From positions 186,001 through 250,000 of the forward strand of contig NZ_CP051154.1 in assembly GCF_012317045.1 (NCBI RefSeq): 64,000 nucleotides of DNA, in the 5' to 3' direction. Below, one piece after another: positions 1-64,000 of the stretch. The stretch comes from Leifsonia sp. PS1209. Its GTDB lineage: Bacteria; Actinomycetota; Actinomycetes; Actinomycetales; Microbacteriaceae. The notes below the pieces were generated by a model. It made no database searches. It was not told the origin of the DNA and worked only from the letters and a program-made list of their open reading frames with translations. The translations under genes were made by a program, and so were the position numbers. Numbering within the stretch: the first letter of the stretch is position 1; every line of letters starts with the position of its first letter.

Positions 1-612
1 CTGGCCGAGATCGAGCAGAAGGTGCCGGGCATCGACCCGGCCACCGAGGTGGAGATCCTGTTCTCGACCCACTCCATCCCCTCGGTGGATGCGGCCAAGT
101 CCGGCCCTGCCTCCCGCGGGTTCGGCGAGGGCGGCGCGTACGCGGCGCAGCACCTGGCCGTGGCGGAGGTCGTCGCCCAGGCGGCGACGGACGGCGTCGT
201 GAAGTGGCAGCTGGTCTACCAGTCGCGCTCCGGCCCTCCGTCGATGCCGTGGCTGGAGCCGGACATCAACGACGCCATCGCCGAACTCCCGGCCAAGGGC
301 ATCCGTGCGGTCATCATCGTGCCCCTCGGGTTCGTCAGCGACCACATGGAGGTCCTGTGGGATCTCGACAACGAGGCGATGGAGTCCAGCGAGGAGAACG
401 GCCTCGTCGCCGTCCGCGTCCCGACCCCCGGCACCCACCACAAGTACGTCTCCGGTCTCGTCGACCTGGTGCTCGAACGCCGGGACGGCGTGCCCGTCGA
501 CCAGCGTCCGGCCATGACCTCGATCGGTCCCTGGTACGACGTCTGCCGTCCAGGGTGCTGCGAGAACGCCAGGCTCGGCTTCAAGCCGGCCGCCGCGGGG
601 CTCGCGCCGTGA
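1..612 (+). CDS. hemH: Coproporphyrin/protoporphyrin ferrochelatase, 5'-truncated
   Basis: Inserts Fe2+ into the porphyrin ring at the end of haem synthesis; in actinobacteria the usual substrate is coproporphyrin III (family knowledge). The reading frame is open from base 1, so the N-terminal part lies outside the window. The FSTHSIP motif with the conserved His is visible at the start. The C-terminus carries a Cys cluster (CRPGCC), consistent with the [2Fe-2S]-binding ferrochelatases known from actinobacteria. The stop codon overlaps the GTG start of hemC, so the two are translationally coupled. Whether copro- or protoporphyrin is used cannot be read from this fragment; the missing upstream genes (hemQ/chdC, hemY) would tell. 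Confidence 0.93.
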   Translation: MAEIEQKVPGIDPATEVEILFSTHSIPSVDAAKSGPASRGFGEGGAYAAQHLAVAEVVAQAATDGVVKWQLVYQSRSGPPSMPWLEPDINDAIAELPAKGIRAVIIVPLGFVSDHMEVLWDLDNEAMESSEENGLVAVRVPTPGTHHKYVSGLVDLVLERRDGVPVDQRPAMTSIGPWYDVCRPGCCENARLGFKPAAAGLAP

Positions 613-1610
613 CCGGCACGGTGAGCCGCGCATCCGGAGCTGTCGAGCGGCGTGACGGCGTGCTCCGCGTCGGCACCCGCGGCAGCGCTCTCGCCGTGGC
701 GCAGACCACGGTCGTCGCAAACGCCATCGCCAAGGCGACCGGCCGCGACGTGGAGCTGATCACCGTGACCACCCACGGCGACACCTCCAGGGACTCGCTC
801 TCGGAACTGGGCGGCACCGGCGTGTTCGCCAGTGCCCTCCGGGATGCGCTGCTCGCCGACGAGTGCGACCTCATCGTCCACTCGCTCAAAGACCTCCCGA
901 CCTCGCCCGTCGCCGGCCTCGTCATCGGCGCTGTGCCCAAGCGGGCAGACGCGCGCGACACCCTGTGCGCCCGCGACGGCCTCACGCTCGAGACGCTTCC
1001 CGACGGCGCCCGCGTCGGCACGGGTTCGCCGCGCCGCGTCGCCCAGTTGAAGGCCAGGCGCCCGGACCTCGACGTCGTGGACATCCGCGGCAACGTCGAC
1101 ACCAGGCTGGGCCGCGTCGCCGACGGTGACCTCGACGCCGTCGTGCTCGCCGCCGCCGGTCTCGCCCGGCTCGGCCGCTCCGAGGCCGTCACCGACTTCT
1201 TCGCACTGTCGACCGTTCCGACGGCGCCCGGACAGGGCGCTCTCGCCATCGAGGTCCGCGCGGGAGACGAGAAGGCCCAGGGCCCGATCGCCAAGGCCCT
1301 CTCCGCCGTCGACCACGTCACGACGCGCGCCTGCGTGACCGCGGAGCGACACGTCCTCGCCGGACTCGAGGCAGGATGCGCCGCACCGATCGGCGCGACC
1401 GCTATCGTGGACGACGGATTGCTCTTCCTCACCGCCACGGTCTACCGGCCGGACGGCTCGGAGCAGCTGACCGCATCCCATGCCGCCACCCCGGAATCGA
1501 TGAGCGCACGCCACCTCGACGAGGCGGCACGCGACGTCGGCCAACGGGTGGTGGACGAACTGCTCGGCGCGGGGGCCGCCGACCTTGCACCGCTCGGGAG
1601 CACGCGATGA
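609..1610 (+). CDS. hemC: Hydroxymethylbilane synthase (porphobilinogen deaminase)
   Basis: Polymerises four porphobilinogen molecules into hydroxymethylbilane in the cytoplasm. I chose the GTG at 609 because it sits in a GTGA overlap with the hemH stop and gives a 333-residue protein, normal for the family; the frame stays open upstream but that part is the shadow of hemH. The N-terminal RVGTRGSALA motif, the HSLKDLPT substrate-binding motif and the dipyrromethane-cofactor Cys257 in the LEAGCAAPIGA segment are all present. Its own stop overlaps the hemD ATG. Confidence 0.97.
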   Translation: MTGTVSRASGAVERRDGVLRVGTRGSALAVAQTTVVANAIAKATGRDVELITVTTHGDTSRDSLSELGGTGVFASALRDALLADECDLIVHSLKDLPTSPVAGLVIGAVPKRADARDTLCARDGLTLETLPDGARVGTGSPRRVAQLKARRPDLDVVDIRGNVDTRLGRVADGDLDAVVLAAAGLARLGRSEAVTDFFALSTVPTAPGQGALAIEVRAGDEKAQGPIAKALSAVDHVTTRACVTAERHVLAGLEAGCAAPIGATAIVDDGLLFLTATVYRPDGSEQLTASHAATPESMSARHLDEAARDVGQRVVDELLGAGAADLAPLGSTR

Positions 1611-2389
1611 CCACCCCTTCCGCTTCACCCAAACCGCTCGCCGGCTGGCGCGTCCTCGTGCCGCGCGGCGGGCCGTGGGGTGACTCGGTGGCCGCCGATC
1701 TGCGGTCCAAGGGTGCGTCCCCGATCGTCGCGGCCATGATCAACTTCGCGCCGACCGCCGATGCGCCCGCGCTCGAAGCGGCGCTCGCCCGGCTGGCGGC
1801 GGGCGAGTTCGACTGGATGACGGTCACCAGCGCCACGACGGTGGATGTGCTCAGCGCGCAGCGCGCCGTCGTCCCGCCGTCGACCAGGGTCGCCGCCGTC
1901 GGAGAGACCACGGCGGCCGCTCTCGCCGCCGCCGGCTACAAGGTCGACCTCGTCCCCTCCGAGGACAACTCGGCCCGCGGTCTGCTCGAGGAGTGGGAGG
2001 CCGCCACCGCCGGCATCGTTCCGCTCCGCGTGCTGACGCTGCGCTCTGAGATCGCGAAGCCGCTCCTCACCGAGGGCCTGAAGCGCATCGGCCACGACGT
2101 CGAATCCGTGGTCGCCTACCGAACCATCGGCGTCCCGGTGCCGGAGAACGTGGTGCGGGATGTGGCCGACGGGCTCGTGCAGGCCATCCTCGTCACCTCC
2201 GGATCGGTCGCCGAGCAGGTGCAGCAGCAGCTCGGCCCCATCCCCGAATCGACCCTGGTGGCCGCGATCGGCCCGCAGACCGCCCGCGACGCCCGCGCCT
2301 TCGGCCTCCGCGTCGACGTGATCGCCGCCGAGCGCACCGCCACCTCCCTCATCGAGTCCCTCGTCGACGCCGCCCACGCCTCCGAATAG
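1607..2389 (+). CDS. hemD: Uroporphyrinogen-III synthase
   Basis: Closes and inverts ring D of hydroxymethylbilane to give uroporphyrinogen III. The ATG at 1607 overlaps the hemC TGA (ATGA), and the protein is 260 residues. HemD family members are poorly conserved; what is visible is the VLVPRGG start, the VTSATTVD segment and the late VTSGSVAEQV and AAIGPQTARDAR segments typical of the two-lobed fold. Position directly after hemC and before hemB makes the assignment safe. Confidence 0.92.
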   Translation: MTTPSASPKPLAGWRVLVPRGGPWGDSVAADLRSKGASPIVAAMINFAPTADAPALEAALARLAAGEFDWMTVTSATTVDVLSAQRAVVPPSTRVAAVGETTAAALAAAGYKVDLVPSEDNSARGLLEEWEAATAGIVPLRVLTLRSEIAKPLLTEGLKRIGHDVESVVAYRTIGVPVPENVVRDVADGLVQAILVTSGSVAEQVQQQLGPIPESTLVAAIGPQTARDARAFGLRVDVIAAERTATSLIESLVDAAHASE

Positions 2390-2445
2390 CTTCTGCGCCC
2401 TGGGGCGCCCTCCGAAAGCTGGGAGGGGGCTCAGACGCGGGCGCG

Positions 2446-2451
2446 TAGGCT
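2446..2451 (+). promoter_or_regulatory. Leaderless -10 for hemB
   Basis: TAGGCT lies six bases before the hemB GTG, so transcription would begin at the start codon. No -35 is obvious. It suggests hemB-hemL can be transcribed separately from hemH-hemC-hemD. Confidence 0.55.
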
Positions 2452-2457
2452 TGTGAC

Positions 2458-3441
2458 GTGAGTGACGTGACGCATCCTGTTGTCCGACCACGACGCCTCC
2501 GGCAGTCTCCTGCCCTGCGCCGTCTGACCTCCGAGACCCGGCTCCATCCCGGCGAACTCATCCTTCCGATGTTCGTACGCGAGGGGATCGGCGAGGCTCT
2601 GCCCATCCAGTCGATGCCCGGCGTCGTGCAGCACAGCATCGACTCCCTCAAGCGTGCAGCCACCGAGGCGGCCGAGGCAGGCGTCGGCGGCGTGATGCTC
2701 TTCGGAGTGCCGGAGACCCGGGATGCGACCGGCTCGGCCGCGACAGACCCGAACGGCATCCTCAACGTCGCCACCACCGCGCTGGCCGCCGAGGTGGGAG
2801 ACGCACTGGTCGTGCAGACCGACCTCTGCCTCGACGAGTTCACCGACCACGGCCACTGCGGCGTCCTGGATGCACAGGGCCGCGTCGACAACGACGCCAC
2901 CCTCCTCCGCTACCGCGACATGGCCGTCGCGCAGGCCGACGCCGGCTCGCAGCTGCTCGGCCTCAGCGGCATGATGGACGGCCAGGTCGCCGCCGTGCGC
3001 GACGCGCTCGACGGGGCGGGGCACACCGACACCGTCATCCTCGCCTACGCGGCCAAGTACGCCTCCGCCTTCTACGGCCCGTTCCGCGAGGCCGTCGACT
3101 CCCAGCTGTCCGGCGACCGCCGCGCATACCAGCAGGACCCGGCCAACCGCCGCGAGGGCCTGCGCGAGGCGCGCCTCGACCTGGAGGAGGGCGCGGACAT
3201 CCTGATGGTGAAGCCGGCTCTCAGCTACCTCGACGTCCTGAGCGACGTCGCCGCGATCAGCGACGTCCCCGTGTGGGCGTACCAGGTGTCCGGCGAGTAC
3301 GCGATGGTCGAGGCCGCCGCAGCGAACGGCTGGGTCGACCGCCGCCGCATCGTCGAGGAGACGCTGATCGGCGCCCGCCGGGCCGGAGCAGATGCCGTCA
3401 TGACCTACTGGGCCACCGAGGTCGCGAGGTGGCTGCGATGA
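2458..3441 (+). CDS. hemB: Porphobilinogen synthase (delta-aminolevulinate dehydratase)
   Basis: Condenses two 5-aminolevulinate molecules into porphobilinogen. The protein is 327 residues. Schiff-base lysines are visible at Lys200 ([14 protein letters not shown]) and Lys252 ([11 protein letters not shown]). The metal-binding loop reads [11 protein letters not shown] (Cys124, Asp126, Cys134): two of the three Cys of the classical zinc site are kept and the middle one is Asp, a pattern I recall as usual in actinobacteria. The gene follows hemD after 68 bases with a putative leaderless promoter, and its stop overlaps the hemL start. Confidence 0.97.
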
Positions 3442-4778
3442 GCGACCTGGATGCCCTGGCGGACGGCGCAGCCATCGGCGACGTGAACCTCGCGCAGTTC
3501 GAGCGCGCCCAGCGGGTGATCCCCGGCGGTGTGAACTCGCCGGTGCGCGCCTTCCGCTCGGTCGGCGGCACCCCGCGGTTCATGGTGTCGGCGAGCGGTC
3601 CGTACATCACGGATGCGGAGGGCCGCGAGTACGTGGACCTCGTCGCGTCGTGGGGTCCCGCGATCCTGGGGCACGCGCATCCCGAGGTGGTCGCCGCTGT
3701 GCAGGCCGCCGCTGCGCGTGGGCTGTCGTTCGGCGCATCCACTCCGGCGGAGACCGAGCTGGCGGAAGCGGTGCTCGCCCGCGTGCCGTTCGTGGAGAAG
3801 CTGCGGCTCGTCTCGACCGGCACGGAAGCGACCATGACCGCGATCCGGCTCGCCCGCGGCTTCACCGGCCGCCCGCTGCTGATCAAGTTCGCCGGGCACT
3901 ACCACGGCCACTCGGACAGCCTGCTCGCCGAGGCCGGCTCCGGCCTGGCGACGCTGGCGCTGCCCGGCTCGGCCGGGGTCACCGAGGCGACGGCCGCGCA
4001 GACACTCGTGCTGCCGTACAACGACCTGGATGCGGTCCGCGCCGTTTTCGAGACGCACGGCCCGGACATCGCGGCCGTCATCACGGAGGCCGCCGCAGCG
4101 AACATGGGTGTCGTCCCACCGGACGCGGGCTTCAACGCAGCACTCGCCGACATCGCCCACGAGTTCGGCGCGCTGCTGATCCTGGATGAGGTGCTCACCG
4201 GCTTCCGCGTGAGTGACGCCGGATTCTGGGGACTGGACCGCGGGTACACGCCCGATCTGGTCACGTTCGGCAAGGTCATCGGCGGAGGGATGCCGCTGGC
4301 TGCTCTCGGCGGTCGCGCCGAGCTGATGGACTTCCTCGCGCCGACCGGCCCGGTCTATCAGGCGGGAACGCTGTCGGGGAACCCGGTCGCGGTCGCCGCC
4401 GGGCTCACCACGCTGGCGCTCGCCGACGAGGCGGTCTACGACCGGCTCGACCGCGTGGCGGACACGGTGTCGTCCGCGGTGTCCGACGCGCTGAGCACGG
4501 CGGGCGTCGCCCACCGGGTGCAGCGGGCGGGCAACCTGTTCAGCTTCGTGTTCGGCGACTTCGCCGAGGCGCCGCGGACCTACGCCGAGGTGCAGCGCCA
4601 GGAGGCGTACCGCTACCGCGACTTCTTCCACGCGATGCTCGACGCCGGCGTCTCCCTTCCGCCGAGCGTCTTCGAGGCCTGGTTCGTCACGGCCGCGCAC
4701 GACGACGCGGCCGTCGACCGCATCCTCGCCGCGCTCCCGCGCGCCGCGGCTGCCGCCGCCTCCGCCCGCCCCGCCTGA
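3438..4778 (+). CDS. hemL: Glutamate-1-semialdehyde 2,1-aminomutase
   Basis: PLP enzyme that converts glutamate-1-semialdehyde to 5-aminolevulinate, the first dedicated tetrapyrrole precursor (C5 pathway). The ATG at 3438 overlaps the hemB stop (ATGA); the protein is 446 residues, close to family length. The [17 protein letters not shown] opening ([10 protein letters not shown]), the [13 protein letters not shown] segment and the PLP lysine Lys279 in [12 protein letters not shown] are present. Last gene of the haem block; a large palindrome follows at the convergent junction. The order hemH-hemC-hemD-hemB-hemL is the standard actinobacterial arrangement. Confidence 0.97.
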
Positions 4779-4806
4779 CCCGCGCCGGGGCCTGACCCCC
4801 GCCCGA

Positions 4807-4877
4807 CCTGGCGAGATACCAGTAACTGTCGCGAAACGCCCGGGATGCGCGACAGTTACTGGAGTCTCGTCGCCAGG
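4807..4877. terminator. Long palindrome at a convergent junction (hemL / hydrolase)
   Basis: Inner arms of 15 bases, CCAGTAACTGTCGCG at 4819-4833 and its exact reverse complement at 4848-4862, enclose a 14-base loop. Outer arms CCTGGCGA (4807-4814) and TCGCCAGG (4870-4877) extend the pairing after a short asymmetric bulge. There is no T-tract. The right half overlaps the end of the hydrolase gene and supplies its stop codon. It probably acts as a bidirectional terminator, but a repeat-element origin is also possible. Confidence 0.7.
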
Positions 4878-5647
4878 AACCGGCGCACGGGAGCCGCGAC
4901 GGCGTCCGGGGCGAAGCTGTGGGTCTGGTCTTCGACCACCTCGAAGGCCGCGACGGGGATCGCCGCGGCGAGTTCGCGCGCGCCGTACTGCAGGAACGCC
5001 GGGCTCGCCCCGCCCGCCAGCGTCAGCACCGGGATGCGCACCCGCTGCACGACATCGTCGGGCACCGCACTGTCTCCCATCGCCGCGTCGTCGTACGCCA
5101 GCGTGGGGGCGATGGCCTCCATGCCCGGCCACGCGGGGGAGTGGCGCATCCCGTCGATGGCCTGTTCCGGCATCCCCACCCTGGCGAGGAACAGCGCGAC
5201 GGCGTCGCCGCGGCGGCCGTCCGCCAGCGTCTCGGCGAGGTCGGCGGTGTACTGCCTGGCGGCGTCGAGCGCGGCATCCGGCATCAGCGGAGGTTCGTAC
5301 AGGACGACGGCGGAGATCCGCTCCGGACCGAGTGCGGCGGCCGCTCGCAGCAGCAGCATCGCGCCGGACGACATCCCAAACGCGACCGCGGGGGCTCCCA
5401 CGGCCTCGATCAGCGCGTCGATGTCCTCGATCTCCCTGTCCACCGAGAACGGCAGCGTGTCCGTGCTCCCGCCGCGCCCGCGCCTGTCGTACGCGACGGT
5501 CGTGAACGCGGCGGAGAGCTCGGGGGCGAGTTGGCTCGCCGAGCCTCCCATGGATGACATCGCGCCCTCGACCAGGATCAGTGTCGGCCCGTTGCCGACG
5601 GCCTCGTAGCCGATGGTGGTGCCATCGGCAGAACTCGCAGTGCTCAT
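4856..5647 (-). CDS. Alpha/beta-fold hydrolase
   Basis: Serine hydrolase of unknown substrate, 263 residues. The nucleophile elbow reads FGMSSGAM (G-x-S-x-G), an oxyanion-type segment is near the N-terminus (LILVEGAMSSMGG), YDRRGRGGS follows strand 4, and a late His is in DQTHSFAPD. I start it at the ATG at 5647, which has GGAGGGAAGG just upstream; a longer frame to 5764 lacks such a site. Its last residues and stop are encoded inside the palindrome at the hemL junction. It follows a small hypothetical gene by 37 bases on the same strand. Confidence 0.85.
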   Translation of the reverse strand: MSTASSADGTTIGYEAVGNGPTLILVEGAMSSMGGSASQLAPELSAAFTTVAYDRRGRGGSTDTLPFSVDREIEDIDALIEAVGAPAVAFGMSSGAMLLLRAAAALGPERISAVVLYEPPLMPDAALDAARQYTADLAETLADGRRGDAVALFLARVGMPEQAIDGMRHSPAWPGMEAIAPTLAYDDAAMGDSAVPDDVVQRVRIPVLTLAGGASPAFLQYGARELAAAIPVAAFEVVEDQTHSFAPDAVAAPVRRFLATRLQ

Positions 5648-5684
5648 GTGCCTTCCCTCCGCATCGCTTCCTCGCAACCGGCCA

Positions 5685-5921
5685 TCACACGTCCGCGTCG
5701 GCCGCCGCCCTCTGCACAGACTCCACGAAGGAGTATGTCGCCTCGTTCGGCCAGCCGTCGGCATCCACCAGGGCGAAAACGTCGAACGTCAGCTGGCCAC
5801 CGCCGCCCGCGGGTCGCCGCAGCGTGCGCGGCGGGGCGTCGGAGGCCGCGCGGACCGTGACGGTCTGCGGGGGAGCATCCCGTCGCAGCAGCCGGGCGCG
5901 GAAGGTGGTCGTGCGGGTCAC
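5685..5921 (-). CDS. Small hypothetical protein (78 aa)
   Basis: Not recognised. A 78-residue protein with an N-terminal TRTTTFRARLL strand-like segment and a C-terminal half (LTFDVFALVDADGWPNEATYSFVESV) that reads like a real folded domain rather than a GC-rich shadow. It lies in the same direction between the sugar permease (43 bases upstream) and the hydrolase (37 bases downstream), so it may be co-transcribed. The GTG start has no strong ribosome site. Other frames over this region are also open because of the GC content, so confidence is moderate. Confidence 0.5.
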   Translation of the reverse strand: MTRTTTFRARLLRRDAPPQTVTVRAASDAPPRTLRRPAGGGGQLTFDVFALVDADGWPNEATYSFVESVQRAAADADV

Positions 5922-5964
5922 ACGACCACCATCTCACATGCCTCGCCGCCGCGCGCGGCCGGAG

Positions 5965-7215
5965 CTATGCCTGGCCGTGCGACGCCCGGGAGCGGCGGGA
6001 GAGCGAGTCGATGATGACCGCGAGCAGCAGTACGGCGCCGGTGATCATGAAGCGGATCGACGAGTCGAGGTTGAGCAGCGTCAGGCCGCTGGAGATCGAC
6101 TGGATGACCAGGATGCCGAGCAGGGCCGACCAGGCGCTTCCGCGTCCGCCGAAGAGGCTCGTCCCACCGATGACGGCGGCGGCGATCGCGTTCAGGTTGG
6201 TGTCCGTCCCGCCGCTGGCCGCGCTCACCGATGCGAGTCTGGCCGCAGCGAGCAGGCCGCCGACCGCCGCGAACGTCGAACACAGGATGAACACCGAGAT
6301 GTAGACCCGGTTGACCTTGATACCGGCGCGGCGCGCGGCCTCGACGGAGCCGCCGACGGCAAACACCGACCGGCCCCAGCGGGTGCGGGTGAGGAAGAAG
6401 TTCATCACGACGACGAGGATCACGAACAGCAGGAACATCGCGCCCGTGCCGCGGTCGGTGGAGAGGTACCAGACGCTCACCCCGAGGGCCAGCAGCAGGA
6501 GCACCGACTTCACCAGCATCACCGTCATCGACCCCTGCGAGAGGCCGGCCTTGCGGCGGCGCTCCGACCGGCGCCAGTCGGAGAGGAACATCGCGACCGC
6601 GGCGATCACGGCCAGCGCGTACGCGGCCCACGGCGGGAGGAAGGTCTGCTGCGCGAACTGCACGATCCACGAGTCGAACGGGATGTTGATCGAGCTGTTC
6701 GGGCCGAGCACCCACAGCTGCAGCCCGAGGAAGCCGAGGAGGCCGGCGAGGGTGATGACGAACGACGGCACCCCGAACCGGGTGAACAGCAACCCGTACA
6801 GGTAGCCGACGGCGACACCGGCGATGATCGCGGCGATCACCGCGACGATGAGCGGCCAGTGCAGCTGCGTGAGGCCGACGCCCATGATCGCGGCGGCCAG
6901 ACCGCTGACCGACCCGACCGACAGGTCGATCTGGCCGAGCAGCAGCACGAGCACGATGCCGATCGAGATCGTGCCGACCGCGGCGCACTGCAGCGTGAGG
7001 TTGACGAGGTTGTTCGCGGACAGGAAGTTCGGGTTGAGGATCTGGAACACGGCCCAGATCACCACGAGGCCGACCACCACGGGCAGCGAGCCCAGGTCGC
7101 CACCGCGCACGCGCATCCCGAACGACTTGACGGCGCCGCTGAGTCCTTCGGAGCGGATCAGGCGTTCGTCCTGGAGGTCGGCGGCGACCTCCGCGGGCGT
7201 CTCGGTCTTGGTCAT
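5965..7215 (-). CDS. xylH: Sugar ABC transporter permease, XylH type
   Basis: Membrane subunit of a ribose/xylose-class importer, 416 residues. Multiple hydrophobic helices are visible (for example LPVVVGLVVIWAVFQILNP near residue 50 and AVLLLAVIIDSL at the end), with the family loop IDLSVGSVSGLAAA and the C-terminal GGTSLFGGRGSAWSALLG. The ATG at 7215 overlaps the ATPase stop (ATGA), indicating coupling. The cytoplasmic Arg-rich loop in the middle is typical of XylH-like permeases. The substrate is inferred from the binding protein. Confidence 0.88.
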   Translation of the reverse strand: MTKTETPAEVAADLQDERLIRSEGLSGAVKSFGMRVRGGDLGSLPVVVGLVVIWAVFQILNPNFLSANNLVNLTLQCAAVGTISIGIVLVLLLGQIDLSVGSVSGLAAAIMGVGLTQLHWPLIVAVIAAIIAGVAVGYLYGLLFTRFGVPSFVITLAGLLGFLGLQLWVLGPNSSINIPFDSWIVQFAQQTFLPPWAAYALAVIAAVAMFLSDWRRSERRRKAGLSQGSMTVMLVKSVLLLLALGVSVWYLSTDRGTGAMFLLFVILVVVMNFFLTRTRWGRSVFAVGGSVEAARRAGIKVNRVYISVFILCSTFAAVGGLLAAARLASVSAASGGTDTNLNAIAAAVIGGTSLFGGRGSAWSALLGILVIQSISSGLTLLNLDSSIRFMITGAVLLLAVIIDSLSRRSRASHGQA

Positions 7216-8051
7216 GCGTCCGCACTCCGTTCGGTGAGCTGCTCTACTTCTTCGCTGAGGCGCTCGGCCCTGCGCGTGACGACGTTGTCGGTCGCGCCGG
7301 TGATGGCCGAGATGATCTCCTCGTAGCTGACGTCCGGCACGCGGAAGGTGCCGTTGTTGCGGCCGAGTCGCAGCACGGCGACGCGGTCGGCGACAGCCTG
7401 CACGTCGGCCATGTTGTGGCTGATGAGCACCACGCCGAGGCCGCGCTCGCGCAGGCGCTCGATCAGGTTGAGCACCTCGGCGGTCTGCGCGACGCCGAGG
7501 GCGGCGGTCGGCTCGTCGAGGATGACGACGCGCGGCTCGCCGATCAGCGAGCGGGCGATGGCCACGGTCTGGCGCTGGCCTCCGGAGAGCGACGCCACGG
7601 CGATCCGCACCGACGGGATGCGCGCGGAGAGCTGACGGAGCAGGCTCCACGACCGCTTCTCCATCTCCTCCTCGTCGAGCGTGCCTCTGGCGATCTCGCG
7701 TCCGAGGAAGAGGTTGGAGACCACATCCAGGTTGTCGCAGAGCGCGAGGTCCTGGAACACCGTCGCGATGCCGAGCTCGCGGGACGCGGACGGCGACGGG
7801 ATGCTCACCCTGTCGCCGTCGAACGTCACCGTTCCCGCATCCTGCGAGTGGACGCCCGCCAGGATCTTGACGAGGGTCGACTTGCCTGCGCCGTTGTCGC
7901 CGACGATGGCGACGACCTCTCCCGGGTAGACATCGAGGTCGATGTCGGTGAGGGCCTGGACGGCGCCGAAGCCCTTCGAGATCCCTCGGAGGGAGAGGAC
8001 GGGCTGGCGCGTCGACCGTTCGGGTTCTGCGACGGCGGATTCCATCGTCAC
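7212..8051 (-). CDS. xylG: Sugar ABC transporter ATPase, single-domain XylG type
   Basis: Energises the XylF/XylH importer. Walker A GDNGAGKST at residues 51-59, Q-loop in TVFQDLALC, signature LSGGQRQTV, Walker B VVILDEPTAAL and H-loop LISHNM are all intact. At 279 residues it has one nucleotide-binding domain, whereas E. coli XylG/RbsA fuse two; single-domain versions are found in actinobacteria and would act as homodimers. The GTG at 8051 has AAGGAG seven bases upstream. It lies 138 bases after xylF, so a partial terminator or processing site may separate them. Confidence 0.9.
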   Translation of the reverse strand: MTMESAVAEPERSTRQPVLSLRGISKGFGAVQALTDIDLDVYPGEVVAIVGDNGAGKSTLVKILAGVHSQDAGTVTFDGDRVSIPSPSASRELGIATVFQDLALCDNLDVVSNLFLGREIARGTLDEEEMEKRSWSLLRQLSARIPSVRIAVASLSGGQRQTVAIARSLIGEPRVVILDEPTAALGVAQTAEVLNLIERLRERGLGVVLISHNMADVQAVADRVAVLRLGRNNGTFRVPDVSYEEIISAITGATDNVVTRRAERLSEEVEQLTERSADA

Positions 8052-8189
8052 GGTGTTCTCCTTTGGACTGAAAGGGCGGAGCGGGTGGTGCTCGGTGCTG
8101 GTAGTGCGGGTATTGCGCGGTTCCAGGGTAGGCCGGAATCGGCCCGGCCGGGGGTGCGCTTCCGCATCCCCGGCCGGGTCTTCGATGGG

Positions 8190-9302
8190 CTACTTGATGC
8201 CGTACTTGTCGCAGTCGGCCTTGTAGTCCGCGGTGCAGATCTTGGCGGCGGAGTCGGAACCGTAGAACTCGTCCTTGACGACCGTGCTCTCGATGTTGTC
8301 CGTCGTCACAGCGACCGGGGTCAGCAGGAACGACTGGATGGCAGCGCCACCCGCCGTGTTGACCGTCGTGTCACCCTTCGGCTTCTTGCCGTTGGCCAGG
8401 TCGACGGCCAGCTCTGCCGCCTTCTCCGCCTCGGGCTTGAGCGCCTTGTAGACCGTCATGTACTGGTCGCCGGCAAGGATGCGCTGGATGCCCGCGAGCT
8501 CGGCGTCCTGTCCGGTGACCGGCGGGATCGGGCTGACGTTGGCGGCCTTCAGCGAGGCGATCGCGCCGCCGCCGGTTCCGTCGTTCGCCGCGTAGATGCC
8601 CTTGATCTGGCTACCGAACTGCGTGATCTGGCCTGCCACCCAGTCCTGGGCCTTCGCGGGGTCCCATCCTGGTGTGTCGAACTCGGCGAGCACCTTGTAT
8701 CCGCTCGAGTCGATCACGCTGTGCGCGCCCTTCTTGAACAGGGTCGCGTTGTTGTCCGTCGGCGAGCCGTTGACCATCAGGATGCCGGCGCCGGAGGCGA
8801 CGTTGTCCTTCTTGAGCTTGTCGACGAGCGCCGTGGCCTGCAGCTGCCCGACCTTCTCGTTGTCGAACGAGATGTAGTAGTTGCTGTCCGGGCTGTTGAT
8901 CAGGCGGTCGTAGGAGATGACCGGGACGTTCTTGGCTTTGGCCTCTCCGACGATGGATGCGGCGGCCTCGCCGTCGAACGGGTCGAGGACGAGGACCTTG
9001 ACGCCCTGGGTCAGCATCGACTCCGCCTGCTGCTGCTGCTTGCTGGCGTCGCCGTCCGCGTTCGAGTAGAGCACCTTGCAGTCGGGGCAGAGTTCCTTGA
9101 TCTTCGCCTCGAAGAACGGCTTGTCTGCCGATTCGTACCTGGCGGTGACGGAGTCGGGGAGGAGGAGGCCGATCTGGGCGCTGCTGGCACCGGCGGTGGA
9201 GCTGGATCCGCTTCCGGACCCGTTGGAACAGGCTGTGAGTGTTGCGGCTGTGAGCAGGATCGCGGCCGACGCGATGACCGCTCTCGTGGTGGCGATCTTC
9301 AT
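8190..9302 (-). CDS. xylF: Sugar-binding lipoprotein, XylF type
   Basis: Extracytoplasmic solute-binding lipoprotein, 370 residues. A signal peptide ends in the lipobox LTAC with Cys25, followed by a Ser/Gly-rich linker. The VNGSPTDNNATLF and YAANDGTGGGAIASL segments match what I remember of D-xylose-binding XylF. The ATG at 9302 is preceded by GGAGG. First gene of a three-gene unit xylF-xylG-xylH, directly downstream of a ROK regulator on the same strand. Xylose is the best guess; another pentose or hexose is possible. Confidence 0.88.
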   Translation of the reverse strand: MKIATTRAVIASAAILLTAATLTACSNGSGSGSSSTAGASSAQIGLLLPDSVTARYESADKPFFEAKIKELCPDCKVLYSNADGDASKQQQQAESMLTQGVKVLVLDPFDGEAAASIVGEAKAKNVPVISYDRLINSPDSNYYISFDNEKVGQLQATALVDKLKKDNVASGAGILMVNGSPTDNNATLFKKGAHSVIDSSGYKVLAEFDTPGWDPAKAQDWVAGQITQFGSQIKGIYAANDGTGGGAIASLKAANVSPIPPVTGQDAELAGIQRILAGDQYMTVYKALKPEAEKAAELAVDLANGKKPKGDTTVNTAGGAAIQSFLLTPVAVTTDNIESTVVKDEFYGSDSAAKICTADYKADCDKYGIK

Positions 9303-9323
9303 TGAAAAACCTCCGATTCGAGA

Positions 9324-9406
9324 CCGCCATCGTTGGCGGCTGGGTTGAGTGTTGCAGGTGGTGAGGTTGTCGTCAAGAGTTGAAGCCAACGGATTCGATA
9401 ACGAAT
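9324..9406 (-). promoter_or_regulatory. xylF promoter and candidate ROK operator
   Basis: On the minus strand TTGACG (9371-9376) and AACACT (9348-9353) are separated by 17 bases, a plausible sigma-70-type promoter. Just upstream is the inverted repeat ATTCG-ATAA-CGAAT (9393-9406), a reasonable ROK-type operator. Between the -10 and the ribosome site lies a second perfect inverted repeat, CCGCCA-TCGT-TGGCGG (9324-9339), which could be another operator half or a 5' UTR hairpin. Function is inferred only. Confidence 0.5.
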
Positions 9407-9452
9407 AGACACGCATTCGGGGGGTGTGGCACCGCAGGTGTTGCGCGCCGGG

Positions 9453-10634
9453 TCAGGCGGGCGAGTCGATCGGCGTGATGTTCACGCAGTCCACGGCATA
9501 TGCGACCGCGCCGAGCGTCGCCGCACGCGTCCCGAGCTGCCCCTGGACGATGTCGGGCATGAGGTCTTCGTTGACGATGATCGACCGCTCGACGGCGTGC
9601 CGCATCGGCCCGAGCAGCAGCTCGCCCGCCCTGGCCAGCTCGCCGCCGACGACCACCCGCTCCGGGTCGATCAGGTTGCACAGGTTCGCCGTCGCGATAC
9701 CGATGTGCTTGCCCGCGTCGGCGATGGCCCTGATGCAGCGTGCATCCCCGGCCATCGCCTGGATGACCACATCGCCCAGTTTCAGACTGCCCAGGTGGTC
9801 GCGCAGCTCGTCGAGGATCGCCGGACCGCCCGCGATGGCTTCGAGGCAGCCGCGGTTGCCGCACCGGCAGAGCGGGCCGTTCTCCCGGATGGTGGTGTGC
9901 CCGAACTCGCCGGCCACGCCGTGGAACCCGCGATAGACCTGCCCGTTCAGGATGAGCCCTGCGCCGATCCCGTCCCCGAGTTCGAGCGTGATCGTGTTGC
10001 GCTTTCCGCGCCCTGCGCCGAGCCTGGACTCCGCCAGGGCGGTCAGATTCGCGGCGTTGTCGATGAACACCGGGCGCTTCAGCCTGCGCTCCATCACCTC
10101 GGCGACGTCCACGCCGTCCCAGCCGCGCATGATGCCGCTGCGGGCGATGGTGCCGCTCGCCCTGTCCAGCGGGGCGGGGAGCGCGATGCCGACGGCGAGC
10201 ACCTCGTCGCGGCCCGCATCCACGGATTCGAGCATGTCGGTGAGCAGCAGCGAGACCTTGTCGAGCTCGTTGTCCGCCCTGTGGTCTTTGGCGAGCGGCA
10301 TGTGGTTCTCGGCAACCACCGTGTGCGCGACGTCCGCGAGCGCGATCCGCATGTGCCTGGTGGAGAAGTGCACGCCGACCACGAGTCCGAGCGCGTGCGC
10401 CAGCGTGACGTGCTGGGCGCGCCTGCCGCTCCGGATGCTCTGAGCGGTATGCAGGACGCCCGAGGTCGACAGCTCCTTCACGATGTTGGACACCGTGGCG
10501 GGGGAGAGGCCGGTGGCGCCGGCGAGCTCGACCTGCGTCAGCCCGCCGTGCTTCTTGATGGCGTCGACAATCCGCGCCCGGTTGGCTTCACGAAGTGAAG
10601 TCTGCGAACCCGGGGTTCGCCGCTGCGTTGCCAC
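9453..10634 (-). CDS. ROK-family transcriptional regulator
   Basis: Sugar-responsive repressor, 393 residues. N-terminal winged helix (GLTQVELAGATGLSPATVSNIVKELSTSGV) followed by a ROK sugar-kinase-like domain with the zinc site visible as CRCGNRGCLEA and the GHTTI segment. It resembles XylR/NagC-class repressors that bind free sugars. The GTG at 10634 lies seven bases after a TATCCT -10-like hexamer, suggesting a leaderless mRNA. It sits 150 bases before xylF in the same direction and is the obvious candidate regulator of the transporter. Confidence 0.9.
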   Translation of the reverse strand: MATQRRTPGSQTSLREANRARIVDAIKKHGGLTQVELAGATGLSPATVSNIVKELSTSGVLHTAQSIRSGRRAQHVTLAHALGLVVGVHFSTRHMRIALADVAHTVVAENHMPLAKDHRADNELDKVSLLLTDMLESVDAGRDEVLAVGIALPAPLDRASGTIARSGIMRGWDGVDVAEVMERRLKRPVFIDNAANLTALAESRLGAGRGKRNTITLELGDGIGAGLILNGQVYRGFHGVAGEFGHTTIRENGPLCRCGNRGCLEAIAGGPAILDELRDHLGSLKLGDVVIQAMAGDARCIRAIADAGKHIGIATANLCNLIDPERVVVGGELARAGELLLGPMRHAVERSIIVNEDLMPDIVQGQLGTRAATLGAVAYAVDCVNITPIDSPA

Positions 10635-10641
10635 GATCAGC

Positions 10642-10647
10642 AGGATA
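10642..10647 (-). promoter_or_regulatory. Leaderless -10 for the ROK regulator
   Basis: Minus-strand TATCCT, seven bases before the GTG at 10634. A 19-base inverted repeat, AACCGT(10683-10688)...ACGGTT(10696-10701), lies about 50 bases upstream and could be an autoregulatory operator. Confidence 0.45.
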
Positions 10648-10757
10648 CATGCCCCGCGGTCGAGGGGGTGGGGAGTGTGGGAAACCGTCGGCCGAACGGT
10701 TATCTCTTTGTGAGGAACGGACCCGCACGACGCCGCCCTCGCTGGCAGGATAGAAGC

Positions 10758-11144
10758 ATGGCCGACATGCACGTTCACCCGGACCGACTTGAGATCCACC
10801 TCACGCCGGCGGAGAAGGTGCTCGCTCTGAAGCGCGACGACCTCATCGTGCCGAGAGAGAGCATCCGGTCCGTGGCGATCACCGAGGACCCGTGGATCTG
10901 GATCCGCGGCATCCGCGCGCCGGGAGCCGCCGTGCCGTTGACGCTCTCCGTCGGAACCTGGAAGTTCCACGGCGGCAAGGACTTCCTGCTCATCAAGGGC
11001 AAGCAGCGCGCGGCCGTGGTGATCGACCTGGAGGGCGAGGAGTACTCGCGCATCATCGTCTCGACGCCGCACGCGACCAAGCTCATCGAGGCGCTCCGGG
11101 TGGATGCGGCCGGCACCCCGGCGCAGGGCGAGACCTCGCTGTAG
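10758..11144 (+). CDS. Hypothetical protein (128 aa), possible PH-like fold
   Basis: Not recognised by name. A 128-residue soluble protein rich in beta-strand patterns (LEIHLTPAEKVLAL, SIRSVAITEDPWIWIRGIRAPG, DFLLIKGKQRAAVVIDL, EYSRIIVST) ending in a helix HATKLIEALR; this layout is reminiscent of bacterial PH domains. It is transcribed away from the ROK gene and converges with a DUF1304 gene. CAGGAT lies six bases before the ATG. No catalytic motif is visible. Confidence 0.75.
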   Translation: MADMHVHPDRLEIHLTPAEKVLALKRDDLIVPRESIRSVAITEDPWIWIRGIRAPGAAVPLTLSVGTWKFHGGKDFLLIKGKQRAAVVIDLEGEEYSRIIVSTPHATKLIEALRVDAAGTPAQGETSL

Positions 11145-11175
11145 CGGCTGCCGCCACCCAGCCGCCGCCCGCGCG

Positions 11176-11556
11176 TCAGCCGAGGACCAGCAGCACCAGT
11201 CCCACCAGCGGCAGCGCGCCCTGCAGCAGCGCGGCGCGCAGGAACGCCCGCCCGGTCGTGATCAGCACCACCGCCGCGAGCACCATGCATACGGCGGAGA
11301 AGAACACGATCCCGAACCCCACATCCCGGAGCGTCGTCCAGTAGAGCACCAGCCCGACCGCCGCGCCCCCGGCGAGGAACAGGTTGTAGAACCCCTGGTT
11401 GTACGCCATCGCCCTGATCGTGTCCGCGTCGCGTTGGCTGGCCACCCCGAACCTGCGCCATACGCCGGGTGACGACCAGAACACGCTCTCCATCGCGAAG
11501 AACGCCAGGTGCACGACGGCGGCCGCGGCGATCAGGATGGAACCGATGATGGCCAT
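11176..11556 (-). CDS. DUF1304 membrane protein, copy 1
   Basis: Small four-helix membrane protein of the DUF1304 family, 126 residues, function unknown. The family signature MESVFW...VWRRFGVASQRDADTIRAMAYNQGFYNLFLA is clear, and hydrophobic segments cover most of the rest. The ATG at 11556 is chosen over 11568 because it is seven bases after a TATGCT hexamer. A clearly related second copy lies at 12834-13214, on the far side of the FAD monooxygenase. Confidence 0.88.
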   Translation of the reverse strand: MAIIGSILIAAAAVVHLAFFAMESVFWSSPGVWRRFGVASQRDADTIRAMAYNQGFYNLFLAGGAAVGLVLYWTTLRDVGFGIVFFSAVCMVLAAVVLITTGRAFLRAALLQGALPLVGLVLLVLG

Positions 11557-11563
11557 GCGTGTG

Positions 11564-11573
11564 AGCATACGCT
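11564..11573. promoter_or_regulatory. Overlapping divergent leaderless -10 elements
   Basis: Minus-strand TATGCT (11564-11569) serves the DUF1304 gene and plus-strand TACGCT (11568-11573) the monooxygenase; they share two bases, and each is seven bases from its start codon. The two start codons are only 24 bases apart, so the two promoters probably exclude each other. Confidence 0.55.
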
Positions 11574-11580
11574 GGGGACT

Positions 11581-12801
11581 ATGCACACTGTGGAGACTTC
11601 GTGCGTGATCGCCGGCGGCGGTCCCGCCGGCATGATGCTCGGCCTGATCCTGGCGAGGTCGGGGCTGGATGTGGTGGTGCTGGAGAAGCACGCCGACTTC
11701 TTCCGCGACTTCCGCGGCGACACCATCCACCCGTCGACCATCACCGTGCTCGGCGAGCTCGGGCTGCGCGACCGCTTCCTCGGGATGCCGCACACGAGCA
11801 TCCGGACACTGGATGCGGTGGTCAACGGCACCAGGCTGCACCCGATCGACTTCGGGATGCTCCCACCGCCCGACGATTTCCTGGTCATGGCGCCGCAGTG
11901 GGATTTCCTCTCCTTCCTCGCGCAGGAGGCCGCGGCGTTCCCGGGCTTCCACCTACTGATGGAGACCGACGCCGTCGGGCTCATCCGGGAGGAAGGTGCG
12001 GTGCGCGGTGTGACGGCGCACGGGCCGGACGGGGAGCTGGAGGTGCGCGCATCCCTGACGGTCGCCGCCGACGGCCGCGATTCGACGCTCCGGGATGCTG
12101 CCGGCCTGCGCCCTCGCCGGTTCGGCGTCCCGATCGACGTGCTCTGGTTCCGCGTTCCCAAGCCCGACCGTGTGCCGCCGAGCACGCTCGCGTACGTCGA
12201 CCAGCACTCGATGGTGATCACGATCGACCGCGGTGACTACTTCCAGACCGGCGTGATCATCGAGAAGGGCGGCTTCGACACCCTGCGCGCGGCCGGGCTG
12301 CCGCACTTCCACCGGATGCTCGGCGAGGTCGCACCCGTGCTGGCGCCGGTGGTGGACGCGATCGCCTCGTGGGACGACGTCAAGCTCCTCTCGGTCCAGA
12401 TCAACCGCCTCGACCGCTGGTTCCGCTCCGGTTTCCTCGCGATCGGCGACGCCGCCCACGCGATGTCGCCCGCGTTCGGCGTCGGCGTCAATTACGCGGT
12501 GCAGGATGCGGTTGCGACGGCCAACGCGGTCGCCGCCCCGCTGCGTTCCGGCCCGGTCGACCTCCGGGTGCTGGAGGCGGTGCAGCACCGCCGCCTGCCT
12601 CCCGTCGCCAGGATGCAGGGCCTCCAGCTCGCGGCGCACGAGTTCATCGCGCGCCCGGGAGGCGCTGCCCGCCTGCCCAACCCGCTGCCCGCTCCGCTCC
12701 GGGCGCTCCTCACCGCTGCCATGCCGGTGGCGCGCCGTGCGTCAGCGCGGATCGTCGGCCGCGGCTTCCTCCCGGAGCACATCGCGCCCGAGCTGCGCTG
12801 A
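11581..12801 (+). CDS. FAD-dependent aromatic-type monooxygenase
   Basis: Flavoprotein hydroxylase of the p-hydroxybenzoate hydroxylase fold, 406 residues. Rossmann FAD motif GGGPAGMMLGLILARSG near residue 12, conserved middle ADGRDSTLR (DG motif), and the late GDAAHAMSPAFGVGVNYAVQDA which contacts the flavin phosphates. The substrate is unknown; similar proteins act on phenolic or polyketide compounds. It lies between two DUF1304 membrane protein genes, both reading the opposite way, an arrangement that looks like a local duplication around it. Confidence 0.88.
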   Translation: MHTVETSCVIAGGGPAGMMLGLILARSGLDVVVLEKHADFFRDFRGDTIHPSTITVLGELGLRDRFLGMPHTSIRTLDAVVNGTRLHPIDFGMLPPPDDFLVMAPQWDFLSFLAQEAAAFPGFHLLMETDAVGLIREEGAVRGVTAHGPDGELEVRASLTVAADGRDSTLRDAAGLRPRRFGVPIDVLWFRVPKPDRVPPSTLAYVDQHSMVITIDRGDYFQTGVIIEKGGFDTLRAAGLPHFHRMLGEVAPVLAPVVDAIASWDDVKLLSVQINRLDRWFRSGFLAIGDAAHAMSPAFGVGVNYAVQDAVATANAVAAPLRSGPVDLRVLEAVQHRRLPPVARMQGLQLAAHEFIARPGGAARLPNPLPAPLRALLTAAMPVARRASARIVGRGFLPEHIAPELR

Positions 12802-12807
12802 CGGCCG

Positions 12808-12837
12808 CTGACGGCTGCTGCTTGGCCCTGCCGTCAG
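12808..12837. terminator. Hairpin between convergent genes
   Basis: CTGACGGC (12808-12815) and GCCGTCAG (12830-12837) form an 8-bp stem with a 14-base loop, and a second copy of the left arm is at 12798-12805. The right arm contains the stop codon of DUF1304 copy 2. No T-tract. Confidence 0.4.
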
Positions 12838-13214
12838 GACAGCAGCATGAGGATGAATCCGATCAACGGAAGGATCCCCTGGATGAGCGCCGGCCGGATG
12901 TACCCACGCCCGGTGGTGATGAGCACAACGGACGCGGCGAACATGCTCGCGGTGCTGAACAGGATCAGCGCCAGCCCGACATCGTGCATCCCGACCCCGA
13001 ACAGGATGAGCCCGACGATCGCTCCGATGGCGAGGAAGAGGTTGTAGAACCCCTGGTTGTACGCCATCGGCCGCGTGGTGTCCGCGGCCTCCTGCGACGC
13101 CACCCCGAACCGCTTCCACACCGCCGGCCGCGTCCAGCCGACGCTCTCCATGACGAAGATGGCGATGTGCAGGGCTGCGGCAAGGGTGACCACCACGGTC
13201 GCGAGGACGATCAT
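12834..13214 (-). CDS. DUF1304 membrane protein, copy 2
   Basis: Paralogue of the 11176-11556 gene, also 126 residues, sharing the segments FGVASQ, MAYNQGFYNLFLA and VVLITTGR and the same helix order. Function unknown. The ATG at 13214 is six bases after TATGCT, whereas the longer GTG start at 13235 would overlap that element. It converges with the FAD monooxygenase. Confidence 0.88.
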   Translation of the reverse strand: MIVLATVVVTLAAALHIAIFVMESVGWTRPAVWKRFGVASQEAADTTRPMAYNQGFYNLFLAIGAIVGLILFGVGMHDVGLALILFSTASMFAASVVLITTGRGYIRPALIQGILPLIGFILMLLS

Positions 13215-13220
13215 GCGGTC

Positions 13221-13226
13221 AGCATA
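13221..13226 (-). promoter_or_regulatory. Leaderless -10 for DUF1304 copy 2
   Basis: Minus-strand TATGCT, six bases before the ATG; identical to the hexamer of copy 1, so the promoter appears to have been duplicated with the gene. Confidence 0.5.
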
Positions 13227-13263
13227 CGGTGACACCCCGCCCGCAGGCGGCAGGCGCGCACGG

Positions 13264-14286
13264 TCAGGCGCGCACCTCCACCACCGTCCGCCCGCGCAGC
13301 TTCCCGGCCAGCAGTTCCTCCGCAGCCGCGATCGTCTCGGCCAGCGGGATGAACGCCGTCATCGCCGCAAGCGATTCAGTGTCCAGGTCGACCGCCAGCC
13401 GCCGCCACGCCGTTTCGCGCAGCGCGATGGGCGCCTCGACCGAGTTGATCCCGGCCAGAGTGACCCCGCGCAGGATGAACGGCATCACCGTCGCGGGCAG
13501 CTCCGGACCTTGCGCCAGCCCGCACGCCGCCACCGTCCCGCCGTACGTCGTCTGCGCGAGCGCGTTCGCGAGCGTGTGGCTGCCGACGGCGTCCACCACC
13601 CCCGCCCAGCGCTGACGCTGCAGCGGCTTGCCGGGATCGCTGAGTTCCGCCCGGTCGATGATCGTCGTCGCGCCGAGGTCGGTCAGGTAGTCGGCCTGCT
13701 CCTCCGGCCGTCCCGTGGATGCGGTAACCGGGTAACCCAGTTTCGCCAACACGGCCACGGCCACCGACCCGACACCCCCTGCCGCTCCCGTCACCAGCAC
13801 GCTCGACCCGGCGTCCGCGACAACCTGTGGATCCAGCCCGTTCCGTTCCAGCGCGAGCACCGACAGCATCGCGGTGAATCCCGCGGTCCCGACCGCCGCC
13901 GCCTGCGCACTGCTCAGCACCTCCGGCACCCGCACCAGCGCATCCCCGCGCACGCGAGCCCGTTCCGCCAGCCCCCCGTGATGTGACTCGCCGATCCCGT
14001 CGCCGTTCAGCACCACCCGGTCCCCGGGCACCCACCGCTCGTCTGCGGACTCCTCCACCACGCCCACCAGGTCGATCCCCGGAATCAGCGGCGACGTCCG
14101 AGCCACCCCCGGCCGCCCGGCGATGGCGAGCGCATCCTTGAAGTTGAGGTCGGAGTACTCGACGGCAATGGTCACATCCCCCGGCATCAGGAACGCATCC
14201 GTCACCCGCCGCACCTCGGCGGTATGCGCCACGATCCGCCCCGCCTCAGCGTCCTGCTCGATCACGATGGCCCGAAAGTCAGTCAT
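13264..14286 (-). CDS. Quinone oxidoreductase, YhdH/AcuI (acrylyl-CoA reductase-like) family
   Basis: NADPH-dependent medium-chain dehydrogenase without catalytic zinc, 340 residues. Visible landmarks are YSDLNFKDALAIAGRPGVART near the N-terminus, PLIPGIDLVGVV, and the nucleotide-binding VLVTGAAGGVGSVAVAVLAKLGY. The family reduces acrylyl-CoA or similar enones. The ATG at 14286 is seven bases after TATGGT. Acrylyl-CoA detoxification would fit the propionate genes 7 kb away, but that link is inference. Confidence 0.88.
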   Translation of the reverse strand: MTDFRAIVIEQDAEAGRIVAHTAEVRRVTDAFLMPGDVTIAVEYSDLNFKDALAIAGRPGVARTSPLIPGIDLVGVVEESADERWVPGDRVVLNGDGIGESHHGGLAERARVRGDALVRVPEVLSSAQAAAVGTAGFTAMLSVLALERNGLDPQVVADAGSSVLVTGAAGGVGSVAVAVLAKLGYPVTASTGRPEEQADYLTDLGATTIIDRAELSDPGKPLQRQRWAGVVDAVGSHTLANALAQTTYGGTVAACGLAQGPELPATVMPFILRGVTLAGINSVEAPIALRETAWRRLAVDLDTESLAAMTAFIPLAETIAAAEELLAGKLRGRTVVEVRA

Positions 14287-14293
14287 GGCTTTC

Positions 14294-14299
14294 ACCATA
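14294..14299 (-). promoter_or_regulatory. Leaderless -10 for YhdH/AcuI gene
   Basis: Minus-strand TATGGT, seven bases before the ATG at 14286. Confidence 0.45.
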
Positions 14300-14409
14300 C
14301 GCCGACCAGTGGATGCGCCACCCGGGTCGCCGGGGCGGCCCGCCTGGGCCGCCTGGCCCGCTTGGCCCGTCACCGCGCCACCCGACCCTGCGCGAGCCGC
14401 GCGCCCGCG

Positions 14410-15186
14410 CTAGTTCAACACCCGCACCCCACCCGGCAGCACCCCGCCCGCGTACAGCGCGCTCGCCGCATCCTGCAGCGCGGTCAACGCCAGCCGCTGC
14501 GTCCACGGACCGTACGACACCCGCGCCACCCCGAGCTCTTCCAGCCGCGCTGGCGCCACGGACCCCGGCACTCCGATCACGCTGAGCTTCCGCACCCCGA
14601 GCCCTCCCACGAGCAGCTCGATCGCTGTCTCGTCGAGCCGCCCGGGTACGAACACGCAGGTCGCCCCTTCGTCGAGGAACGCGCGCCCGCGCTCGATCGC
14701 TTCGCGCGCCTTCTCCTCGGTGGGCCGCTGGTCGTCATGCAGGAACACGTCGGTGCGCGCGTTGAGTGCGAACGGCACTCCTTCGGCCTCCGCCCCGGCG
14801 ATGGCGGCCCGCACGGCGGCGACCGCCTCCTCGAACGAGCGCGTCCCGTCTTCGAGGTTCGCTCCGACCGCGCCGACGCCGATCGCGCGCCGGATCGTCT
14901 CGCCCGGGTCGCCGTATCCCGCTTCGAGGTCGGCACTGACCGGCAGGTCGGTCGCATCCACAATCCGCCCGATGGCCGCGAGCATCAGGTCGAGCGGGAT
15001 GCGCTCGCCGTCGTCGTAGCCGTGGGATGCGGCGATCGAGTGGCTCGCCGTCGCGATGGCGCGGGTGTCGGGGAGTGCGGCGATCGCGCGCGTGCTGATC
15101 GCATCCCACACGTTCACCACCTGAAGCAGCTCGGGGGCGTCGTGCAGTCGGCGCAGCTCGGCGCCGAGTTCGTTGTTCGCGTTCAC
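14410..15186 (-). CDS. Isocitrate lyase/PEP mutase superfamily protein
   Basis: 258-residue TIM-barrel enzyme of the ICL/PEPM superfamily. Visible are VVNVWDAISTRAI, the metal-binding SADLEAGYGD and LNARTDVFL strands. The KKCGH-type catalytic Cys loop of true isocitrate or methylisocitrate lyases is absent (here GANLEDGTR), so it is more likely a phosphonopyruvate-hydrolase-like or oxaloacetate-decarboxylase-like member. The real methylisocitrate lyase of this window is prpB. The GTG at 15186 is six bases after TATGGT. Confidence 0.85.
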   Translation of the reverse strand: MNANNELGAELRRLHDAPELLQVVNVWDAISTRAIAALPDTRAIATASHSIAASHGYDDGERIPLDLMLAAIGRIVDATDLPVSADLEAGYGDPGETIRRAIGVGAVGANLEDGTRSFEEAVAAVRAAIAGAEAEGVPFALNARTDVFLHDDQRPTEEKAREAIERGRAFLDEGATCVFVPGRLDETAIELLVGGLGVRKLSVIGVPGSVAPARLEELGVARVSYGPWTQRLALTALQDAASALYAGGVLPGGVRVLN

Positions 15187-15192
15187 GATGTC

Positions 15193-15225
15193 ACCATACG
15201 ACCCCGCGCCCGGCGGCTCTAGGAT
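15193..15225. promoter_or_regulatory. Divergent leaderless promoters, ICL-like gene / LssY_C gene
   Basis: Minus-strand TATGGT (15193-15198) and plus-strand TAGGAT (15220-15225) are each six bases from their start codon; the 45-base gap between the two starts holds both. Confidence 0.5.
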
Positions 15226-15231
15226 GAGCGC

Positions 15232-16620
15232 ATGGCCGAGACGGCGGTGACCAAGACCCGGTCGGCGACGGGCCGGCGCCGGTCGACCAACGTCGTCGTC
15301 GACAACCTCTTCTTCGTCTTCGGCGGCGCGGCCGTGGTCTGGCTGGCCTGGATTGTCCTCACCGAGAGTTTTTCGTGGGGCTGGTTCCTCGTCGCGTTCT
15401 TCGTGCTGTTCTGGGTGGTGGTCGCCTATCTGGTCCTGCCGCGCCTGCACCGCATACTGACCTCGATCTACGTCCCGGACTACTTCATCGGCAGGGCCCG
15501 CACCAGCGACGGCCTGCTCGGCGACCCCATCAACCTGGCGGTTCTCGGCACCGAGGCCCAGCTGGATAAGGCGATGACGGAGGCCGGCTGGACCAGGGCG
15601 GACGACGTGACGTTGCGCACCAGCTGGCGGATCGTCGCATCCACTCTGTTGCGCCGCAGCTACGACGAGGCTCCCGTGAGCCCGCTGTTCCTGTTCGGCC
15701 ATCAGCAGGATGTCGCCTACCAGCAGGAGGTCCGCGGCAACCCGTCGAAGCGCCACCATGTGCGCTTCTGGCGGTGCCCGGAGGGCTGGCTCCTCCCCGG
15801 CGGTCACAACGCGGACTGGCTGGCGGCCGGCACGTTCGACCGTTCCGTGGGCTTCTCGCTGTTCACGTTGCAGATCACCCACAAGATCGACGCGAACACC
15901 GACGTCGAGCGCGACCACATCGTCTCCACCCTGATGGATGCGCGGATCGGCGTCGACGTCGAGGTCATCGAGGACTTCTCCACCGGCTACCACTCCCGCA
16001 ACGGCGGCGGCGACAGCATCGAGACCGACGGCAACCTCCCGGTGATCGACGTGCGCGCTGTCCCGGTGGATGCGGCTGCGATCGCGGTCGCGGACCAGGC
16101 GGATGCGAGACGCGCGGCGAGGGCGGAGGACCGGCCGATCCCCACGTCACTCGGCTTCCTGTTGATGCTGCTGCGAACGGTCGCGGGTGCGGTGTTCGTC
16201 GCGCTGACCGTGATCGACTGGCGCCAGTTCGTCCAGGCCCAGATGGACGACCCGGCGGCGGCGCTCACCGCCGACGAGAAGCCGATCGTGCAGCTCGTCC
16301 TCGTCGTGGTGATGGCCCTGTTCACGGTCGGCCTGCTCTTCTACCTGCTGCTGGCGATCCTGGTCTTCCGCGGCAGCAACTGGGCACGCATCGCCTCGAT
16401 GTCCTACAGTTCGCTGCTCATCATCATCTCCGCCATCGACTTCTTCAACGGCGGCCCCCAGGTCACCCTCCACAACAACGTCCTCGGCCTCCCGCTCGAC
16501 ATCCTGGTCGTCCTGGCCCTCTCCTCCCAGCGCTCCCGCCTCTGGGCCCGCCGCCCGCGTCCGCGCGGGTCGCGCGCATCGCGCACCGCCCGAGCCTCCA
16601 GCGCCCACCCCGCGACATAA
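15232..16620 (+). CDS. LssY C-terminal domain membrane protein
   Basis: 462-residue membrane protein. Two N-terminal helices (FFVFGGAAVVWLAWIVL and WFLVAFFVLFWVVVAYLVL) precede a large soluble LssY_C domain with the conserved stretch GDPINLAVLGTEAQLDKAMTEAGW, SPLFLFGHQQDVAYQQEV, HHVRFWRCPEGW and the conserved Asp/Thr-rich end ERDHIV; four more helices close the protein. The family is often next to PAP2 phosphatases or membrane transporters, but its function is unknown. Six bases separate its stop from the antiporter gene, which converges with it. Confidence 0.85.
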   Translation: MAETAVTKTRSATGRRRSTNVVVDNLFFVFGGAAVVWLAWIVLTESFSWGWFLVAFFVLFWVVVAYLVLPRLHRILTSIYVPDYFIGRARTSDGLLGDPINLAVLGTEAQLDKAMTEAGWTRADDVTLRTSWRIVASTLLRRSYDEAPVSPLFLFGHQQDVAYQQEVRGNPSKRHHVRFWRCPEGWLLPGGHNADWLAAGTFDRSVGFSLFTLQITHKIDANTDVERDHIVSTLMDARIGVDVEVIEDFSTGYHSRNGGGDSIETDGNLPVIDVRAVPVDAAAIAVADQADARRAARAEDRPIPTSLGFLLMLLRTVAGAVFVALTVIDWRQFVQAQMDDPAAALTADEKPIVQLVLVVVMALFTVGLLFYLLLAILVFRGSNWARIASMSYSSLLIIISAIDFFNGGPQVTLHNNVLGLPLDILVVLALSSQRSRLWARRPRPRGSRASRTARASSAHPAT

Positions 16621-16626
16621 TCCCCC

Positions 16627-18216
16627 TTACATAAGCCCCTTCCGCGGCCCCGACGACTTCAACGCGGACTCCTCCGCATCCAGGAACGCCAGCACCGAAC
16701 GCACCGCCAGCTCCTGATACCGCCCCTCGGCCCGCGCATCCAGCACCGCCTTCCGCTCGGCCTTGATCATCGACCGCCGCAGCTTCTGGTACTCCACCGG
16801 CACGTTCTCGTCTTCGTTCGGTGACGGGTTCTCGAGCGCGTCGGAGAGGAAGACCGCGTTGATCCGCAGCCGTTCCAGCACCCGTTCGTCTTCGTCGCCC
16901 GTCACCTGGGAGTCGAGGTGTTCCAGCCCGGCTGTCTGGGCCTCGGCGAGCAGCCGCTGCATCTCGCTCGCCTCCTGGGCGAAGTCGGGCGGCGGGAGCT
17001 TCAGCCGGCGGATGACCCAGGGGAGCGCGAGCCCTTCGAGCAGCGTTCCGACGACCACCACGAACGCGAGGAACTGCAGGAACTCCTTGTGCGGTGTCGC
17101 GTCCGGCAACAGGAACACGGCGGCGAGCGTCACCACCCCGCGGATGCCGGCGAACGACACCGCGATCCCCGTCGGCCAGTTCCACCCGCGCTCGCGCAGC
17201 CGTTTCGGGCCGTGGCGGTAGAGCGTCGTGGTCAGCACCATCCAGACGAACCGGGCCGCCGAGATCGCGAGCAGCACCACGATGCTGATCACCACCGTCT
17301 GGCCGACCGTGATCCCCGACCGGAACGCGCCGCTCAGGATGCTGGACAGTTCCAGCCCGATGAACAGGAACACCGCGTTCTCGAGCAGGAACTGGATCGT
17401 GCGCCAGTTGATCGACTCCGCGATGCGCGCCTCCGCCGTCTGGATGGTCGGCGACCGGTAGCCGAGGTACAGCCCGGACACGACCACCGCCAGGATGCCG
17501 GACCCGTGCAGGAACTGCGCCGGGATGAACGCCAGGTACGGAGTGATCAACCCCAGCGAGGTGTCCAGCACCGGAGCCCGCAGCTGCTTCCGGATGATCG
17601 CGAGCACCCAGCCGACCCCGAGCCCGACCGCCACTCCGACCACCACCGCCAGCGCGAAGTCGCCCGCGATGGCCCACGGGTTCACCACGCTCACGATCGC
17701 GGCGATGGTCGCGTTCAGCGCCACGAGGGCCGTCGCGTCGTTGAGCAGGCTCTCGCCTTCGAGCACGGTCACGAGTCGGCGGGGGAGATGCAATCGCCCG
17801 GCGATCGCCGTCACCGCCACCGTGTCCGTCGGCGCCACCACCGCCCCGAACGCGAACGCGGCCGCCAGCGTGAGCGACGGCACCACCCACCACGTGGCGA
17901 ACCCCACCACGATCACCGTGAACACCACCAGCCCCACCGAGAGCAGCAGGATGCCGTCTCGCCTGGCCCGCACATCCACGAAGGACGTCTGGATGGACGC
18001 GGCGAACAGCAGCGGCGGAAGCAGCCCGAACAGCACGAGCTCCGGCTCGAGCTCGATGTGCGGTACCCCGGGGATGAACGACACCACCGCCCCCACGACC
18101 ACCAGCACCACCGGCGCCGACCACCCGACACGGCGCGACAAACCCGTGACGGTGACCGTGACGAGAACGAACGACACGATCCAGACAATGGTTGCGACCG
18201 GATCCATGCTGTTCAT
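16627..18216 (-). CDS. Na+/H+ antiporter, CPA1 family
   Basis: 529-residue sodium/proton exchanger of the cytoplasmic membrane. About twelve hydrophobic segments fill residues 1-400; the ion-binding helices are recognisable as VVAPTDTVAVTA and LEGESLLNDATALVALN (the ND pair). The C-terminal 130 residues are a soluble charged tail ending in SALKSSGPRKGLM. Homologues help pH and salt homeostasis. No clear -10 lies right before the ATG, so it may be leadered, unlike most neighbours. Confidence 0.92.
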   Translation of the reverse strand: MNSMDPVATIVWIVSFVLVTVTVTGLSRRVGWSAPVVLVVVGAVVSFIPGVPHIELEPELVLFGLLPPLLFAASIQTSFVDVRARRDGILLLSVGLVVFTVIVVGFATWWVVPSLTLAAAFAFGAVVAPTDTVAVTAIAGRLHLPRRLVTVLEGESLLNDATALVALNATIAAIVSVVNPWAIAGDFALAVVVGVAVGLGVGWVLAIIRKQLRAPVLDTSLGLITPYLAFIPAQFLHGSGILAVVVSGLYLGYRSPTIQTAEARIAESINWRTIQFLLENAVFLFIGLELSSILSGAFRSGITVGQTVVISIVVLLAISAARFVWMVLTTTLYRHGPKRLRERGWNWPTGIAVSFAGIRGVVTLAAVFLLPDATPHKEFLQFLAFVVVVGTLLEGLALPWVIRRLKLPPPDFAQEASEMQRLLAEAQTAGLEHLDSQVTGDEDERVLERLRINAVFLSDALENPSPNEDENVPVEYQKLRRSMIKAERKAVLDARAEGRYQELAVRSVLAFLDAEESALKSSGPRKGLM

Positions 18217-18276
18217 GATGGCCGCAACGCGCGCAGGGTGCCAATGGTTCCCGGGAGGCTGTGGAGAACTCGTCCG

Positions 18277-19185
18277 CTAGGAGCGAAGTGCAGGGATCGG
18301 GCCTCCGTGGGCCGCGCAGAACACCGCGTCCTCCGCCTCGCACACGACCAGCTGCTCGCGGCATGACGCGTCCGCGCAGTTCCGCATCCGCTCGGTCTCG
18401 GCGTCGCACACGACGCAGCGTCCGATCACGGCCGTGTGATCGCTGAACCGGACGGACTGCCGCTTGTCGAACACGTACAGCGAGCCCTCCCACAGTCCGT
18501 CGTCGCCGAACGTCTCGCCGTAGCGCACGACACCGCCGTCGAGCTGGTACACCTCGCCGAAGCCGCGCGACCGCATCAGTCCGGACAGCACCTCGCAGCG
18601 CACCCCGCCGGTGCAGTAGGTCACGACCGGCTTGCCCTTGAGGTGGTCGTACTTCCCGCTGTCCAGCTCGGCGACGAACTCCCGCGTCGTGGACACGTCC
18701 GGCACCACGGCGTCCTTGAAGCGCCCGATCTCGGCCTCGAAGCGGTTGCGGCCGTCGAAGAACACCACGTCGTCCCGTGCCTCCACCAGCGCGTGCAGCC
18801 CGGCGGGGTCGAGCCGCTCGCCTCCACCGACGACGCCGGATCCGTCCACCACCAGCTCGGCAGGCGCCCCGAAACTCACGATCTCGTCGCGCACCTTCAC
18901 CGACAGCCGCGGGAAGTCGAGGCTCATCCCGTCGTCGCCGAACCCGGTCCCTTCGCTCCACTTCACGTCGAGGTCCTTGAACGCCGGGTAGTCCTTCGTC
19001 TTGCGCAGGTACTTCTTCAATGCGCCGAGCTCACCGCCGAGCGTCCCGTTCATCCCGTCGCCCGAGAGCAGGATGCGTCCGCGCAGGCCGAGCGATTCGC
19101 AGAGGTCGCGCTGCCACAACCGCACGGCGTCCGGGTCGGCGAGCGGCGTGAAGACGTAGTAGAGGAGGACTTTCGGCACGGGCAC
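18277..19185 (-). CDS. trhO: tRNA uridine(34) hydroxylase, rhodanese-like (TrhO/YceA)
   Basis: Installs 5-hydroxyuridine at tRNA wobble position 34. 302 residues: an N-terminal acylphosphatase-like part ([13 protein letters not shown]...[16 protein letters not shown]), a rhodanese domain with catalytic Cys191 in YCTGGVRCE, and a C-terminal Cys cluster ([17 protein letters not shown]) that looks like a zinc-binding tail. The GTG at 19185 is six bases after TAGCAT. Monocistronic. Confidence 0.92.
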
Positions 19186-19191
19186 CGCACC

Positions 19192-19197
19192 ATGCTA
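19192..19197 (-). promoter_or_regulatory. Leaderless -10 for trhO
   Basis: Minus-strand TAGCAT, six bases before the GTG at 19185; it selects this GTG over the internal one six bases downstream. Confidence 0.5.
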
Positions 19198-19291
19198 GGC
19201 CGCCCAGGCTGTGCGCTCTCTCAGCGACCCCGGCGCCGTTACCCAGGCGCTCGGTTTCCTTTCATTCACCAACATCGGCGATGCTTGTGGG

Positions 19292-20122
19292 GTGAGCACC
19301 CTGGTCATCATCCCGACCTACGACGAGCGGGAGAATGTCGAATCGATCGTCGGACGCGTCCGCGCGGCCACCCCCGACGTGGATGTGCTCGTGGTCGACG
19401 ACAACTCCCCGGACGGAACGGGGGCGCTCGCCGACGCGCTCGCCGCGGCCGACCAGCGCATCCACGTGATGCACCGCGCCGGAAAAGAGGGCCTCGGCGC
19501 CGCATATCGCGACGGGATGCGCTGGGCTCTGGATGCGGGATACGACCGCATCGTCGAGATGGATGCGGACGGCTCGCACCGCCCGGAGGAACTGCACCGC
19601 CTGCTGGCCGCGCTCCGCGAGCCGGGCACGAGGGAGATCGGCGCACCCGCAGCCGCGTCCGGCGCATCCACCAACGCACCCACCCCCACCCCCGGCGCCG
19701 ACGTCGTCCTCGGCTCCCGCTGGGTCCCCGGCGGTGGCGTCGTCAACTGGCCGGCCCGTCGCCGCCTGCTCTCCCGCGGCGGCAGCGCGTACTCGCGCAT
19801 CGCCCTCGGCATCCCGGCCAAAGACGTCACGGGCGGCTACCGTGCCTTCACCGCCGAGGCGCTCCGGAGCATCCACTTCGCCGATGTCGAGAGCCAGGGG
19901 TACTGCTTCCAGATCGACATGCTCCGCCGCGCATACCGCGCCGGCCTCTCGGTCGCCGAGGTGCCGATCACGTTCGTGGAGCGTGAGCACGGCGCATCCA
20001 AGATGAGCGGCGGCATCGTCCGCGAGGCCATGTGGCGCGTGACCGTCTGGGGTGTCTCCGGCCTCCCGCAGCGGTTCCGCCGCACCCGGGTTCCTGTTCC
20101 GGTCAAGACGCACGTCGGCTGA
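19292..20122 (+). CDS. Polyprenol monophosphomannose synthase-like glycosyltransferase (GT2)
   Basis: Transfers mannose from GDP-mannose to polyprenyl phosphate, feeding lipoglycan or protein mannosylation. 276 residues with LVIIPTYDERENV, VVDDNSPDGTG and the DAD metal site in VEMDADGSHRPEE, then KDVTGGYRAF and VEREHGASKMSGG, all typical of DPM1/Ppm1. A Pro/Ala/Thr-rich insertion at about residues 110-136 interrupts the fold between the DAD site and VVLGSRWVPGG. There is no long apolipoprotein N-acyltransferase domain fused to it as in mycobacterial Ppm1. The GTG at 19292 follows GATGCT by six bases. Confidence 0.88.
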   Translation: MSTLVIIPTYDERENVESIVGRVRAATPDVDVLVVDDNSPDGTGALADALAAADQRIHVMHRAGKEGLGAAYRDGMRWALDAGYDRIVEMDADGSHRPEELHRLLAALREPGTREIGAPAAASGASTNAPTPTPGADVVLGSRWVPGGGVVNWPARRRLLSRGGSAYSRIALGIPAKDVTGGYRAFTAEALRSIHFADVESQGYCFQIDMLRRAYRAGLSVAEVPITFVEREHGASKMSGGIVREAMWRVTVWGVSGLPQRFRRTRVPVPVKTHVG

Positions 20123-20128
20123 CGGGTC

Positions 20129-20134
20129 TACCGT
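20129..20134 (+). promoter_or_regulatory. Leaderless -10 for YbhB/YbcL gene
   Basis: TACCGT, seven bases before the ATG at 20142. Confidence 0.4.
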
Positions 20135-20141
20135 TTACTTC

Positions 20142-20675
20142 ATGACCGTCAAAGATCCTCTGGAGCGTTTCGGCGCCGTCCCTCAGTTCACCGTCACCAG
20201 CGACGACGTCGCAGACGGCCGTCCGCTCGCGCAGGCGCAGTGGGGCGCAGGCGGTGGCGGCGGCGACATCTCGCCGCAGCTGTCCTGGTCCGGCTTCCCC
20301 GCGGAGACGAAGAGTTTCGCCGTCACCATCCACGACCCGGATGCGCCGACCGGCTCCGGCTTCTGGCACTGGGCCGTCTTCAACATCCCGGCCGACGTCA
20401 CCTCGCTCGACGCGAACGCGGGCGCTGAGGGCGGCGCCAACCTCCCGCAGGGCGCGGCGATGCTCTCGAACGAGCTGCGCTCGAAGAGCTTCACCGGCGC
20501 AGGCCCGCCTCCCGGAACCGGCACGCACCACTACAACCTGATCGTGCACGCCCTCGACGTCGACCACCTCGACCTCGACCCGGAGTCGACCCCCGCCGTC
20601 CTCGGCTTCAACGCGCACTTCCACACGCTGGCCCGCGCCGTCGTCACCCCGGTCGCGACCGCCGGAGACATCTAG
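20142..20675 (+). CDS. YbhB/YbcL (PEBP, Raf-kinase-inhibitor-like) protein
   Basis: 177-residue phosphatidylethanolamine-binding-like protein. The ligand-pocket motifs are clear: AVTIHDPDAP (D-P-D-A-P), the GFWHWAVFNIP strand with its His, and GPPPGTGTHHYNLIVHALD. Bacterial members bind small anionic ligands but no general function is agreed. It ends 35 bases before the convergent LysE-type gene. Confidence 0.92.
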   Translation: MTVKDPLERFGAVPQFTVTSDDVADGRPLAQAQWGAGGGGGDISPQLSWSGFPAETKSFAVTIHDPDAPTGSGFWHWAVFNIPADVTSLDANAGAEGGANLPQGAAMLSNELRSKSFTGAGPPPGTGTHHYNLIVHALDVDHLDLDPESTPAVLGFNAHFHTLARAVVTPVATAGDI

Positions 20676-20710
20676 CACGACGCGGCAGGGCAGAACGCTG
20701 CCAGCACCCT

Positions 20711-21349
20711 TCAGTGCTTGTTCCCCGTCAGCGCCAGCACCCCGCCGAGCCCGATCATCATCACGCCCCCGGCGGCACCCAGCCGCTCGACGCGTTTCGG
20801 CGACCGCCCGAACCAGTTTCGGGCGGTCCCGGCCGCGAGCGCCCACACGCTGTCGCAGGCCAGGGCGAGCACCAGGAACACCGTCCCCAGCTCGAACATC
20901 TGCAGCGGGATGCTCCCCGCCCGGTAGTCGACGAACTGCGGGAGCACCGCCACGAAGAACACCAGCGTCTTCGGGTTGGTCAGCCCGACCACGAACCCTT
21001 CCGACAGGATGCGCACCCGCGAGCGCGCGGGCGGCGTCGCCTCGTGCGTCACCGCCGTGTGCCTCCGGTGCCTGATCGCCTGAATACCGAGATACACGAG
21101 GTACGCCGCTCCCGCGAACTTGATGATCGTGAACACCACCACGGATTGCGCGACGACCGCCCCGATCCCGAGGGAGACGGCGATCACCAGGGGCAGCATC
21201 CCGAGCGCGTTGCCGAGCACGCTCAGCAGGCCGCCGACCCGTCCGAGCGACAGCGACCGGCCGATCACGAAGAGCACGCTCGGACCCGGGATCACGATCA
21301 GGGCGATGGATGCGATCGCGAACGCCAGCAGCGATGGGCCAGGAACCAT
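20711..21349 (-). CDS. LysE/RhtB-family exporter
   Basis: 212-residue six-helix amino acid or metabolite exporter. The family opening PGPSVLFVIGRSLSLGRVGGLLSVLGNALG and the mid-segment GFVVGLTNPKTLVFFVAVLPQFV are characteristic of RhtB-type LysE transporters. The ATG at 21349 is six bases after TACGCT. It is divergent from prpD with only 36 bases between the starts, so coregulation with propionate metabolism is possible but unproved. Confidence 0.9.
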   Translation of the reverse strand: MVPGPSLLAFAIASIALIVIPGPSVLFVIGRSLSLGRVGGLLSVLGNALGMLPLVIAVSLGIGAVVAQSVVVFTIIKFAGAAYLVYLGIQAIRHRRHTAVTHEATPPARSRVRILSEGFVVGLTNPKTLVFFVAVLPQFVDYRAGSIPLQMFELGTVFLVLALACDSVWALAAGTARNWFGRSPKRVERLGAAGGVMMIGLGGVLALTGNKH

Positions 21350-21355
21350 GCGCAC

Positions 21356-21379
21356 AGCGTAGCCGCCCCGAGGTAGGTT
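21356..21379. promoter_or_regulatory. Divergent leaderless promoters, lysE-like / prpD
   Basis: Minus-strand TACGCT (21356-21361) and plus-strand TAGGTT (21374-21379), each six bases from its start codon, fill the whole 36-base gap. Little room is left for a separate operator. Confidence 0.5.
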
Positions 21380-21385
21380 CGATAC

Positions 21386-22951
21386 GTGAAGCTCCACAAC
21401 GTTCGTGTGCACAGAAGCGAAGAGAATCTCGCCCGTCAGGATCAGCTCGCGTGGCAGATCGCCGAGGTCGCGGCCGACCCCGTCGAGGTCACGCAGGAGG
21501 TGACCGACATGGTGATCAACCGCGTCATCGACAACGCCGCCGTCGCGGCGGCGTCTCTCACCAGGCGGCCGGTGGTGTCCGCGCGGTCGCAGGCACTGGC
21601 GCATCCGCTGCCGACAGCGCAGTTGGAGGAGCTGACCGACGAACGCCGGCAGGACGGCTCGACCGTGTTCGGCGAGCCGGCTGCTACCCGCGTCAGCCCG
21701 GAGTGGGCCGCGTGGGCGAACGGGGTCGCCGTGCGCGAGCTCGACTACCACGACACCTTCCTGGCCGCCGAGTACTCGCATCCCGGCGACAACATCCCGC
21801 CGATCACCGCCGTCGCCCAGCACGCCGGTCGTGCGTTCGGCCTGTCCGGGCGCGACCTGGTCCGCGGCATCGCCACCGGGTACGAGATCCAGATCGACCT
21901 CGCGAAGGCGATCAGCCTGCACGCGCACAAGATCGACCACGTCGCCCACCTCGGCCCGTCCGCCGCTGCCGGCATCGGCACGCTCCTCGACCTGCCGAAG
22001 GAGGTCATCTTCCAGGCCATCGGCCAGGCGCTGCACACCACCACCGCCACGCGGCAGTCGCGCAAGGGGGAGATCTCCAGCTGGAAGGCGCACGCCCCCG
22101 CCTTCGCGGGCAAGATGGCCGTCGAGGCGATCGACAGGGCGATGCGCGGCGAGACCAGCCCCACCCCGATCTACGAGGGGGAGGACGGCGTCATCGCCTG
22201 GCTGCTCGACGGGCCGGATGCGCGCTACGAGGTTCCGCTGCCCGAGCGCGGCGAGGCCAAACGCGCCATCCTCGACTCGTACACGAAGGAGCATTCGGCC
22301 GAGTACCAGGCGCAGGCCTGGATCGACCTCGCCCGCAAGCTGCACCGCGAGCACCCGGAGGCCGCCGACCCGTCGCGGGTGGAGAGCATCGTCATCCACA
22401 CCTCGCACCACACGCATTTCGTGATCGGCTCCGGCGCGAACGACCCGCAGAAGTACGACCCCACCGCCTCGCGCGAGACGCTGGACCACTCCATCCCGTA
22501 CATCTTCACCGTCGCACTGCAGGACGGCGGCTGGCACCACGTCGACTCCTACCTGCCTGCGCGCGCCCAGCGCCCGGAGACCGTGGAGCTGTGGGGCAAG
22601 GTCACCACGACGGAAGACCCGGAGTGGACGCGCCGCTACCACTCCATCGACCCCGCCGAGAAGGCGTTCGGCGGCCGGGTGGAGATCCGCATGGCCGACG
22701 GCAGCGTCATCACCGACGAGATCGCCGTGGCCGACGCGCATCCACTGGGCGCACGCCCGTTCGAGCGCGCCGACTACATCGCCAAGTTCCGGATGCTCGC
22801 TGCCGACGTCCTCGAGGAGGCCGAGATCGAGCGCTTCCTCGGCGTCGCAGAACGCCTCCCGTCTCTCACCGCCGACGAGCTCGGCGGCCTCACCATCACG
22901 GCCAAGCCGGGCCTGCTCGCGAGCATCCCCGCCCCGAAGGGACTCTTCTGA
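21386..22951 (+). CDS. prpD: 2-methylcitrate dehydratase (MmgE/PrpD family)
   Basis: Dehydrates 2-methylcitrate in the methylcitrate cycle, which clears propionyl-CoA. 521 residues, normal for bacterial PrpD. Family segments include [22 protein letters not shown] (with the conserved D-Y-H-D), [27 protein letters not shown] and the late [15 protein letters not shown]. First gene of prpD-prpB-prpC; the stop and the prpB ATG share one base. It starts with GTG and probably has no leader. Confidence 0.94.
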
Positions 22952-23850
22952 TGCTGTACTCCTCCGTCCCGGCGCACGAGAAGCGTGCCGCCTTCCGCGC
23001 CAGGCTCGCGTCCGGCGAACTGGTCAGGATGCCCGGCGCGTTCAACCCGCTCAGCGCCCGGCTGATCGAGCGCAAGGGCTTCGAGGGCGTCTACATCTCC
23101 GGCGCGGTGCTCAGCGCGGAGCTCGGCCTGCCGGACATCGGCCTCACCACGCTCACCGAGGTGGCGGGTCGTTCCGCCCAGATCGCCAGGATGACCGACC
23201 TCCCCGCGCTGGTCGACGCCGACACCGGCTTCGGCGAGCCGATGAACGTCGCGCGCACGGTGCAGACCCTCGAGGACGCCGGTGTCGCCGGGCTGCACAT
23301 CGAGGATCAGGTGAACCCCAAGCGCTGCGGCCACCTCGACGGCAAGCAGGTCGTCGACGAGAACACCGCGCTCAAGCGCATCCGGGCCGCCTCCGACGCC
23401 CGTCGCGACCCCAACCTGCTCATCATGGCGCGCACCGACATCCGCGCCGTCGACGGGCTGGATGCGGCGATCGACCGTGCGAAGGCCCTCGTGGATGCGG
23501 GTGCAGACGCGATCTTCCCCGAGGCGATGCGCGACCTCGGCGAGTTCGAGGCCGTCCGCAACGCCATCGACGTTCCGATGCTCGCCAACATGACCGAGTT
23601 CGGCAAGAGCGACCTGTTCACGGTCGACCAGCTGCGCGACGTCGGCGTGAACATCGTGATCTGGCCGGTCTCGCTGCTCCGTCTGGCGATGGGCGCAGCA
23701 GAGCGCGGCCTCGACCAGCTGCTCGACACCGGCACGCTGGAGCCCAAACTCGGCGAAATGCAGCATCGCGCCGACCTCTACGAACTGATTGACTACGAGG
23801 GCTACAACGCGTTCGACACGTCCGTGTTCAATTTCGAGGTCAAGCGCTAA
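22951..23850 (+). CDS. prpB: Methylisocitrate lyase
   Basis: Cleaves 2-methylisocitrate to pyruvate and succinate. 299 residues with the catalytic loop KRCGH (Cys126), the DADTGFGEP metal-binding strand and MARTDIRAVDG. Within the ICL/PEPM superfamily the NPKRCGHLDGK context is specific to PrpB. It is translationally linked to prpD and followed 33 bases later by prpC. Confidence 0.96.
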   Translation: MLYSSVPAHEKRAAFRARLASGELVRMPGAFNPLSARLIERKGFEGVYISGAVLSAELGLPDIGLTTLTEVAGRSAQIARMTDLPALVDADTGFGEPMNVARTVQTLEDAGVAGLHIEDQVNPKRCGHLDGKQVVDENTALKRIRAASDARRDPNLLIMARTDIRAVDGLDAAIDRAKALVDAGADAIFPEAMRDLGEFEAVRNAIDVPMLANMTEFGKSDLFTVDQLRDVGVNIVIWPVSLLRLAMGAAERGLDQLLDTGTLEPKLGEMQHRADLYELIDYEGYNAFDTSVFNFEVKR

Positions 23851-23883
23851 AAGCGCCGGACCCGCCGCAGCGAAGGAGCAGCA

Positions 23884-25014
23884 ATGACCGACCCCGAGAT
23901 CCACAAGGGCCTCGCCGGTGTCGTGGTCGACACCACCGCCATTTCGAGCGTCAACCCCGAGACGAATTCGCTGCTCTACCGGGGATATCCGGTGCAGGAG
24001 CTCGCCGCGAACTGCTCGTTCGAGGAGGTCGCCTTCCTGCTCTGGCACGGCGAACTGCCGACAGATGCCGAGCTGGCCGAGTTCGCGACGCTCGAACGCT
24101 CGCTGCGTGCACTGGACGAGCGCACCAAGCGCGCCATCGACGACATCCCGGTCGCTGCCCACCCGATGGATGTGGTGCGCACGGCGGTCAGCCACCTCGG
24201 CAGCCTCGACGACACTCTCGGCCAGACGGACGGCATCCTCGACCCCGACCTGAACCTCGGCCGCGCCGTCTACCTGCTGGCGCAGCTGCCGACCATCGTC
24301 GCGTACGACCAGCGCCGCCGCCGCGGCCTCGAACCGGTCGAGCCGCGCGACGACCTCGACTATTCGAGCAACTTCCTCTGGATGACGTTCGGCGAGGTGC
24401 CGGACGACGTGGTGGTGGATGCGTTCCGCGTCTCGCTGGTGCTGTACGCGGAGCACTCGTTCAACGCGTCGACGTTCACCGCCCGCGTCGTCGCCTCCAC
24501 GCTTTCCGACGTGTACTCGGCGGTCACCGCGGCGGTCGGCGCCCTCAAAGGCCCGCTGCACGGTGGAGCGAACGAGGCCGTCATGCACGCCTTCGACGAG
24601 ATCGAGGTCGCGGAGCGCGCGGAGGCGTGGCTCGACGAGTCGCTCGCCGCCAAGCGCAAGATCATGGGCTTCGGGCACCGGGTGTACAAGAACGGGGACT
24701 CCCGCGTTCCCACCATGAAGGCCGCGCTGGAGAAGCTGGCAGAGCACTACGACCGCGCAGACATGCTCGATCTGTACAACGCCCTCGAGAAGGCGATGAA
24801 CGACCGCAAGAACATCAAGCCGAACCTCGACTACCCGTCCGGTCCGGCCTACAACCTGATGGGCTTCGACACCGCCACGTTCACGCCGCTCTTCGCGGCC
24901 GCCCGCGTCACCGGCTGGACCGCGCACGTCTTCGAGCAGTACGCCTCCAACTCGCTCATCCGCCCGCTCTCCCTCTACAACGGGGCCGAGGAGCGCCACC
25001 TCCCGAACGGCTAG
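23884..25014 (+). CDS. prpC: 2-methylcitrate synthase / citrate synthase family
   Basis: Condenses propionyl-CoA with oxaloacetate. 376 residues, the short-chain type. Catalytic segments are visible: ALKGPLHGGANEAV, MGFGHRVYKNGDSR (His and Arg) and the late AAARVTGWTAHVFEQ with the Asp-to-Ala context of the 2-methylcitrate group. An AAGGAG site precedes the ATG. The 3' end is followed by a hairpin. Regular citrate synthase activity is also possible for this family. Confidence 0.93.
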   Translation: MTDPEIHKGLAGVVVDTTAISSVNPETNSLLYRGYPVQELAANCSFEEVAFLLWHGELPTDAELAEFATLERSLRALDERTKRAIDDIPVAAHPMDVVRTAVSHLGSLDDTLGQTDGILDPDLNLGRAVYLLAQLPTIVAYDQRRRRGLEPVEPRDDLDYSSNFLWMTFGEVPDDVVVDAFRVSLVLYAEHSFNASTFTARVVASTLSDVYSAVTAAVGALKGPLHGGANEAVMHAFDEIEVAERAEAWLDESLAAKRKIMGFGHRVYKNGDSRVPTMKAALEKLAEHYDRADMLDLYNALEKAMNDRKNIKPNLDYPSGPAYNLMGFDTATFTPLFAAARVTGWTAHVFEQYASNSLIRPLSLYNGAEERHLPNG

Positions 25015-25025
25015 CCCTCCGTTCA

Positions 25026-25062
25026 AGCGGAGAATCCAGCCCCCAAGCCCGGATTCTCCGCT
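25026..25062. terminator. Terminator-like hairpin, prpC / thiolase junction
   Basis: Perfect 12-base arms AGCGGAGAATCC (25026-25037) and GGATTCTCCGCT (25051-25062) with a 13-base loop sit between two convergent genes. No T-tract on either side. Confidence 0.6.
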
Positions 25063-25118
25063 CAAGCGGACTTCCGCGCGGCGTGTCCGCCCACTTCTCC
25101 GCAGTTACGCGCGCCCGC

Positions 25119-26306
25119 TCAGCGCCACAGCAGCAGTGCTTCGCCCTGCCCGCCGCCTCCGCACAGCGCCACGGCCGCCTTGCCGCTGCCGCGCCGCGCC
25201 AGTTCGTGTGCCGCCGTCCCGGCCAACCGGGCTCCGGATGCGCCGATCGGGTGCCCGAGGGCGATCGCGCCTCCGTGGATGTTGACGCGTTCCGCATCCA
25301 GTGCCAGATCGGTCATCGACTGCAGCGCCACGGCGGCGAACGCCTCGTTGATCTCCACGAAGTCCAGGTCTCCGACGCTCCACCCCGCGCGCCCGAGCGC
25401 TGCGGAGATGGCGTTCGACGGCTGCGAGTGCAGCGAGTTGTCCGGCCCGGCGACCTGCCCGGACGCCCCCACCACCGCGAGCCACTCCAGCCCGAGCCGC
25501 TCCGCGTTCTCCCGGCTGGTCAGCACCAGTGCCGCCGCCCCGTCGCTCAGCGGCGACGAGTTCCCGGCGGTCAGCGTCCCGCCGTCCGCGAAGCTCGGCC
25601 GCAACCCGGTGAGGGTCTCGGCGGTCGAATCCGGGCGGACTCCCTCGTCCGCGCTGACGACGACGGGGTCGCCCTTCCGCTGCGGGATGCTCACCGGCGC
25701 GATCTCGTCCGCGAACACTCCGGATGCTGCCGCAGCCCCCGCGCGCTGGTGGGAGGCCGCCGCGAACGCATCCTGAGCTTCCCTGGTCAGCCCGAGCTGG
25801 GACGTGTACCCCTCCGTGGATGCGCCCATCGAGATCCCGTCGAACGCATCGGTCAGCCCGTCGTGCGCAGCGGAGTCGAGCGCGTTGATCGACCCGTATG
25901 TCCAGCCCTTCCTGGATCCGGGGAGCACGTGAGGAGCGTTGGTCATCGACTCCTGCCCTCCGGCGACCACCACGGTCGCCTCGCGGGCACGGATCAGCCG
26001 CGCGGCGTCGATCACCGCGGCGAGCCCGGAGAGGCACACCTTGTTGATCGTGACCGTCGGCACGTTCCAGCCGATCCCGGCGGCGATGGCCGTCTGTCTC
26101 GCCGGGTTCTGGCCGGCGCCCGCCTGCAGCACCTGCCCGAAGATCACGGTGTCCACAGCGTCGGCGCCGACGCCGGACTGCTCGATCGCCTTCCTCAGCG
26201 CGACCGCCCCCAGCTGCACGGCGGTCTGCGAGGCCAGAGCCCCGAGGATCTTGCCCTGCGGTGTGCGGGCTGCTGACAGGATGACGACGTCCTGAGGACT
26301 GGTCAT
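25119..26306 (-). CDS. Acetyl-CoA C-acetyltransferase (thiolase)
   Basis: Biosynthetic or degradative thiolase, 395 residues. The acylation Cys91 is in INKVCLSGL, the catalytic His is in HGGAIALGHPIGASGAR, and the second Cys is in ALCGGGGQGEA. The ATG at 26306 has AAGGAG upstream; longer frames add an Arg-rich stretch unlike the family. Monocistronic here; likely role in acetoacetyl-CoA formation or fatty acid breakdown. Confidence 0.95.
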   Translation of the reverse strand: MTSPQDVVILSAARTPQGKILGALASQTAVQLGAVALRKAIEQSGVGADAVDTVIFGQVLQAGAGQNPARQTAIAAGIGWNVPTVTINKVCLSGLAAVIDAARLIRAREATVVVAGGQESMTNAPHVLPGSRKGWTYGSINALDSAAHDGLTDAFDGISMGASTEGYTSQLGLTREAQDAFAAASHQRAGAAAASGVFADEIAPVSIPQRKGDPVVVSADEGVRPDSTAETLTGLRPSFADGGTLTAGNSSPLSDGAAALVLTSRENAERLGLEWLAVVGASGQVAGPDNSLHSQPSNAISAALGRAGWSVGDLDFVEINEAFAAVALQSMTDLALDAERVNIHGGAIALGHPIGASGARLAGTAAHELARRGSGKAAVALCGGGGQGEALLLWR

Positions 26307-26482
26307 GGCGACTCCTTCGTTGCCTTCGTTGCCGTGGTGCGGCTTCTCTGCTCTGGTTCGGCTTGTGGCCGGGCTCCCTCCCATTCTCACACCGCCGCGC
26401 CGACGCGTGCGCGGCGCTTCATCCACATCCTGCGGTTATCCACAGATTTCGGATCGCTGGCTTCCGATGCCGTCGGCGCTTC

Positions 26483-26488
26483 TAGCTT
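26483..26488 (+). promoter_or_regulatory. Leaderless -10 for radC
   Basis: TAGCTT, six bases before the ATG at 26495. Confidence 0.45.
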
Positions 26489-26494
26489 GGGCTC

Positions 26495-27247
26495 ATGTCC
26501 GACCAGGAAGAAGAGGAGCCATTAGCGAATGTTCCCCACCACGACAGACCACGCGAACGGATGCGGCGCATCGGGGTCGGGTCCCTCACCGACGACGAAG
26601 TGCTCGCCCTGGTGCTCGGCTCCGGCCAGTCCGGCAGGAGCGTTCTCGGGCTCTCCCGCTCGATCCTTGGGCGCACCGGAGGGTTCCCCGGCCTCGCCAC
26701 GATGGACTTCGCCCGGCTCGAGAACCTCCCGGGCGTCGGGCCGGCAACAGCGGGGAGGCTCGTCGCCATCACCGAGATCTGGCGGAGGGCCGGCGCTTCG
26801 TCGTCCTGGACCAGGCTGGTCGACCACGAGGCCGTCGCCCGCATCGTCCGGCCCGAGCTGTTGCACAGGGACGGCGAGCGGTTCGTCGTGGTGGTGGCCG
26901 ACCGGGCGTCTCGCCCGCTCGAACTCGTGCTGGTGCGCGACGGCGGGGTCGACGACGTGTCCGTCCAGCCGGCAGACGTGCTGCAGGCTGTCCTCACCAG
27001 AGGAGGCAGGTCGTTCGCCGTCGCCCACAACCATCCGGGCGGTACCCTCGACCCGAGCGTCTCCGACCTCATGCTCACGCGCCGCCTCGATCAGGCGGCA
27101 GCGACCATCGGCCTGCGTTTCCTCGGGCACATCCTCGTCGCCGGCGACCAGTGGATGGCCATGCCGGCGGCGAACGCTACGGCAGCAGGCGCGTCGGGCC
27201 GCGGAAGAGGTAGGTCGTCTCGCGCAGGTTCGACAGGTGAAGCATGA
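26495..27247 (+). CDS. radC: RadC/JAB-domain protein
   Basis: 250-residue protein of the RadC family, named after a DNA repair phenotype that is no longer accepted; actual function unknown. A helix-hairpin-helix (LENLPGVGPATAGRL, residues 75-89) precedes the JAB metalloprotease-like domain, whose metal ligands His178, His180 and Asp191 are visible in AVAHNHPGGTLDPSVSDL. The last 25 residues are a low-complexity Ala/Gly/Arg tail beyond the usual end, and this tail is encoded antisense to the last 71 bases of aspS. Confidence 0.9.
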   Translation: MSDQEEEEPLANVPHHDRPRERMRRIGVGSLTDDEVLALVLGSGQSGRSVLGLSRSILGRTGGFPGLATMDFARLENLPGVGPATAGRLVAITEIWRRAGASSSWTRLVDHEAVARIVRPELLHRDGERFVVVVADRASRPLELVLVRDGGVDDVSVQPADVLQAVLTRGGRSFAVAHNHPGGTLDPSVSDLMLTRRLDQAAATIGLRFLGHILVAGDQWMAMPAANATAAGASGRGRGRSSRAGSTGEA

Positions 27248-28505
27248 GCATCAGCACACGCGCCAGGCCCATGCCGAATCCGCCGTGCGGTGGAACGCCG
27301 TACCGGAAGAAGTCGAGGTAGAAGCCGAGCTCCTCCGGGTCGAGCCCCTTGTCGCGCGCCTGCTCCTCGAGCACCTCGATGCGGTGCTCGCGCTGAGCGC
27401 CCGTCGAGATCTCCACACCGTTGAAGATGAGGTCGTAGCTGTTGGTCAGGGTCACGTCGTCCGCGTGGCGCATGTGGTAGAACGGCCGAATGCTCGAGGC
27501 GTAGTCCGTCAGGAACACGAACTCGTGCCCGTATGTCTCCTTCACGTACGCCGAGATCTGGCGCTCGCCCTCCGGGTCCATGTCGTCGTCATGACGGGGC
27601 ACCTCGTAGCCGCGCTCGGCGACGATCCGCTTCGCCTCCGCCAACGGGATGCGCGGGAACGGCGTGCTGGGAACCGTCACCTCCACGTCGAACAGCTCCT
27701 TGATCTGCTCGCCGTGCTTCTCCTTGACCGCCGTGAAGCCAGCCACGATGAGGTTCTCGTGCAGCTGCATCACGTCTTCGTGGCTGTCGATCCAGCTCAC
27801 CTCGGCGTCCACGCTAGTGAACTCGGTGGCGTGGCGGCTGGTGAAGCTGGGGTCGGCGCGGAACGCCGGGCCGATCTCGAACACCTTGCCGAAGCCGGCG
27901 GACTGCGCCATCTGCTTGAAGAACTGCGGGCTCTGCGAGAGGTAGGCCGTGGTGTCGAAGTACTCGACCTCGAAGAGCTCTGCGCGCGATTCGCTCGGGC
28001 TGGCCATCAGCTTCGGGGTGTGGATCTCGACGAAGTCGTTGTTCACCCAGTACTCGCGCAGCGCGTGCTCGAACGTGGTCTGGATGCGGAAGATCAGGTT
28101 GTTCTTCGGCTCGCGCAGGTCGAGGAAGCGCCAGTCCATGCGCTTGTCGATGCCGCTGTCCGCGGCGATCGGGGTCTCGGGAATGGCCGCCGTCTCGACC
28201 TCGAGGGTCGACAGCTTGATCTCGATGCCGCCGAGCTTCACGCGCTCGTCGTGCTTGAGCTCGCCGGTGGCGCGCACGAACGAGCCCTGAGACAGGCCGG
28301 AGATCGTGGTGGCCGGCTCGTCGGCGATCACCGCGCCGTCCGCATCCACGGTGCGCGGGTTCACGAGCTGAACGGCGCCGGTCTCGTCGCGGAGCACGAC
28401 GAACTGCACCTTCTTCTGGTCGCGAACGGTCTCCACCCAGCCGGCTACGCTCACGGGGCCGTCGGGGGAGGCGGCAAGGTCCTTGATCAATACTCGTGCG
28501 GTCAC
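27177..28505 (-). CDS. aspS: Aspartyl-tRNA synthetase, archaeal-type (probably non-discriminating)
   Basis: Charges tRNA-Asp, and probably tRNA-Asn, with aspartate. At 442 residues it is much shorter than the roughly 590-residue bacterial type and lacks its GAD insertion. An N-terminal OB-fold (VSVAGWVETVRDQKKVQFVVLRD) is followed by class II motifs: motif 2 with FEIGPAFRAD and TSRHATEFTSVDAEVSW, and motif 3 GFGMGLARVLML. The GTG at 28505 is used; TTG at 28514 in frame overlaps the TAGGCT element. If non-discriminating, a GatCAB amidotransferase must exist elsewhere. Confidence 0.9.
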   Translation of the reverse strand: MTARVLIKDLAASPDGPVSVAGWVETVRDQKKVQFVVLRDETGAVQLVNPRTVDADGAVIADEPATTISGLSQGSFVRATGELKHDERVKLGGIEIKLSTLEVETAAIPETPIAADSGIDKRMDWRFLDLREPKNNLIFRIQTTFEHALREYWVNNDFVEIHTPKLMASPSESRAELFEVEYFDTTAYLSQSPQFFKQMAQSAGFGKVFEIGPAFRADPSFTSRHATEFTSVDAEVSWIDSHEDVMQLHENLIVAGFTAVKEKHGEQIKELFDVEVTVPSTPFPRIPLAEAKRIVAERGYEVPRHDDDMDPEGERQISAYVKETYGHEFVFLTDYASSIRPFYHMRHADDVTLTNSYDLIFNGVEISTGAQREHRIEVLEEQARDKGLDPEELGFYLDFFRYGVPPHGGFGMGLARVLMLMLHLSNLRETTYLFRGPTRLLP

Positions 28506-28599
28506 GAGCCACAAGCCTACCGTCCGCCACTACAGCCCGGGCGGCCCGTCCGAAAGCCTCCCGTGCCAGCGCTCAGTGAATTCAAGGGAAACGCCTCCG

Positions 28600-28605
28600 T
28601 AGACT
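28600..28605 (+). promoter_or_regulatory. Leaderless -10 for the cytochrome c maturation cluster
   Basis: TAGACT, six bases before the GTG at 28612. On the opposite strand AGCCTA at 28514-28519 (TAGGCT) is the likely -10 for aspS, eight bases from its GTG. Confidence 0.5.
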
Positions 28606-28611
28606 GGTCGC

Positions 28612-29370
28612 GTGGTAGCAAGCCAGGTTCACCTCGTCCGTCACGGAGAGGTGTTCAACCCCGACGGCATCCTGTACGGCAGGCTGCCGGGCTTCGGCCT
28701 CTCCAAACTCGGTCACCGGATGGCCGCTGCGGCAGCGGACGAACTCCTCGGGCGCGAACGCCCGATCTCCGCGCTTCTGGCGTCCCCTCTGCAGCGCACG
28801 CGCGAGTCCGCGGCGCCGATCGCAGCAGCCTTCGCTCTGGATGTGCAGATCGAGGAGCGCATCATCGAGCCGACCAACCACTTCGAGGGCACCGTGATGT
28901 CCCGGGCGCTCAAGAAGCCCGTCAACTGGCCGTTCCTCATCAACCCGGCGCGTCCGAGCTGGGGCGAGGCATATTCGCACATCGAGAAGCGGATGCTCGC
29001 GGCGATCGACGACGCGTTCGACTCCGTCGAGTCCGGAGACGTGATCCTGGTCAGCCACCAACTGCCCATCTGGGTCACCCACCTGTCCGTCGCGGGAGCG
29101 CGCTTCTGGCACGACCCGCGCAAGCGCCGCTGTGCTCTGTCCAGCATCACGACGTTCGAGCGCACCCTGGTCGAGCCGGCAACCGAGGCCACCAGCGGGG
29201 CAGACGCGGCGACCACCCCGAACCCCTCCACCGAGGTCGAGGCCGGCACGCAGCCTCCCTCCTCCGAGCATCCCGAGAACGGAGCGCCCGTCGTGCGCAT
29301 CATCGAGGTCGGCTACGTCGAACCCGCTGCCGAACTGAACGCAGCAGCCACCGATGTGGGGGCCGTGTGA
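28612..29370 (+). CDS. Histidine phosphatase family protein (phosphoglycerate-mutase-like)
   Basis: 252-residue member of the histidine phosphatase superfamily. The catalytic RHG is at the start (VHLVRHGEVFNPDG), the second Arg in SPLQRTRESAAP, and the second catalytic His in VILVSHQLPIW. The C-terminal 60 residues are an Ala/Pro/Glu-rich tail. Its GTGA overlap with the TlpA gene puts it first in the cytochrome c maturation cluster, a position conserved in actinobacteria from memory; its role there is unknown. Confidence 0.9.
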   Translation: MVASQVHLVRHGEVFNPDGILYGRLPGFGLSKLGHRMAAAAADELLGRERPISALLASPLQRTRESAAPIAAAFALDVQIEERIIEPTNHFEGTVMSRALKKPVNWPFLINPARPSWGEAYSHIEKRMLAAIDDAFDSVESGDVILVSHQLPIWVTHLSVAGARFWHDPRKRRCALSSITTFERTLVEPATEATSGADAATTPNPSTEVEAGTQPPSSEHPENGAPVVRIIEVGYVEPAAELNAAATDVGAV

Positions 29371-29975
29371 ACCGCCGCTCCCGTTTCCTGGTCCCGCTCG
29401 CGGCCGTCGCCGCGTCCGCAGCACTCGTCCTCAGTGGATGCACGTCCTCCGACGGTCTCGCCAGCCAGTACCGCGCCGGCACCGGCCAGAATTACATCGC
29501 GGGCGACGGCACCGTCACCGAGTTCGCCGCGGGCAGCCGCGGTGCCGCCGTCGACTTCAGCGGGAAACTCGCGGACGGCACCCCCGTCTCGTCGAAGGAC
29601 TACGCGGGCGACGTGCTCGTCGTCAACTTCTGGTACGCGGGATGCCCGCCGTGCCGTGTCGAAGCCCCCTTCCTCGAATCGCTCTACCAGAAGTACAAGG
29701 GTGACGGCGTCGACTTCCTCGGCGTGAATCTCTACGACACCGAGAGCACCGCAGCCAGTTTCGAGAAGGACAAGGGCGTGACATACCCGTCGGTCCTCGA
29801 CCGGGATACCGGCTCCGTCCTCCTCGCGTTCAGCAAGACCGTGCCGCCGAAGGCGACGCCCACGACTCTGGTGATCGACAAGAAGGGCCGCGTCGCCGCG
29901 CGCATCCTGGGTGCGCTCCCCGACGCGAGCACCCTCAACTCGCTCATCTCCGACGCCATCGCCGAGACCAACTGA
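29367..29975 (+). CDS. resA: TlpA/ResA-like thioredoxin lipoprotein
   Basis: Extracytoplasmic thiol-disulfide reductase that keeps apocytochrome c haem-binding Cys reduced. 202 residues: lipoprotein signal with Cys25 (VLSGC), then a TlpA/ResA-type thioredoxin fold with the active site WYAGCPPCR (Cys93, Cys96) and the cis-Pro segment KATPTTLVID. The GTG start overlaps the previous stop; ccdA begins one base after its stop. It would receive electrons from CcdA. Confidence 0.9.
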   Translation: MNRRSRFLVPLAAVAASAALVLSGCTSSDGLASQYRAGTGQNYIAGDGTVTEFAAGSRGAAVDFSGKLADGTPVSSKDYAGDVLVVNFWYAGCPPCRVEAPFLESLYQKYKGDGVDFLGVNLYDTESTAASFEKDKGVTYPSVLDRDTGSVLLAFSKTVPPKATPTTLVIDKKGRVAARILGALPDASTLNSLISDAIAETN

Positions 29976-29976
29976 C

Positions 29977-30717
29977 GTGGGCGGAGTCGGAGAGATCGTC
30001 TTCAGCGGCCAGCTGCTCCTGGCGCTGCCCGTCGCCGTCCTCGCCGGTCTCGTCTCGTTCGCGTCTCCGTGCGTGCTCCCGCTGGTCCCCGGCTACCTCG
30101 CATACGTCGGCGGGTTCACCGACCTGGGCGCCAAGCGCGACCGCTCGCGGCTGCTCACCGGCGTCGCCCTGTTCATCCTGGGCTTCGCCATCGTCTTCAT
30201 CGCATACGGTGCGGCGTTCGGCGCGCTCGGGCTCTGGCTCGTCCGCTGGCAGGAAGTCGTCATTCGGATCCTCGGGGTCCTGGTCATCGCGATGGGCCTC
30301 GTCTTCATCGGCCAGTTCTCCTTCCTGCAGCGCACCATCAAGCCCACCTGGCGCCCGGCGACCGGCCTCATCGGCGCCCCGCTGCTCGGGATCGTCTTCG
30401 GCCTCGGCTGGACGCCGTGCATCGGCCCGACCCTCGCGGCCATCAGCGCGCTCAGCGTCGGCAGTGGGTCGCCGTGGCGCGGAGCGCTGCTCGGCCTCTT
30501 CTACTGCATCGGCCTCGGCATCCCGTTCCTCCTCGTCGCGCTCGGCTTCGACTGGGTGGCAGGGTCCGTCGCCTTCCTCAAGCGGCACATCCGTGCCATC
30601 AACATCATCGGCGGCGTTCTGCTCGTCATCATCGGCATCCTCATGGCGTCCGGCATCTGGAGCCAGCTCATGTCCCAATTCCTGGCGGTGATTCAAGGTT
30701 TTGAGCCGGCCCTCTGA
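29977..30717 (+). CDS. ccdA: Cytochrome c biogenesis protein CcdA
   Basis: Membrane electron carrier that passes reducing power from cytoplasmic thioredoxin to the ResA-like protein. 246 residues, six helices. The two redox Cys are visible in SFASPCVLPLVPGY and LGWTPCIGPTLAA. A GTG start at 29977 follows the previous stop by one base. Its last 17 bases overlap the start of resB. Confidence 0.94.
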   Translation: MGGVGEIVFSGQLLLALPVAVLAGLVSFASPCVLPLVPGYLAYVGGFTDLGAKRDRSRLLTGVALFILGFAIVFIAYGAAFGALGLWLVRWQEVVIRILGVLVIAMGLVFIGQFSFLQRTIKPTWRPATGLIGAPLLGIVFGLGWTPCIGPTLAAISALSVGSGSPWRGALLGLFYCIGLGIPFLLVALGFDWVAGSVAFLKRHIRAINIIGGVLLVIIGILMASGIWSQLMSQFLAVIQGFEPAL

Positions 30718-32326
30718 CCACATCGACTCCGCGCCCCCGCGCCATCAGCCGGAGGTCGAGCAACCCAAGCTCGGCTTCGTCGGCTGGCTGCGCTGGTTCT
30801 GGCGGCAGCTCACGAGCATGCGCACGGCGCTCTTCCTGCTGCTCCTGCTCGCGATCGCGGCGGTGCCAGGCTCGCTCGTCCCGCAGCGCAGCTCCGACCC
30901 GAACGGTGTGACGAAGTACTTCACCGATCACCCGGACATCGCGCCGTTCCTCGACAAGCTGCAGGCCTTCGACGTCTACACCTCCGTCTGGTTCTCGGCG
31001 ATCTACCTCCTGCTGTTCGCCTCCCTCATCGGCTGCATCATCCCGCGCACCAAGCACCACTTCACGGCGCTGCGCGCGAAGCCGCCGAAGACGCCCGTGC
31101 GCCTCACGCGCATGGCGGGCTTCCAGGCGCGCATCCTCCCCGCCGAACTGCGCGAGGGCGGCCCTGAGCCGATCGCCGCCGCACGCGACCTCCTGCGCAA
31201 GTCCGGCTACCGCGTCGCCATGTACCAGGATGCGCGGTCCACGTCGGTCTCGGCCGAGCGCGGATACCTGCGCGAGACAGGCAACCTCGTCTTCCACACG
31301 GCTCTCGTCGGCGTGCTCCTCGCGATCGGCCTCGGCGGCGGCTTCGGCTTCACCGGCCAGAAGGTCGTCGTCGAGGGACAGAGCTTCGTCAACAGCCTGC
31401 CGTCGTACAACTCGTTCAACCCCGGCCGCTTCTTCAGCGACGCGTCTCTGCAGCCGTTCTCCATCAAGGTCGACAAGCTCGTCGTCGACTACGAGACCAA
31501 GAACGTCAACGCCCTCGGCCAGCCGCTCGACTACACCGCCCACGTGACCACGACCGGCCCAGGCGACACCTCGAGCACCACCACGATCAAGGTGAACGAG
31601 CCTCTCGCCATCGGCGGCACGAACGTCTACCTCCTCGGCAACGGCTACGCGCCGACCATCACGGTGCGCGACCCGAGCGGCAAGGTCGCCTTCACCGACA
31701 CCATCCCGTTCCTGCCTCAGGATGCGCGGCTCACCTCCCTCGGCTTCGTGAAAGTCCCCGACGGTCTCAAGGAGCAGCTCGGGATGATCGGCTTCTTCTA
31801 CCCGACGGTCGGCGACAGTGACACCGCTAAGGGCGCGCTCACCTCGACCTTCCCCGGTCTTAGGGATCCGCTGCTGAGCCTGAACGTGTACGCCGGCGAC
31901 CTCGGCGTCGACAGCGGAGTCCCGCAGTCCGTCTACAGCCTCAACACCGACTCGCTCAAGCAGCTGGCCGGCCCGCCGACGAAGACCGAGGCGCTGAAGA
32001 TCCGGCCGGGCGAGACGGTCGACCTCCCGAACGGACTCGGCACGGTGACGCTCGACAACGTGAAGCGCTACGCATCCCTGGATGTGCACCACGACCCCGC
32101 GCAGGGCTGGGTCCTCACGTTCGCCGTCCTGATCTTCGCCGGTCTGCTCGTTGCCCTGTTCGTCCCGCGCCGCCGGCTGTGGGTGAAGGCCATCGAGAAC
32201 CCGGATGGTTCGCTCACGCTCGAGTACGCCGGTCTGGCCAGAGGCGAGGACCCGAACCTCGCCGCCGCCGTCCAATCCATCGCCGACGATCACGCCGACG
32301 CCCTCACCCGCCCCCGAAACACTTAG
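30701..32326 (+). CDS. resB: Cytochrome c biogenesis protein ResB
   Basis: System II haem chaperone subunit, 541 residues. Three N-terminal membrane helices (LFLLLLLAIAAVPGSLVPQ with the conserved Pro-Gln; WFSAIYLLLFASLIGCIIPR; FHTALVGVLLAIGLGGG), a large extracytoplasmic domain, and a last helix VLTFAVLIFAGLLVALFVPRRRLW. The TTG at 30701 is inferred because it lies in the overlap with ccdA with AAGG in front; an internal start would remove conserved sequence. Confidence 0.93.
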   Translation: MSRPSDHIDSAPPRHQPEVEQPKLGFVGWLRWFWRQLTSMRTALFLLLLLAIAAVPGSLVPQRSSDPNGVTKYFTDHPDIAPFLDKLQAFDVYTSVWFSAIYLLLFASLIGCIIPRTKHHFTALRAKPPKTPVRLTRMAGFQARILPAELREGGPEPIAAARDLLRKSGYRVAMYQDARSTSVSAERGYLRETGNLVFHTALVGVLLAIGLGGGFGFTGQKVVVEGQSFVNSLPSYNSFNPGRFFSDASLQPFSIKVDKLVVDYETKNVNALGQPLDYTAHVTTTGPGDTSSTTTIKVNEPLAIGGTNVYLLGNGYAPTITVRDPSGKVAFTDTIPFLPQDARLTSLGFVKVPDGLKEQLGMIGFFYPTVGDSDTAKGALTSTFPGLRDPLLSLNVYAGDLGVDSGVPQSVYSLNTDSLKQLAGPPTKTEALKIRPGETVDLPNGLGTVTLDNVKRYASLDVHHDPAQGWVLTFAVLIFAGLLVALFVPRRRLWVKAIENPDGSLTLEYAGLARGEDPNLAAAVQSIADDHADALTRPRNT

Positions 32327-32329
32327 GCT
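32324..32329 (+). promoter_or_regulatory. Leaderless -10 for ccsB within the resB stop
   Basis: TAGGCT begins inside the resB TAG stop codon and is six bases before the GTG of ccsB. This would allow ccsB to be expressed apart from resB, although the genes also look like one operon. Confidence 0.4.
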
Positions 32330-32335
32330 TGCATT

Positions 32336-33406
32336 GTGACCGAAACCCTGGCTCAGCTATCGACCGTGTTCATTTACGCGGCCATGGGAATCTACGCGGC
32401 CGCGTTCATCGCGTTCGCACTCGACCTCTCGCGGCGAGGAGCACGAGCGACCGCCGTTGAGGCCGCCGCCGTGCCGAGCGCGGTCGCCCGTCGAACCGAG
32501 GTCGCACAGCCCGCGCGCTCGACCACGGCGACCATCACGGCCGAAGGCTCAGGCGGCGCAAACGGACGAGCGGGCACATCGACCCTGGGCAGGATCTCCG
32601 CGAAGATCAGCAACAGGGTCGAGGACGACCTGCTCTACGGGTCGGAGTCGTCGACGTCGATCCGGTGGGCGTTCGTGCTCACCATCATCGGTTTCGCCTT
32701 CCACCTGGTGGCGACGGTTCTCCGCGGCATCGCCGCCGACCGGGTGCCGTGGGCCAACATGTGGGAGTTCTCGATGACGGGAACCCTCGTCATCGTCGGA
32801 GTGTTCCTGGCGGTCAACCTCAAGTGGGACATCAAGTACCTGGGCACCTTCGTCATGGGTCTCGTGCTCGTGCTGCAGGGCATCGCTCTCTTGCGGTACT
32901 ACGTCCCGGTCGTCCCGCTGCAGCCGGCGCTCCAGTCGTACTGGCTGGTGATCCACATCATCGTGGCCGTGCTCGGCACGGCGTTCTTCGCCCTGGGCTT
33001 CGCGTTGTCCGGTCTGCAACTGCTGCAGGTCAGGCGGGAACGGCAGGTCGCAGAATCCCAGCCGCAGCAGTTCAAGTTCCTGGCGACTCTTCCCACATCG
33101 ACCGCACTCGAGAACCTCGCATACCGGGTGAACATCGTCGGGTTCATCGCCTGGACCTTCACCCTCATCGCCGGAGCCATCTGGGCCGAGAAGGCGTGGG
33201 GCCGTTACTGGGGCTGGGACACCAAGGAAGTCTGGACCTTCATCATCTGGGTGATCTATGCCGGCTACATCCACGCCCGCGCCACTCGTGGCTGGCGCGG
33301 TTCCCGGTCGGCCTGGCTCGCCATCATCGGCTTCGCCGCCGTCCTGTTCAACTTCGGTATCGTCAACGTCTTCTTCAAGGGACTCCACGCGTACTCAGGC
33401 CTGTAG
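32336..33406 (+). CDS. ccsB: Cytochrome c biogenesis protein CcsB/CcsA
   Basis: Haem-handling subunit of system II; with ResB it exports haem and joins it to apocytochrome c. 356 residues, eight helices. The haem-binding tryptophan motif reads WGRYWGWDTKEVWTF, with conserved His in the flanking loops (WLVIHIIVAVL and GYIHARA). An unusual 60-residue Ala/Arg/Thr-rich stretch follows the first helix. Last gene of the cluster; the rRNA promoter region follows. Confidence 0.94.
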   Translation: MTETLAQLSTVFIYAAMGIYAAAFIAFALDLSRRGARATAVEAAAVPSAVARRTEVAQPARSTTATITAEGSGGANGRAGTSTLGRISAKISNRVEDDLLYGSESSTSIRWAFVLTIIGFAFHLVATVLRGIAADRVPWANMWEFSMTGTLVIVGVFLAVNLKWDIKYLGTFVMGLVLVLQGIALLRYYVPVVPLQPALQSYWLVIHIIVAVLGTAFFALGFALSGLQLLQVRRERQVAESQPQQFKFLATLPTSTALENLAYRVNIVGFIAWTFTLIAGAIWAEKAWGRYWGWDTKEVWTFIIWVIYAGYIHARATRGWRGSRSAWLAIIGFAAVLFNFGIVNVFFKGLHAYSGL

Positions 33407-33546
33407 GCCTCAGCGCACTTCTCTGCACGGCGGTCGATTCCCGCCCGAACGCAGACAACCGGCCGATCGGCTGGCGCACCCCGGTGCCCCAGCTGGTCGG
33501 CCGTTTCGCATCCCCAGGCGCGACACGCCCGAGTTGCAGGCGCGAT

Positions 33547-33575
33547 TTGCGAGGCCGTCAAGAGGTCCGTAAAGT
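33547..33575 (+). promoter_or_regulatory. rrn promoter candidate P1
   Basis: TTGCGA (33547-33552), 17-base spacer, TAAAGT (33570-33575). The strongest match in spacing among the three. Confidence 0.55.
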
Positions 33576-33665
33576 ACTTACTTGTCACCCCAAAGGTGCG
33601 GGAGAGCGGAACTGCTCCCCGGCCTCAAGCGGGACCAACTCCTAAAACTTAGCAGTCGCTTGAAC

Positions 33666-33695
33666 TTGTTCAAGCATGCCTGTTCGGCTTAGGAT
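33666..33695 (+). promoter_or_regulatory. rrn promoter candidate P2
   Basis: TTGTTC (33666-33671), 18-base spacer, TAGGAT (33690-33695). Confidence 0.45.
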
Positions 33696-33787
33696 GGTAA
33701 CCCTCACTCTTCGAGCTGGTTTTGTTGCTCGGCTCGTGTGATTCGGTTGCACCTTCGTGGTGCGCTGAGGATCGCGAAACGGCCGAG

Positions 33788-33815
33788 TTGACATTCAGAT
33801 TGAAAGTGGTAAGGT
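33788..33815 (+). promoter_or_regulatory. rrn promoter candidate P3
   Basis: TTGACA (33788-33793), 16-base spacer, TAAGGT (33810-33815). A second TTGACA begins at the last base of this -10 (33815-33820) and may belong to a further start. Confidence 0.45.
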
Positions 33816-33870
33816 TGACAGGTTGCCCCATTTTGACCGTGTGATGCGGGATGGTGGGAGCGTCCGATCC

Positions 33871-33891
33871 TTGAGAACTCAACAGCGTGCA
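33871..33891 (+). promoter_or_regulatory. Leader boxA-like element and 5' strand of the 16S processing stem
   Basis: TTGAGAACTCAACAG matches the conserved actinobacterial rRNA leader antitermination segment. A nearly identical copy is in the 16S-23S spacer at 35901. The part CAACAGCGTGCA (33880-33891) is the exact complement of 35786-35797, so it can form the long stem that encloses 16S for RNase III. Confidence 0.6.
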
Positions 33892-34078
33892 CAATGTCAA
33901 ATGCCAAAAACCTCGTGTTTAGCTTCGGCTAGGCAAGAGATTCCTTTGGATTAGATACAGAATGTCAGTAGATATTCGAAACTAGTCAGATCAACTCGCG
34001 GGGAGAACAGACCTTTTTCCGGTCCGCTTCTCGCACAGTGTTTCCCTTCCGCTTTCGGGTGGTTGTGGAGCTAAACAT

Positions 34079-35604
<1,526 letters not shown>

Positions 35605-36055
35605 AAGGAGCATCTGGCATCCCGGTGTTGAAAGACGCTGGTGGTGTCCAGGCGCCAGATCGAGACGAATGTTCTCGCTGGTAGCTCATGGGTGGAACAT
35701 TGACATTGGTGCGGAGCTGATCGGCTCGGACTCAGTACGCTTCTTTCGGGGAGTTGGAACGGTTCGGACCCGGATGTTCCGCATATGCACGCTGTTGGGT
35801 CCTGAGGGACCGGGCCTCACCCGTAAGTGGGTGGGAATCGAACCTCTGGACCTTTTCTTGTTGGCCATGATTGGCTGGCGGAGAGGGTACCGCCCGTACT
35901 TTGAGAACTACACAGTGGACGCGAGCATCTTAGATTCGAGACTTTCGAGTCTCGGATCACAAGATCAAATCGACACTCCTTTGGAGTGTTGGTAGATCAT
36001 TGGTCAATCTGCTCACCTTCGGGTGGGCCGATCGATTCATAAACTCATGTGATTT
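35605..36055 (+). other. 16S-23S internal spacer, no tRNA
   Basis: About 450 bases. It contains the 3' strand of the 16S stem (35786-35800), a CACCC/GGGTG hairpin near 35818, a second boxA-like TTGAGAACTACACAG (35901-35915), the 5' strand of the 23S stem (GTGGACGCGAGCATCTT, 35915-35931) and a hairpin GATTCGAGACTTTCGAGTCTCGGATC near 35933. No tRNA-Ile or tRNA-Ala gene, as usual in actinobacteria. Confidence 0.85.
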
Positions 36056-39170
<3,115 letters not shown>

Positions 39171-39307
39171 ATCACTACTCACACACATGTTGTAAGGCTG
39201 GTGTGTGAGGCCTGAAGAATGCTTGCGTCCACTATGTGGTTCTCGATGTACGGTCGAGAACCGAACCAATCAGCTGATTGGTCCGTTCACTTTGATACAT
39301 CAATAGT
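39171..39307 (+). other. 23S-5S spacer with processing stem
   Basis: 137 bases. AAGAATGCTTGCGTCCAC (39215-39232) complements 35915-35931, closing the 23S precursor stem (8 bp, a G-U, 5 bp, a mismatch, 2 bp). A hairpin GGTTCTCGA/TCGAGAACC (39238-39262) and the palindrome CCAATCAGCTGATTGG (39267-39282) follow. Confidence 0.7.
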
Positions 39308-39426
39308 GTTTCGGCGGCCATAGCGAGAGGGAAACGCCCGGTCACATTCCGAACCCGGAAGCTAAGACTCTCTGCGCCGATGGTACTGCAGGGGGGACCC
39401 TGTGGGAGAGTAGGACACCGCCGGAC
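39308..39426 (+). rRNA. rrf: 5S ribosomal RNA
   Basis: About 119 bases. It starts GTTTCGGCGGCCATAGCG and ends at ACACCGCCGGACT, which pairs with the 5' end. The CCCGGTCACATTCCGAACCCGGAAGCTAAG core is typical of 5S. Confidence 0.95.
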
Positions 39427-39434
39427 TCCTTTTA

Positions 39435-39473
39435 GAAAGAGCCACCCCACACCGGGTGGCTCTTTCGCATTTA
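39435..39473 (+). terminator. rRNA operon terminator
   Basis: Perfect 13-base stem GAAAGAGCCACCC (39435-39447) and GGGTGGCTCTTTC (39454-39466) with a 6-base loop, followed by GCATTT. Clear intrinsic terminator nine bases after 5S. Confidence 0.9.
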
Positions 39474-39552
39474 ACACCACCACAACACCACACAGACCAC
39501 ACCACCAACGACATAGGCTGGGCGACAGGCCCGCCACCCAACAGGAGAAGTC

Positions 39553-41886
39553 GTGAGCGATACACCGGCAGACGACCAGCGAGACGCGCGCAGCGCCGAC
39601 GATCGGGGCGGCGCATCCGGTGCACGCTCCGGTGGTGACCGAGGCAACGCACCGCGCAGCTCCGACAGCGGATCGGGTCGCCCGTACCAGGGTGGACGCG
39701 GCGGCAGCTCGCGCGATGGCCAGCGCTCCGACGGCGGCTATCGCGGCGACCGCGCACCCCGAGAAGGCGGCCGCGACGGTCAGCGCTCGGGTGGGTACCG
39801 CAATGATCGTGCGCCGCGGGATGGTGAGCGTTCCGGCGGGTACCGCAATGATCGTGCGCCGCGCGACGGCGAGCGTTCCGGCGGCTATTCTGCCTCGCGG
39901 GACGGCGGTCAGCGCGACGGCTACCGTGGCAACCGCGACTCGGCGCCGCGCGACGGATATCGCGGCAGGAGTGGCGACGCGAACGACGGTGGGCGCGGCG
40001 GTGACCGGGCTCCGCGTCAGGGTGCACCACGCGACGGATATCGCAGCGACCGCGCTCCCCGCGAGGGTGGATACCGAGCAGGCGGTGGCCGGGACGGCGA
40101 GCGTTCGGGTGGCTACCGCGCGAACGGCAGTGCTGCCGGTGCTCCGCGCAGCGGTGGGTCACGAGACGGATATCGAAATGACCGTGCGCCGCGTGATGGC
40201 GAGAAGCGGGACGGATACCGGAGTGACCGGGGCGCGCGTGATGGTGCTCCTCGCGACGGGTATCGCAACGATCGGCGCCCCAGCGATGGTGGTGCGCGTG
40301 ACGGGTATCGCAGTGATCGCGGACCTCGCGAGGGTGCTCCGCGCGATGGCTATCGCAACGACCGGCGCCCCAGCGATGGTGCTCCGCGTGACGGGTATCG
40401 AGGTGACCGCGCGCCGCGTGAGGGTGCTCCGCGGGATGGGTACCGTGGTGACCGAGCGTCACGTGACGGTGCTCCTCGCGATGGCTACCGCAGTGACCGG
40501 GCGCCGCGCGAGGGCGCGCCCCGTGACGGGTACCGCAATGACCGTGCACCCCGCGAGGGTGCCCCGCGCGATGGCTATCGCGCTAGGCGCGACGGGCAGC
40601 GCGGCGGGGCTCCGGCGGGTGACCGTGGGGGCGCATCCCGTGGCTACGACCGCGACGGCGGCGGACGCGGAGCTGGACGCGACGGCGGCGGACGCGGCGA
40701 CAAGCTGTGGACCAGGGACGGCCGGCCGGCTCGTGGCGACCGCGATGCGCGCGACTACGAGCGCGAGCTCACCGAAGAAGAGCGCATGGCGCGGGAACTG
40801 CGATCGGTTCGTCCGCGCCACGACGACCCGGAGATCCCGGAGAGCGTGCAGGCGCGCGACCTCGACAAGGGTGCCCGCGTCGAACTGAAGACCCTGAGCA
40901 AGGACAACGCCGACTGGGTTGCGCGTCACCTGGTGATGGCCGCGCAGCTGATCGAAGAGGACCCGGAGCTCGCGCACCGGCACGCGCTTTCGGCCGCTCG
41001 GCGGGCGGGTCGTATCGCCGTCGTGCGGGAGACGCTCGCGATCACCGCGTACGCGACGGGCGACTTCGCACTCGCGCTGCGGGAACTGCGCACGTACCGC
41101 CGGATCTCCGGATCCAACGAGCAGCTGCCGCTGATGGTGGACAGCGAGCGTGGCGTCGGACGCCCCGATCGCGCGCTTGAGCTGGGTCGGTCCGTTGACC
41201 GTTCCACGCTGCCGAACGACGTGCAGGTGTCCCTGGCGATTGCGATGTCCGGCGCCCGCCTCGACCTTGAGCAGCCGGATGCCGCACTGGCCGAGCTCGA
41301 GATTCCGCAGCTCGACCCCAACCGGGCGTACAGCTGGAGTCCCGACCTGTTCCACGCCTACGCGGACGTGCTCGGCGAAGTCGGACGCACCGAGGAATCC
41401 GAGGCCTGGCGGGAACGTGCGACCCGTGCCGAGGAGGCGATCGGCGAGGCGCTCTCGATGGACGAACACGAGACTGTCGACGTCGTCGAGGAAGAGTACG
41501 AGTTCGACATCGACGGTGAGGACAGTATCGCCATCGGCGACGCCGGAACGTTCGACGACGATGCGGATGTGGTCATCGAGATCGAGGACGACGTCGAGCT
41601 CGACGAGGCGGACGACGAGGACCTGGATGAGGACTCGGACGACGAGGACGACGACGATTACGACTCCGATGACGAGGACGACGACTCTGATGACGACGAG
41701 GACGAGGAGTCGGACGACGACGATGACGATGACGACGATTCCGACGCTGAGGCCGATGACAACGGCGCCGACGAGGACGAAGACGAAGACGACTCGACCG
41801 AAGCCGCGCCCGTGAGCGCCGGCGACGATGACCGCGACGACACGGAGGATGACGCGACCGATGGCCCTGTTTCGACGGAGCGCTAA
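39553..41886 (+). CDS. Arg/Gly-repeat protein with helical core and acidic tail (777 aa)
   Basis: No established function. Residues 1-395 are almost only R, G, D, Y, S, A and P, with nine perfect-length 15-residue repeats (consensus DGYRxDRAPREGAPR, residues 205-339). Residues 400-634 form a conserved helical, TPR-like core (from RDYERELTEEERMARELRSVRP to EAIGEALSMDE). Residues 635-770 are an extreme Asp/Glu tail, including a run of nine Asp. AGGAGAAG precedes the GTG at 39553. It lies 80 bases after the rRNA terminator and overlaps the HAD gene by 26 bases. The core plus HAD neighbour resembles the M. tuberculosis Rv1691-Rv1692 pair as I recall it. Such proteins are sometimes mislabelled replicase polyprotein. 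Confidence 0.9.
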   Translation: MSDTPADDQRDARSADDRGGASGARSGGDRGNAPRSSDSGSGRPYQGGRGGSSRDGQRSDGGYRGDRAPREGGRDGQRSGGYRNDRAPRDGERSGGYRNDRAPRDGERSGGYSASRDGGQRDGYRGNRDSAPRDGYRGRSGDANDGGRGGDRAPRQGAPRDGYRSDRAPREGGYRAGGGRDGERSGGYRANGSAAGAPRSGGSRDGYRNDRAPRDGEKRDGYRSDRGARDGAPRDGYRNDRRPSDGGARDGYRSDRGPREGAPRDGYRNDRRPSDGAPRDGYRGDRAPREGAPRDGYRGDRASRDGAPRDGYRSDRAPREGAPRDGYRNDRAPREGAPRDGYRARRDGQRGGAPAGDRGGASRGYDRDGGGRGAGRDGGGRGDKLWTRDGRPARGDRDARDYERELTEEERMARELRSVRPRHDDPEIPESVQARDLDKGARVELKTLSKDNADWVARHLVMAAQLIEEDPELAHRHALSAARRAGRIAVVRETLAITAYATGDFALALRELRTYRRISGSNEQLPLMVDSERGVGRPDRALELGRSVDRSTLPNDVQVSLAIAMSGARLDLEQPDAALAELEIPQLDPNRAYSWSPDLFHAYADVLGEVGRTEESEAWRERATRAEEAIGEALSMDEHETVDVVEEEYEFDIDGEDSIAIGDAGTFDDDADVVIEIEDDVELDEADDEDLDEDSDDEDDDDYDSDDEDDDSDDDEDEESDDDDDDDDDSDAEADDNGADEDEDEDDSTEAAPVSAGDDDRDDTEDDATDGPVSTER
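40165..40569 (+). repeat. Nine 45-bp in-frame tandem repeats
   Basis: Each unit encodes 15 residues beginning D-G-Y-R; units differ mainly at residues 5, 8 and 10-12. The units keep the frame, so copy number can change without frameshift. The wider region 39730-40165 has looser versions with serine-rich spacers. Confidence 0.9.
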
Positions 41887-42883
41887 GACCGTGACGCCGC
41901 TCGACGGAGTCGATCTGGTGCTGGCCGACCTCGACGGGGTCGTCTACAAGGGCGCCGATGCGATCCCGCACGCCGTGGAGAGCCTCAACCAGGCCGCCGA
42001 AACCGTGCGAGTCGGTTACATCACGAACAACGCATCCCGGACCGACGCATCCGTCGCGGGACACCTCACCGACCTCGGCCTGACGGTGGCGCCGAGCGAC
42101 GTGGTGACCTCGCCGCAGGCCGCCGTGCGGTTGCTGGCCCAGCATGTCCCTGCCGGCGCGACCATCCTGGTCATCGGCGGGGACGGGCTGGTCGACGAGG
42201 TGCAGAAGGGCGGGTTCTCCGTGACCCGTTCCGCCGACGACGACCCGGCCGCCGTGATCCAGGGCTTCGCGCCGGAGATCGGCTGGACCCAGCTCGCTGA
42301 GGCCGCCTTCGCGCTGCAGGGCCGGACGGACGAGGAGCGGCCGTGGGTCGCGACGAACACCGACTGGACCATCCCGGTCGCGCGCGGGATCGCCCCGGGC
42401 AACGGGACGCTCGTGTCCGCTGTGCACACGGCCGCCGGCCGCCTGCCGATCGTGGCGGGCAAGCCGGAGGTGGCGATCTTCGAGGAGGCCGTCACGCGGT
42501 TCGGTTCGTCGAAAGCACTGTTCATCGGTGATCGGCTGGATACCGACATCCTGGGCGCCAATCGCGCGGGGATCGACTCGGTGCTCGTGCTGACCGGTGT
42601 GGATCGGGCCAAGCAGCTGATCGCTGCGGATGCGAACTCGCGGCCGACATACATCCTCGCCGACCTGCGCGGGCTGAGCGAACCGTATCCGGTCACCGAG
42701 TTCAGCAAGGACGGGCGGACGGCCACGGTCGGCGACGCCTCGGTGGCGATCGAGGGCAACGACGTGCGCATCCTGAGCGAGGGCGGCGACGAGCTGAACC
42801 TGCTGCGGGCGGCGTGCGCGGTGATCTGGGGTTCTGGGCGGGCGATCTACGGACTCGAAGTCCCGGAGAAGCTGTACAGCTGA
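41861..42883 (+). CDS. HAD-IIA phosphatase (NagD/glycerol-3-phosphate phosphatase-like)
   Basis: Haloacid dehalogenase-fold phosphatase, 340 residues. Nucleophile motif LADLDGVVYKG with Asp23 and Asp25, motif II in YITNNASR, motif III lysine in AGKPEVAIFEEA and motif IV in FIGDRLDTDILGANRAG. The ATG at 41861 overlaps the previous gene by 26 bases; a GTG at 41891 is an alternative. The M. tuberculosis homologue by position (Rv1692) dephosphorylates glycerol 3-phosphate. The C-terminal 60 residues form an extra domain. It converges with menC four bases after its stop. Confidence 0.9.
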   Translation: MALFRRSAKTVTPLDGVDLVLADLDGVVYKGADAIPHAVESLNQAAETVRVGYITNNASRTDASVAGHLTDLGLTVAPSDVVTSPQAAVRLLAQHVPAGATILVIGGDGLVDEVQKGGFSVTRSADDDPAAVIQGFAPEIGWTQLAEAAFALQGRTDEERPWVATNTDWTIPVARGIAPGNGTLVSAVHTAAGRLPIVAGKPEVAIFEEAVTRFGSSKALFIGDRLDTDILGANRAGIDSVLVLTGVDRAKQLIAADANSRPTYILADLRGLSEPYPVTEFSKDGRTATVGDASVAIEGNDVRILSEGGDELNLLRAACAVIWGSGRAIYGLEVPEKLYS

Positions 42884-42887
42884 GCGG

Positions 42888-43880
42888 TCAGAGCGCTGCT
42901 GCGCGCTCGACCAGGCGGTAGCAGCGGCGAACGCGGTCGAGCCACCAGTCGCGGCGGTCGTCGTCGGCCGCGAGGGCGTCGAGTCGCGCGCCGGACACCG
43001 AGGGACGGACGACGGGGATGCTGCCGTCGACCGGGAGCAGCGGCTCGTCCGTCACGTCCTCGACGAACATCGCGGCCGTGCCGAGGCCGCAGTCGAAGTC
43101 GAGGCGCGGAACGGCCGCGGCGAGGTGGGCGCCCATCGCAATGCCGACCGAGGTGTCGATCGCGCTCGAGACGACGATCGGCAGGCCGGCCTCCGCGACG
43201 ATGCGCAGGGCGGAGTGGATGCCGCCGAGCGGCTGTGCTTTGACGATCAGGAGGTCCGCTGCGCCGGCGCGCGCGACCGCGAGCGGGTCGGACGCCTTGC
43301 GCACGCTCTCGTCGGCGGCGATCGGAACATCCATGTATTTCGTCCGGCGGCGGATCTCGGCGAGCTCGCCGACGGTCGCGCAGGGCTGCTCGACGTACTC
43401 GAGGTCGAACGGCGCGAGCGCGTGGATGGCGTGCTCGGCCTCGTCGACGTTCCACAGGGTGTTCGCGTCGATCCGGATGCGCCCCTCCGGCCCCAGAAGG
43501 TCGCGGACCGCGCGGACGCGAGCGACGTCGTCGGCGAGGGTCTGGCCGGGCTCGGCCACCTTGACCTTGGCCGTGCGCGCGCCGGGATAGCGGGTGAGGA
43601 TCTCGGCCACGGAATCCGCGGCGACAGCCGGGATGGTCGCGTTGACCGGGATGCGGTCGCGGAGCAGGGGTGGGGCGGCGTGCCAGCCGAAATCGATCGC
43701 GGCGTGCAGCCAGTGCGCGGCCTCCGCGTCGTCGTACTCGACGAACGGGGAGAACTCGGTCCAGCCCTCTGGGCCCTCGAACAGCACCGCCTCGCGGACC
43801 GTGATGCCACGGAACTTCGCCGTCATCGGCAGTGCGACGACGCGTGCAGTTTTCAACAGGTCGGCGAGCTCGGGCAACAT
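42888..43880 (-). CDS. menC: o-Succinylbenzoate synthase
   Basis: Dehydrates SHCHC to o-succinylbenzoate in menaquinone synthesis. 330-residue enolase-superfamily enzyme. The catalytic K-x-K is at 105-107 (AKVKVAE), metal ligands are Asp138 (RIDAN), Glu164 (VEQP) and Asp190 (AADES), and the second lysine is Lys214 (LIVKAQPLGG). The ATG at 43880 follows CAGACT by six bases. It is divergent from menB with 56 bases between starts. Confidence 0.95.
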   Translation of the reverse strand: MLPELADLLKTARVVALPMTAKFRGITVREAVLFEGPEGWTEFSPFVEYDDAEAAHWLHAAIDFGWHAAPPLLRDRIPVNATIPAVAADSVAEILTRYPGARTAKVKVAEPGQTLADDVARVRAVRDLLGPEGRIRIDANTLWNVDEAEHAIHALAPFDLEYVEQPCATVGELAEIRRRTKYMDVPIAADESVRKASDPLAVARAGAADLLIVKAQPLGGIHSALRIVAEAGLPIVVSSAIDTSVGIAMGAHLAAAVPRLDFDCGLGTAAMFVEDVTDEPLLPVDGSIPVVRPSVSGARLDALAADDDRRDWWLDRVRRCYRLVERAAAL

Positions 43881-43886
43881 TCCACA

Positions 43887-43930
43887 AGTCTGGCACGACC
43901 GGTCCGCGGCGGGATGGCGAACCGTAGGCT
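43887..43930. promoter_or_regulatory. Divergent leaderless promoters, menC / menB
   Basis: Minus-strand CAGACT (43887-43892) and plus-strand TAGGCT (43925-43930), each six bases from its start codon. The 32 bases between the two hexamers show no clear palindrome. Confidence 0.5.
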
Positions 43931-43936
43931 GGGTTC

Positions 43937-44848
43937 ATGGCAAAAGCAGTCTCAGAGATCTTCGACCAGAGCGCGTGGAACGAGGTCGCCGGCTTCGAGG
44001 AGCTGACCGACATCACCTACCACCACGATGTCGCCGGACGGGTGGCGCGCGTGGCGTTCAACCGGCCAGAAGTGCGCAATGCGTTCCGACCGCACACGGT
44101 CGACGAGCTCTACGCCGCACTGGAGGATGCGCGCACGAACCCGCGCATCGGCGTCGTGCTGCTCACCGGCAACGGGCCGAGTCCGAAAGACGGAGGGTGG
44201 GCGTTCTGCTCGGGAGGCGATCAGCGCATCCGGGGGCGAGACGGCTACAAGTATGCGGACGGGGAGACGGCGACGGGCATCGACGCTGCGCGCAGTGGGC
44301 GGCTGCACATCCTCGAGGTCCAGAGGCTCATCCGGTTCATGCCGAAGGTGGTGATCGCGGTCGTTCCCGGGTGGGCGGCCGGAGGCGGGCACTCGCTGCA
44401 CGTGGTCTGCGATCTCACCATCGCGAGCGCCGAGCACGGACGGTTCAAGCAGACGGATGCGGATGTGGGTTCGTTCGACGCCGGATACGGCAGCGCGTAC
44501 TTCGCCAGGCAGATCGGGCAGAAGAACGCGCGCGAGGTGTTCTTCCTCGCCAGGGAGTACTCGTCGCAGCGTGCGTACGAGATGGGCGCGGTCAACGCGG
44601 TCGTGCCGCACGCGGAACTCGAGACGACCGCTCTGGAGTGGGCGAACGACATCCTGACCAAGTCGCCGACGGCGATCCGGATGCTGAAATTCGCGTTCAA
44701 CGCTGTGGACGACGGACTCGTGGGGCAGCAGGTGTTCGCCGGTGAGGCCACGCGGCTGGCGTACGGCACCGACGAGGCCGTCGAAGGACGCGACTCGTTC
44801 CTGGAGAAGCGGGAGCCGGACTGGTCGCCGTTCCCGTGGCAGTTCTGA
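43937..44848 (+). CDS. menB: 1,4-Dihydroxy-2-naphthoyl-CoA synthase
   Basis: Crotonase-fold enzyme that cyclises o-succinylbenzoyl-CoA. 303 residues. The CoA-binding oxyanion segment is FCSGGDQRIRGRDGYKY, the second is VPGWAAGGGHSLHVVCDLTIAS, and the catalytic Asp is in VGSFDAGYGSAYFARQ. The C-terminal LEKREPDWSPFPWQF is the MenB signature. menE follows after 21 bases on the same strand. Confidence 0.97.
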   Translation: MAKAVSEIFDQSAWNEVAGFEELTDITYHHDVAGRVARVAFNRPEVRNAFRPHTVDELYAALEDARTNPRIGVVLLTGNGPSPKDGGWAFCSGGDQRIRGRDGYKYADGETATGIDAARSGRLHILEVQRLIRFMPKVVIAVVPGWAAGGGHSLHVVCDLTIASAEHGRFKQTDADVGSFDAGYGSAYFARQIGQKNAREVFFLAREYSSQRAYEMGAVNAVVPHAELETTALEWANDILTKSPTAIRMLKFAFNAVDDGLVGQQVFAGEATRLAYGTDEAVEGRDSFLEKREPDWSPFPWQF

Positions 44849-44869
44849 GCGCGGCAGGGTGAGCGTGGT

Positions 44870-46135
44870 GTGCAGGCGGAGGACGCGGTGACCAGGGCGT
44901 TGAGGGTGGTGGACTCGGCGCGGGTGGATGAGGTGTTCGAGGCGCTGTGGGATGCGCTCGGGCGCGGAGGGCCGGCGGTGGTGCCGCGGGAAGGCGGGGG
45001 CGGTCGGCGCGTCGGTGGGCGAGTCGACGGTGGGCGGTTCGATGGTGGACGGCTCGACGATGGGCGGGTCGATCGCGTGTGGCCGGGCGAGAGCGAGCGG
45101 GTGGGGCAGAACGTCGCGCTCGTGATCGAGACCTCCGGGTCGACGGGAGTGCCGAAGCGGGTGGCGCTGTCCGCGGACGCGCTGCTGGCCAGTGCGGCGG
45201 CCTCGGCGGGCGCGATGGGCGGGCAGGGACAGTGGATGCTCGCCCTGCCGGCGCACTACGTCGCGGGAGCGCAGGTGCTGGTGCGGTCGATTGCGGCCGA
45301 GACGGAGCCGGTGCTCTATGGCGATGGCCACTTCGACCCCGGGCGGTTCGCCGAGGTGGCGCGAGACCTCACCCACGACCTGCGGTTCGTCTCGCTCGTG
45401 CCGGTGCAGCTGGCGCGGCTGGTCGCGGCGACGGAGGCCGGCGACAGGGTGGTGGCGGACGCTCTGCGGCGATTCGACGGGATCCTCGTGGGCGGCCAGG
45501 CGCTGACCACGGAGCTGCGCGAGCGCGCGCTGGACGCGGGGGCGCGCATCCTGAGCACCTACGGGTCGAGTGAGACGGCGGGCGGGTGCGTGTACGACGG
45601 GCGTCCGATCGGCACGACCGCGGTGCGGTCGGTGGACGGGTTGCTCGAGATCGCGGGGCCGGTGCTTGCGGAAGGCTACCTTGGCGACCCGGATAGGACG
45701 GCGGCCGCGTTCCATGAGGCGGATGGGCAGAAGTGGTATCGCACGGGAGACCTCGGCGCGGTGGACGACGGGCTGGTGAGGGTGTTCGGGCGTGCGGACA
45801 ACGTGATCATCTCCGGTGGGGAGAAGGTGCTGCTCGACGCTGTCGAGGGGGCGGTTCGGGCTCTCGACGGGTTCGGCGGCGCGGTCGTCGTGGCGGCGGA
45901 CGATGCCGAGTGGGGTCAGGTGCCGGTTGTGGTCGTCGAGAGTGGCGGGGCTGCAGCGGCCACCGAGCTCGCCGCAGTGCGCGCTCATGTGGCGGAACAG
46001 GTCGGGAGGGCGGCGGCGCCTGCGGAGGTCGTGGAGGTGGATGTGCTTCCGCACCTCAGCAGCGGCAAGCCGGACCGGGTGGCTGCGCGGCGGATCGCGG
46101 AGAGCGCGCGGGGCGAGCGGGCGAGGCGGGGGTGA
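44870..46135 (+). CDS. menE: o-Succinylbenzoate-CoA ligase
   Basis: Acyl-CoA synthetase of the ANL family, 421 residues. P-loop IETSGSTGVPKRV, A5-like STYGSSETAGG, A7 YRTGDLG, A8 RADNVIISGGEKV and the C-terminal catalytic Lys in SSGKPDRVAARR are present. Residues 48-69 hold four 5-residue R-V/F/L-D-G-G repeats inserted before the P-loop. The GTG at 44870 is provisional; GTG at 44888 is also possible. Short compared with B. subtilis MenE, as usual in actinobacteria. Confidence 0.93.
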   Translation: MQAEDAVTRALRVVDSARVDEVFEALWDALGRGGPAVVPREGGGGRRVGGRVDGGRFDGGRLDDGRVDRVWPGESERVGQNVALVIETSGSTGVPKRVALSADALLASAAASAGAMGGQGQWMLALPAHYVAGAQVLVRSIAAETEPVLYGDGHFDPGRFAEVARDLTHDLRFVSLVPVQLARLVAATEAGDRVVADALRRFDGILVGGQALTTELRERALDAGARILSTYGSSETAGGCVYDGRPIGTTAVRSVDGLLEIAGPVLAEGYLGDPDRTAAAFHEADGQKWYRTGDLGAVDDGLVRVFGRADNVIISGGEKVLLDAVEGAVRALDGFGGAVVVAADDAEWGQVPVVVVESGGAAAATELAAVRAHVAEQVGRAAAPAEVVEVDVLPHLSSGKPDRVAARRIAESARGERARRG

Positions 46136-46201
46136 GGCGCGGCACGGTGCGCGCGATGCGACGAGCGACGGGGGCGGACGAAACGGCATAGCGGTTGTTG
46201 T

Positions 46202-46207
46202 TACGAT
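46202..46207 (+). promoter_or_regulatory. Leaderless -10 for menA
   Basis: TACGAT, seven bases before the GTG at 46215, which supports that start over the ATG at 46218. Confidence 0.45.
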
Positions 46208-46214
46208 TCGCTCT

Positions 46215-47195
46215 GTGATGAGTCAGAACAAGCCACGGATGCAACGGATGACGCCCGCTCAGCGCGGCAACGGCGGCAAGAGCGGTCGGCCGGGGGCGGC
46301 GAAGGTCAAGGTCAAGCCCGCTACCGCATCCGACTGGATCGCCGGGGCGCGCCTGCGCACGCTTCCGCTGGCCATCGCGCCCGTCATCATCGGTGTCGGG
46401 GCCGCCAAGGTCGCTGACGGAGCGGGCATCTGGCATCCGGTTCGTGCGCTTCTCTGCCTCGCGGTCGCGGTGTTCCTGCAGATCGGTGTCAACTACGCGA
46501 ACGACTACTCCGACGGCATCCGGGGCACGGACCAGTTCCGGGTGGGGCCGAGCCGGCTGACCGGTTCTGGACGGGCGGCGCCCAAGCGGGTGCTCACCGT
46601 CGCGCTCGTCTTCTTCGCGCTCGGGGCGGTCGCCGGGCTGGCGCTCGTGCTGCTGACCCAGCACTGGTGGGTCATCCTCGTGGGCGCGGCCGCCATCGTC
46701 GCGGCGTGGTTCTACACCGGAGGAAAGCGGCCGTACGGCTACTTCGGCCTCGGTGAAGTGTTCGTCTTCGTGTTCTTCGGGCTCGTCGCGACGGCGGGGA
46801 CCACCTACATGCTGTCCGGCGTCGTCAACCAGGAAGCCTGGTTCGGCGCGGTCATCGCGGGGCTCATCGCGTGCGCCGTGCTGATGGTGAACAACATCCG
46901 GGACATCGGGCCGGACAAGCAGGCGGGCAAGCGAACGCTCGCCGTGCTGCTCGGCAACGTCGCAGCCCGGATCGTCTTCTGCGTGTTCCTGCTGGTGCCG
47001 TTCGGCATCCTCGCGGTGCTCGCGTTGCTGTACCCGTTCGCCTGGTTCGGGATGTTCGCCCTGCTGGCCGCGCTGCCCGCGTGCGCGATCACACTGTTCG
47101 CAAAGACTCCGCGGGAGCTGGTCACCGCGCTGCAGCTCACCAGCTTCACTGGGCTGCTGGTCGCGCTGGCGCTCGGGGCGGCGTACGCGTTCTAG
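46215..47195 (+). CDS. menA: 1,4-Dihydroxy-2-naphthoate polyprenyltransferase
   Basis: UbiA-family membrane prenyltransferase that attaches the isoprenoid tail to DHNA. 326 residues. The prenyl-diphosphate Mg motif NYANDYSDGIRGTD and the second Asp-rich loop NNIRDIGPDKQAGKRTLAV are clear, with eight to nine helices around them. The first 40 residues are a basic Gln/Lys-rich extension. It begins 79 bases after menE and converges with a DUF4229 gene. Confidence 0.95.
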   Translation: MMSQNKPRMQRMTPAQRGNGGKSGRPGAAKVKVKPATASDWIAGARLRTLPLAIAPVIIGVGAAKVADGAGIWHPVRALLCLAVAVFLQIGVNYANDYSDGIRGTDQFRVGPSRLTGSGRAAPKRVLTVALVFFALGAVAGLALVLLTQHWWVILVGAAAIVAAWFYTGGKRPYGYFGLGEVFVFVFFGLVATAGTTYMLSGVVNQEAWFGAVIAGLIACAVLMVNNIRDIGPDKQAGKRTLAVLLGNVAARIVFCVFLLVPFGILAVLALLYPFAWFGMFALLAALPACAITLFAKTPRELVTALQLTSFTGLLVALALGAAYAF

Positions 47196-47214
47196 CGCAG
47201 GCGCAGGGATTCCT

Positions 47215-47256
47215 GCAGACGCAGACGCAGACGCAGACGCAGGCGCAGGCGCACGC
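47215..47256. repeat. Hexanucleotide tandem repeat
   Basis: Four GCAGAC units followed by two GCAGGC and one GCACGC, between the convergent ends of menA and the DUF4229 gene. Intergenic and probably length-variable. Confidence 0.85.
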
Positions 47257-47292
47257 ATTGGCGCAGGCGCGGTCGCGCCTGGACAGGACTGA

Positions 47293-47577
47293 TCAGGCGG
47301 ACTTGTCCGGGTGGTCGACGGCGTCGACGACCGCGTCTTCCGCATCGTCGTCGACCGTGGTCGCCGGCTTGTCGCGGTGGCGGGCGGCGTAGAGGTCGCT
47401 CGAGACCGCGTTGCGCGGCTTGCTCAGGAAGATGTACGACAGGCAGAGCCCGATGAGGGCTGCCGCGATGACCGCGATCCACCATTCGATGCGCAGCACC
47501 AGCAGGATCGCGAGCGGGATCGCGAACAACAGCAGTCTGAGCACCGTATAGGTGACCCACGAGGGAATGCGTTTCAC
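47293..47577 (-). CDS. DUF4229 small membrane protein
   Basis: 94 residues with two hydrophobic helices (VLRLLLFAIPLAILLVL and WIAVIAAALIGLCLSYIFL) and an acidic, soluble C-terminus. It matches the DUF4229 family, which recurs beside menaquinone genes in actinobacteria from memory; function unknown. The GTG at 47577 is both six bases after TAAGCT and directly preceded by GGGAGG, so it may be read either as leaderless or leadered. Confidence 0.85.
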   Translation of the reverse strand: MKRIPSWVTYTVLRLLLFAIPLAILLVLRIEWWIAVIAAALIGLCLSYIFLSKPRNAVSSDLYAARHRDKPATTVDDDAEDAVVDAVDHPDKSA

Positions 47578-47583
47578 CCTCCC

Positions 47584-47613
47584 AGCTTAGAGACACTCTC
47601 TGAGAGTTACGAT
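47584..47613. promoter_or_regulatory. Divergent leaderless promoters, DUF4229 / PLDc_N gene
   Basis: Minus-strand TAAGCT (47584-47589) and plus-strand TACGAT (47608-47613), each six bases from its start codon. Confidence 0.5.
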
Positions 47614-47619
47614 TGACAC

Positions 47620-47976
47620 ATGGTTCGCCTCTGGATAGTCCTCGGCGTCGCTGCCGCGGTTTTCTACATCTATTCCGTGGCAGACTGCGCCCTGTTCGAC
47701 CGTTCGCGAGTGCGCGGCCTTCCCAAGCCCGTCTGGCTTCTCGTCATCATCCTGTTCCCGGTCATCGGCGGGGTGCTCTGGTTCCTCATCGGACGCGGTC
47801 GACGCAAGAGCGGCATCGGACGCCGCACCGTCGCACCGGACGACGACCCCGAATTCCTCAAGCGCCTCCGCGTCGACCACGACCAGGAGGAGCGCATCCG
47901 GCAGCTGGAGAAGGAACTCGCCGAACTCGATGACAACGGACCAGACAACGACCAAACCGGCCGCCGGGATGGGTGA
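47620..47976 (+). CDS. PLDc_N-domain membrane protein
   Basis: 118 residues: an N-terminal helix (LWIVLGVAAAVFYIYSVADC), the PLDc_N signature (LPKPVWLLVIILFPVIGGVLWFLIGRGR) and a charged coiled-coil-like C-terminus (DHDQEERIRQLEKELAELDD). The domain name comes from cardiolipin synthases, but no phospholipase part is present. It overlaps menD by 47 bases, suggesting coupled translation and a role tied to the quinone cluster. Confidence 0.88.
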   Translation: MVRLWIVLGVAAAVFYIYSVADCALFDRSRVRGLPKPVWLLVIILFPVIGGVLWFLIGRGRRKSGIGRRTVAPDDDPEFLKRLRVDHDQEERIRQLEKELAELDDNGPDNDQTGRRDG

Positions 47977-49729
47977 ACCCCTCACCAGACCCGCACCCAC
48001 GGGAAACCCCGCCACCGACTACTCCATCGCACTCCTCACCGGGCTCGTCCGCGCCGGCGTCCGCGACCTGATCGTCAGCCCGGGCTCGCGCTCGCAGGCC
48101 CTCGCGCTCGTCGCCGCCGAACTCGAACGCTCCGGCTCCGCCCGGCTCCACGTGCGCATCGACGAGCGCGTGTCCGGATTCCTGGCGCTCGGCCTCGCAC
48201 GTGAAGGCGGGGCACCCGCCGTCGTCATCACCACCAGCGGCACCGCAACGGCCAACCTGCATCCGGCCGTCCTCGAAGCGCACGAATCCGGCATCCCGAT
48301 GATCGTGCTCACCGCCGACCGGCCGGACGAACTGCGCGGGATCCGCGCCAACCAGACCACCCAGCAGGACGGCCTCTACGACGTGGCCGTGCGCTCCACG
48401 CGCGACATCCCCGCGCCGGACGGCGCAGCCGGCGAACTCGATGCCGCCGCCGCGATCGCGCTCGCCGCCGTGCGCGAGGCGGTCGGGGCCGACAGCGGAG
48501 ACCCCGGCCCGGTGCACCTCAACGTCGCGTTCCGCGAGCCACTGTCGGTGGCGGTCCCCGAGCTGGGACGGATCGAGACCGGCGAGCATCCCGCACCAGC
48601 AGGGCCGGATGCGCTCGGCCGCGAGACCATCGAGCTCGCCGACGGGCCCCGCACCGTCGTGATCGCGGGAGCGGACGCCGGACCGGACGCGGAGGAGTTC
48701 GCCCGCGCATCCGGAGCACCACTGCTCGCAGAGGTGTCGAGCGGGTCGCGGTTCGGGCCGAACCTCGTCGTCGCATACCGGGAACTGCTGCAGGAGGACA
48801 CGTTCGGCGGGCGCGTCGAGCGCGCTGTCATCTTCGGGCATCCGACGCTCAGCCGCGAGGTTCCCGCCCTGCTCACCCGCGCCGACGTCGAGGTGATCGT
48901 CGTGGCACCGCGCGGGAAGCAGGCGTACAACCCCGGCCATCGGGCGCGGATCGTCGGGCGCGTGCTGCCGGCAGCATCCGTCGATCTGCGTTCGCCGGAG
49001 GTGCGCGCCTGGGTGGGCAGCTGGGTGTTCGGCAGCCGGCGGCTCATCGAGGCGGCGGAGCAGGCGGCCGACCCGGCCGCGACGGCGCCCGACGTCGACA
49101 AGGCGCGCTCATACGACCGCGCCGACGCGCTCGCCTTCGCGAAAGCGGAACTCGCTGCAGTGCGCGCACCCATCACGCGGCCGCTGCTGGCCGAGGCGCT
49201 GTGGCGCTACACCTGGCCGCACGACCGGCTGCTGTTCGGCGCATCCCGGTTGGTGCGGGATGCGGACCGCATCGTGCCGGGGAAGAAGCTGCGCGTGCAC
49301 GCCAACCGCGGACTCGCCGGGATCGACGGCACCGTCGCCACAGCTATCGGCATCGCCCTGGAAAGCCAGGTGGCGGCGGAGGCGGCAGGAGCGCCCTCCG
49401 GCGTGACCCGCGTGCTGCTCGGCGACATCACCCTGCTGCACGACGTCGGCTCGCTACTGTTCGGCGACGGCGAGCGGCGACCGCACCTGCAGGTGATCGT
49501 CGGCAACGACGGCGGCGGGACCATCTTCGACGGACTCGAGGTGGCGTCGAGCGCCCCCGCGAACGCGTTCGACCGCGTGCTGTACACGCCGCAGAAGATC
49601 GACCTGGCGCTGCTGGCGCAGGCGTACGGGTGGGCGTACAGCGTCGTGCGGACGAAGGGCGAACTCGACCAGGCCCTGTCCGCACCGCCCGCCGGCGTGA
49701 GCATCGTCGAGGTGCCGCTGGGGCGGTGA
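47930..49729 (+). CDS. menD: SEPHCHC synthase
   Basis: Thiamine-diphosphate enzyme that adds 2-oxoglutarate-derived succinic semialdehyde to isochorismate, the first committed menaquinone step. 599 residues. VRDLIVSPGSRSQALAL, HVRIDERVSGFLALGLA and TTSGTATANLHPAVLEA are the MenD signatures; the ThDP-binding motif is around GDITLLHDVGSLL and NDGGGTIFDGLE. The ATG at 47930 lies in the previous gene. Isochorismate synthase (menF) is not in the window. Confidence 0.96.
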   Translation: MTTDQTTTKPAAGMGEPLTRPAPTGNPATDYSIALLTGLVRAGVRDLIVSPGSRSQALALVAAELERSGSARLHVRIDERVSGFLALGLAREGGAPAVVITTSGTATANLHPAVLEAHESGIPMIVLTADRPDELRGIRANQTTQQDGLYDVAVRSTRDIPAPDGAAGELDAAAAIALAAVREAVGADSGDPGPVHLNVAFREPLSVAVPELGRIETGEHPAPAGPDALGRETIELADGPRTVVIAGADAGPDAEEFARASGAPLLAEVSSGSRFGPNLVVAYRELLQEDTFGGRVERAVIFGHPTLSREVPALLTRADVEVIVVAPRGKQAYNPGHRARIVGRVLPAASVDLRSPEVRAWVGSWVFGSRRLIEAAEQAADPAATAPDVDKARSYDRADALAFAKAELAAVRAPITRPLLAEALWRYTWPHDRLLFGASRLVRDADRIVPGKKLRVHANRGLAGIDGTVATAIGIALESQVAAEAAGAPSGVTRVLLGDITLLHDVGSLLFGDGERRPHLQVIVGNDGGGTIFDGLEVASSAPANAFDRVLYTPQKIDLALLAQAYGWAYSVVRTKGELDQALSAPPAGVSIVEVPLGR

Positions 49730-49866
49730 CGTGGGGCGCGGGCGCGGTTCGGGCCGCTCGATCCGGGCGCGCGCCCTCGCGACGGAATGCACAACCCACC
49801 GCCGCACCACGTGCCCGGGTTTTGGAGGCCGTCGACAACGAAAGTGAGCGGGCGTTGGCGCTTGGC

Positions 49867-49872
49867 TAGCAT
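49867..49872 (+). promoter_or_regulatory. Leaderless -10 for the thioesterase gene
   Basis: TAGCAT, six bases before the GTG at 49879; supports GTG over the ATG six bases downstream. Confidence 0.45.
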
Positions 49873-49878
49873 CGTCGG

Positions 49879-50430
49879 GTGCACATGATCTTTCGGACGA
49901 TGCTTCATGCTCTGATCTCGCGGTTCGGCGCCCGGCTGGGGCACTGGGATGTTGCCCGCACCCGGTTCCGTGTGCTGCCGACCGACCTCGACATTCTGAA
50001 GCACATGAACAACGGTGTGTATCTGTCGATCGCGGACATCGGGCGGTTCGACCTGCTGACGCGGAGCGGGGTGTGGGCGATCTTCAAAGAGCGCGGCTGG
50101 TATCCGGTGGTCGCGTCGGAGACCATCTCGTTCCGGAAGTCGCTGGAACTGTGGCAGCCGTTCGTGGTGGAGTCGCGCATCCTGGGGTTCGACGAACGGG
50201 CCGTGTATGTGGAGCAGCGGTTCACGGTGAACGGCGAGATCTACACGCAGGCGTTCATCCGGGGGCGGTTCCTGAAGCGCAGCGGCGGGATCGTGACCAA
50301 CGACGAGCTGCTGGATGCGGTGGGCGTCGCACCCTCCGACGTGTCTGTGCCTGAGTGGCTGGTGCAGTGGGGCGCGGATGCGGCGCTCCCGTCGACGAAG
50401 GCGGAAGCGCCGAGCGTCTGGGCCGAGTGA
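49879..50430 (+). CDS. Hot-dog fold acyl-CoA thioesterase
   Basis: 183 residues with the 4-hydroxybenzoyl-CoA-thioesterase-type opening VLPTDLDILKHMNNGVYLSIADIGRFDLL, then SFRKSLELWQPFVVESRILGFDERAVYVEQRF. The Asp-Leu-Asp and Asn-Asn-Gly positions match the substrate-binding helix of the family. It resembles the THEM6-like subgroup. Because it follows menD by 149 bases, a role as the DHNA-CoA thioesterase missing from the cluster (MenI function) is worth considering; the family is too broad to conclude. Confidence 0.85.
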   Translation: MHMIFRTMLHALISRFGARLGHWDVARTRFRVLPTDLDILKHMNNGVYLSIADIGRFDLLTRSGVWAIFKERGWYPVVASETISFRKSLELWQPFVVESRILGFDERAVYVEQRFTVNGEIYTQAFIRGRFLKRSGGIVTNDELLDAVGVAPSDVSVPEWLVQWGADAALPSTKAEAPSVWAE

Positions 50431-50512
50431 GCCGGGCGGCCCGGGCGGAAGCCGGGCGGCCCGAGCGGCCCATGCGGGGCCATGCGGCCCGTTCGCGCTA
50501 GGTGCGCTGAAC

Positions 50513-50568
50513 GAGTCCGAACCTGTACACGCGGCGGTACGGCGTGTCGCGTGAACAGGTTCGGACTC
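50513..50568. terminator. Long palindrome at a convergent junction (thioesterase / oxidase)
   Basis: Arms of 20 bases, 50513-50532 and 50549-50568, pair with one mismatch; GAGTCCGAACCTGT and ACAGGTTCGGACTC pair exactly. The loop is 16 bases. The right arm ends five bases before the oxidase stop codon. No T-tract. Same layout as the 4807-4877 palindrome but a different sequence. Confidence 0.65.
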
Positions 50569-50573
50569 GATTA

Positions 50574-51971
50574 TCAGGGGGTCGGGGCGGAGGCCGGAGC
50601 CGGGGTGGGGCCGAAGGCGAAGACGCCGCGAGGATCCCAGGTGGCGCGGGCGGCGGCGAGGCGGTCGAAGATCGCAAGGGGCCAAGTGTGCTCGAACGCC
50701 ACCTCGTCGCTGAGTCCGGCGGACCAGTTCACGTTGGTGATCGTGGAGACGTGACCGGCGAGGGCGGCCGTCACGGCTGCGGCGCGGGCGGGCGCGAGTT
50801 CGGCGAAGGTGGCCGGGTTCGCCGCGAGGGTCGACACCGTGTACCTGCTGTCCCGGCCGCCGACGGCTGAGCCGCCCGGCACATCCCGAGCTGTCGCTCC
50901 GCCGAGCTGGCGGATCTCGAGCGCGAGGAACGGTGAGTCCGTTCCGGGGCCGGCCGCCGCCATCAGGGCGTCTGCCGCATCCCGGTCGAACGTGTCGAGC
51001 ATCAGGCCGCGGATCCAGCTCGGCGCCCCCTGCTCCGGATCGTTGTGGATCGTGGCGACCGCGGTGGTGGGCATCTCGGCGACGACGTCGAGGTAGACCG
51101 GGGCGGCGGCGCGCATCGGGGCGAACAGCTTCTCGCCCTCCGCGGCGTCGCCGGGGTACGCGAAGCGCACGCTGAGCACGGAGCGGCCACGGAGTGGGGG
51201 AGGAGGGCCCTCCATGTCCGGGATCTGCAGGAAGACCACCGAGGTGGTCGCCTCCTCGGACAGCGCGGATGACCAGTCCACCCAGGCCTGGAACGCCGGG
51301 ACGATGGCGTCGCCCTCGAAGAAGACGCTGCCGCCGTACAGGGTGCGCAGCGGAACCAGTTCGAGCGTCATCTCGGTGACGACGCCGAGGCCGCCCTTGC
51401 CGCCGCGGAGGGCCCAGAACAGTTCCGGGTTGGTCTCCGCGTCGGCGACGACCGTCTCTCCGTCGGCCGTGACCACGCGGAAGCCGCGCACCCAGTCCGA
51501 CGTGAAGCCGTGGCTCCTGGCGAGCGGTCCGACGCCGCCGCCGAGCGTGTATCCGACGGCGCCGACGCTGGTGGACGAACCGGTGACCGGCGCGAGTCCG
51601 TGCTCCGCCGTCGCCACGATCACCGGCGCCCAGCGCACGCCGGCGCCGAGGACCGCGAGCCGCGCATCCGGATCGATGGCGATGGTGTCGAGCGCACGCG
51701 TGGAGATGATCATGCCGCCGACGATCGGGGTCTCCGAGCCGTGACCGGTTGCCTGCAGCCGCACCGGGATGCCGGCGTCGCGCGCGAAGCGGACGGCCTC
51801 GGCGACGTCGTTCTCGTCGGTGACGGCGACCACGATGTCCGGATCGTGGACGACCACCGGGTTGAAGCACGCGACCTCGGCCGCGAGCCCCTCTTCTCCC
51901 CGGAGGTAGACAGTTCCTGCGATGGCGCCGCGGAGTGCCGCGACGGCATCGTCGTTGATTTCGATTCCCAT
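50574..51971 (-). CDS. FAD-binding oxidoreductase, berberine-bridge type
   Basis: 465-residue FAD-linked oxidase. The PP-loop region is VVAVTDENDVAEAVRFARDAGIPVRLQATGHGS, where His is the usual covalent FAD anchor; the second conserved segment is VTGSSTSVGAVGYTLGGGVGPLARSHGF. The Cys of bicovalent members is replaced by Val or Gly in this segment, so single covalent attachment is expected. The C-terminal BBE segment (NVNWSAGLSDEVAFEHTW...RLAAARATWDPRGVF) is present. Substrate unknown; sugars or alkaloid-like alcohols are typical. The ATG follows TACATT by six bases. Confidence 0.88.
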   Translation of the reverse strand: MGIEINDDAVAALRGAIAGTVYLRGEEGLAAEVACFNPVVVHDPDIVVAVTDENDVAEAVRFARDAGIPVRLQATGHGSETPIVGGMIISTRALDTIAIDPDARLAVLGAGVRWAPVIVATAEHGLAPVTGSSTSVGAVGYTLGGGVGPLARSHGFTSDWVRGFRVVTADGETVVADAETNPELFWALRGGKGGLGVVTEMTLELVPLRTLYGGSVFFEGDAIVPAFQAWVDWSSALSEEATTSVVFLQIPDMEGPPPPLRGRSVLSVRFAYPGDAAEGEKLFAPMRAAAPVYLDVVAEMPTTAVATIHNDPEQGAPSWIRGLMLDTFDRDAADALMAAAGPGTDSPFLALEIRQLGGATARDVPGGSAVGGRDSRYTVSTLAANPATFAELAPARAAAVTAALAGHVSTITNVNWSAGLSDEVAFEHTWPLAIFDRLAAARATWDPRGVFAFGPTPAPASAPTP

Positions 51972-51977
51972 GACGTG

Positions 51978-52041
51978 AATGTATGGGAGACCGCCGACAG
52001 AAGGAATCACAGCCGATATCGTCAGCGGGCTGACGTAGCAT
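51978..52041. promoter_or_regulatory. Divergent leaderless promoters, oxidase / glycosylase
   Basis: Minus-strand TACATT (51978-51983) and plus-strand TAGCAT (52036-52041), each six bases from its start codon. The 52 bases between contain no long palindrome. Confidence 0.5.
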
Positions 52042-52047
52042 TCCTGC

Positions 52048-53004
52048 ATGAGCACCGCCCTTCCGACAGCGCCGGCCGCCGCAGGTGGCGCTGTCGAGAC
52101 GGTGTACCGTCCAGCGTCGCCGGTGGATGTGCGGAGCACGCTCTCCGTCCTCGGCCGCGGCCCGCACGACCCCACGACCAGGTGGGATGCGGGAGGCGTG
52201 TGGCGCACATTCCGCACGCCGGTCGGGGCGGCGACCGTGCGCATCCGGTATCCCGGGGCGGACGGGAGCGTCCGCGCGACGGCCTGGGGGCCGGGTGCCG
52301 AGTGGGCGATCCACGCCGTGCCCGCGCTGCTCGGCCGCGACGACGACTGGGATGGCCTGGACGTGAGCGGCACGCCTCTGCTGCACGACAGCCGGCGACG
52401 CAATTCCGGGATGCGGCTGTCCAGCACCAACCGGCTGATCGAAGCGCTGCTGCCCGCCATCATCGAACAGCGCGTGACCAGCCTGGAGGCGTACCGCTCG
52501 TGGGCGAGGCTGCTCCGGTGGTTCGGCGAGGTCGCGCCGGGGCCGGCGCCGGACGGGATGCGCGTCGTTCCGACCGTGATCCAGTGGCGGGGCATCCCGT
52601 CGTGGGACTGGCACCGCGCGGGAGTCGACCCCGGAAGGGCTCGCACGGCGCAGGCGGCGCTCGCCGTCGCCGCGTCCCTCGAACGCGCTGTCGAGCGGGC
52701 CGAGACGCGGGATGCGGCCGCCCGCGCTCTGCAGACCATCCCGGGCATCGGCCCGTGGACGGCGGCGGAGACTCTGCAGCGGGCGACGGGCGACCCGGAC
52801 ATCGTCAGCGTCGGCGACTATCACCTCGCGCACTACGTGGGCGAGGCGCTCACCGGGCAGCGCGTCGACGACGAGGGGATGCTCGAACTGCTCGCCCCGT
52901 GGGCGGGACACCGTCAGAGGGTCATCCGGCTCATCCTGGCCAGCGGGCACCGGTTCGAGCGGCGCGGCCCGCGCATCACGCTGCAGGACCACCGCTGGCA
53001 TTGA
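52048..53004 (+). CDS. DNA-3-methyladenine glycosylase II-like (AlkA family, HhH-GPD)
   Basis: Base-excision repair enzyme, 318 residues. The helix-hairpin-helix LQTIPGIGPWTAAETLQRATGD is followed by the catalytic Asp in VSVGDYHLAHYV, the HhH-GPD pattern of AlkA. No iron-sulfur Cys cluster is seen, fitting AlkA rather than Nth. The N-terminal half is less conserved. It converges with the SRPBCC gene after 13 bases. Confidence 0.88.
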   Translation: MSTALPTAPAAAGGAVETVYRPASPVDVRSTLSVLGRGPHDPTTRWDAGGVWRTFRTPVGAATVRIRYPGADGSVRATAWGPGAEWAIHAVPALLGRDDDWDGLDVSGTPLLHDSRRRNSGMRLSSTNRLIEALLPAIIEQRVTSLEAYRSWARLLRWFGEVAPGPAPDGMRVVPTVIQWRGIPSWDWHRAGVDPGRARTAQAALAVAASLERAVERAETRDAAARALQTIPGIGPWTAAETLQRATGDPDIVSVGDYHLAHYVGEALTGQRVDDEGMLELLAPWAGHRQRVIRLILASGHRFERRGPRITLQDHRWH

Positions 53005-53017
53005 CCGCAGGACTGCG

Positions 53018-53584
53018 TTAGCCGTCCGTGCCGTTCGCCCTGTCCACCGCGTGCAGGGTCGCCTGCTCGGCCTTGATGTCGTGGTCGAGCTCCCTGCACA
53101 GGTTCTCGTAGTGCTCCAGCATCGCCGGGTCGTAGTCGTTCCAGTCCGGCATCGGCTTGCCGGTGCGGGCCGCGAGCAGGCGGTCCAGGTAGTAGTCCCA
53201 GCTCACGCCGATGTCCGCCTCCTCCCTCAACGACCGGAGGCGCTGGCCGAGGGTCACGGTCGTGTGACCGCTGGCCTCGGTGAGGTGCACGTACACCCGC
53301 CGCGACGTGTTCGACGGCCCGATGTCGGCGGCGAAACGGTGCGGGGCGTCGCATTCCAGGATGGTGACGTTCTCCCAGTCGGCGTCGTCACCCGCCGCGT
53401 TCATCCGGAACCGGGCTGCGCCGGTGGACGGTGTTCCGGTGAGTTGCCCGATCCACTCGCTGAGGCGCGGAGATCGGGAGAAATACGACCAGACATCCTC
53501 GATCGGCGCCTTGAAGATCCTGTCCAGGACCACGTAGACCCCGTCGTCTTTGCGAACGAGTCGACCCGTTGGTTGCGGCATCAT
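53018..53584 (-). CDS. SRPBCC/AHSA1-like protein
   Basis: 188-residue START-like lipid- or ligand-binding domain. The opening LDRIFKAPIEDVWSYFSRSPRLSEWIGQL and the late TVTLGQRLRSLREEADIGVSWDYYLDRLLAA are typical of the activator-of-Hsp90-like SRPBCC group. GGGAGG lies seven bases before the ATG at 53584, so it is leadered. No ligand can be inferred. Confidence 0.87.
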   Translation of the reverse strand: MMPQPTGRLVRKDDGVYVVLDRIFKAPIEDVWSYFSRSPRLSEWIGQLTGTPSTGAARFRMNAAGDDADWENVTILECDAPHRFAADIGPSNTSRRVYVHLTEASGHTTVTLGQRLRSLREEADIGVSWDYYLDRLLAARTGKPMPDWNDYDPAMLEHYENLCRELDHDIKAEQATLHAVDRANGTDG

Positions 53585-53687
53585 GGTGCACCTCCCGCTG
53601 AATCCTCACACTAGTCACGTTGTGCCGTTTCCGGCAGTGCGTGCGGTGTGAGTCCTCACACGTCGAGGCGCGCTGGCGCGGCGGGTG

Positions 53688-55334
<1,647 letters not shown>

Positions 55335-55341
55335 GCGTCTG

Positions 55342-55347
55342 AGCCTA
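55342..55347 (-). promoter_or_regulatory. Leaderless -10 for the phytoene-desaturase-like gene
   Basis: Minus-strand TAGGCT, seven bases before the ATG at 55334. Confidence 0.45.
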
Positions 55348-55473
55348 TTCGGACGGCCGATCCGGCTTCAACGCGGGGTGTCATCGGGTCAGGACAACCG
55401 GGCCGGGTTGCGCTCCGGACAGCGATGATAGTACCGTCTAATCTTAGAAATTCAATATTTAACAGAAGCGGAG

Positions 55474-55857
55474 GTGTTGAGGAACGTGCTGGTCTTGATA
55501 GTCGGAGCGGCTCTCTTCGGTGTAGCTGGTGCTGCTTTCAGCGTTGTGCACGCCTCCATTCGGAGAGGCCTGCCGCGGAATCGTTCGCTCGGGATCAAGA
55601 CTCGCGCGACGTTGGCTTCGGATGAGGCTTGGCGTGCCGGGCACGATGCCGCTAGGCCGTGGCTCAGGAGCTCTGCATTGACTGCGTACACAGCGAGCGT
55701 CGTGTGCGGAGCTGTGGCACTCATTTCACAGAGTCCCTCGGAGGGCGTTGTCGCCCTGGTCATGGTGTCGGGTTTCGCTGCGCTCATCACAGTCCTGATC
55801 TGCGCGGGCGTGATTGCCGACAGGGCTGCAAGAAGTGCCTCAACGCCTTCACCTTGA
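55474..55857 (+). CDS. SdpI/YhfL-family membrane protein
   Basis: About 127 residues with three hydrophobic helices and the SdpI/YhfL signature GIKTRATLASDEAWRAGHDAARPW after the first. In B. subtilis SdpI is the immunity protein against a killing factor, but most family members have no known role. No toxin gene is adjacent. The start is uncertain: GTG 55474, TTG 55477 and GTG 55486 all fit, with GGAGG at 55470-55474. The upstream 40 bases and the gene itself are visibly more AT-rich than its neighbours. Confidence 0.8.
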   Translation: MLRNVLVLIVGAALFGVAGAAFSVVHASIRRGLPRNRSLGIKTRATLASDEAWRAGHDAARPWLRSSALTAYTASVVCGAVALISQSPSEGVVALVMVSGFAALITVLICAGVIADRAARSASTPSP

Positions 55858-55998
55858 ACAGAAACATAGAAGCAAAGGAACGACACTCGGACCGGACACT
55901 GGCTGCTCCGCCTTCGCCTGACCTCCGAGCGCACTGAAGCACTCAGGCGATGCAGTACCGGAGATGGCGCTCCCCACGCGTCTGAACCCCGTCGGCTG

Positions 55999-56892
55999 TC
56001 AGGACGGCACGGCGCGGGCGAGGGCGTCGCGGCACGCGACCACGCCTGGCCGCTCGGCCGACGAGCGCCTGGCCGAGGTGAAGACGGTGCGTCGCGGAGA
56101 GCCGGGAAGGTCGATCAGGCGGACGCTCGGGGCGTCGCCCGCCCACACCAGATCCGGGAGGATGCCGACCGCGTTCCCGGAACGGATCAGGCGGATGTGC
56201 GCGATGAGGTCGGCCGTCTCGTAGCGCACATCCGGCTCGAAACCGGCGGCGCGGCACAGCTGCACCGCCCACGTGCGCGCAGCAGTTCCCTGCGGCTCCA
56301 TCACCCAGGGGAGGGAGGCGGCGCCGGCGAGGCTCTCGGTGGCGACCCGCGCATCCGGGTCGGCGCTGCTCGCCAGGTGGATGGCGTCCGTCGCGAGCTC
56401 GACGCGGTCGAGGTCGGCTCGGAGACCACGGGTGCTGCCGGGGTATTGCTCGGCGATGACGAGGTCGAAGTCGCGGGCGGAGACCTCGAAGAGGCCCTGC
56501 TCCGGCTCGCGCTCGGTGACCTCGACCCGGAGTTCCGGGTACTCGGCGGCCAGTGTGGAGAGGGCGTGCGGGAGGATGGCGTGCGCCGCGGACTGGAAGA
56601 CGGCGACGCGCACGACCCCGGCCACCGTGGTGAGGGATGCGGTGAGCTCGGCCTCCGCGCGGTCGAGCAGGTCGAGGATCTCCGCGGTGTGCCGCACCAG
56701 GATCTCCGCCTGGGCGGTGAGCTGGACGCGGCGGCCGGCCTTGGCGAGGAGGGTGACGCCGGACTCCTTCTCCAGGGCGGAGAGCTGCTGGGAAACCGAG
56801 GACGGAGAGTAGGAGAGCGCCTCGGCGACGCCGGTGACGGTGCCGCGCACCTTGAGTTCCTGGAGCAGGCGGAGTTTGCGCACGTCGAGCAT
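55999..56892 (-). CDS. LysR-family transcriptional regulator
   Basis: 297 residues. N-terminal winged helix (KLRLLQELKVRGTVTGVAEALSYSPSSVSQQLSALEKESGV) and a periplasmic-binding-like effector domain (VRVAVFQSAAHAILPHAL...). It is divergent from putA with 151 bases between starts and a perfect 18-bp palindrome at 56915-56932. It is therefore the likely proline-responsive regulator of putA, although it could also be an ArgP-like regulator of amino acid export. A GAAGG site precedes the ATG. Confidence 0.92.
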   Translation of the reverse strand: MLDVRKLRLLQELKVRGTVTGVAEALSYSPSSVSQQLSALEKESGVTLLAKAGRRVQLTAQAEILVRHTAEILDLLDRAEAELTASLTTVAGVVRVAVFQSAAHAILPHALSTLAAEYPELRVEVTEREPEQGLFEVSARDFDLVIAEQYPGSTRGLRADLDRVELATDAIHLASSADPDARVATESLAGAASLPWVMEPQGTAARTWAVQLCRAAGFEPDVRYETADLIAHIRLIRSGNAVGILPDLVWAGDAPSVRLIDLPGSPRRTVFTSARRSSAERPGVVACRDALARAVPS

Positions 56893-56914
56893 CCGGTGCC
56901 TTCATTCGGTTCAG

Positions 56915-56932
56915 TCGAACGATATCGTTCGA
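56915..56932. promoter_or_regulatory. Perfect 18-bp palindrome, LysR operator candidate
   Basis: TCGAACGATATCGTTCGA, 23 bases before the LysR ATG and 112 before putA. It contains the LysR-type T-N11-A arrangement and a related CATTCG half-site at 56936-56941. Probably autoregulatory and putA control. Confidence 0.65.
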
Positions 56933-57043
56933 AAACATTCGCTTTTCCTGATGATACTTGGGCCGCACACTGTTTCCACAGGGGTCACTTCTGCACAGAT
57001 TTCACGGGCCTCAGCGATCACCCGAGCAGCGAGGAATACAGTC

Positions 57044-60000
57044 GTGGACATGGTCAATCACACGGATGGCAACGAGACGCGCCCGTCGCAGATCGCGGGA
57101 GACGCGGTCGAGCTCGTGCGCACCTGGCTCGCCCAGAGCACCGCGACAGTCGACGGCGCCACGCCGAAGCAAGACCCGGCGGCCGAGCGTCTCGCCGGTG
57201 TGCTGAAAGACCCGAACGGGCTCGATTTCGCCGTGGGATTCGTGGACGGGGTCGCCCGGCCGCAAGACCTGTTCGTCGCCGGGTACAACCTGCAGAAGGT
57301 CGCCAAGAACATCCCGTCGTTCCTGCCCTGGTACATGCGGTTCGCCATCTGGCTCGGCGGCGTGTTCGGCCCCGTGCTGCCGTGGATCGTCATCCCGATC
57401 GCACGCCGGGTGCTGCGCGGGATGGTCGGCCACCTCGTCGTGGACGCGACGCCGGAGAAGCTCGGCCCCGCCATCGCGCACCTGCGCAACCCCGACGACC
57501 CGAACGGTCACGGCGCACGGCTCAACCTCAACCTGCTCGGCGAGGCCGTGCTCGGCGAGAAGGAGGCCGCGCGGCGACTGGAGGGCACGCGTGCGCTGCT
57601 CGCTCGCGACGATGTCGACTACGTGTCGATCAAGGTGTCGTCGATCGCGTCCCAGCTGTCGATGTGGTCGTTCGACGAGACGGTCGAGCGCGTCGTCGAG
57701 CGGCTCACGCCGCTGTACCAGCTGGCCGCGTCGTCGCCCACGCCGAAGTTCATCAACCTCGACATGGAGGAGTACCGCGACCTCAACCTGACGATGGCGG
57801 TCTTCACGGGCATCCTGAGCAAGCCGGAGTTCGTGAAGCTCGAAGCGGGCATCGTGCTGCAGGCCTACCTGCCGGATGCTCTGGATGCGCTGCAGACGCT
57901 CACCGAGTGGTCGAGCCAGCGCCGCGTGGTCGGCGGAGCGCCCATCAAGGTCCGCGTGGTCAAGGGTGCCAACCTGGCCATGGAGCGCGTGGACGCCGCC
58001 ATCCACGACTGGCCGCTGGCCACCTACGGCAGCAAGCAGGCAACGGACACCAACTACAAGCGGGTGCTCGACTGGGCGCTCACCCCGGAGCACACGGACG
58101 CGGTGAAGATCGGGGTCGCCGGTCACAACCTCTTCGATGTGGCATACGCGTGGCTGCTCGCCTCGCGCCGCGGGGTCACCGACGGCATCGACTTCGAGAT
58201 GCTGCTCGGCATGGCCACCGCCCAGGCCGAGGCGGTCAAGAAGACCGTCGGCAGCCTGCTCCTCTACACGCCGGTCGTAAACCCGAGCGAGTTCGACGTA
58301 GCCATCTCCTACCTGATCCGCCGGCTCGAAGAGAACGCGAGCCAGGAGAACTTCATGTCTGCGGTGTTCGAACTGGACTCCGATGCGGGACTATTCGAGC
58401 GGGAGAAGCAGCGCTTCCTCGCGTCGATCGCCGACCTCGAAGCCGACCAGCAGCCGTGGGGAGTGGCCCCGCTGCCGAACCGTCAGCAGGACCGCTCGCG
58501 CGAGTGGGACCAGGCGAGCGCGGACGAGTTCACGCGCCCGGCGGCGCCGGAGCCGGTCGCCGGCAGCGACGAGGGGCTGACGAGCGTGGTGCTCGGGCTG
58601 CGTCGCGGGTCGAGCGGGGACGGGATCGTCGCCGGCGAGCCTGTGACCGTCGAGGTGACCCGCGGGTTCCACAATGCGCCGGACACCGACCCGTCGCTGG
58701 CCGCGAACCGGTCGTGGGGCCGGAAGATCCTGGCCAGGTCGGCCGGCTCGTCGCTCGGCGTCGACACCATCGCGGCGGCAGCGGTCACCGACGCCGCCCA
58801 GCTGGAGACGCTCATCCAGACCGTCCGGATCAACGGAGAGGCCTGGGGCGCGCGCAGTGGCTTCGACCGCGCCGCGGTGCTCGACCGAGCGGGGATCGCC
58901 CTCGCGGCCAACCGCGACAGGCTCATCGAGGTCATGGCTGCCGAGACGGGCAAGACCATCGCCGAGGCCGATCCGGAGGTGAGCGAGGCCATCGACTTCG
59001 CCCACTACTACGCCAGCAGGGCGCGAGAGCTGGATGCCGTCCAGGGCGCGCGCTTCGTGCCGTCGAAGCTCACGGTGGTCACCCCGCCGTGGAACTTCCC
59101 CGTCGCCATCCCCGCCGGTTCCGTCCTGTCGGCGCTCGCCGCGGGAAGCGGCGTCATCATCAAGCCGGCTCCCCAGGCCAGGCGCTCGGGCGCCGTCATG
59201 GTCGAAGCGCTCTGGGAGGCGGGCATCCCGCGCGAACTGCTGGCGCTCGCCGACGTGGCCGAGAACGACCTGGGCCAGTCGCTCATCTCCGAACCCCGAG
59301 TGGATCGGGTGATCCTCACGGGTGCGTACGAGACGGCCAAGCTGTTCCGGTCGTGGCGGCCCGACCTGCCGCTGCTCGCGGAGACGAGCGGCAAGAACGC
59401 GATCATCGTCACGCCGAGCGCCGACTACGACCTCGCCGTCGCGGACATCGTGAAGAGCGCGTTCGGGCACGCCGGCCAGAAGTGCTCGGCGGCCAGCCTG
59501 GTCATCCTGGTCGGGTCCGTCGCGAACTCCGACCGGTTCCGTCACCAGCTGATCGACGCGACGACGAGCATGCGCGTCGGCTATCCGCAAGACCCGACGA
59601 GCCAGATGGGGCCGCTGATCGAGCCGGCCTCCGGCAAGCTGCTGCACGCGCTCACCACGCTCGGCGCCTCCGAGGAATGGCTGGTGAAGCCGAAGCAGCT
59701 GGACGAGACAGGGAAGCTGTGGTCGCCGGGCATCCGGGCCGGGGTGCAGCCGGGGTCGTACTTCCACCTGACCGAGTTCTTCGGTCCAGTGCTCGGGATC
59801 ATGACCGCAAAGAACCTCGACGAGGCCATCCGCTACCAGAACGCCATCGAATACGGGCTCACCGCGGGGTTGCACTCGCTCGACTCCGACGAGCTCACCG
59901 TCTGGCTCGACACCGTCGAAGCGGGAAACCTCTACGTCAACCGTGGGATCACCGGGGCCATCGTCCAGCGGCAGCCGTTCGGCGGGTGGAAGCGCTCGTC

Positions 60001-60694
60001 GGTCGGTGCAGGCACGAAGGCGGGCGGACCGAACTACCTGATCGGGCTCGGATCGTGGGTGCCGGACGCCGGCAACTCCAGCGCCAGCCTCCACTTGCGC
60101 GGGCTGGATAAGCGCGTGTCCGACCTCATCGAGTCCGGGCAATCGTCGATGGACTACGCGGCGTTCGACGTGGTGCGGCGGTCGGCACTCAGCGACGCCA
60201 TCGCGGCGGCGACGGAGTACCACACGGTCAAAGACGTGTCGGACATCAGGGTGGAGCGCAACCTGTTCCGCTACCGTCCGGTCCCGGTGACCATCCGGCT
60301 CTCGGAGGGCTCGGGGCTGCCCGAGCTGCTGCGGGTGATGGCGGCAGGAACGGTCGCCAACTCCCCGTTCACGGTGAGCACGGCTGTGAAACTGCCGCGG
60401 GCGATGCACCAGCTGCTGCGCGAGCGTGAGCTCGAGGTGGTCGTGGAGTCGGACGCCCACTGGCTGTCGCGCATCCGGTCGCACGCGACGTGGCCGCACC
60501 GCATTCGGCTGATCGGGGGCGACGCATCCGCCCTGGCCGCCGCGCTCGGCGGAAGTCCGGATGTGGCTGTCTACGCCAACGAGGTCACGCCGTCCGGACG
60601 CATCGAGGTGCTGCCGTTCCTGCACGAGCAGGCCATCTCGATCACCAACCACCGGTTCGGAAACCCCACGCAGCTTTCCGAAACAGTCATCTGA
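57044..60694 (+). CDS. putA: Bifunctional proline dehydrogenase / L-glutamate gamma-semialdehyde dehydrogenase
   Basis: Oxidises proline to glutamate, feeding electrons to the quinone pool. 1216 residues. The proline dehydrogenase barrel occupies roughly residues 60-470 (VSIKVSSIASQ, KFINLDMEEYRDL, KVRVVKGANLAMER and FEMLLGMA). The aldehyde dehydrogenase part follows, with catalytic Cys814 in GHAGQKCSAAS, AETSGKNAIIV and QPFGGWKRSSVG. About 150 further residues form a C-terminal domain. There is no ribbon-helix-helix DNA-binding domain at the N-terminus, so regulation must come from elsewhere. The GTG at 57044 is chosen because GAGGAA lies seven bases before it. Confidence 0.95.
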   Translation: MDMVNHTDGNETRPSQIAGDAVELVRTWLAQSTATVDGATPKQDPAAERLAGVLKDPNGLDFAVGFVDGVARPQDLFVAGYNLQKVAKNIPSFLPWYMRFAIWLGGVFGPVLPWIVIPIARRVLRGMVGHLVVDATPEKLGPAIAHLRNPDDPNGHGARLNLNLLGEAVLGEKEAARRLEGTRALLARDDVDYVSIKVSSIASQLSMWSFDETVERVVERLTPLYQLAASSPTPKFINLDMEEYRDLNLTMAVFTGILSKPEFVKLEAGIVLQAYLPDALDALQTLTEWSSQRRVVGGAPIKVRVVKGANLAMERVDAAIHDWPLATYGSKQATDTNYKRVLDWALTPEHTDAVKIGVAGHNLFDVAYAWLLASRRGVTDGIDFEMLLGMATAQAEAVKKTVGSLLLYTPVVNPSEFDVAISYLIRRLEENASQENFMSAVFELDSDAGLFEREKQRFLASIADLEADQQPWGVAPLPNRQQDRSREWDQASADEFTRPAAPEPVAGSDEGLTSVVLGLRRGSSGDGIVAGEPVTVEVTRGFHNAPDTDPSLAANRSWGRKILARSAGSSLGVDTIAAAAVTDAAQLETLIQTVRINGEAWGARSGFDRAAVLDRAGIALAANRDRLIEVMAAETGKTIAEADPEVSEAIDFAHYYASRARELDAVQGARFVPSKLTVVTPPWNFPVAIPAGSVLSALAAGSGVIIKPAPQARRSGAVMVEALWEAGIPRELLALADVAENDLGQSLISEPRVDRVILTGAYETAKLFRSWRPDLPLLAETSGKNAIIVTPSADYDLAVADIVKSAFGHAGQKCSAASLVILVGSVANSDRFRHQLIDATTSMRVGYPQDPTSQMGPLIEPASGKLLHALTTLGASEEWLVKPKQLDETGKLWSPGIRAGVQPGSYFHLTEFFGPVLGIMTAKNLDEAIRYQNAIEYGLTAGLHSLDSDELTVWLDTVEAGNLYVNRGITGAIVQRQPFGGWKRSSVGAGTKAGGPNYLIGLGSWVPDAGNSSASLHLRGLDKRVSDLIESGQSSMDYAAFDVVRRSALSDAIAAATEYHTVKDVSDIRVERNLFRYRPVPVTIRLSEGSGLPELLRVMAAGTVANSPFTVSTAVKLPRAMHQLLRERELEVVVESDAHWLSRIRSHATWPHRIRLIGGDASALAAALGGSPDVAVYANEVTPSGRIEVLPFLHEQAISITNHRFGNPTQLSETVI

Positions 60695-60711
60695 CAGGAG
60701 GCAGGCGCGCG

Positions 60712-60717
60712 TAGCCT
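60712..60717 (+). promoter_or_regulatory. Leaderless -10 for the aldo/keto reductase
   Basis: TAGCCT, six bases before the ATG at 60724 and 18 bases after the putA stop. Confidence 0.4.
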
Positions 60718-60723
60718 GACACC

Positions 60724-61551
60724 ATGACGACACCGACGCTCCCGCTCAACTCCGGAACCACCATCCCGCAGCTCGGCCTCGGCACGTGGCCCCTCGACGA
60801 CCAGGAGGTCGAACGCACGATCATCGAGGCGGCGGCCATCGGATACCGTCACATCGACACGGCGGTGAAGTACGGCAACGAGGTCGGCGTGGGGCTCGGC
60901 GTGAAGCACAGCGGCGTCGACAGGGACGAGCTGTTCGTGACGACGAAGCTCGACGGCACGTACCAGGGGGACGATCGCGCGCTGGACGGACTCGACGCGT
61001 CCCTCGCCCGGCTCGGGCTCGACTACGTGGACCTGCTGCTCATCCACTGGCCGCTGCCCGCCCGGGATGAGTACGTGTCGACCTGGGAGACGTTCATCCG
61101 GCTGCGGGAAGCAGGCAAGGCGCGCGCGATCGGCGTCTCCAACTTCAAGCCGGCGCACATCGACAGGCTGATCGCGGAGACCGGTGTCGTGCCCGCCGTG
61201 AACCAGATCCAGCTCAGCCCGGCCATCCAGCGGCGCGAGCAGCGGGCGTACGACAGCGAGCACGGCATCGTCACCGAATCGTGGAGCCCGCTCGGCGCGG
61301 GAGGCGACCTCCTGCGCTCGCCGGTGCTCACCGAAATCGCCGAGAAGCACGACAAGACGCCGGGACAGGTGGTGCTGCGCTGGCACATCCAGAACGGGCT
61401 CGTCGTGATCCCGAAATCCAGCAACGCACAGCGCCTCGCCGAGAACTTCGACGTGTTCGGGTTCGAACTGGACGCCGCCGACCTGGCCGGGATCGACACG
61501 CTCGACGAGGGTCCGGATGCGGGAGTCGACTCGGACCGCAGCGGGCACTGA
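60724..61551 (+). CDS. Aldo/keto reductase
   Basis: 275-residue NADPH-dependent carbonyl reductase of the 2,5-diketo-gluconate reductase type. The tetrad is visible: Asp and Tyr-equivalent region in GYRHIDTAVKYGNE, Lys in FVTTKLDG and His in LLIHWPLP; IPKSSNAQRLAENFDVF is the cofactor-binding end. The substrate is unknown. Confidence 0.93.
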   Translation: MTTPTLPLNSGTTIPQLGLGTWPLDDQEVERTIIEAAAIGYRHIDTAVKYGNEVGVGLGVKHSGVDRDELFVTTKLDGTYQGDDRALDGLDASLARLGLDYVDLLLIHWPLPARDEYVSTWETFIRLREAGKARAIGVSNFKPAHIDRLIAETGVVPAVNQIQLSPAIQRREQRAYDSEHGIVTESWSPLGAGGDLLRSPVLTEIAEKHDKTPGQVVLRWHIQNGLVVIPKSSNAQRLAENFDVFGFELDAADLAGIDTLDEGPDAGVDSDRSGH

Positions 61552-61592
61552 GGTCAGGGGCGCGGACCGAGGTAGACGGGCGAGACCTTCGG

Positions 61593-61997
61593 TCAGGGGC
61601 GCAGGCGCGACTCGAGGGCTGCTCGGGCGAGGGTGAGGGCTTCGTCCGCGGTGAGGCCCAGGTCGGCGGCGCGCTCGGCGAAGGCTGCGGCCGCGGTGGC
61701 GGCCTCGCGCTGGGTGGCGTCGGCGGCGGCGACGAACGTTCCTGCGCGGCCGCGGGTCTCCAGGACGCCGACGTGCTCCAGTTCGCGGTAGGCGCGAGCG
61801 ATGGTGTTCGGGGCGAGACCGAGGGAGTCCGCCAGCGCCCGTACCGGAGGGAGACGGGTGCCGACGGGAGCGTCGCCGGTGCTGACGGCGGCGAGGATGT
61901 GGGCCTTCAGCTGCTCGAACGGTGGGGTCGTCGCCGAGGCGTCGATGGGGGCGGACAGGAAGCCAGGGGCGCCGTTCGTGCCGGAGGATTCGCTCAC
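61593..61997 (-). CDS. GntR-family regulator, YtrA type
   Basis: 134 residues: a GntR winged helix (FEQLKAHILAAVSTGDAPVGTRLPPVRALADSLGLAPNTIARAYRELEHVGVLETRGRAGTFV) and a short C-terminal helical part of about 45 residues, as in YtrA-like regulators. YtrA regulators usually sit before ABC transporters; none is here. It follows the sensor kinase by 13 bases on the same strand. The GTG at 61997 has AAGGCGG upstream, part of a duplicated 14-mer. A 12-base repeat GGTCAGGGGCGC (61552 and 61591) flanks its 3' end. Confidence 0.88.
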   Translation of the reverse strand: MSESSGTNGAPGFLSAPIDASATTPPFEQLKAHILAAVSTGDAPVGTRLPPVRALADSLGLAPNTIARAYRELEHVGVLETRGRAGTFVAAADATQREAATAAAAFAERAADLGLTADEALTLARAALESRLRP

Positions 61998-62000
61998 AAC

Positions 62001-62028
62001 TGTTCCGCCTTCACTGTTCCGCCTTCAC
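62001..62028. repeat. 14-bp tandem duplication between kinase and gntR
   Basis: TGTTCCGCCTTCAC occurs twice head to tail (62001-62014 and 62015-62028). It spans the kinase stop codon and the presumed gntR ribosome site, and on the coding strand it duplicates GTGAAGGCGGAACA. Confidence 0.9.
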
Positions 62029-63549
62029 TGGTGAGGGTGCGCCGACGAGCGGGAGCACCACGGTGACGACGAGTCCGCCGCCTTCGGCGTTCGCCAGTAC
62101 GACGCTACCGCCCGCCGAGCCCGCCAGCGCGCCGACGATCGCGAGACCGAGCCCGCCGCCCGAGTGAGCGGTGCGGGCGCCGTCGGCCCGGGTGAAGCGG
62201 TCGAGAGCGACGGGGATGAAGTCCGCGGGCATCCCGGGGCCGGTGTCGCGGACCGTGAGGATGACCTCGGCATCGGTGGCCGTCAGCTCGGCGGTGACCG
62301 TCGCATCCCGGGGGGTGAGAGCGTCGGGGGTGGTGGGGTCGGGAGGGGTGGTGGCGCCTGTCTCGGGTTCCGTCGCCGCGTCGGCCGCCGCGTCACCCGC
62401 GCGCGCTGGCGCGTCACCCGCGCCCCCACTCGCACCCGCGATCGCGGTGATCGCGTTGCCGATCAGGTTGTCCAGGATGCGGCCGAAGTCGGTGGGGGAG
62501 AGGCCGACCAGGCCGTCGCCCGGTGGGGTCTTGCGCGGGTTGTAGTCGAAGTCGATCGAGATCGGCGGGGTGTTCTCTTCCGGGCTCGCGGCCAGGAGGC
62601 GGGCGCGGTCGATGGCGTCGGCCAGTTCGTCCGTGAGGGTGCGCCAGTCGGTGCGGCCGCTCGCCGGGCCCGCCTCGATGCGGGACAGTTCGAGCAGGTT
62701 GTTCGCCAGCTGGCCGAGGCGGAGGGCGGTGCTGCGGGAGGAGCGGATGTCCGCGAGCAGGGCCTCCGCGTCTCCGGCATCCAGCTCCGCGAGTTCCAGC
62801 TGGCCGCGGAGGACAGCAAGTGGCGTTCGCAGCTCGTGGCTGGCGTCGGACACCATCTGGCGTTCGCGTTCCGCCGACGCGCGCAGCCTGCGGATGAGTT
62901 CGTTGAGCGTCCCGGCGAGTTCGGCCAGCTCGTCGCGGGCGGGGTTCACCGTCAGCAGGCCCGTCGACTGCACGCCGGCGATGCGTTCCGCCTGCTCCCG
63001 CATCCGGCTCACCGGGCGCAGTGCTGCACGTGTCAGCAGCCAGGATGCCGCGCCGAAGCCGATCACCAGCAGCACGGCGCCGATCGCGAGGGCGCCGGTG
63101 AGCCTGTCCAGGATGAGGTCGGTGGTCTCGTTGTTGCGGGCGGCGACCACGTGCATCACGCCGTTCCTGGTGGAGACCGCGCGCACCAGCACCAGATACT
63201 GGTCGTCGCCGACTTTGACGCTCGCCGCCTGCTCGCCCAGCCGCAGCAGCCCGCCGATGTCGGCCTCCAGCGAGCCGGGGAGAGTGGATGCGAGCACCGC
63301 GCCCGACGCGTCGACGATCGCGAGCTCCTGGCCGCCGCCCGGCAGATCGAACGGGCCGGACGGGTTGTTGCCGAGAGCCGCGGCGGGCGCGGCGACGTCG
63401 TTGTCGAGGAGGGTGACCGTGGCGTTGTGCAGGATGGAGGCGACGCCGAAGCGCACCACCTCGACAGCGACCAGGCCGAACAGGGTCGCCACGATGAGAC
63501 TGCCGATGGTGATGCGGGCAGTGATCGAGAGGCGTCTGAGACGGTTCAT
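62011..63549 (-). CDS. Two-component sensor histidine kinase
   Basis: 512 residues. Helix at 12-40, extracytoplasmic sensor about 41-150, second helix 150-172, HAMP 173-225, HisKA with His238 in SDASHELRTPL, then the ATPase: N-box 357-370, D-box DTGPGM (435-440) and G-box GGGLGLAI (464-471). An unusual Ala/Thr/Pro-rich insertion at 373-417 lies between the N- and D-boxes. Partner of the OmpR-type regulator 72 bases upstream. The signal is unknown. Confidence 0.93.
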   Translation of the reverse strand: MNRLRRLSITARITIGSLIVATLFGLVAVEVVRFGVASILHNATVTLLDNDVAAPAAALGNNPSGPFDLPGGGQELAIVDASGAVLASTLPGSLEADIGGLLRLGEQAASVKVGDDQYLVLVRAVSTRNGVMHVVAARNNETTDLILDRLTGALAIGAVLLVIGFGAASWLLTRAALRPVSRMREQAERIAGVQSTGLLTVNPARDELAELAGTLNELIRRLRASAERERQMVSDASHELRTPLAVLRGQLELAELDAGDAEALLADIRSSRSTALRLGQLANNLLELSRIEAGPASGRTDWRTLTDELADAIDRARLLAASPEENTPPISIDFDYNPRKTPPGDGLVGLSPTDFGRILDNLIGNAITAIAGASGGAGDAPARAGDAAADAATEPETGATTPPDPTTPDALTPRDATVTAELTATDAEVILTVRDTGPGMPADFIPVALDRFTRADGARTAHSGGGLGLAIVGALAGSAGGSVVLANAEGGGLVVTVVLPLVGAPSPVKAEQ

Positions 63550-63621
63550 GGGCTGGTCACGCGCGATCCGCGCATCCGGAGCCGAAGCCGGAACCCGGAA
63601 CAGCGCTGACCGCCGCGCGCG

Positions 63622-64000
63622 TCACGGGGTCGGGACCTCGGCGTTCTTGGCGTCCAGCCGGTATCCGCGGCCGCGCTCGGTGACGATGGCGAGCCCGGCG
63701 CCGGCGAGTTCCAGCTTCTTGCGCAGGTAGGACACGTACTGGTCGATGACGTTCGTGCCGATGTTCTCCGTGGTGCCCCACACCGTCTCGAGGATGTCGG
63801 AGCGGGCGAGCGTCTTGTCCGGGTTCGTGGCGAACAGGCGCAGCAGCGTGAACTCGCGGCGGCTGAGCGGCATCTCGTGGCCGGACACCAGGGCGCGGTG
63901 CTCGTGGGAGTCGATGGTGAGGCGTCCGACCGTCACCTGGGGGCGCATCCCGGACGGCTCGCGCCGCAGCAGGGCGCGCACCCGCGCGGCGAGCTCGGCG
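63622..64000 (-). CDS. OmpR/PhoB-type response regulator, 5' end outside window
   Basis: C-terminal part of a response regulator. Visible are the end of the receiver (ELAARVRALLRRE) and the winged-helix DNA-binding domain (LSRREFTLLRLFATNPDKTLARSDILETVWG, VIDQYVSYLRKKLE, VTERGRGYRL). The frame is open to base 64000, so the receiver with its phosphorylatable Asp lies outside. Cognate regulator of the kinase downstream. Confidence 0.93.
   Translation of the reverse strand, partial: AELAARVRALLRREPSGMRPQVTVGRLTIDSHEHRALVSGHEMPLSRREFTLLRLFATNPDKTLARSDILETVWGTTENIGTNVIDQYVSYLRKKLELAGAGLAIVTERGRGYRLDAKNAEVPTP

Follow-up and report, generated by a model that had tools for sequence, protein, structure and literature searches.

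A TPR protein with an arginine- and glycine-rich arm encoded behind rRNA genes in Actinomycetota, a candidate RNA-binding scaffold

Why should a gene whose product combines an arginine- and glycine-rich arm with a strongly acidic tail lie directly behind an rRNA operon, and is the position a clue to what the protein does? The window analyzed here is a stretch of 64,000 nucleotides from Leifsonia sp. PS1209, whose one-contig genome holds a single copy of the gene. The protein has no assigned function and its relatives are filed as 'hypothetical' or 'primosomal protein', yet it is near-universal in its class, where a profile of its core matches 139 of 148 genomes (best E per genome at most 4.3e-57). 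In Leifsonia, Rhodococcus, Nocardia and fast-growing mycobacteria, and also in other classes, the gene follows rRNA genes directly; the open-licence literature searched yielded no description of this phylum-wide link. If the protein acts on rRNA, it would fill a gap among the ribosome-biogenesis factors of a phylum to which antibiotic producers and major pathogens belong, and would offer a bacterial parallel to the way eukaryotes pair RG-rich and acidic chains at rRNA genes.

A constrained protein with an arginine-rich arm, a predicted TPR core and an acidic tail

The features of the locus are collected in Table 1. An arm, a core and an acidic tail behind an rRNA operon had been predicted from the letters of the window, and this architecture is confirmed, with the 5S gene 126 nt upstream of a frame whose start codon, read from the sequence, is GTG. 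The arm contains 92 Arg, 2 Lys and 21 Tyr residues, is 24% Gly and carries a net charge of +27; the tail contains 58 Asp and 23 Glu residues and carries a net charge of -79. The expected nine tandem units were approximately right, since ten DGYR registers recur at exactly 15-residue spacing from residue 205 to residue 340 and Tandem Repeats Finder counts 8.1 copies of the repeat. A search of the same genome for a second copy of the arm returned none at E up to 10, the sole extra row being the antisense strand of the same locus.

Table 1. Features of the locus in window coordinates
Feature	Coordinates	Strand	Evidence
rRNA operon 16S-23S-5S	34078..39426	+	Rfam
16S	34078..35602	+	Rfam
23S	36054..39172	+	Rfam
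5S	39310..39426	+	Rfam
Terminator-like 13-bp hairpin 3' of 5S	39435..39466	+	-25.5 kcal/mol, z -7.4
TAGGCT, possible -10 of the gene's own promoter	39514..39519	+	Read from sequence, inference
Shine-Dalgarno AGGAGA before GTG 39553	39543..39548	+	Sequence
rrn-linked RG-arm / TPR / acidic-tail protein, 777 aa	39553..41886	+	ORF list
R/G/D/Y-rich arm, residues 1-395	39553..40737	+	Composition, pN/pS
RDGYR-type tandem repeats, 45-nt (15-residue)	40206..40571	+	Tandem Repeats Finder
Conserved TPR core, residues 396-640	40738..41472	+	Alignments, predicted structure
Acidic tail, residues 641-777 (137 residues)	41473..41883	+	Composition
HAD-IIA phosphatase (longest frame), weak GNAT-like C-terminal match, Rv1692-like by position	41828..42883	+	Domain scans

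Codon comparisons in seven congener pairs give pN/pS values of 0.20-0.31 for the arm, 0.05-0.10 for the core and 0.05-0.56 for the tail, with codons paired via the protein alignment, which favours low pN. The arm values indicate that this part is translated and constrained beyond chance. In a survey of 800 kb of the same genome, composition alone proved an unsafe criterion for R-rich frames in GC-rich DNA, since reading GC-rich genes out of frame also yields Arg-rich translations; the simple gene caller used in this survey did not rank the 777-aa frame among the best. The public record of one Leifsonia relative (P0124) has 334 aa and the corresponding open frame (L032) 714 codons, which indicates that the gene caller cut the arm short.

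The core is predicted by AlphaFold2 to form a TPR superhelix (pLDDT 91.8), with the repeated helix-turn-helix arrangement of the TPR superfamily. Its fold matches are generic TPR scaffolds that give no functional hint, and a sequence search for solved relatives brought up a designed protein at E 0.0034 and, near E 0.9, two TPR chains. Pfam gives only a marginal TPR match and NCBIfam none. Pfam recognized no RNA-binding domain in the protein, and an RRM of the kind found in nucleolin was absent from the Pfam scan at E 0.1. The name 'primosomal protein' carried by many relatives finds no primosome domain in Pfam or NCBIfam. The JGI name of several relatives, 23S rRNA pseudouridine-2605 synthase, is a misnaming, as neither database places such a domain in the protein; that enzyme presumably has a similar low-complexity arm, and its synthase domain is missing here. 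Further relatives are named an adhesin.

The spacer in front of the gene carries a hairpin that ends 86 nt before the start codon and is visible by eye across 19 aligned full congener spacers. The T-run behind its stem is short, and an automatic pattern scan called no terminator there. The TAGGCT motif occurs in 12 of these 19 spacers, a set that leaves aside 8 more shortened by the start-picking rule; a sigma-70 scan of the spacer did not call this motif and reported no consensus promoter. With a strong hairpin after the 5S gene and TAGGCT before the start, the gene is probably transcribed from a promoter of its own located just past the operon's terminator, and read-through from the operon may also serve its expression.

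Arm and tail composition was compared in 60 frames, comprising the window and 59 frames from outside the genus, which remained of 97 loci after setting aside 8 truncated, 2 with masked letters, 26 other congeners and one fused frame (L104). Because start codons were assigned with a simple Shine-Dalgarno rule, the arm lengths are to be taken as approximate. The arm has at least 100 aa in 45 of the 60 frames and is R/G-rich through much of the class; it is thus not confined to Microbacteriaceae, a restriction that the original prediction had raised. Every one of the 45 long arms is positively charged overall and contains at least 15% Arg, and in 44 of them Arg exceeds twice Lys. Of the composition on which the earlier idea drew, Tyr/Arg/Gly repeats plus an oppositely charged tail, the Arg-rich arm is widespread and the other features are less so, with aromatic residues at 3% or more in just 23 of the 45 long arms and an acidic tail (at least 20 aa with a net charge of -8 or lower) in 33 of the 60 frames. 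Thirty-one of those 33 tailed frames also have a long arm, and arm charge is anticorrelated with tail charge (rho -0.47, p 1.6e-4, kinship ignored). Short-armed, tailless homologues occur in mycobacteria, in f40 and in part of f41.

For arms of at least 60 aa, the Arg share does not depend on local GC content (rho -0.20, p 0.15), measured over the 4 kb downstream of the gene, whereas the Lys share tracks it (rho -0.50, p 1e-4). Ten arms at loci with a GC content of 0.46-0.61 have 17-28% Arg and at most 7% Lys. The repeat units are unlike between genera, which indicates that composition is kept while sequence turns over.

rRNA genes as upstream neighbour across the phylum, with joint relocation and duplication

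Gene order was read at 97 loci, which are the window, 56 loci from relatives and 40 class or phylum matches picked to spread families and to favour complete assemblies. A locus was counted as adjacent if a 5S gene lay on the same strand no more than 650 bp upstream of the open frame. By this criterion 71 loci are adjacent, 6 have rRNA genes farther away on the same strand, 8 have none and 12 end too soon on their contig. The conserved neighbourhood that the original prediction proposed to look for therefore extends far beyond the family, at 71 of 85 informative loci with a median distance of 47 bp, distributed as 27/27 in the genus, 5/8 in the family, 9/13 in the order, 26/29 in the class and 4/8 in other classes. 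Seven of the 85 lack rRNA genes over at least about 9 kb; an eighth, which belongs to the other-class misses, shows none in the 679 bp before its contig ends. At L122 (genome G110) the gene has 5S and 23S genes upstream with no 16S match in the stretch and one 16S elsewhere in the genome, which may be a broken operon or an effect of masked letters; L115, L126 and L127 likewise have no 16S match.

Among 80 named loci of Mycobacteriales, a script found a 5S gene within 1.5 kb of the core in 41; at 28 more the contig ends first, and 11 lack one. Reading by hand added L206 (Nocardia ignorata), whose very long frame also has an adjacent 5S gene, and placed the 5S gene of L183 3.7 kb away. With L206 included, 42 of 52 informative loci have a 5S gene close upstream, and nine, all Mycobacterium or Mycobacteroides (L157, L166, L167, L169, L177, L179, L180, L185 and L186), keep the gene with no rRNA genes within 10 kb upstream. 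Eight of these nine have the end of tyrS 0.1-2 kb upstream of the core, and the consulted sections of two reports place rrnB downstream of tyrS as the second operon of fast-growing mycobacteria generally (PMC10218544; PMC6089878). Given both, the simplest account is that these nine lost the adjacent operon and retained the gene. Adjacency is therefore dispensable. The original prediction had named homologues with the same core, no arm and no rRNA link as the pattern that would speak against it; that pattern did not occur in this form, although short-armed, tailless and operon-less homologues do exist.

The recurrent neighbours of the gene are tyrS, tlyA (for a TlyA-family rRNA 2'-O-methyltransferase), nadK and recN. 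Many relatives have the order tyrS-rrn-TPR-HAD-tlyA-nadK-recN, and the related genera share tyrS-rrn-gene-HAD-tlyA. By frame clustering, tyrS is upstream of the operon in 20 of the 34 adjacent extra-genus loci with enough DNA, a count that passes over G037, where tyrS does lie farther upstream. The window keeps only rrn-TPR-HAD, beside ccsB and menaquinone genes, and the rest has closed up at 1.197 Mb; its operon contains one of the two 16S genes of the genome. No rRNA genes lie in the roughly 13-16 kb behind tyrS in any of the 14 congeners examined (of 28), in which tyrS runs to tlyA over at most 400 bp in 10 and at most 4.6 kb in all 14. The simplest reading is that the rrn-gene-HAD block moved once from the tyrS...tlyA locus, in one event rather than fourteen. 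Near the new site, about 165 residues precede the MenA match in the menA frame (45816-47195, +), whose true start is probably later than listed.

The TPR gene is not alone in being durably linked to rRNA genes, since these also follow tyrS in G037, G044 and G047. At L235 (G037), tyrS is followed by a complete rRNA operon and, about 3 kb behind that, by a second 16S gene; there are apparently tandem operons between tyrS and the TPR gene in that genome.

Three genomes of the class (G080, G145 and G089) have two strong core matches each, and all six copies (L282, L283, L284, L121, L285 and L286) have a 5S gene directly upstream; for one G089 copy the draft contig stops at that point. The number of 16S genes is exactly two in G080 and likewise in G145. 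In G145 the two copies match at 98.9% over 5.6 kb, to a point 2 nt short of the end of the stop codon, and in G080 they match at 100% over 4.9 kb, to 23-26 nt short of it; the DNA compared begins inside the 16S gene, so these limits describe the downstream side only. The downstream edge of the repeated unit in both genomes is thus the TPR gene. The two G089 cores have diverged to about 72% DNA identity. Two-copy genomes and operon-less lineages provide natural tests.

Candidate roles of the protein

The original prediction drew a parallel to the Rv1691-Rv1692 pair of mycobacteria, and the synteny fits. The window core aligns with those of its relatives, and Rv1691 and MSMEG_3754 belong to the same core family, the f22 core of L102 being 43% identical to that of the window. 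Neighbours are shared as well, with tyrS and rrnB upstream and, in f22 loci, HAD, tlyA, nadK and recN downstream. Unlike the window protein, the mycobacterial proteins have a short arm of about 20-180 residues from frame start to core, those at the f22 loci L101, L102, L103 and L105 have no acidic tail, and some mycobacteria have lost the adjacent rrnB.

In the portions of PMC7092591 consulted, MSMEG_3754 is given as the Rv1691 orthologue and belongs to the high-confidence list of 275 proteins from a formaldehyde-crosslinked pull-down with anti-RNA-polymerase-beta. FLAG-tagged MSMEG_3754 recovered no DNA there; in the authors' view the DNA was possibly too little to see, or such proteins may be RNA-associated (PMC7092591). 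A list of 275 proteins obtained after formaldehyde makes the pull-down weak evidence. The protein is also found in a ClpC1 interactome table, as excerpted from PMC10433963. An extract of PMC3779251 identifies the 23S gene as MSMEG_3756 and the 16S gene as MSMEG_3757, which puts the MSMEG_3754 tag next but one to the rRNA.

The proposed association with RNA or the ribosome is based on composition, location and this one published pull-down of a mycobacterial orthologue. The preferred reading, held tentatively and at a little less than an even chance, is that the protein would be an rrn-linked RNA-binding scaffold near RNA polymerase that serves rRNA synthesis or ribosome assembly. The arm would contact nascent rRNA through Arg and Gly, and in about half of the long-armed relatives also through Tyr, Phe and Trp. 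The acidic tail, where present, would compete with RNA for the arm and make binding weak and reversible, and the TPR core would dock a protein partner. While rRNA is made and ribosomes are assembled, the protein would thus act near RNA polymerase as a multivalent scaffold, with the place next to the operon tying gene dosage, and perhaps local supply, to rRNA output. The position behind rRNA genes across the phylum, the joint relocation and duplication and an Arg share independent of GC content count for this proposal, as does the rRNA methyltransferase gene tlyA as a recurrent neighbour. Counted against it are the lineages without an adjacent operon, the short mycobacterial arms and the tailless f22 proteins, the durable HAD neighbour, the likewise rrn-linked tyrS and the lack of a Pfam RNA-binding domain.

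Nucleolin and other nucleolar RGG/acidic proteins combine an R/G-rich arm, an acidic tract and a link to rRNA genes. The window protein resembles nucleolin in joining such an arm and tract in one chain and in its rRNA-gene link, and differs in having a TPR core, no RRM or Pfam RNA-binding domain, and genomic adjacency in place of a nucleolus; no homology is claimed. Bacterial RNase E bodies and the RNA-polymerase/rrn clusters of Escherichia coli are multivalent scaffolds at RNA or rrn sites. The scaffold role proposed here is similar to theirs, although the proteins are unrelated. A bolder form of the proposal, which we consider unlikely in full, would give the rRNA locus of Actinomycetota a fourth, protein-coding member. 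This nucleolin-like scaffold would condense with nascent pre-rRNA and RNA polymerase at its own operon, and its gene would travel and duplicate with the operon since both the amount made and the site of synthesis have to be matched to rRNA output.

The protein may instead be a general RNA-binding or RNA-decay scaffold, partner to a ribonuclease or helicase, that acts on many RNAs and whose place was inherited and kept passively as rrn copies recombine and duplicate as repeats. This is possible, though we would judge it rather unlikely. It gains from the retention of the gene where the operon is gone, from the several genomes in which tyrS keeps rRNA genes and from an arm composition that says RNA and not which RNA. 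Recombination between operons can also leave one upstream of a gene, and in G047 tyrS and the TPR gene have one each. Against passive retention, the duplicated segments end downstream at the TPR gene and the relocated one at HAD, and the adjacency of rRNA genes in the class and in other classes contrasts with the 20 of 34 extra-genus loci that have tyrS upstream.

A second alternative, which appears doubtful, treats the rRNA link as incidental: the protein would regulate the HAD phosphatase encoded next to it, or serve that enzyme as a scaffold, and the arm would be a tether. In the window the longest HAD-IIA frame form, starting at 41828, overlaps the end of the TPR gene. We take its positional counterpart Rv1692 to be a glycerol-3-phosphate phosphatase. 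An HAD-IIA gene lies within 1.5 kb in the genus (28/28), family (9/9), order (18/20), class (16/32) and other classes (1/8). One further class locus is fused: at L104 (5178-7022, -) of genome G168, the TPR core, HAD and a GNAT-like end form one frame of 615 aa, and a frame of comparable size, at 660 aa, is present in the congener G178. Of the 15 remaining class misses, nine carry HAD on the same strand at a distance of 1.9-3.4 kb downstream, one shows a match on the other strand and five have none in the stretch read, so that HAD is within 3.5 kb on the same strand at 26 of 32 class loci, fusion included. The seven other-class misses comprise two with HAD 3-4 kb downstream and five with no match. 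This durability, together with the G168 fusion, suggests a metabolic partner. As immediate neighbour, however, rRNA genes exceed HAD (26/29 versus 17/32 in the class and 4/8 versus 1/8 in other classes), and a metabolic partner leaves an Arg-rich arm of 400 residues unexplained. Because of the nine class loci with HAD slightly farther downstream, rRNA genes outlast HAD only as the immediate neighbour, and HAD stays in the wider neighbourhood.

That repeats expanding in a GC-rich genome produced the arm as a neutral by-product, with the TPR core working alone as an ordinary protein-protein adaptor, is improbable: the variable repeat units, the GC-rich codons for R, G and D and the short mycobacterial arms agree with it, but the Arg-rich, Lys-poor arms at ten loci of 46-61% GC, the pN/pS of the arm and the long arm in 45 of 60 frames do not.
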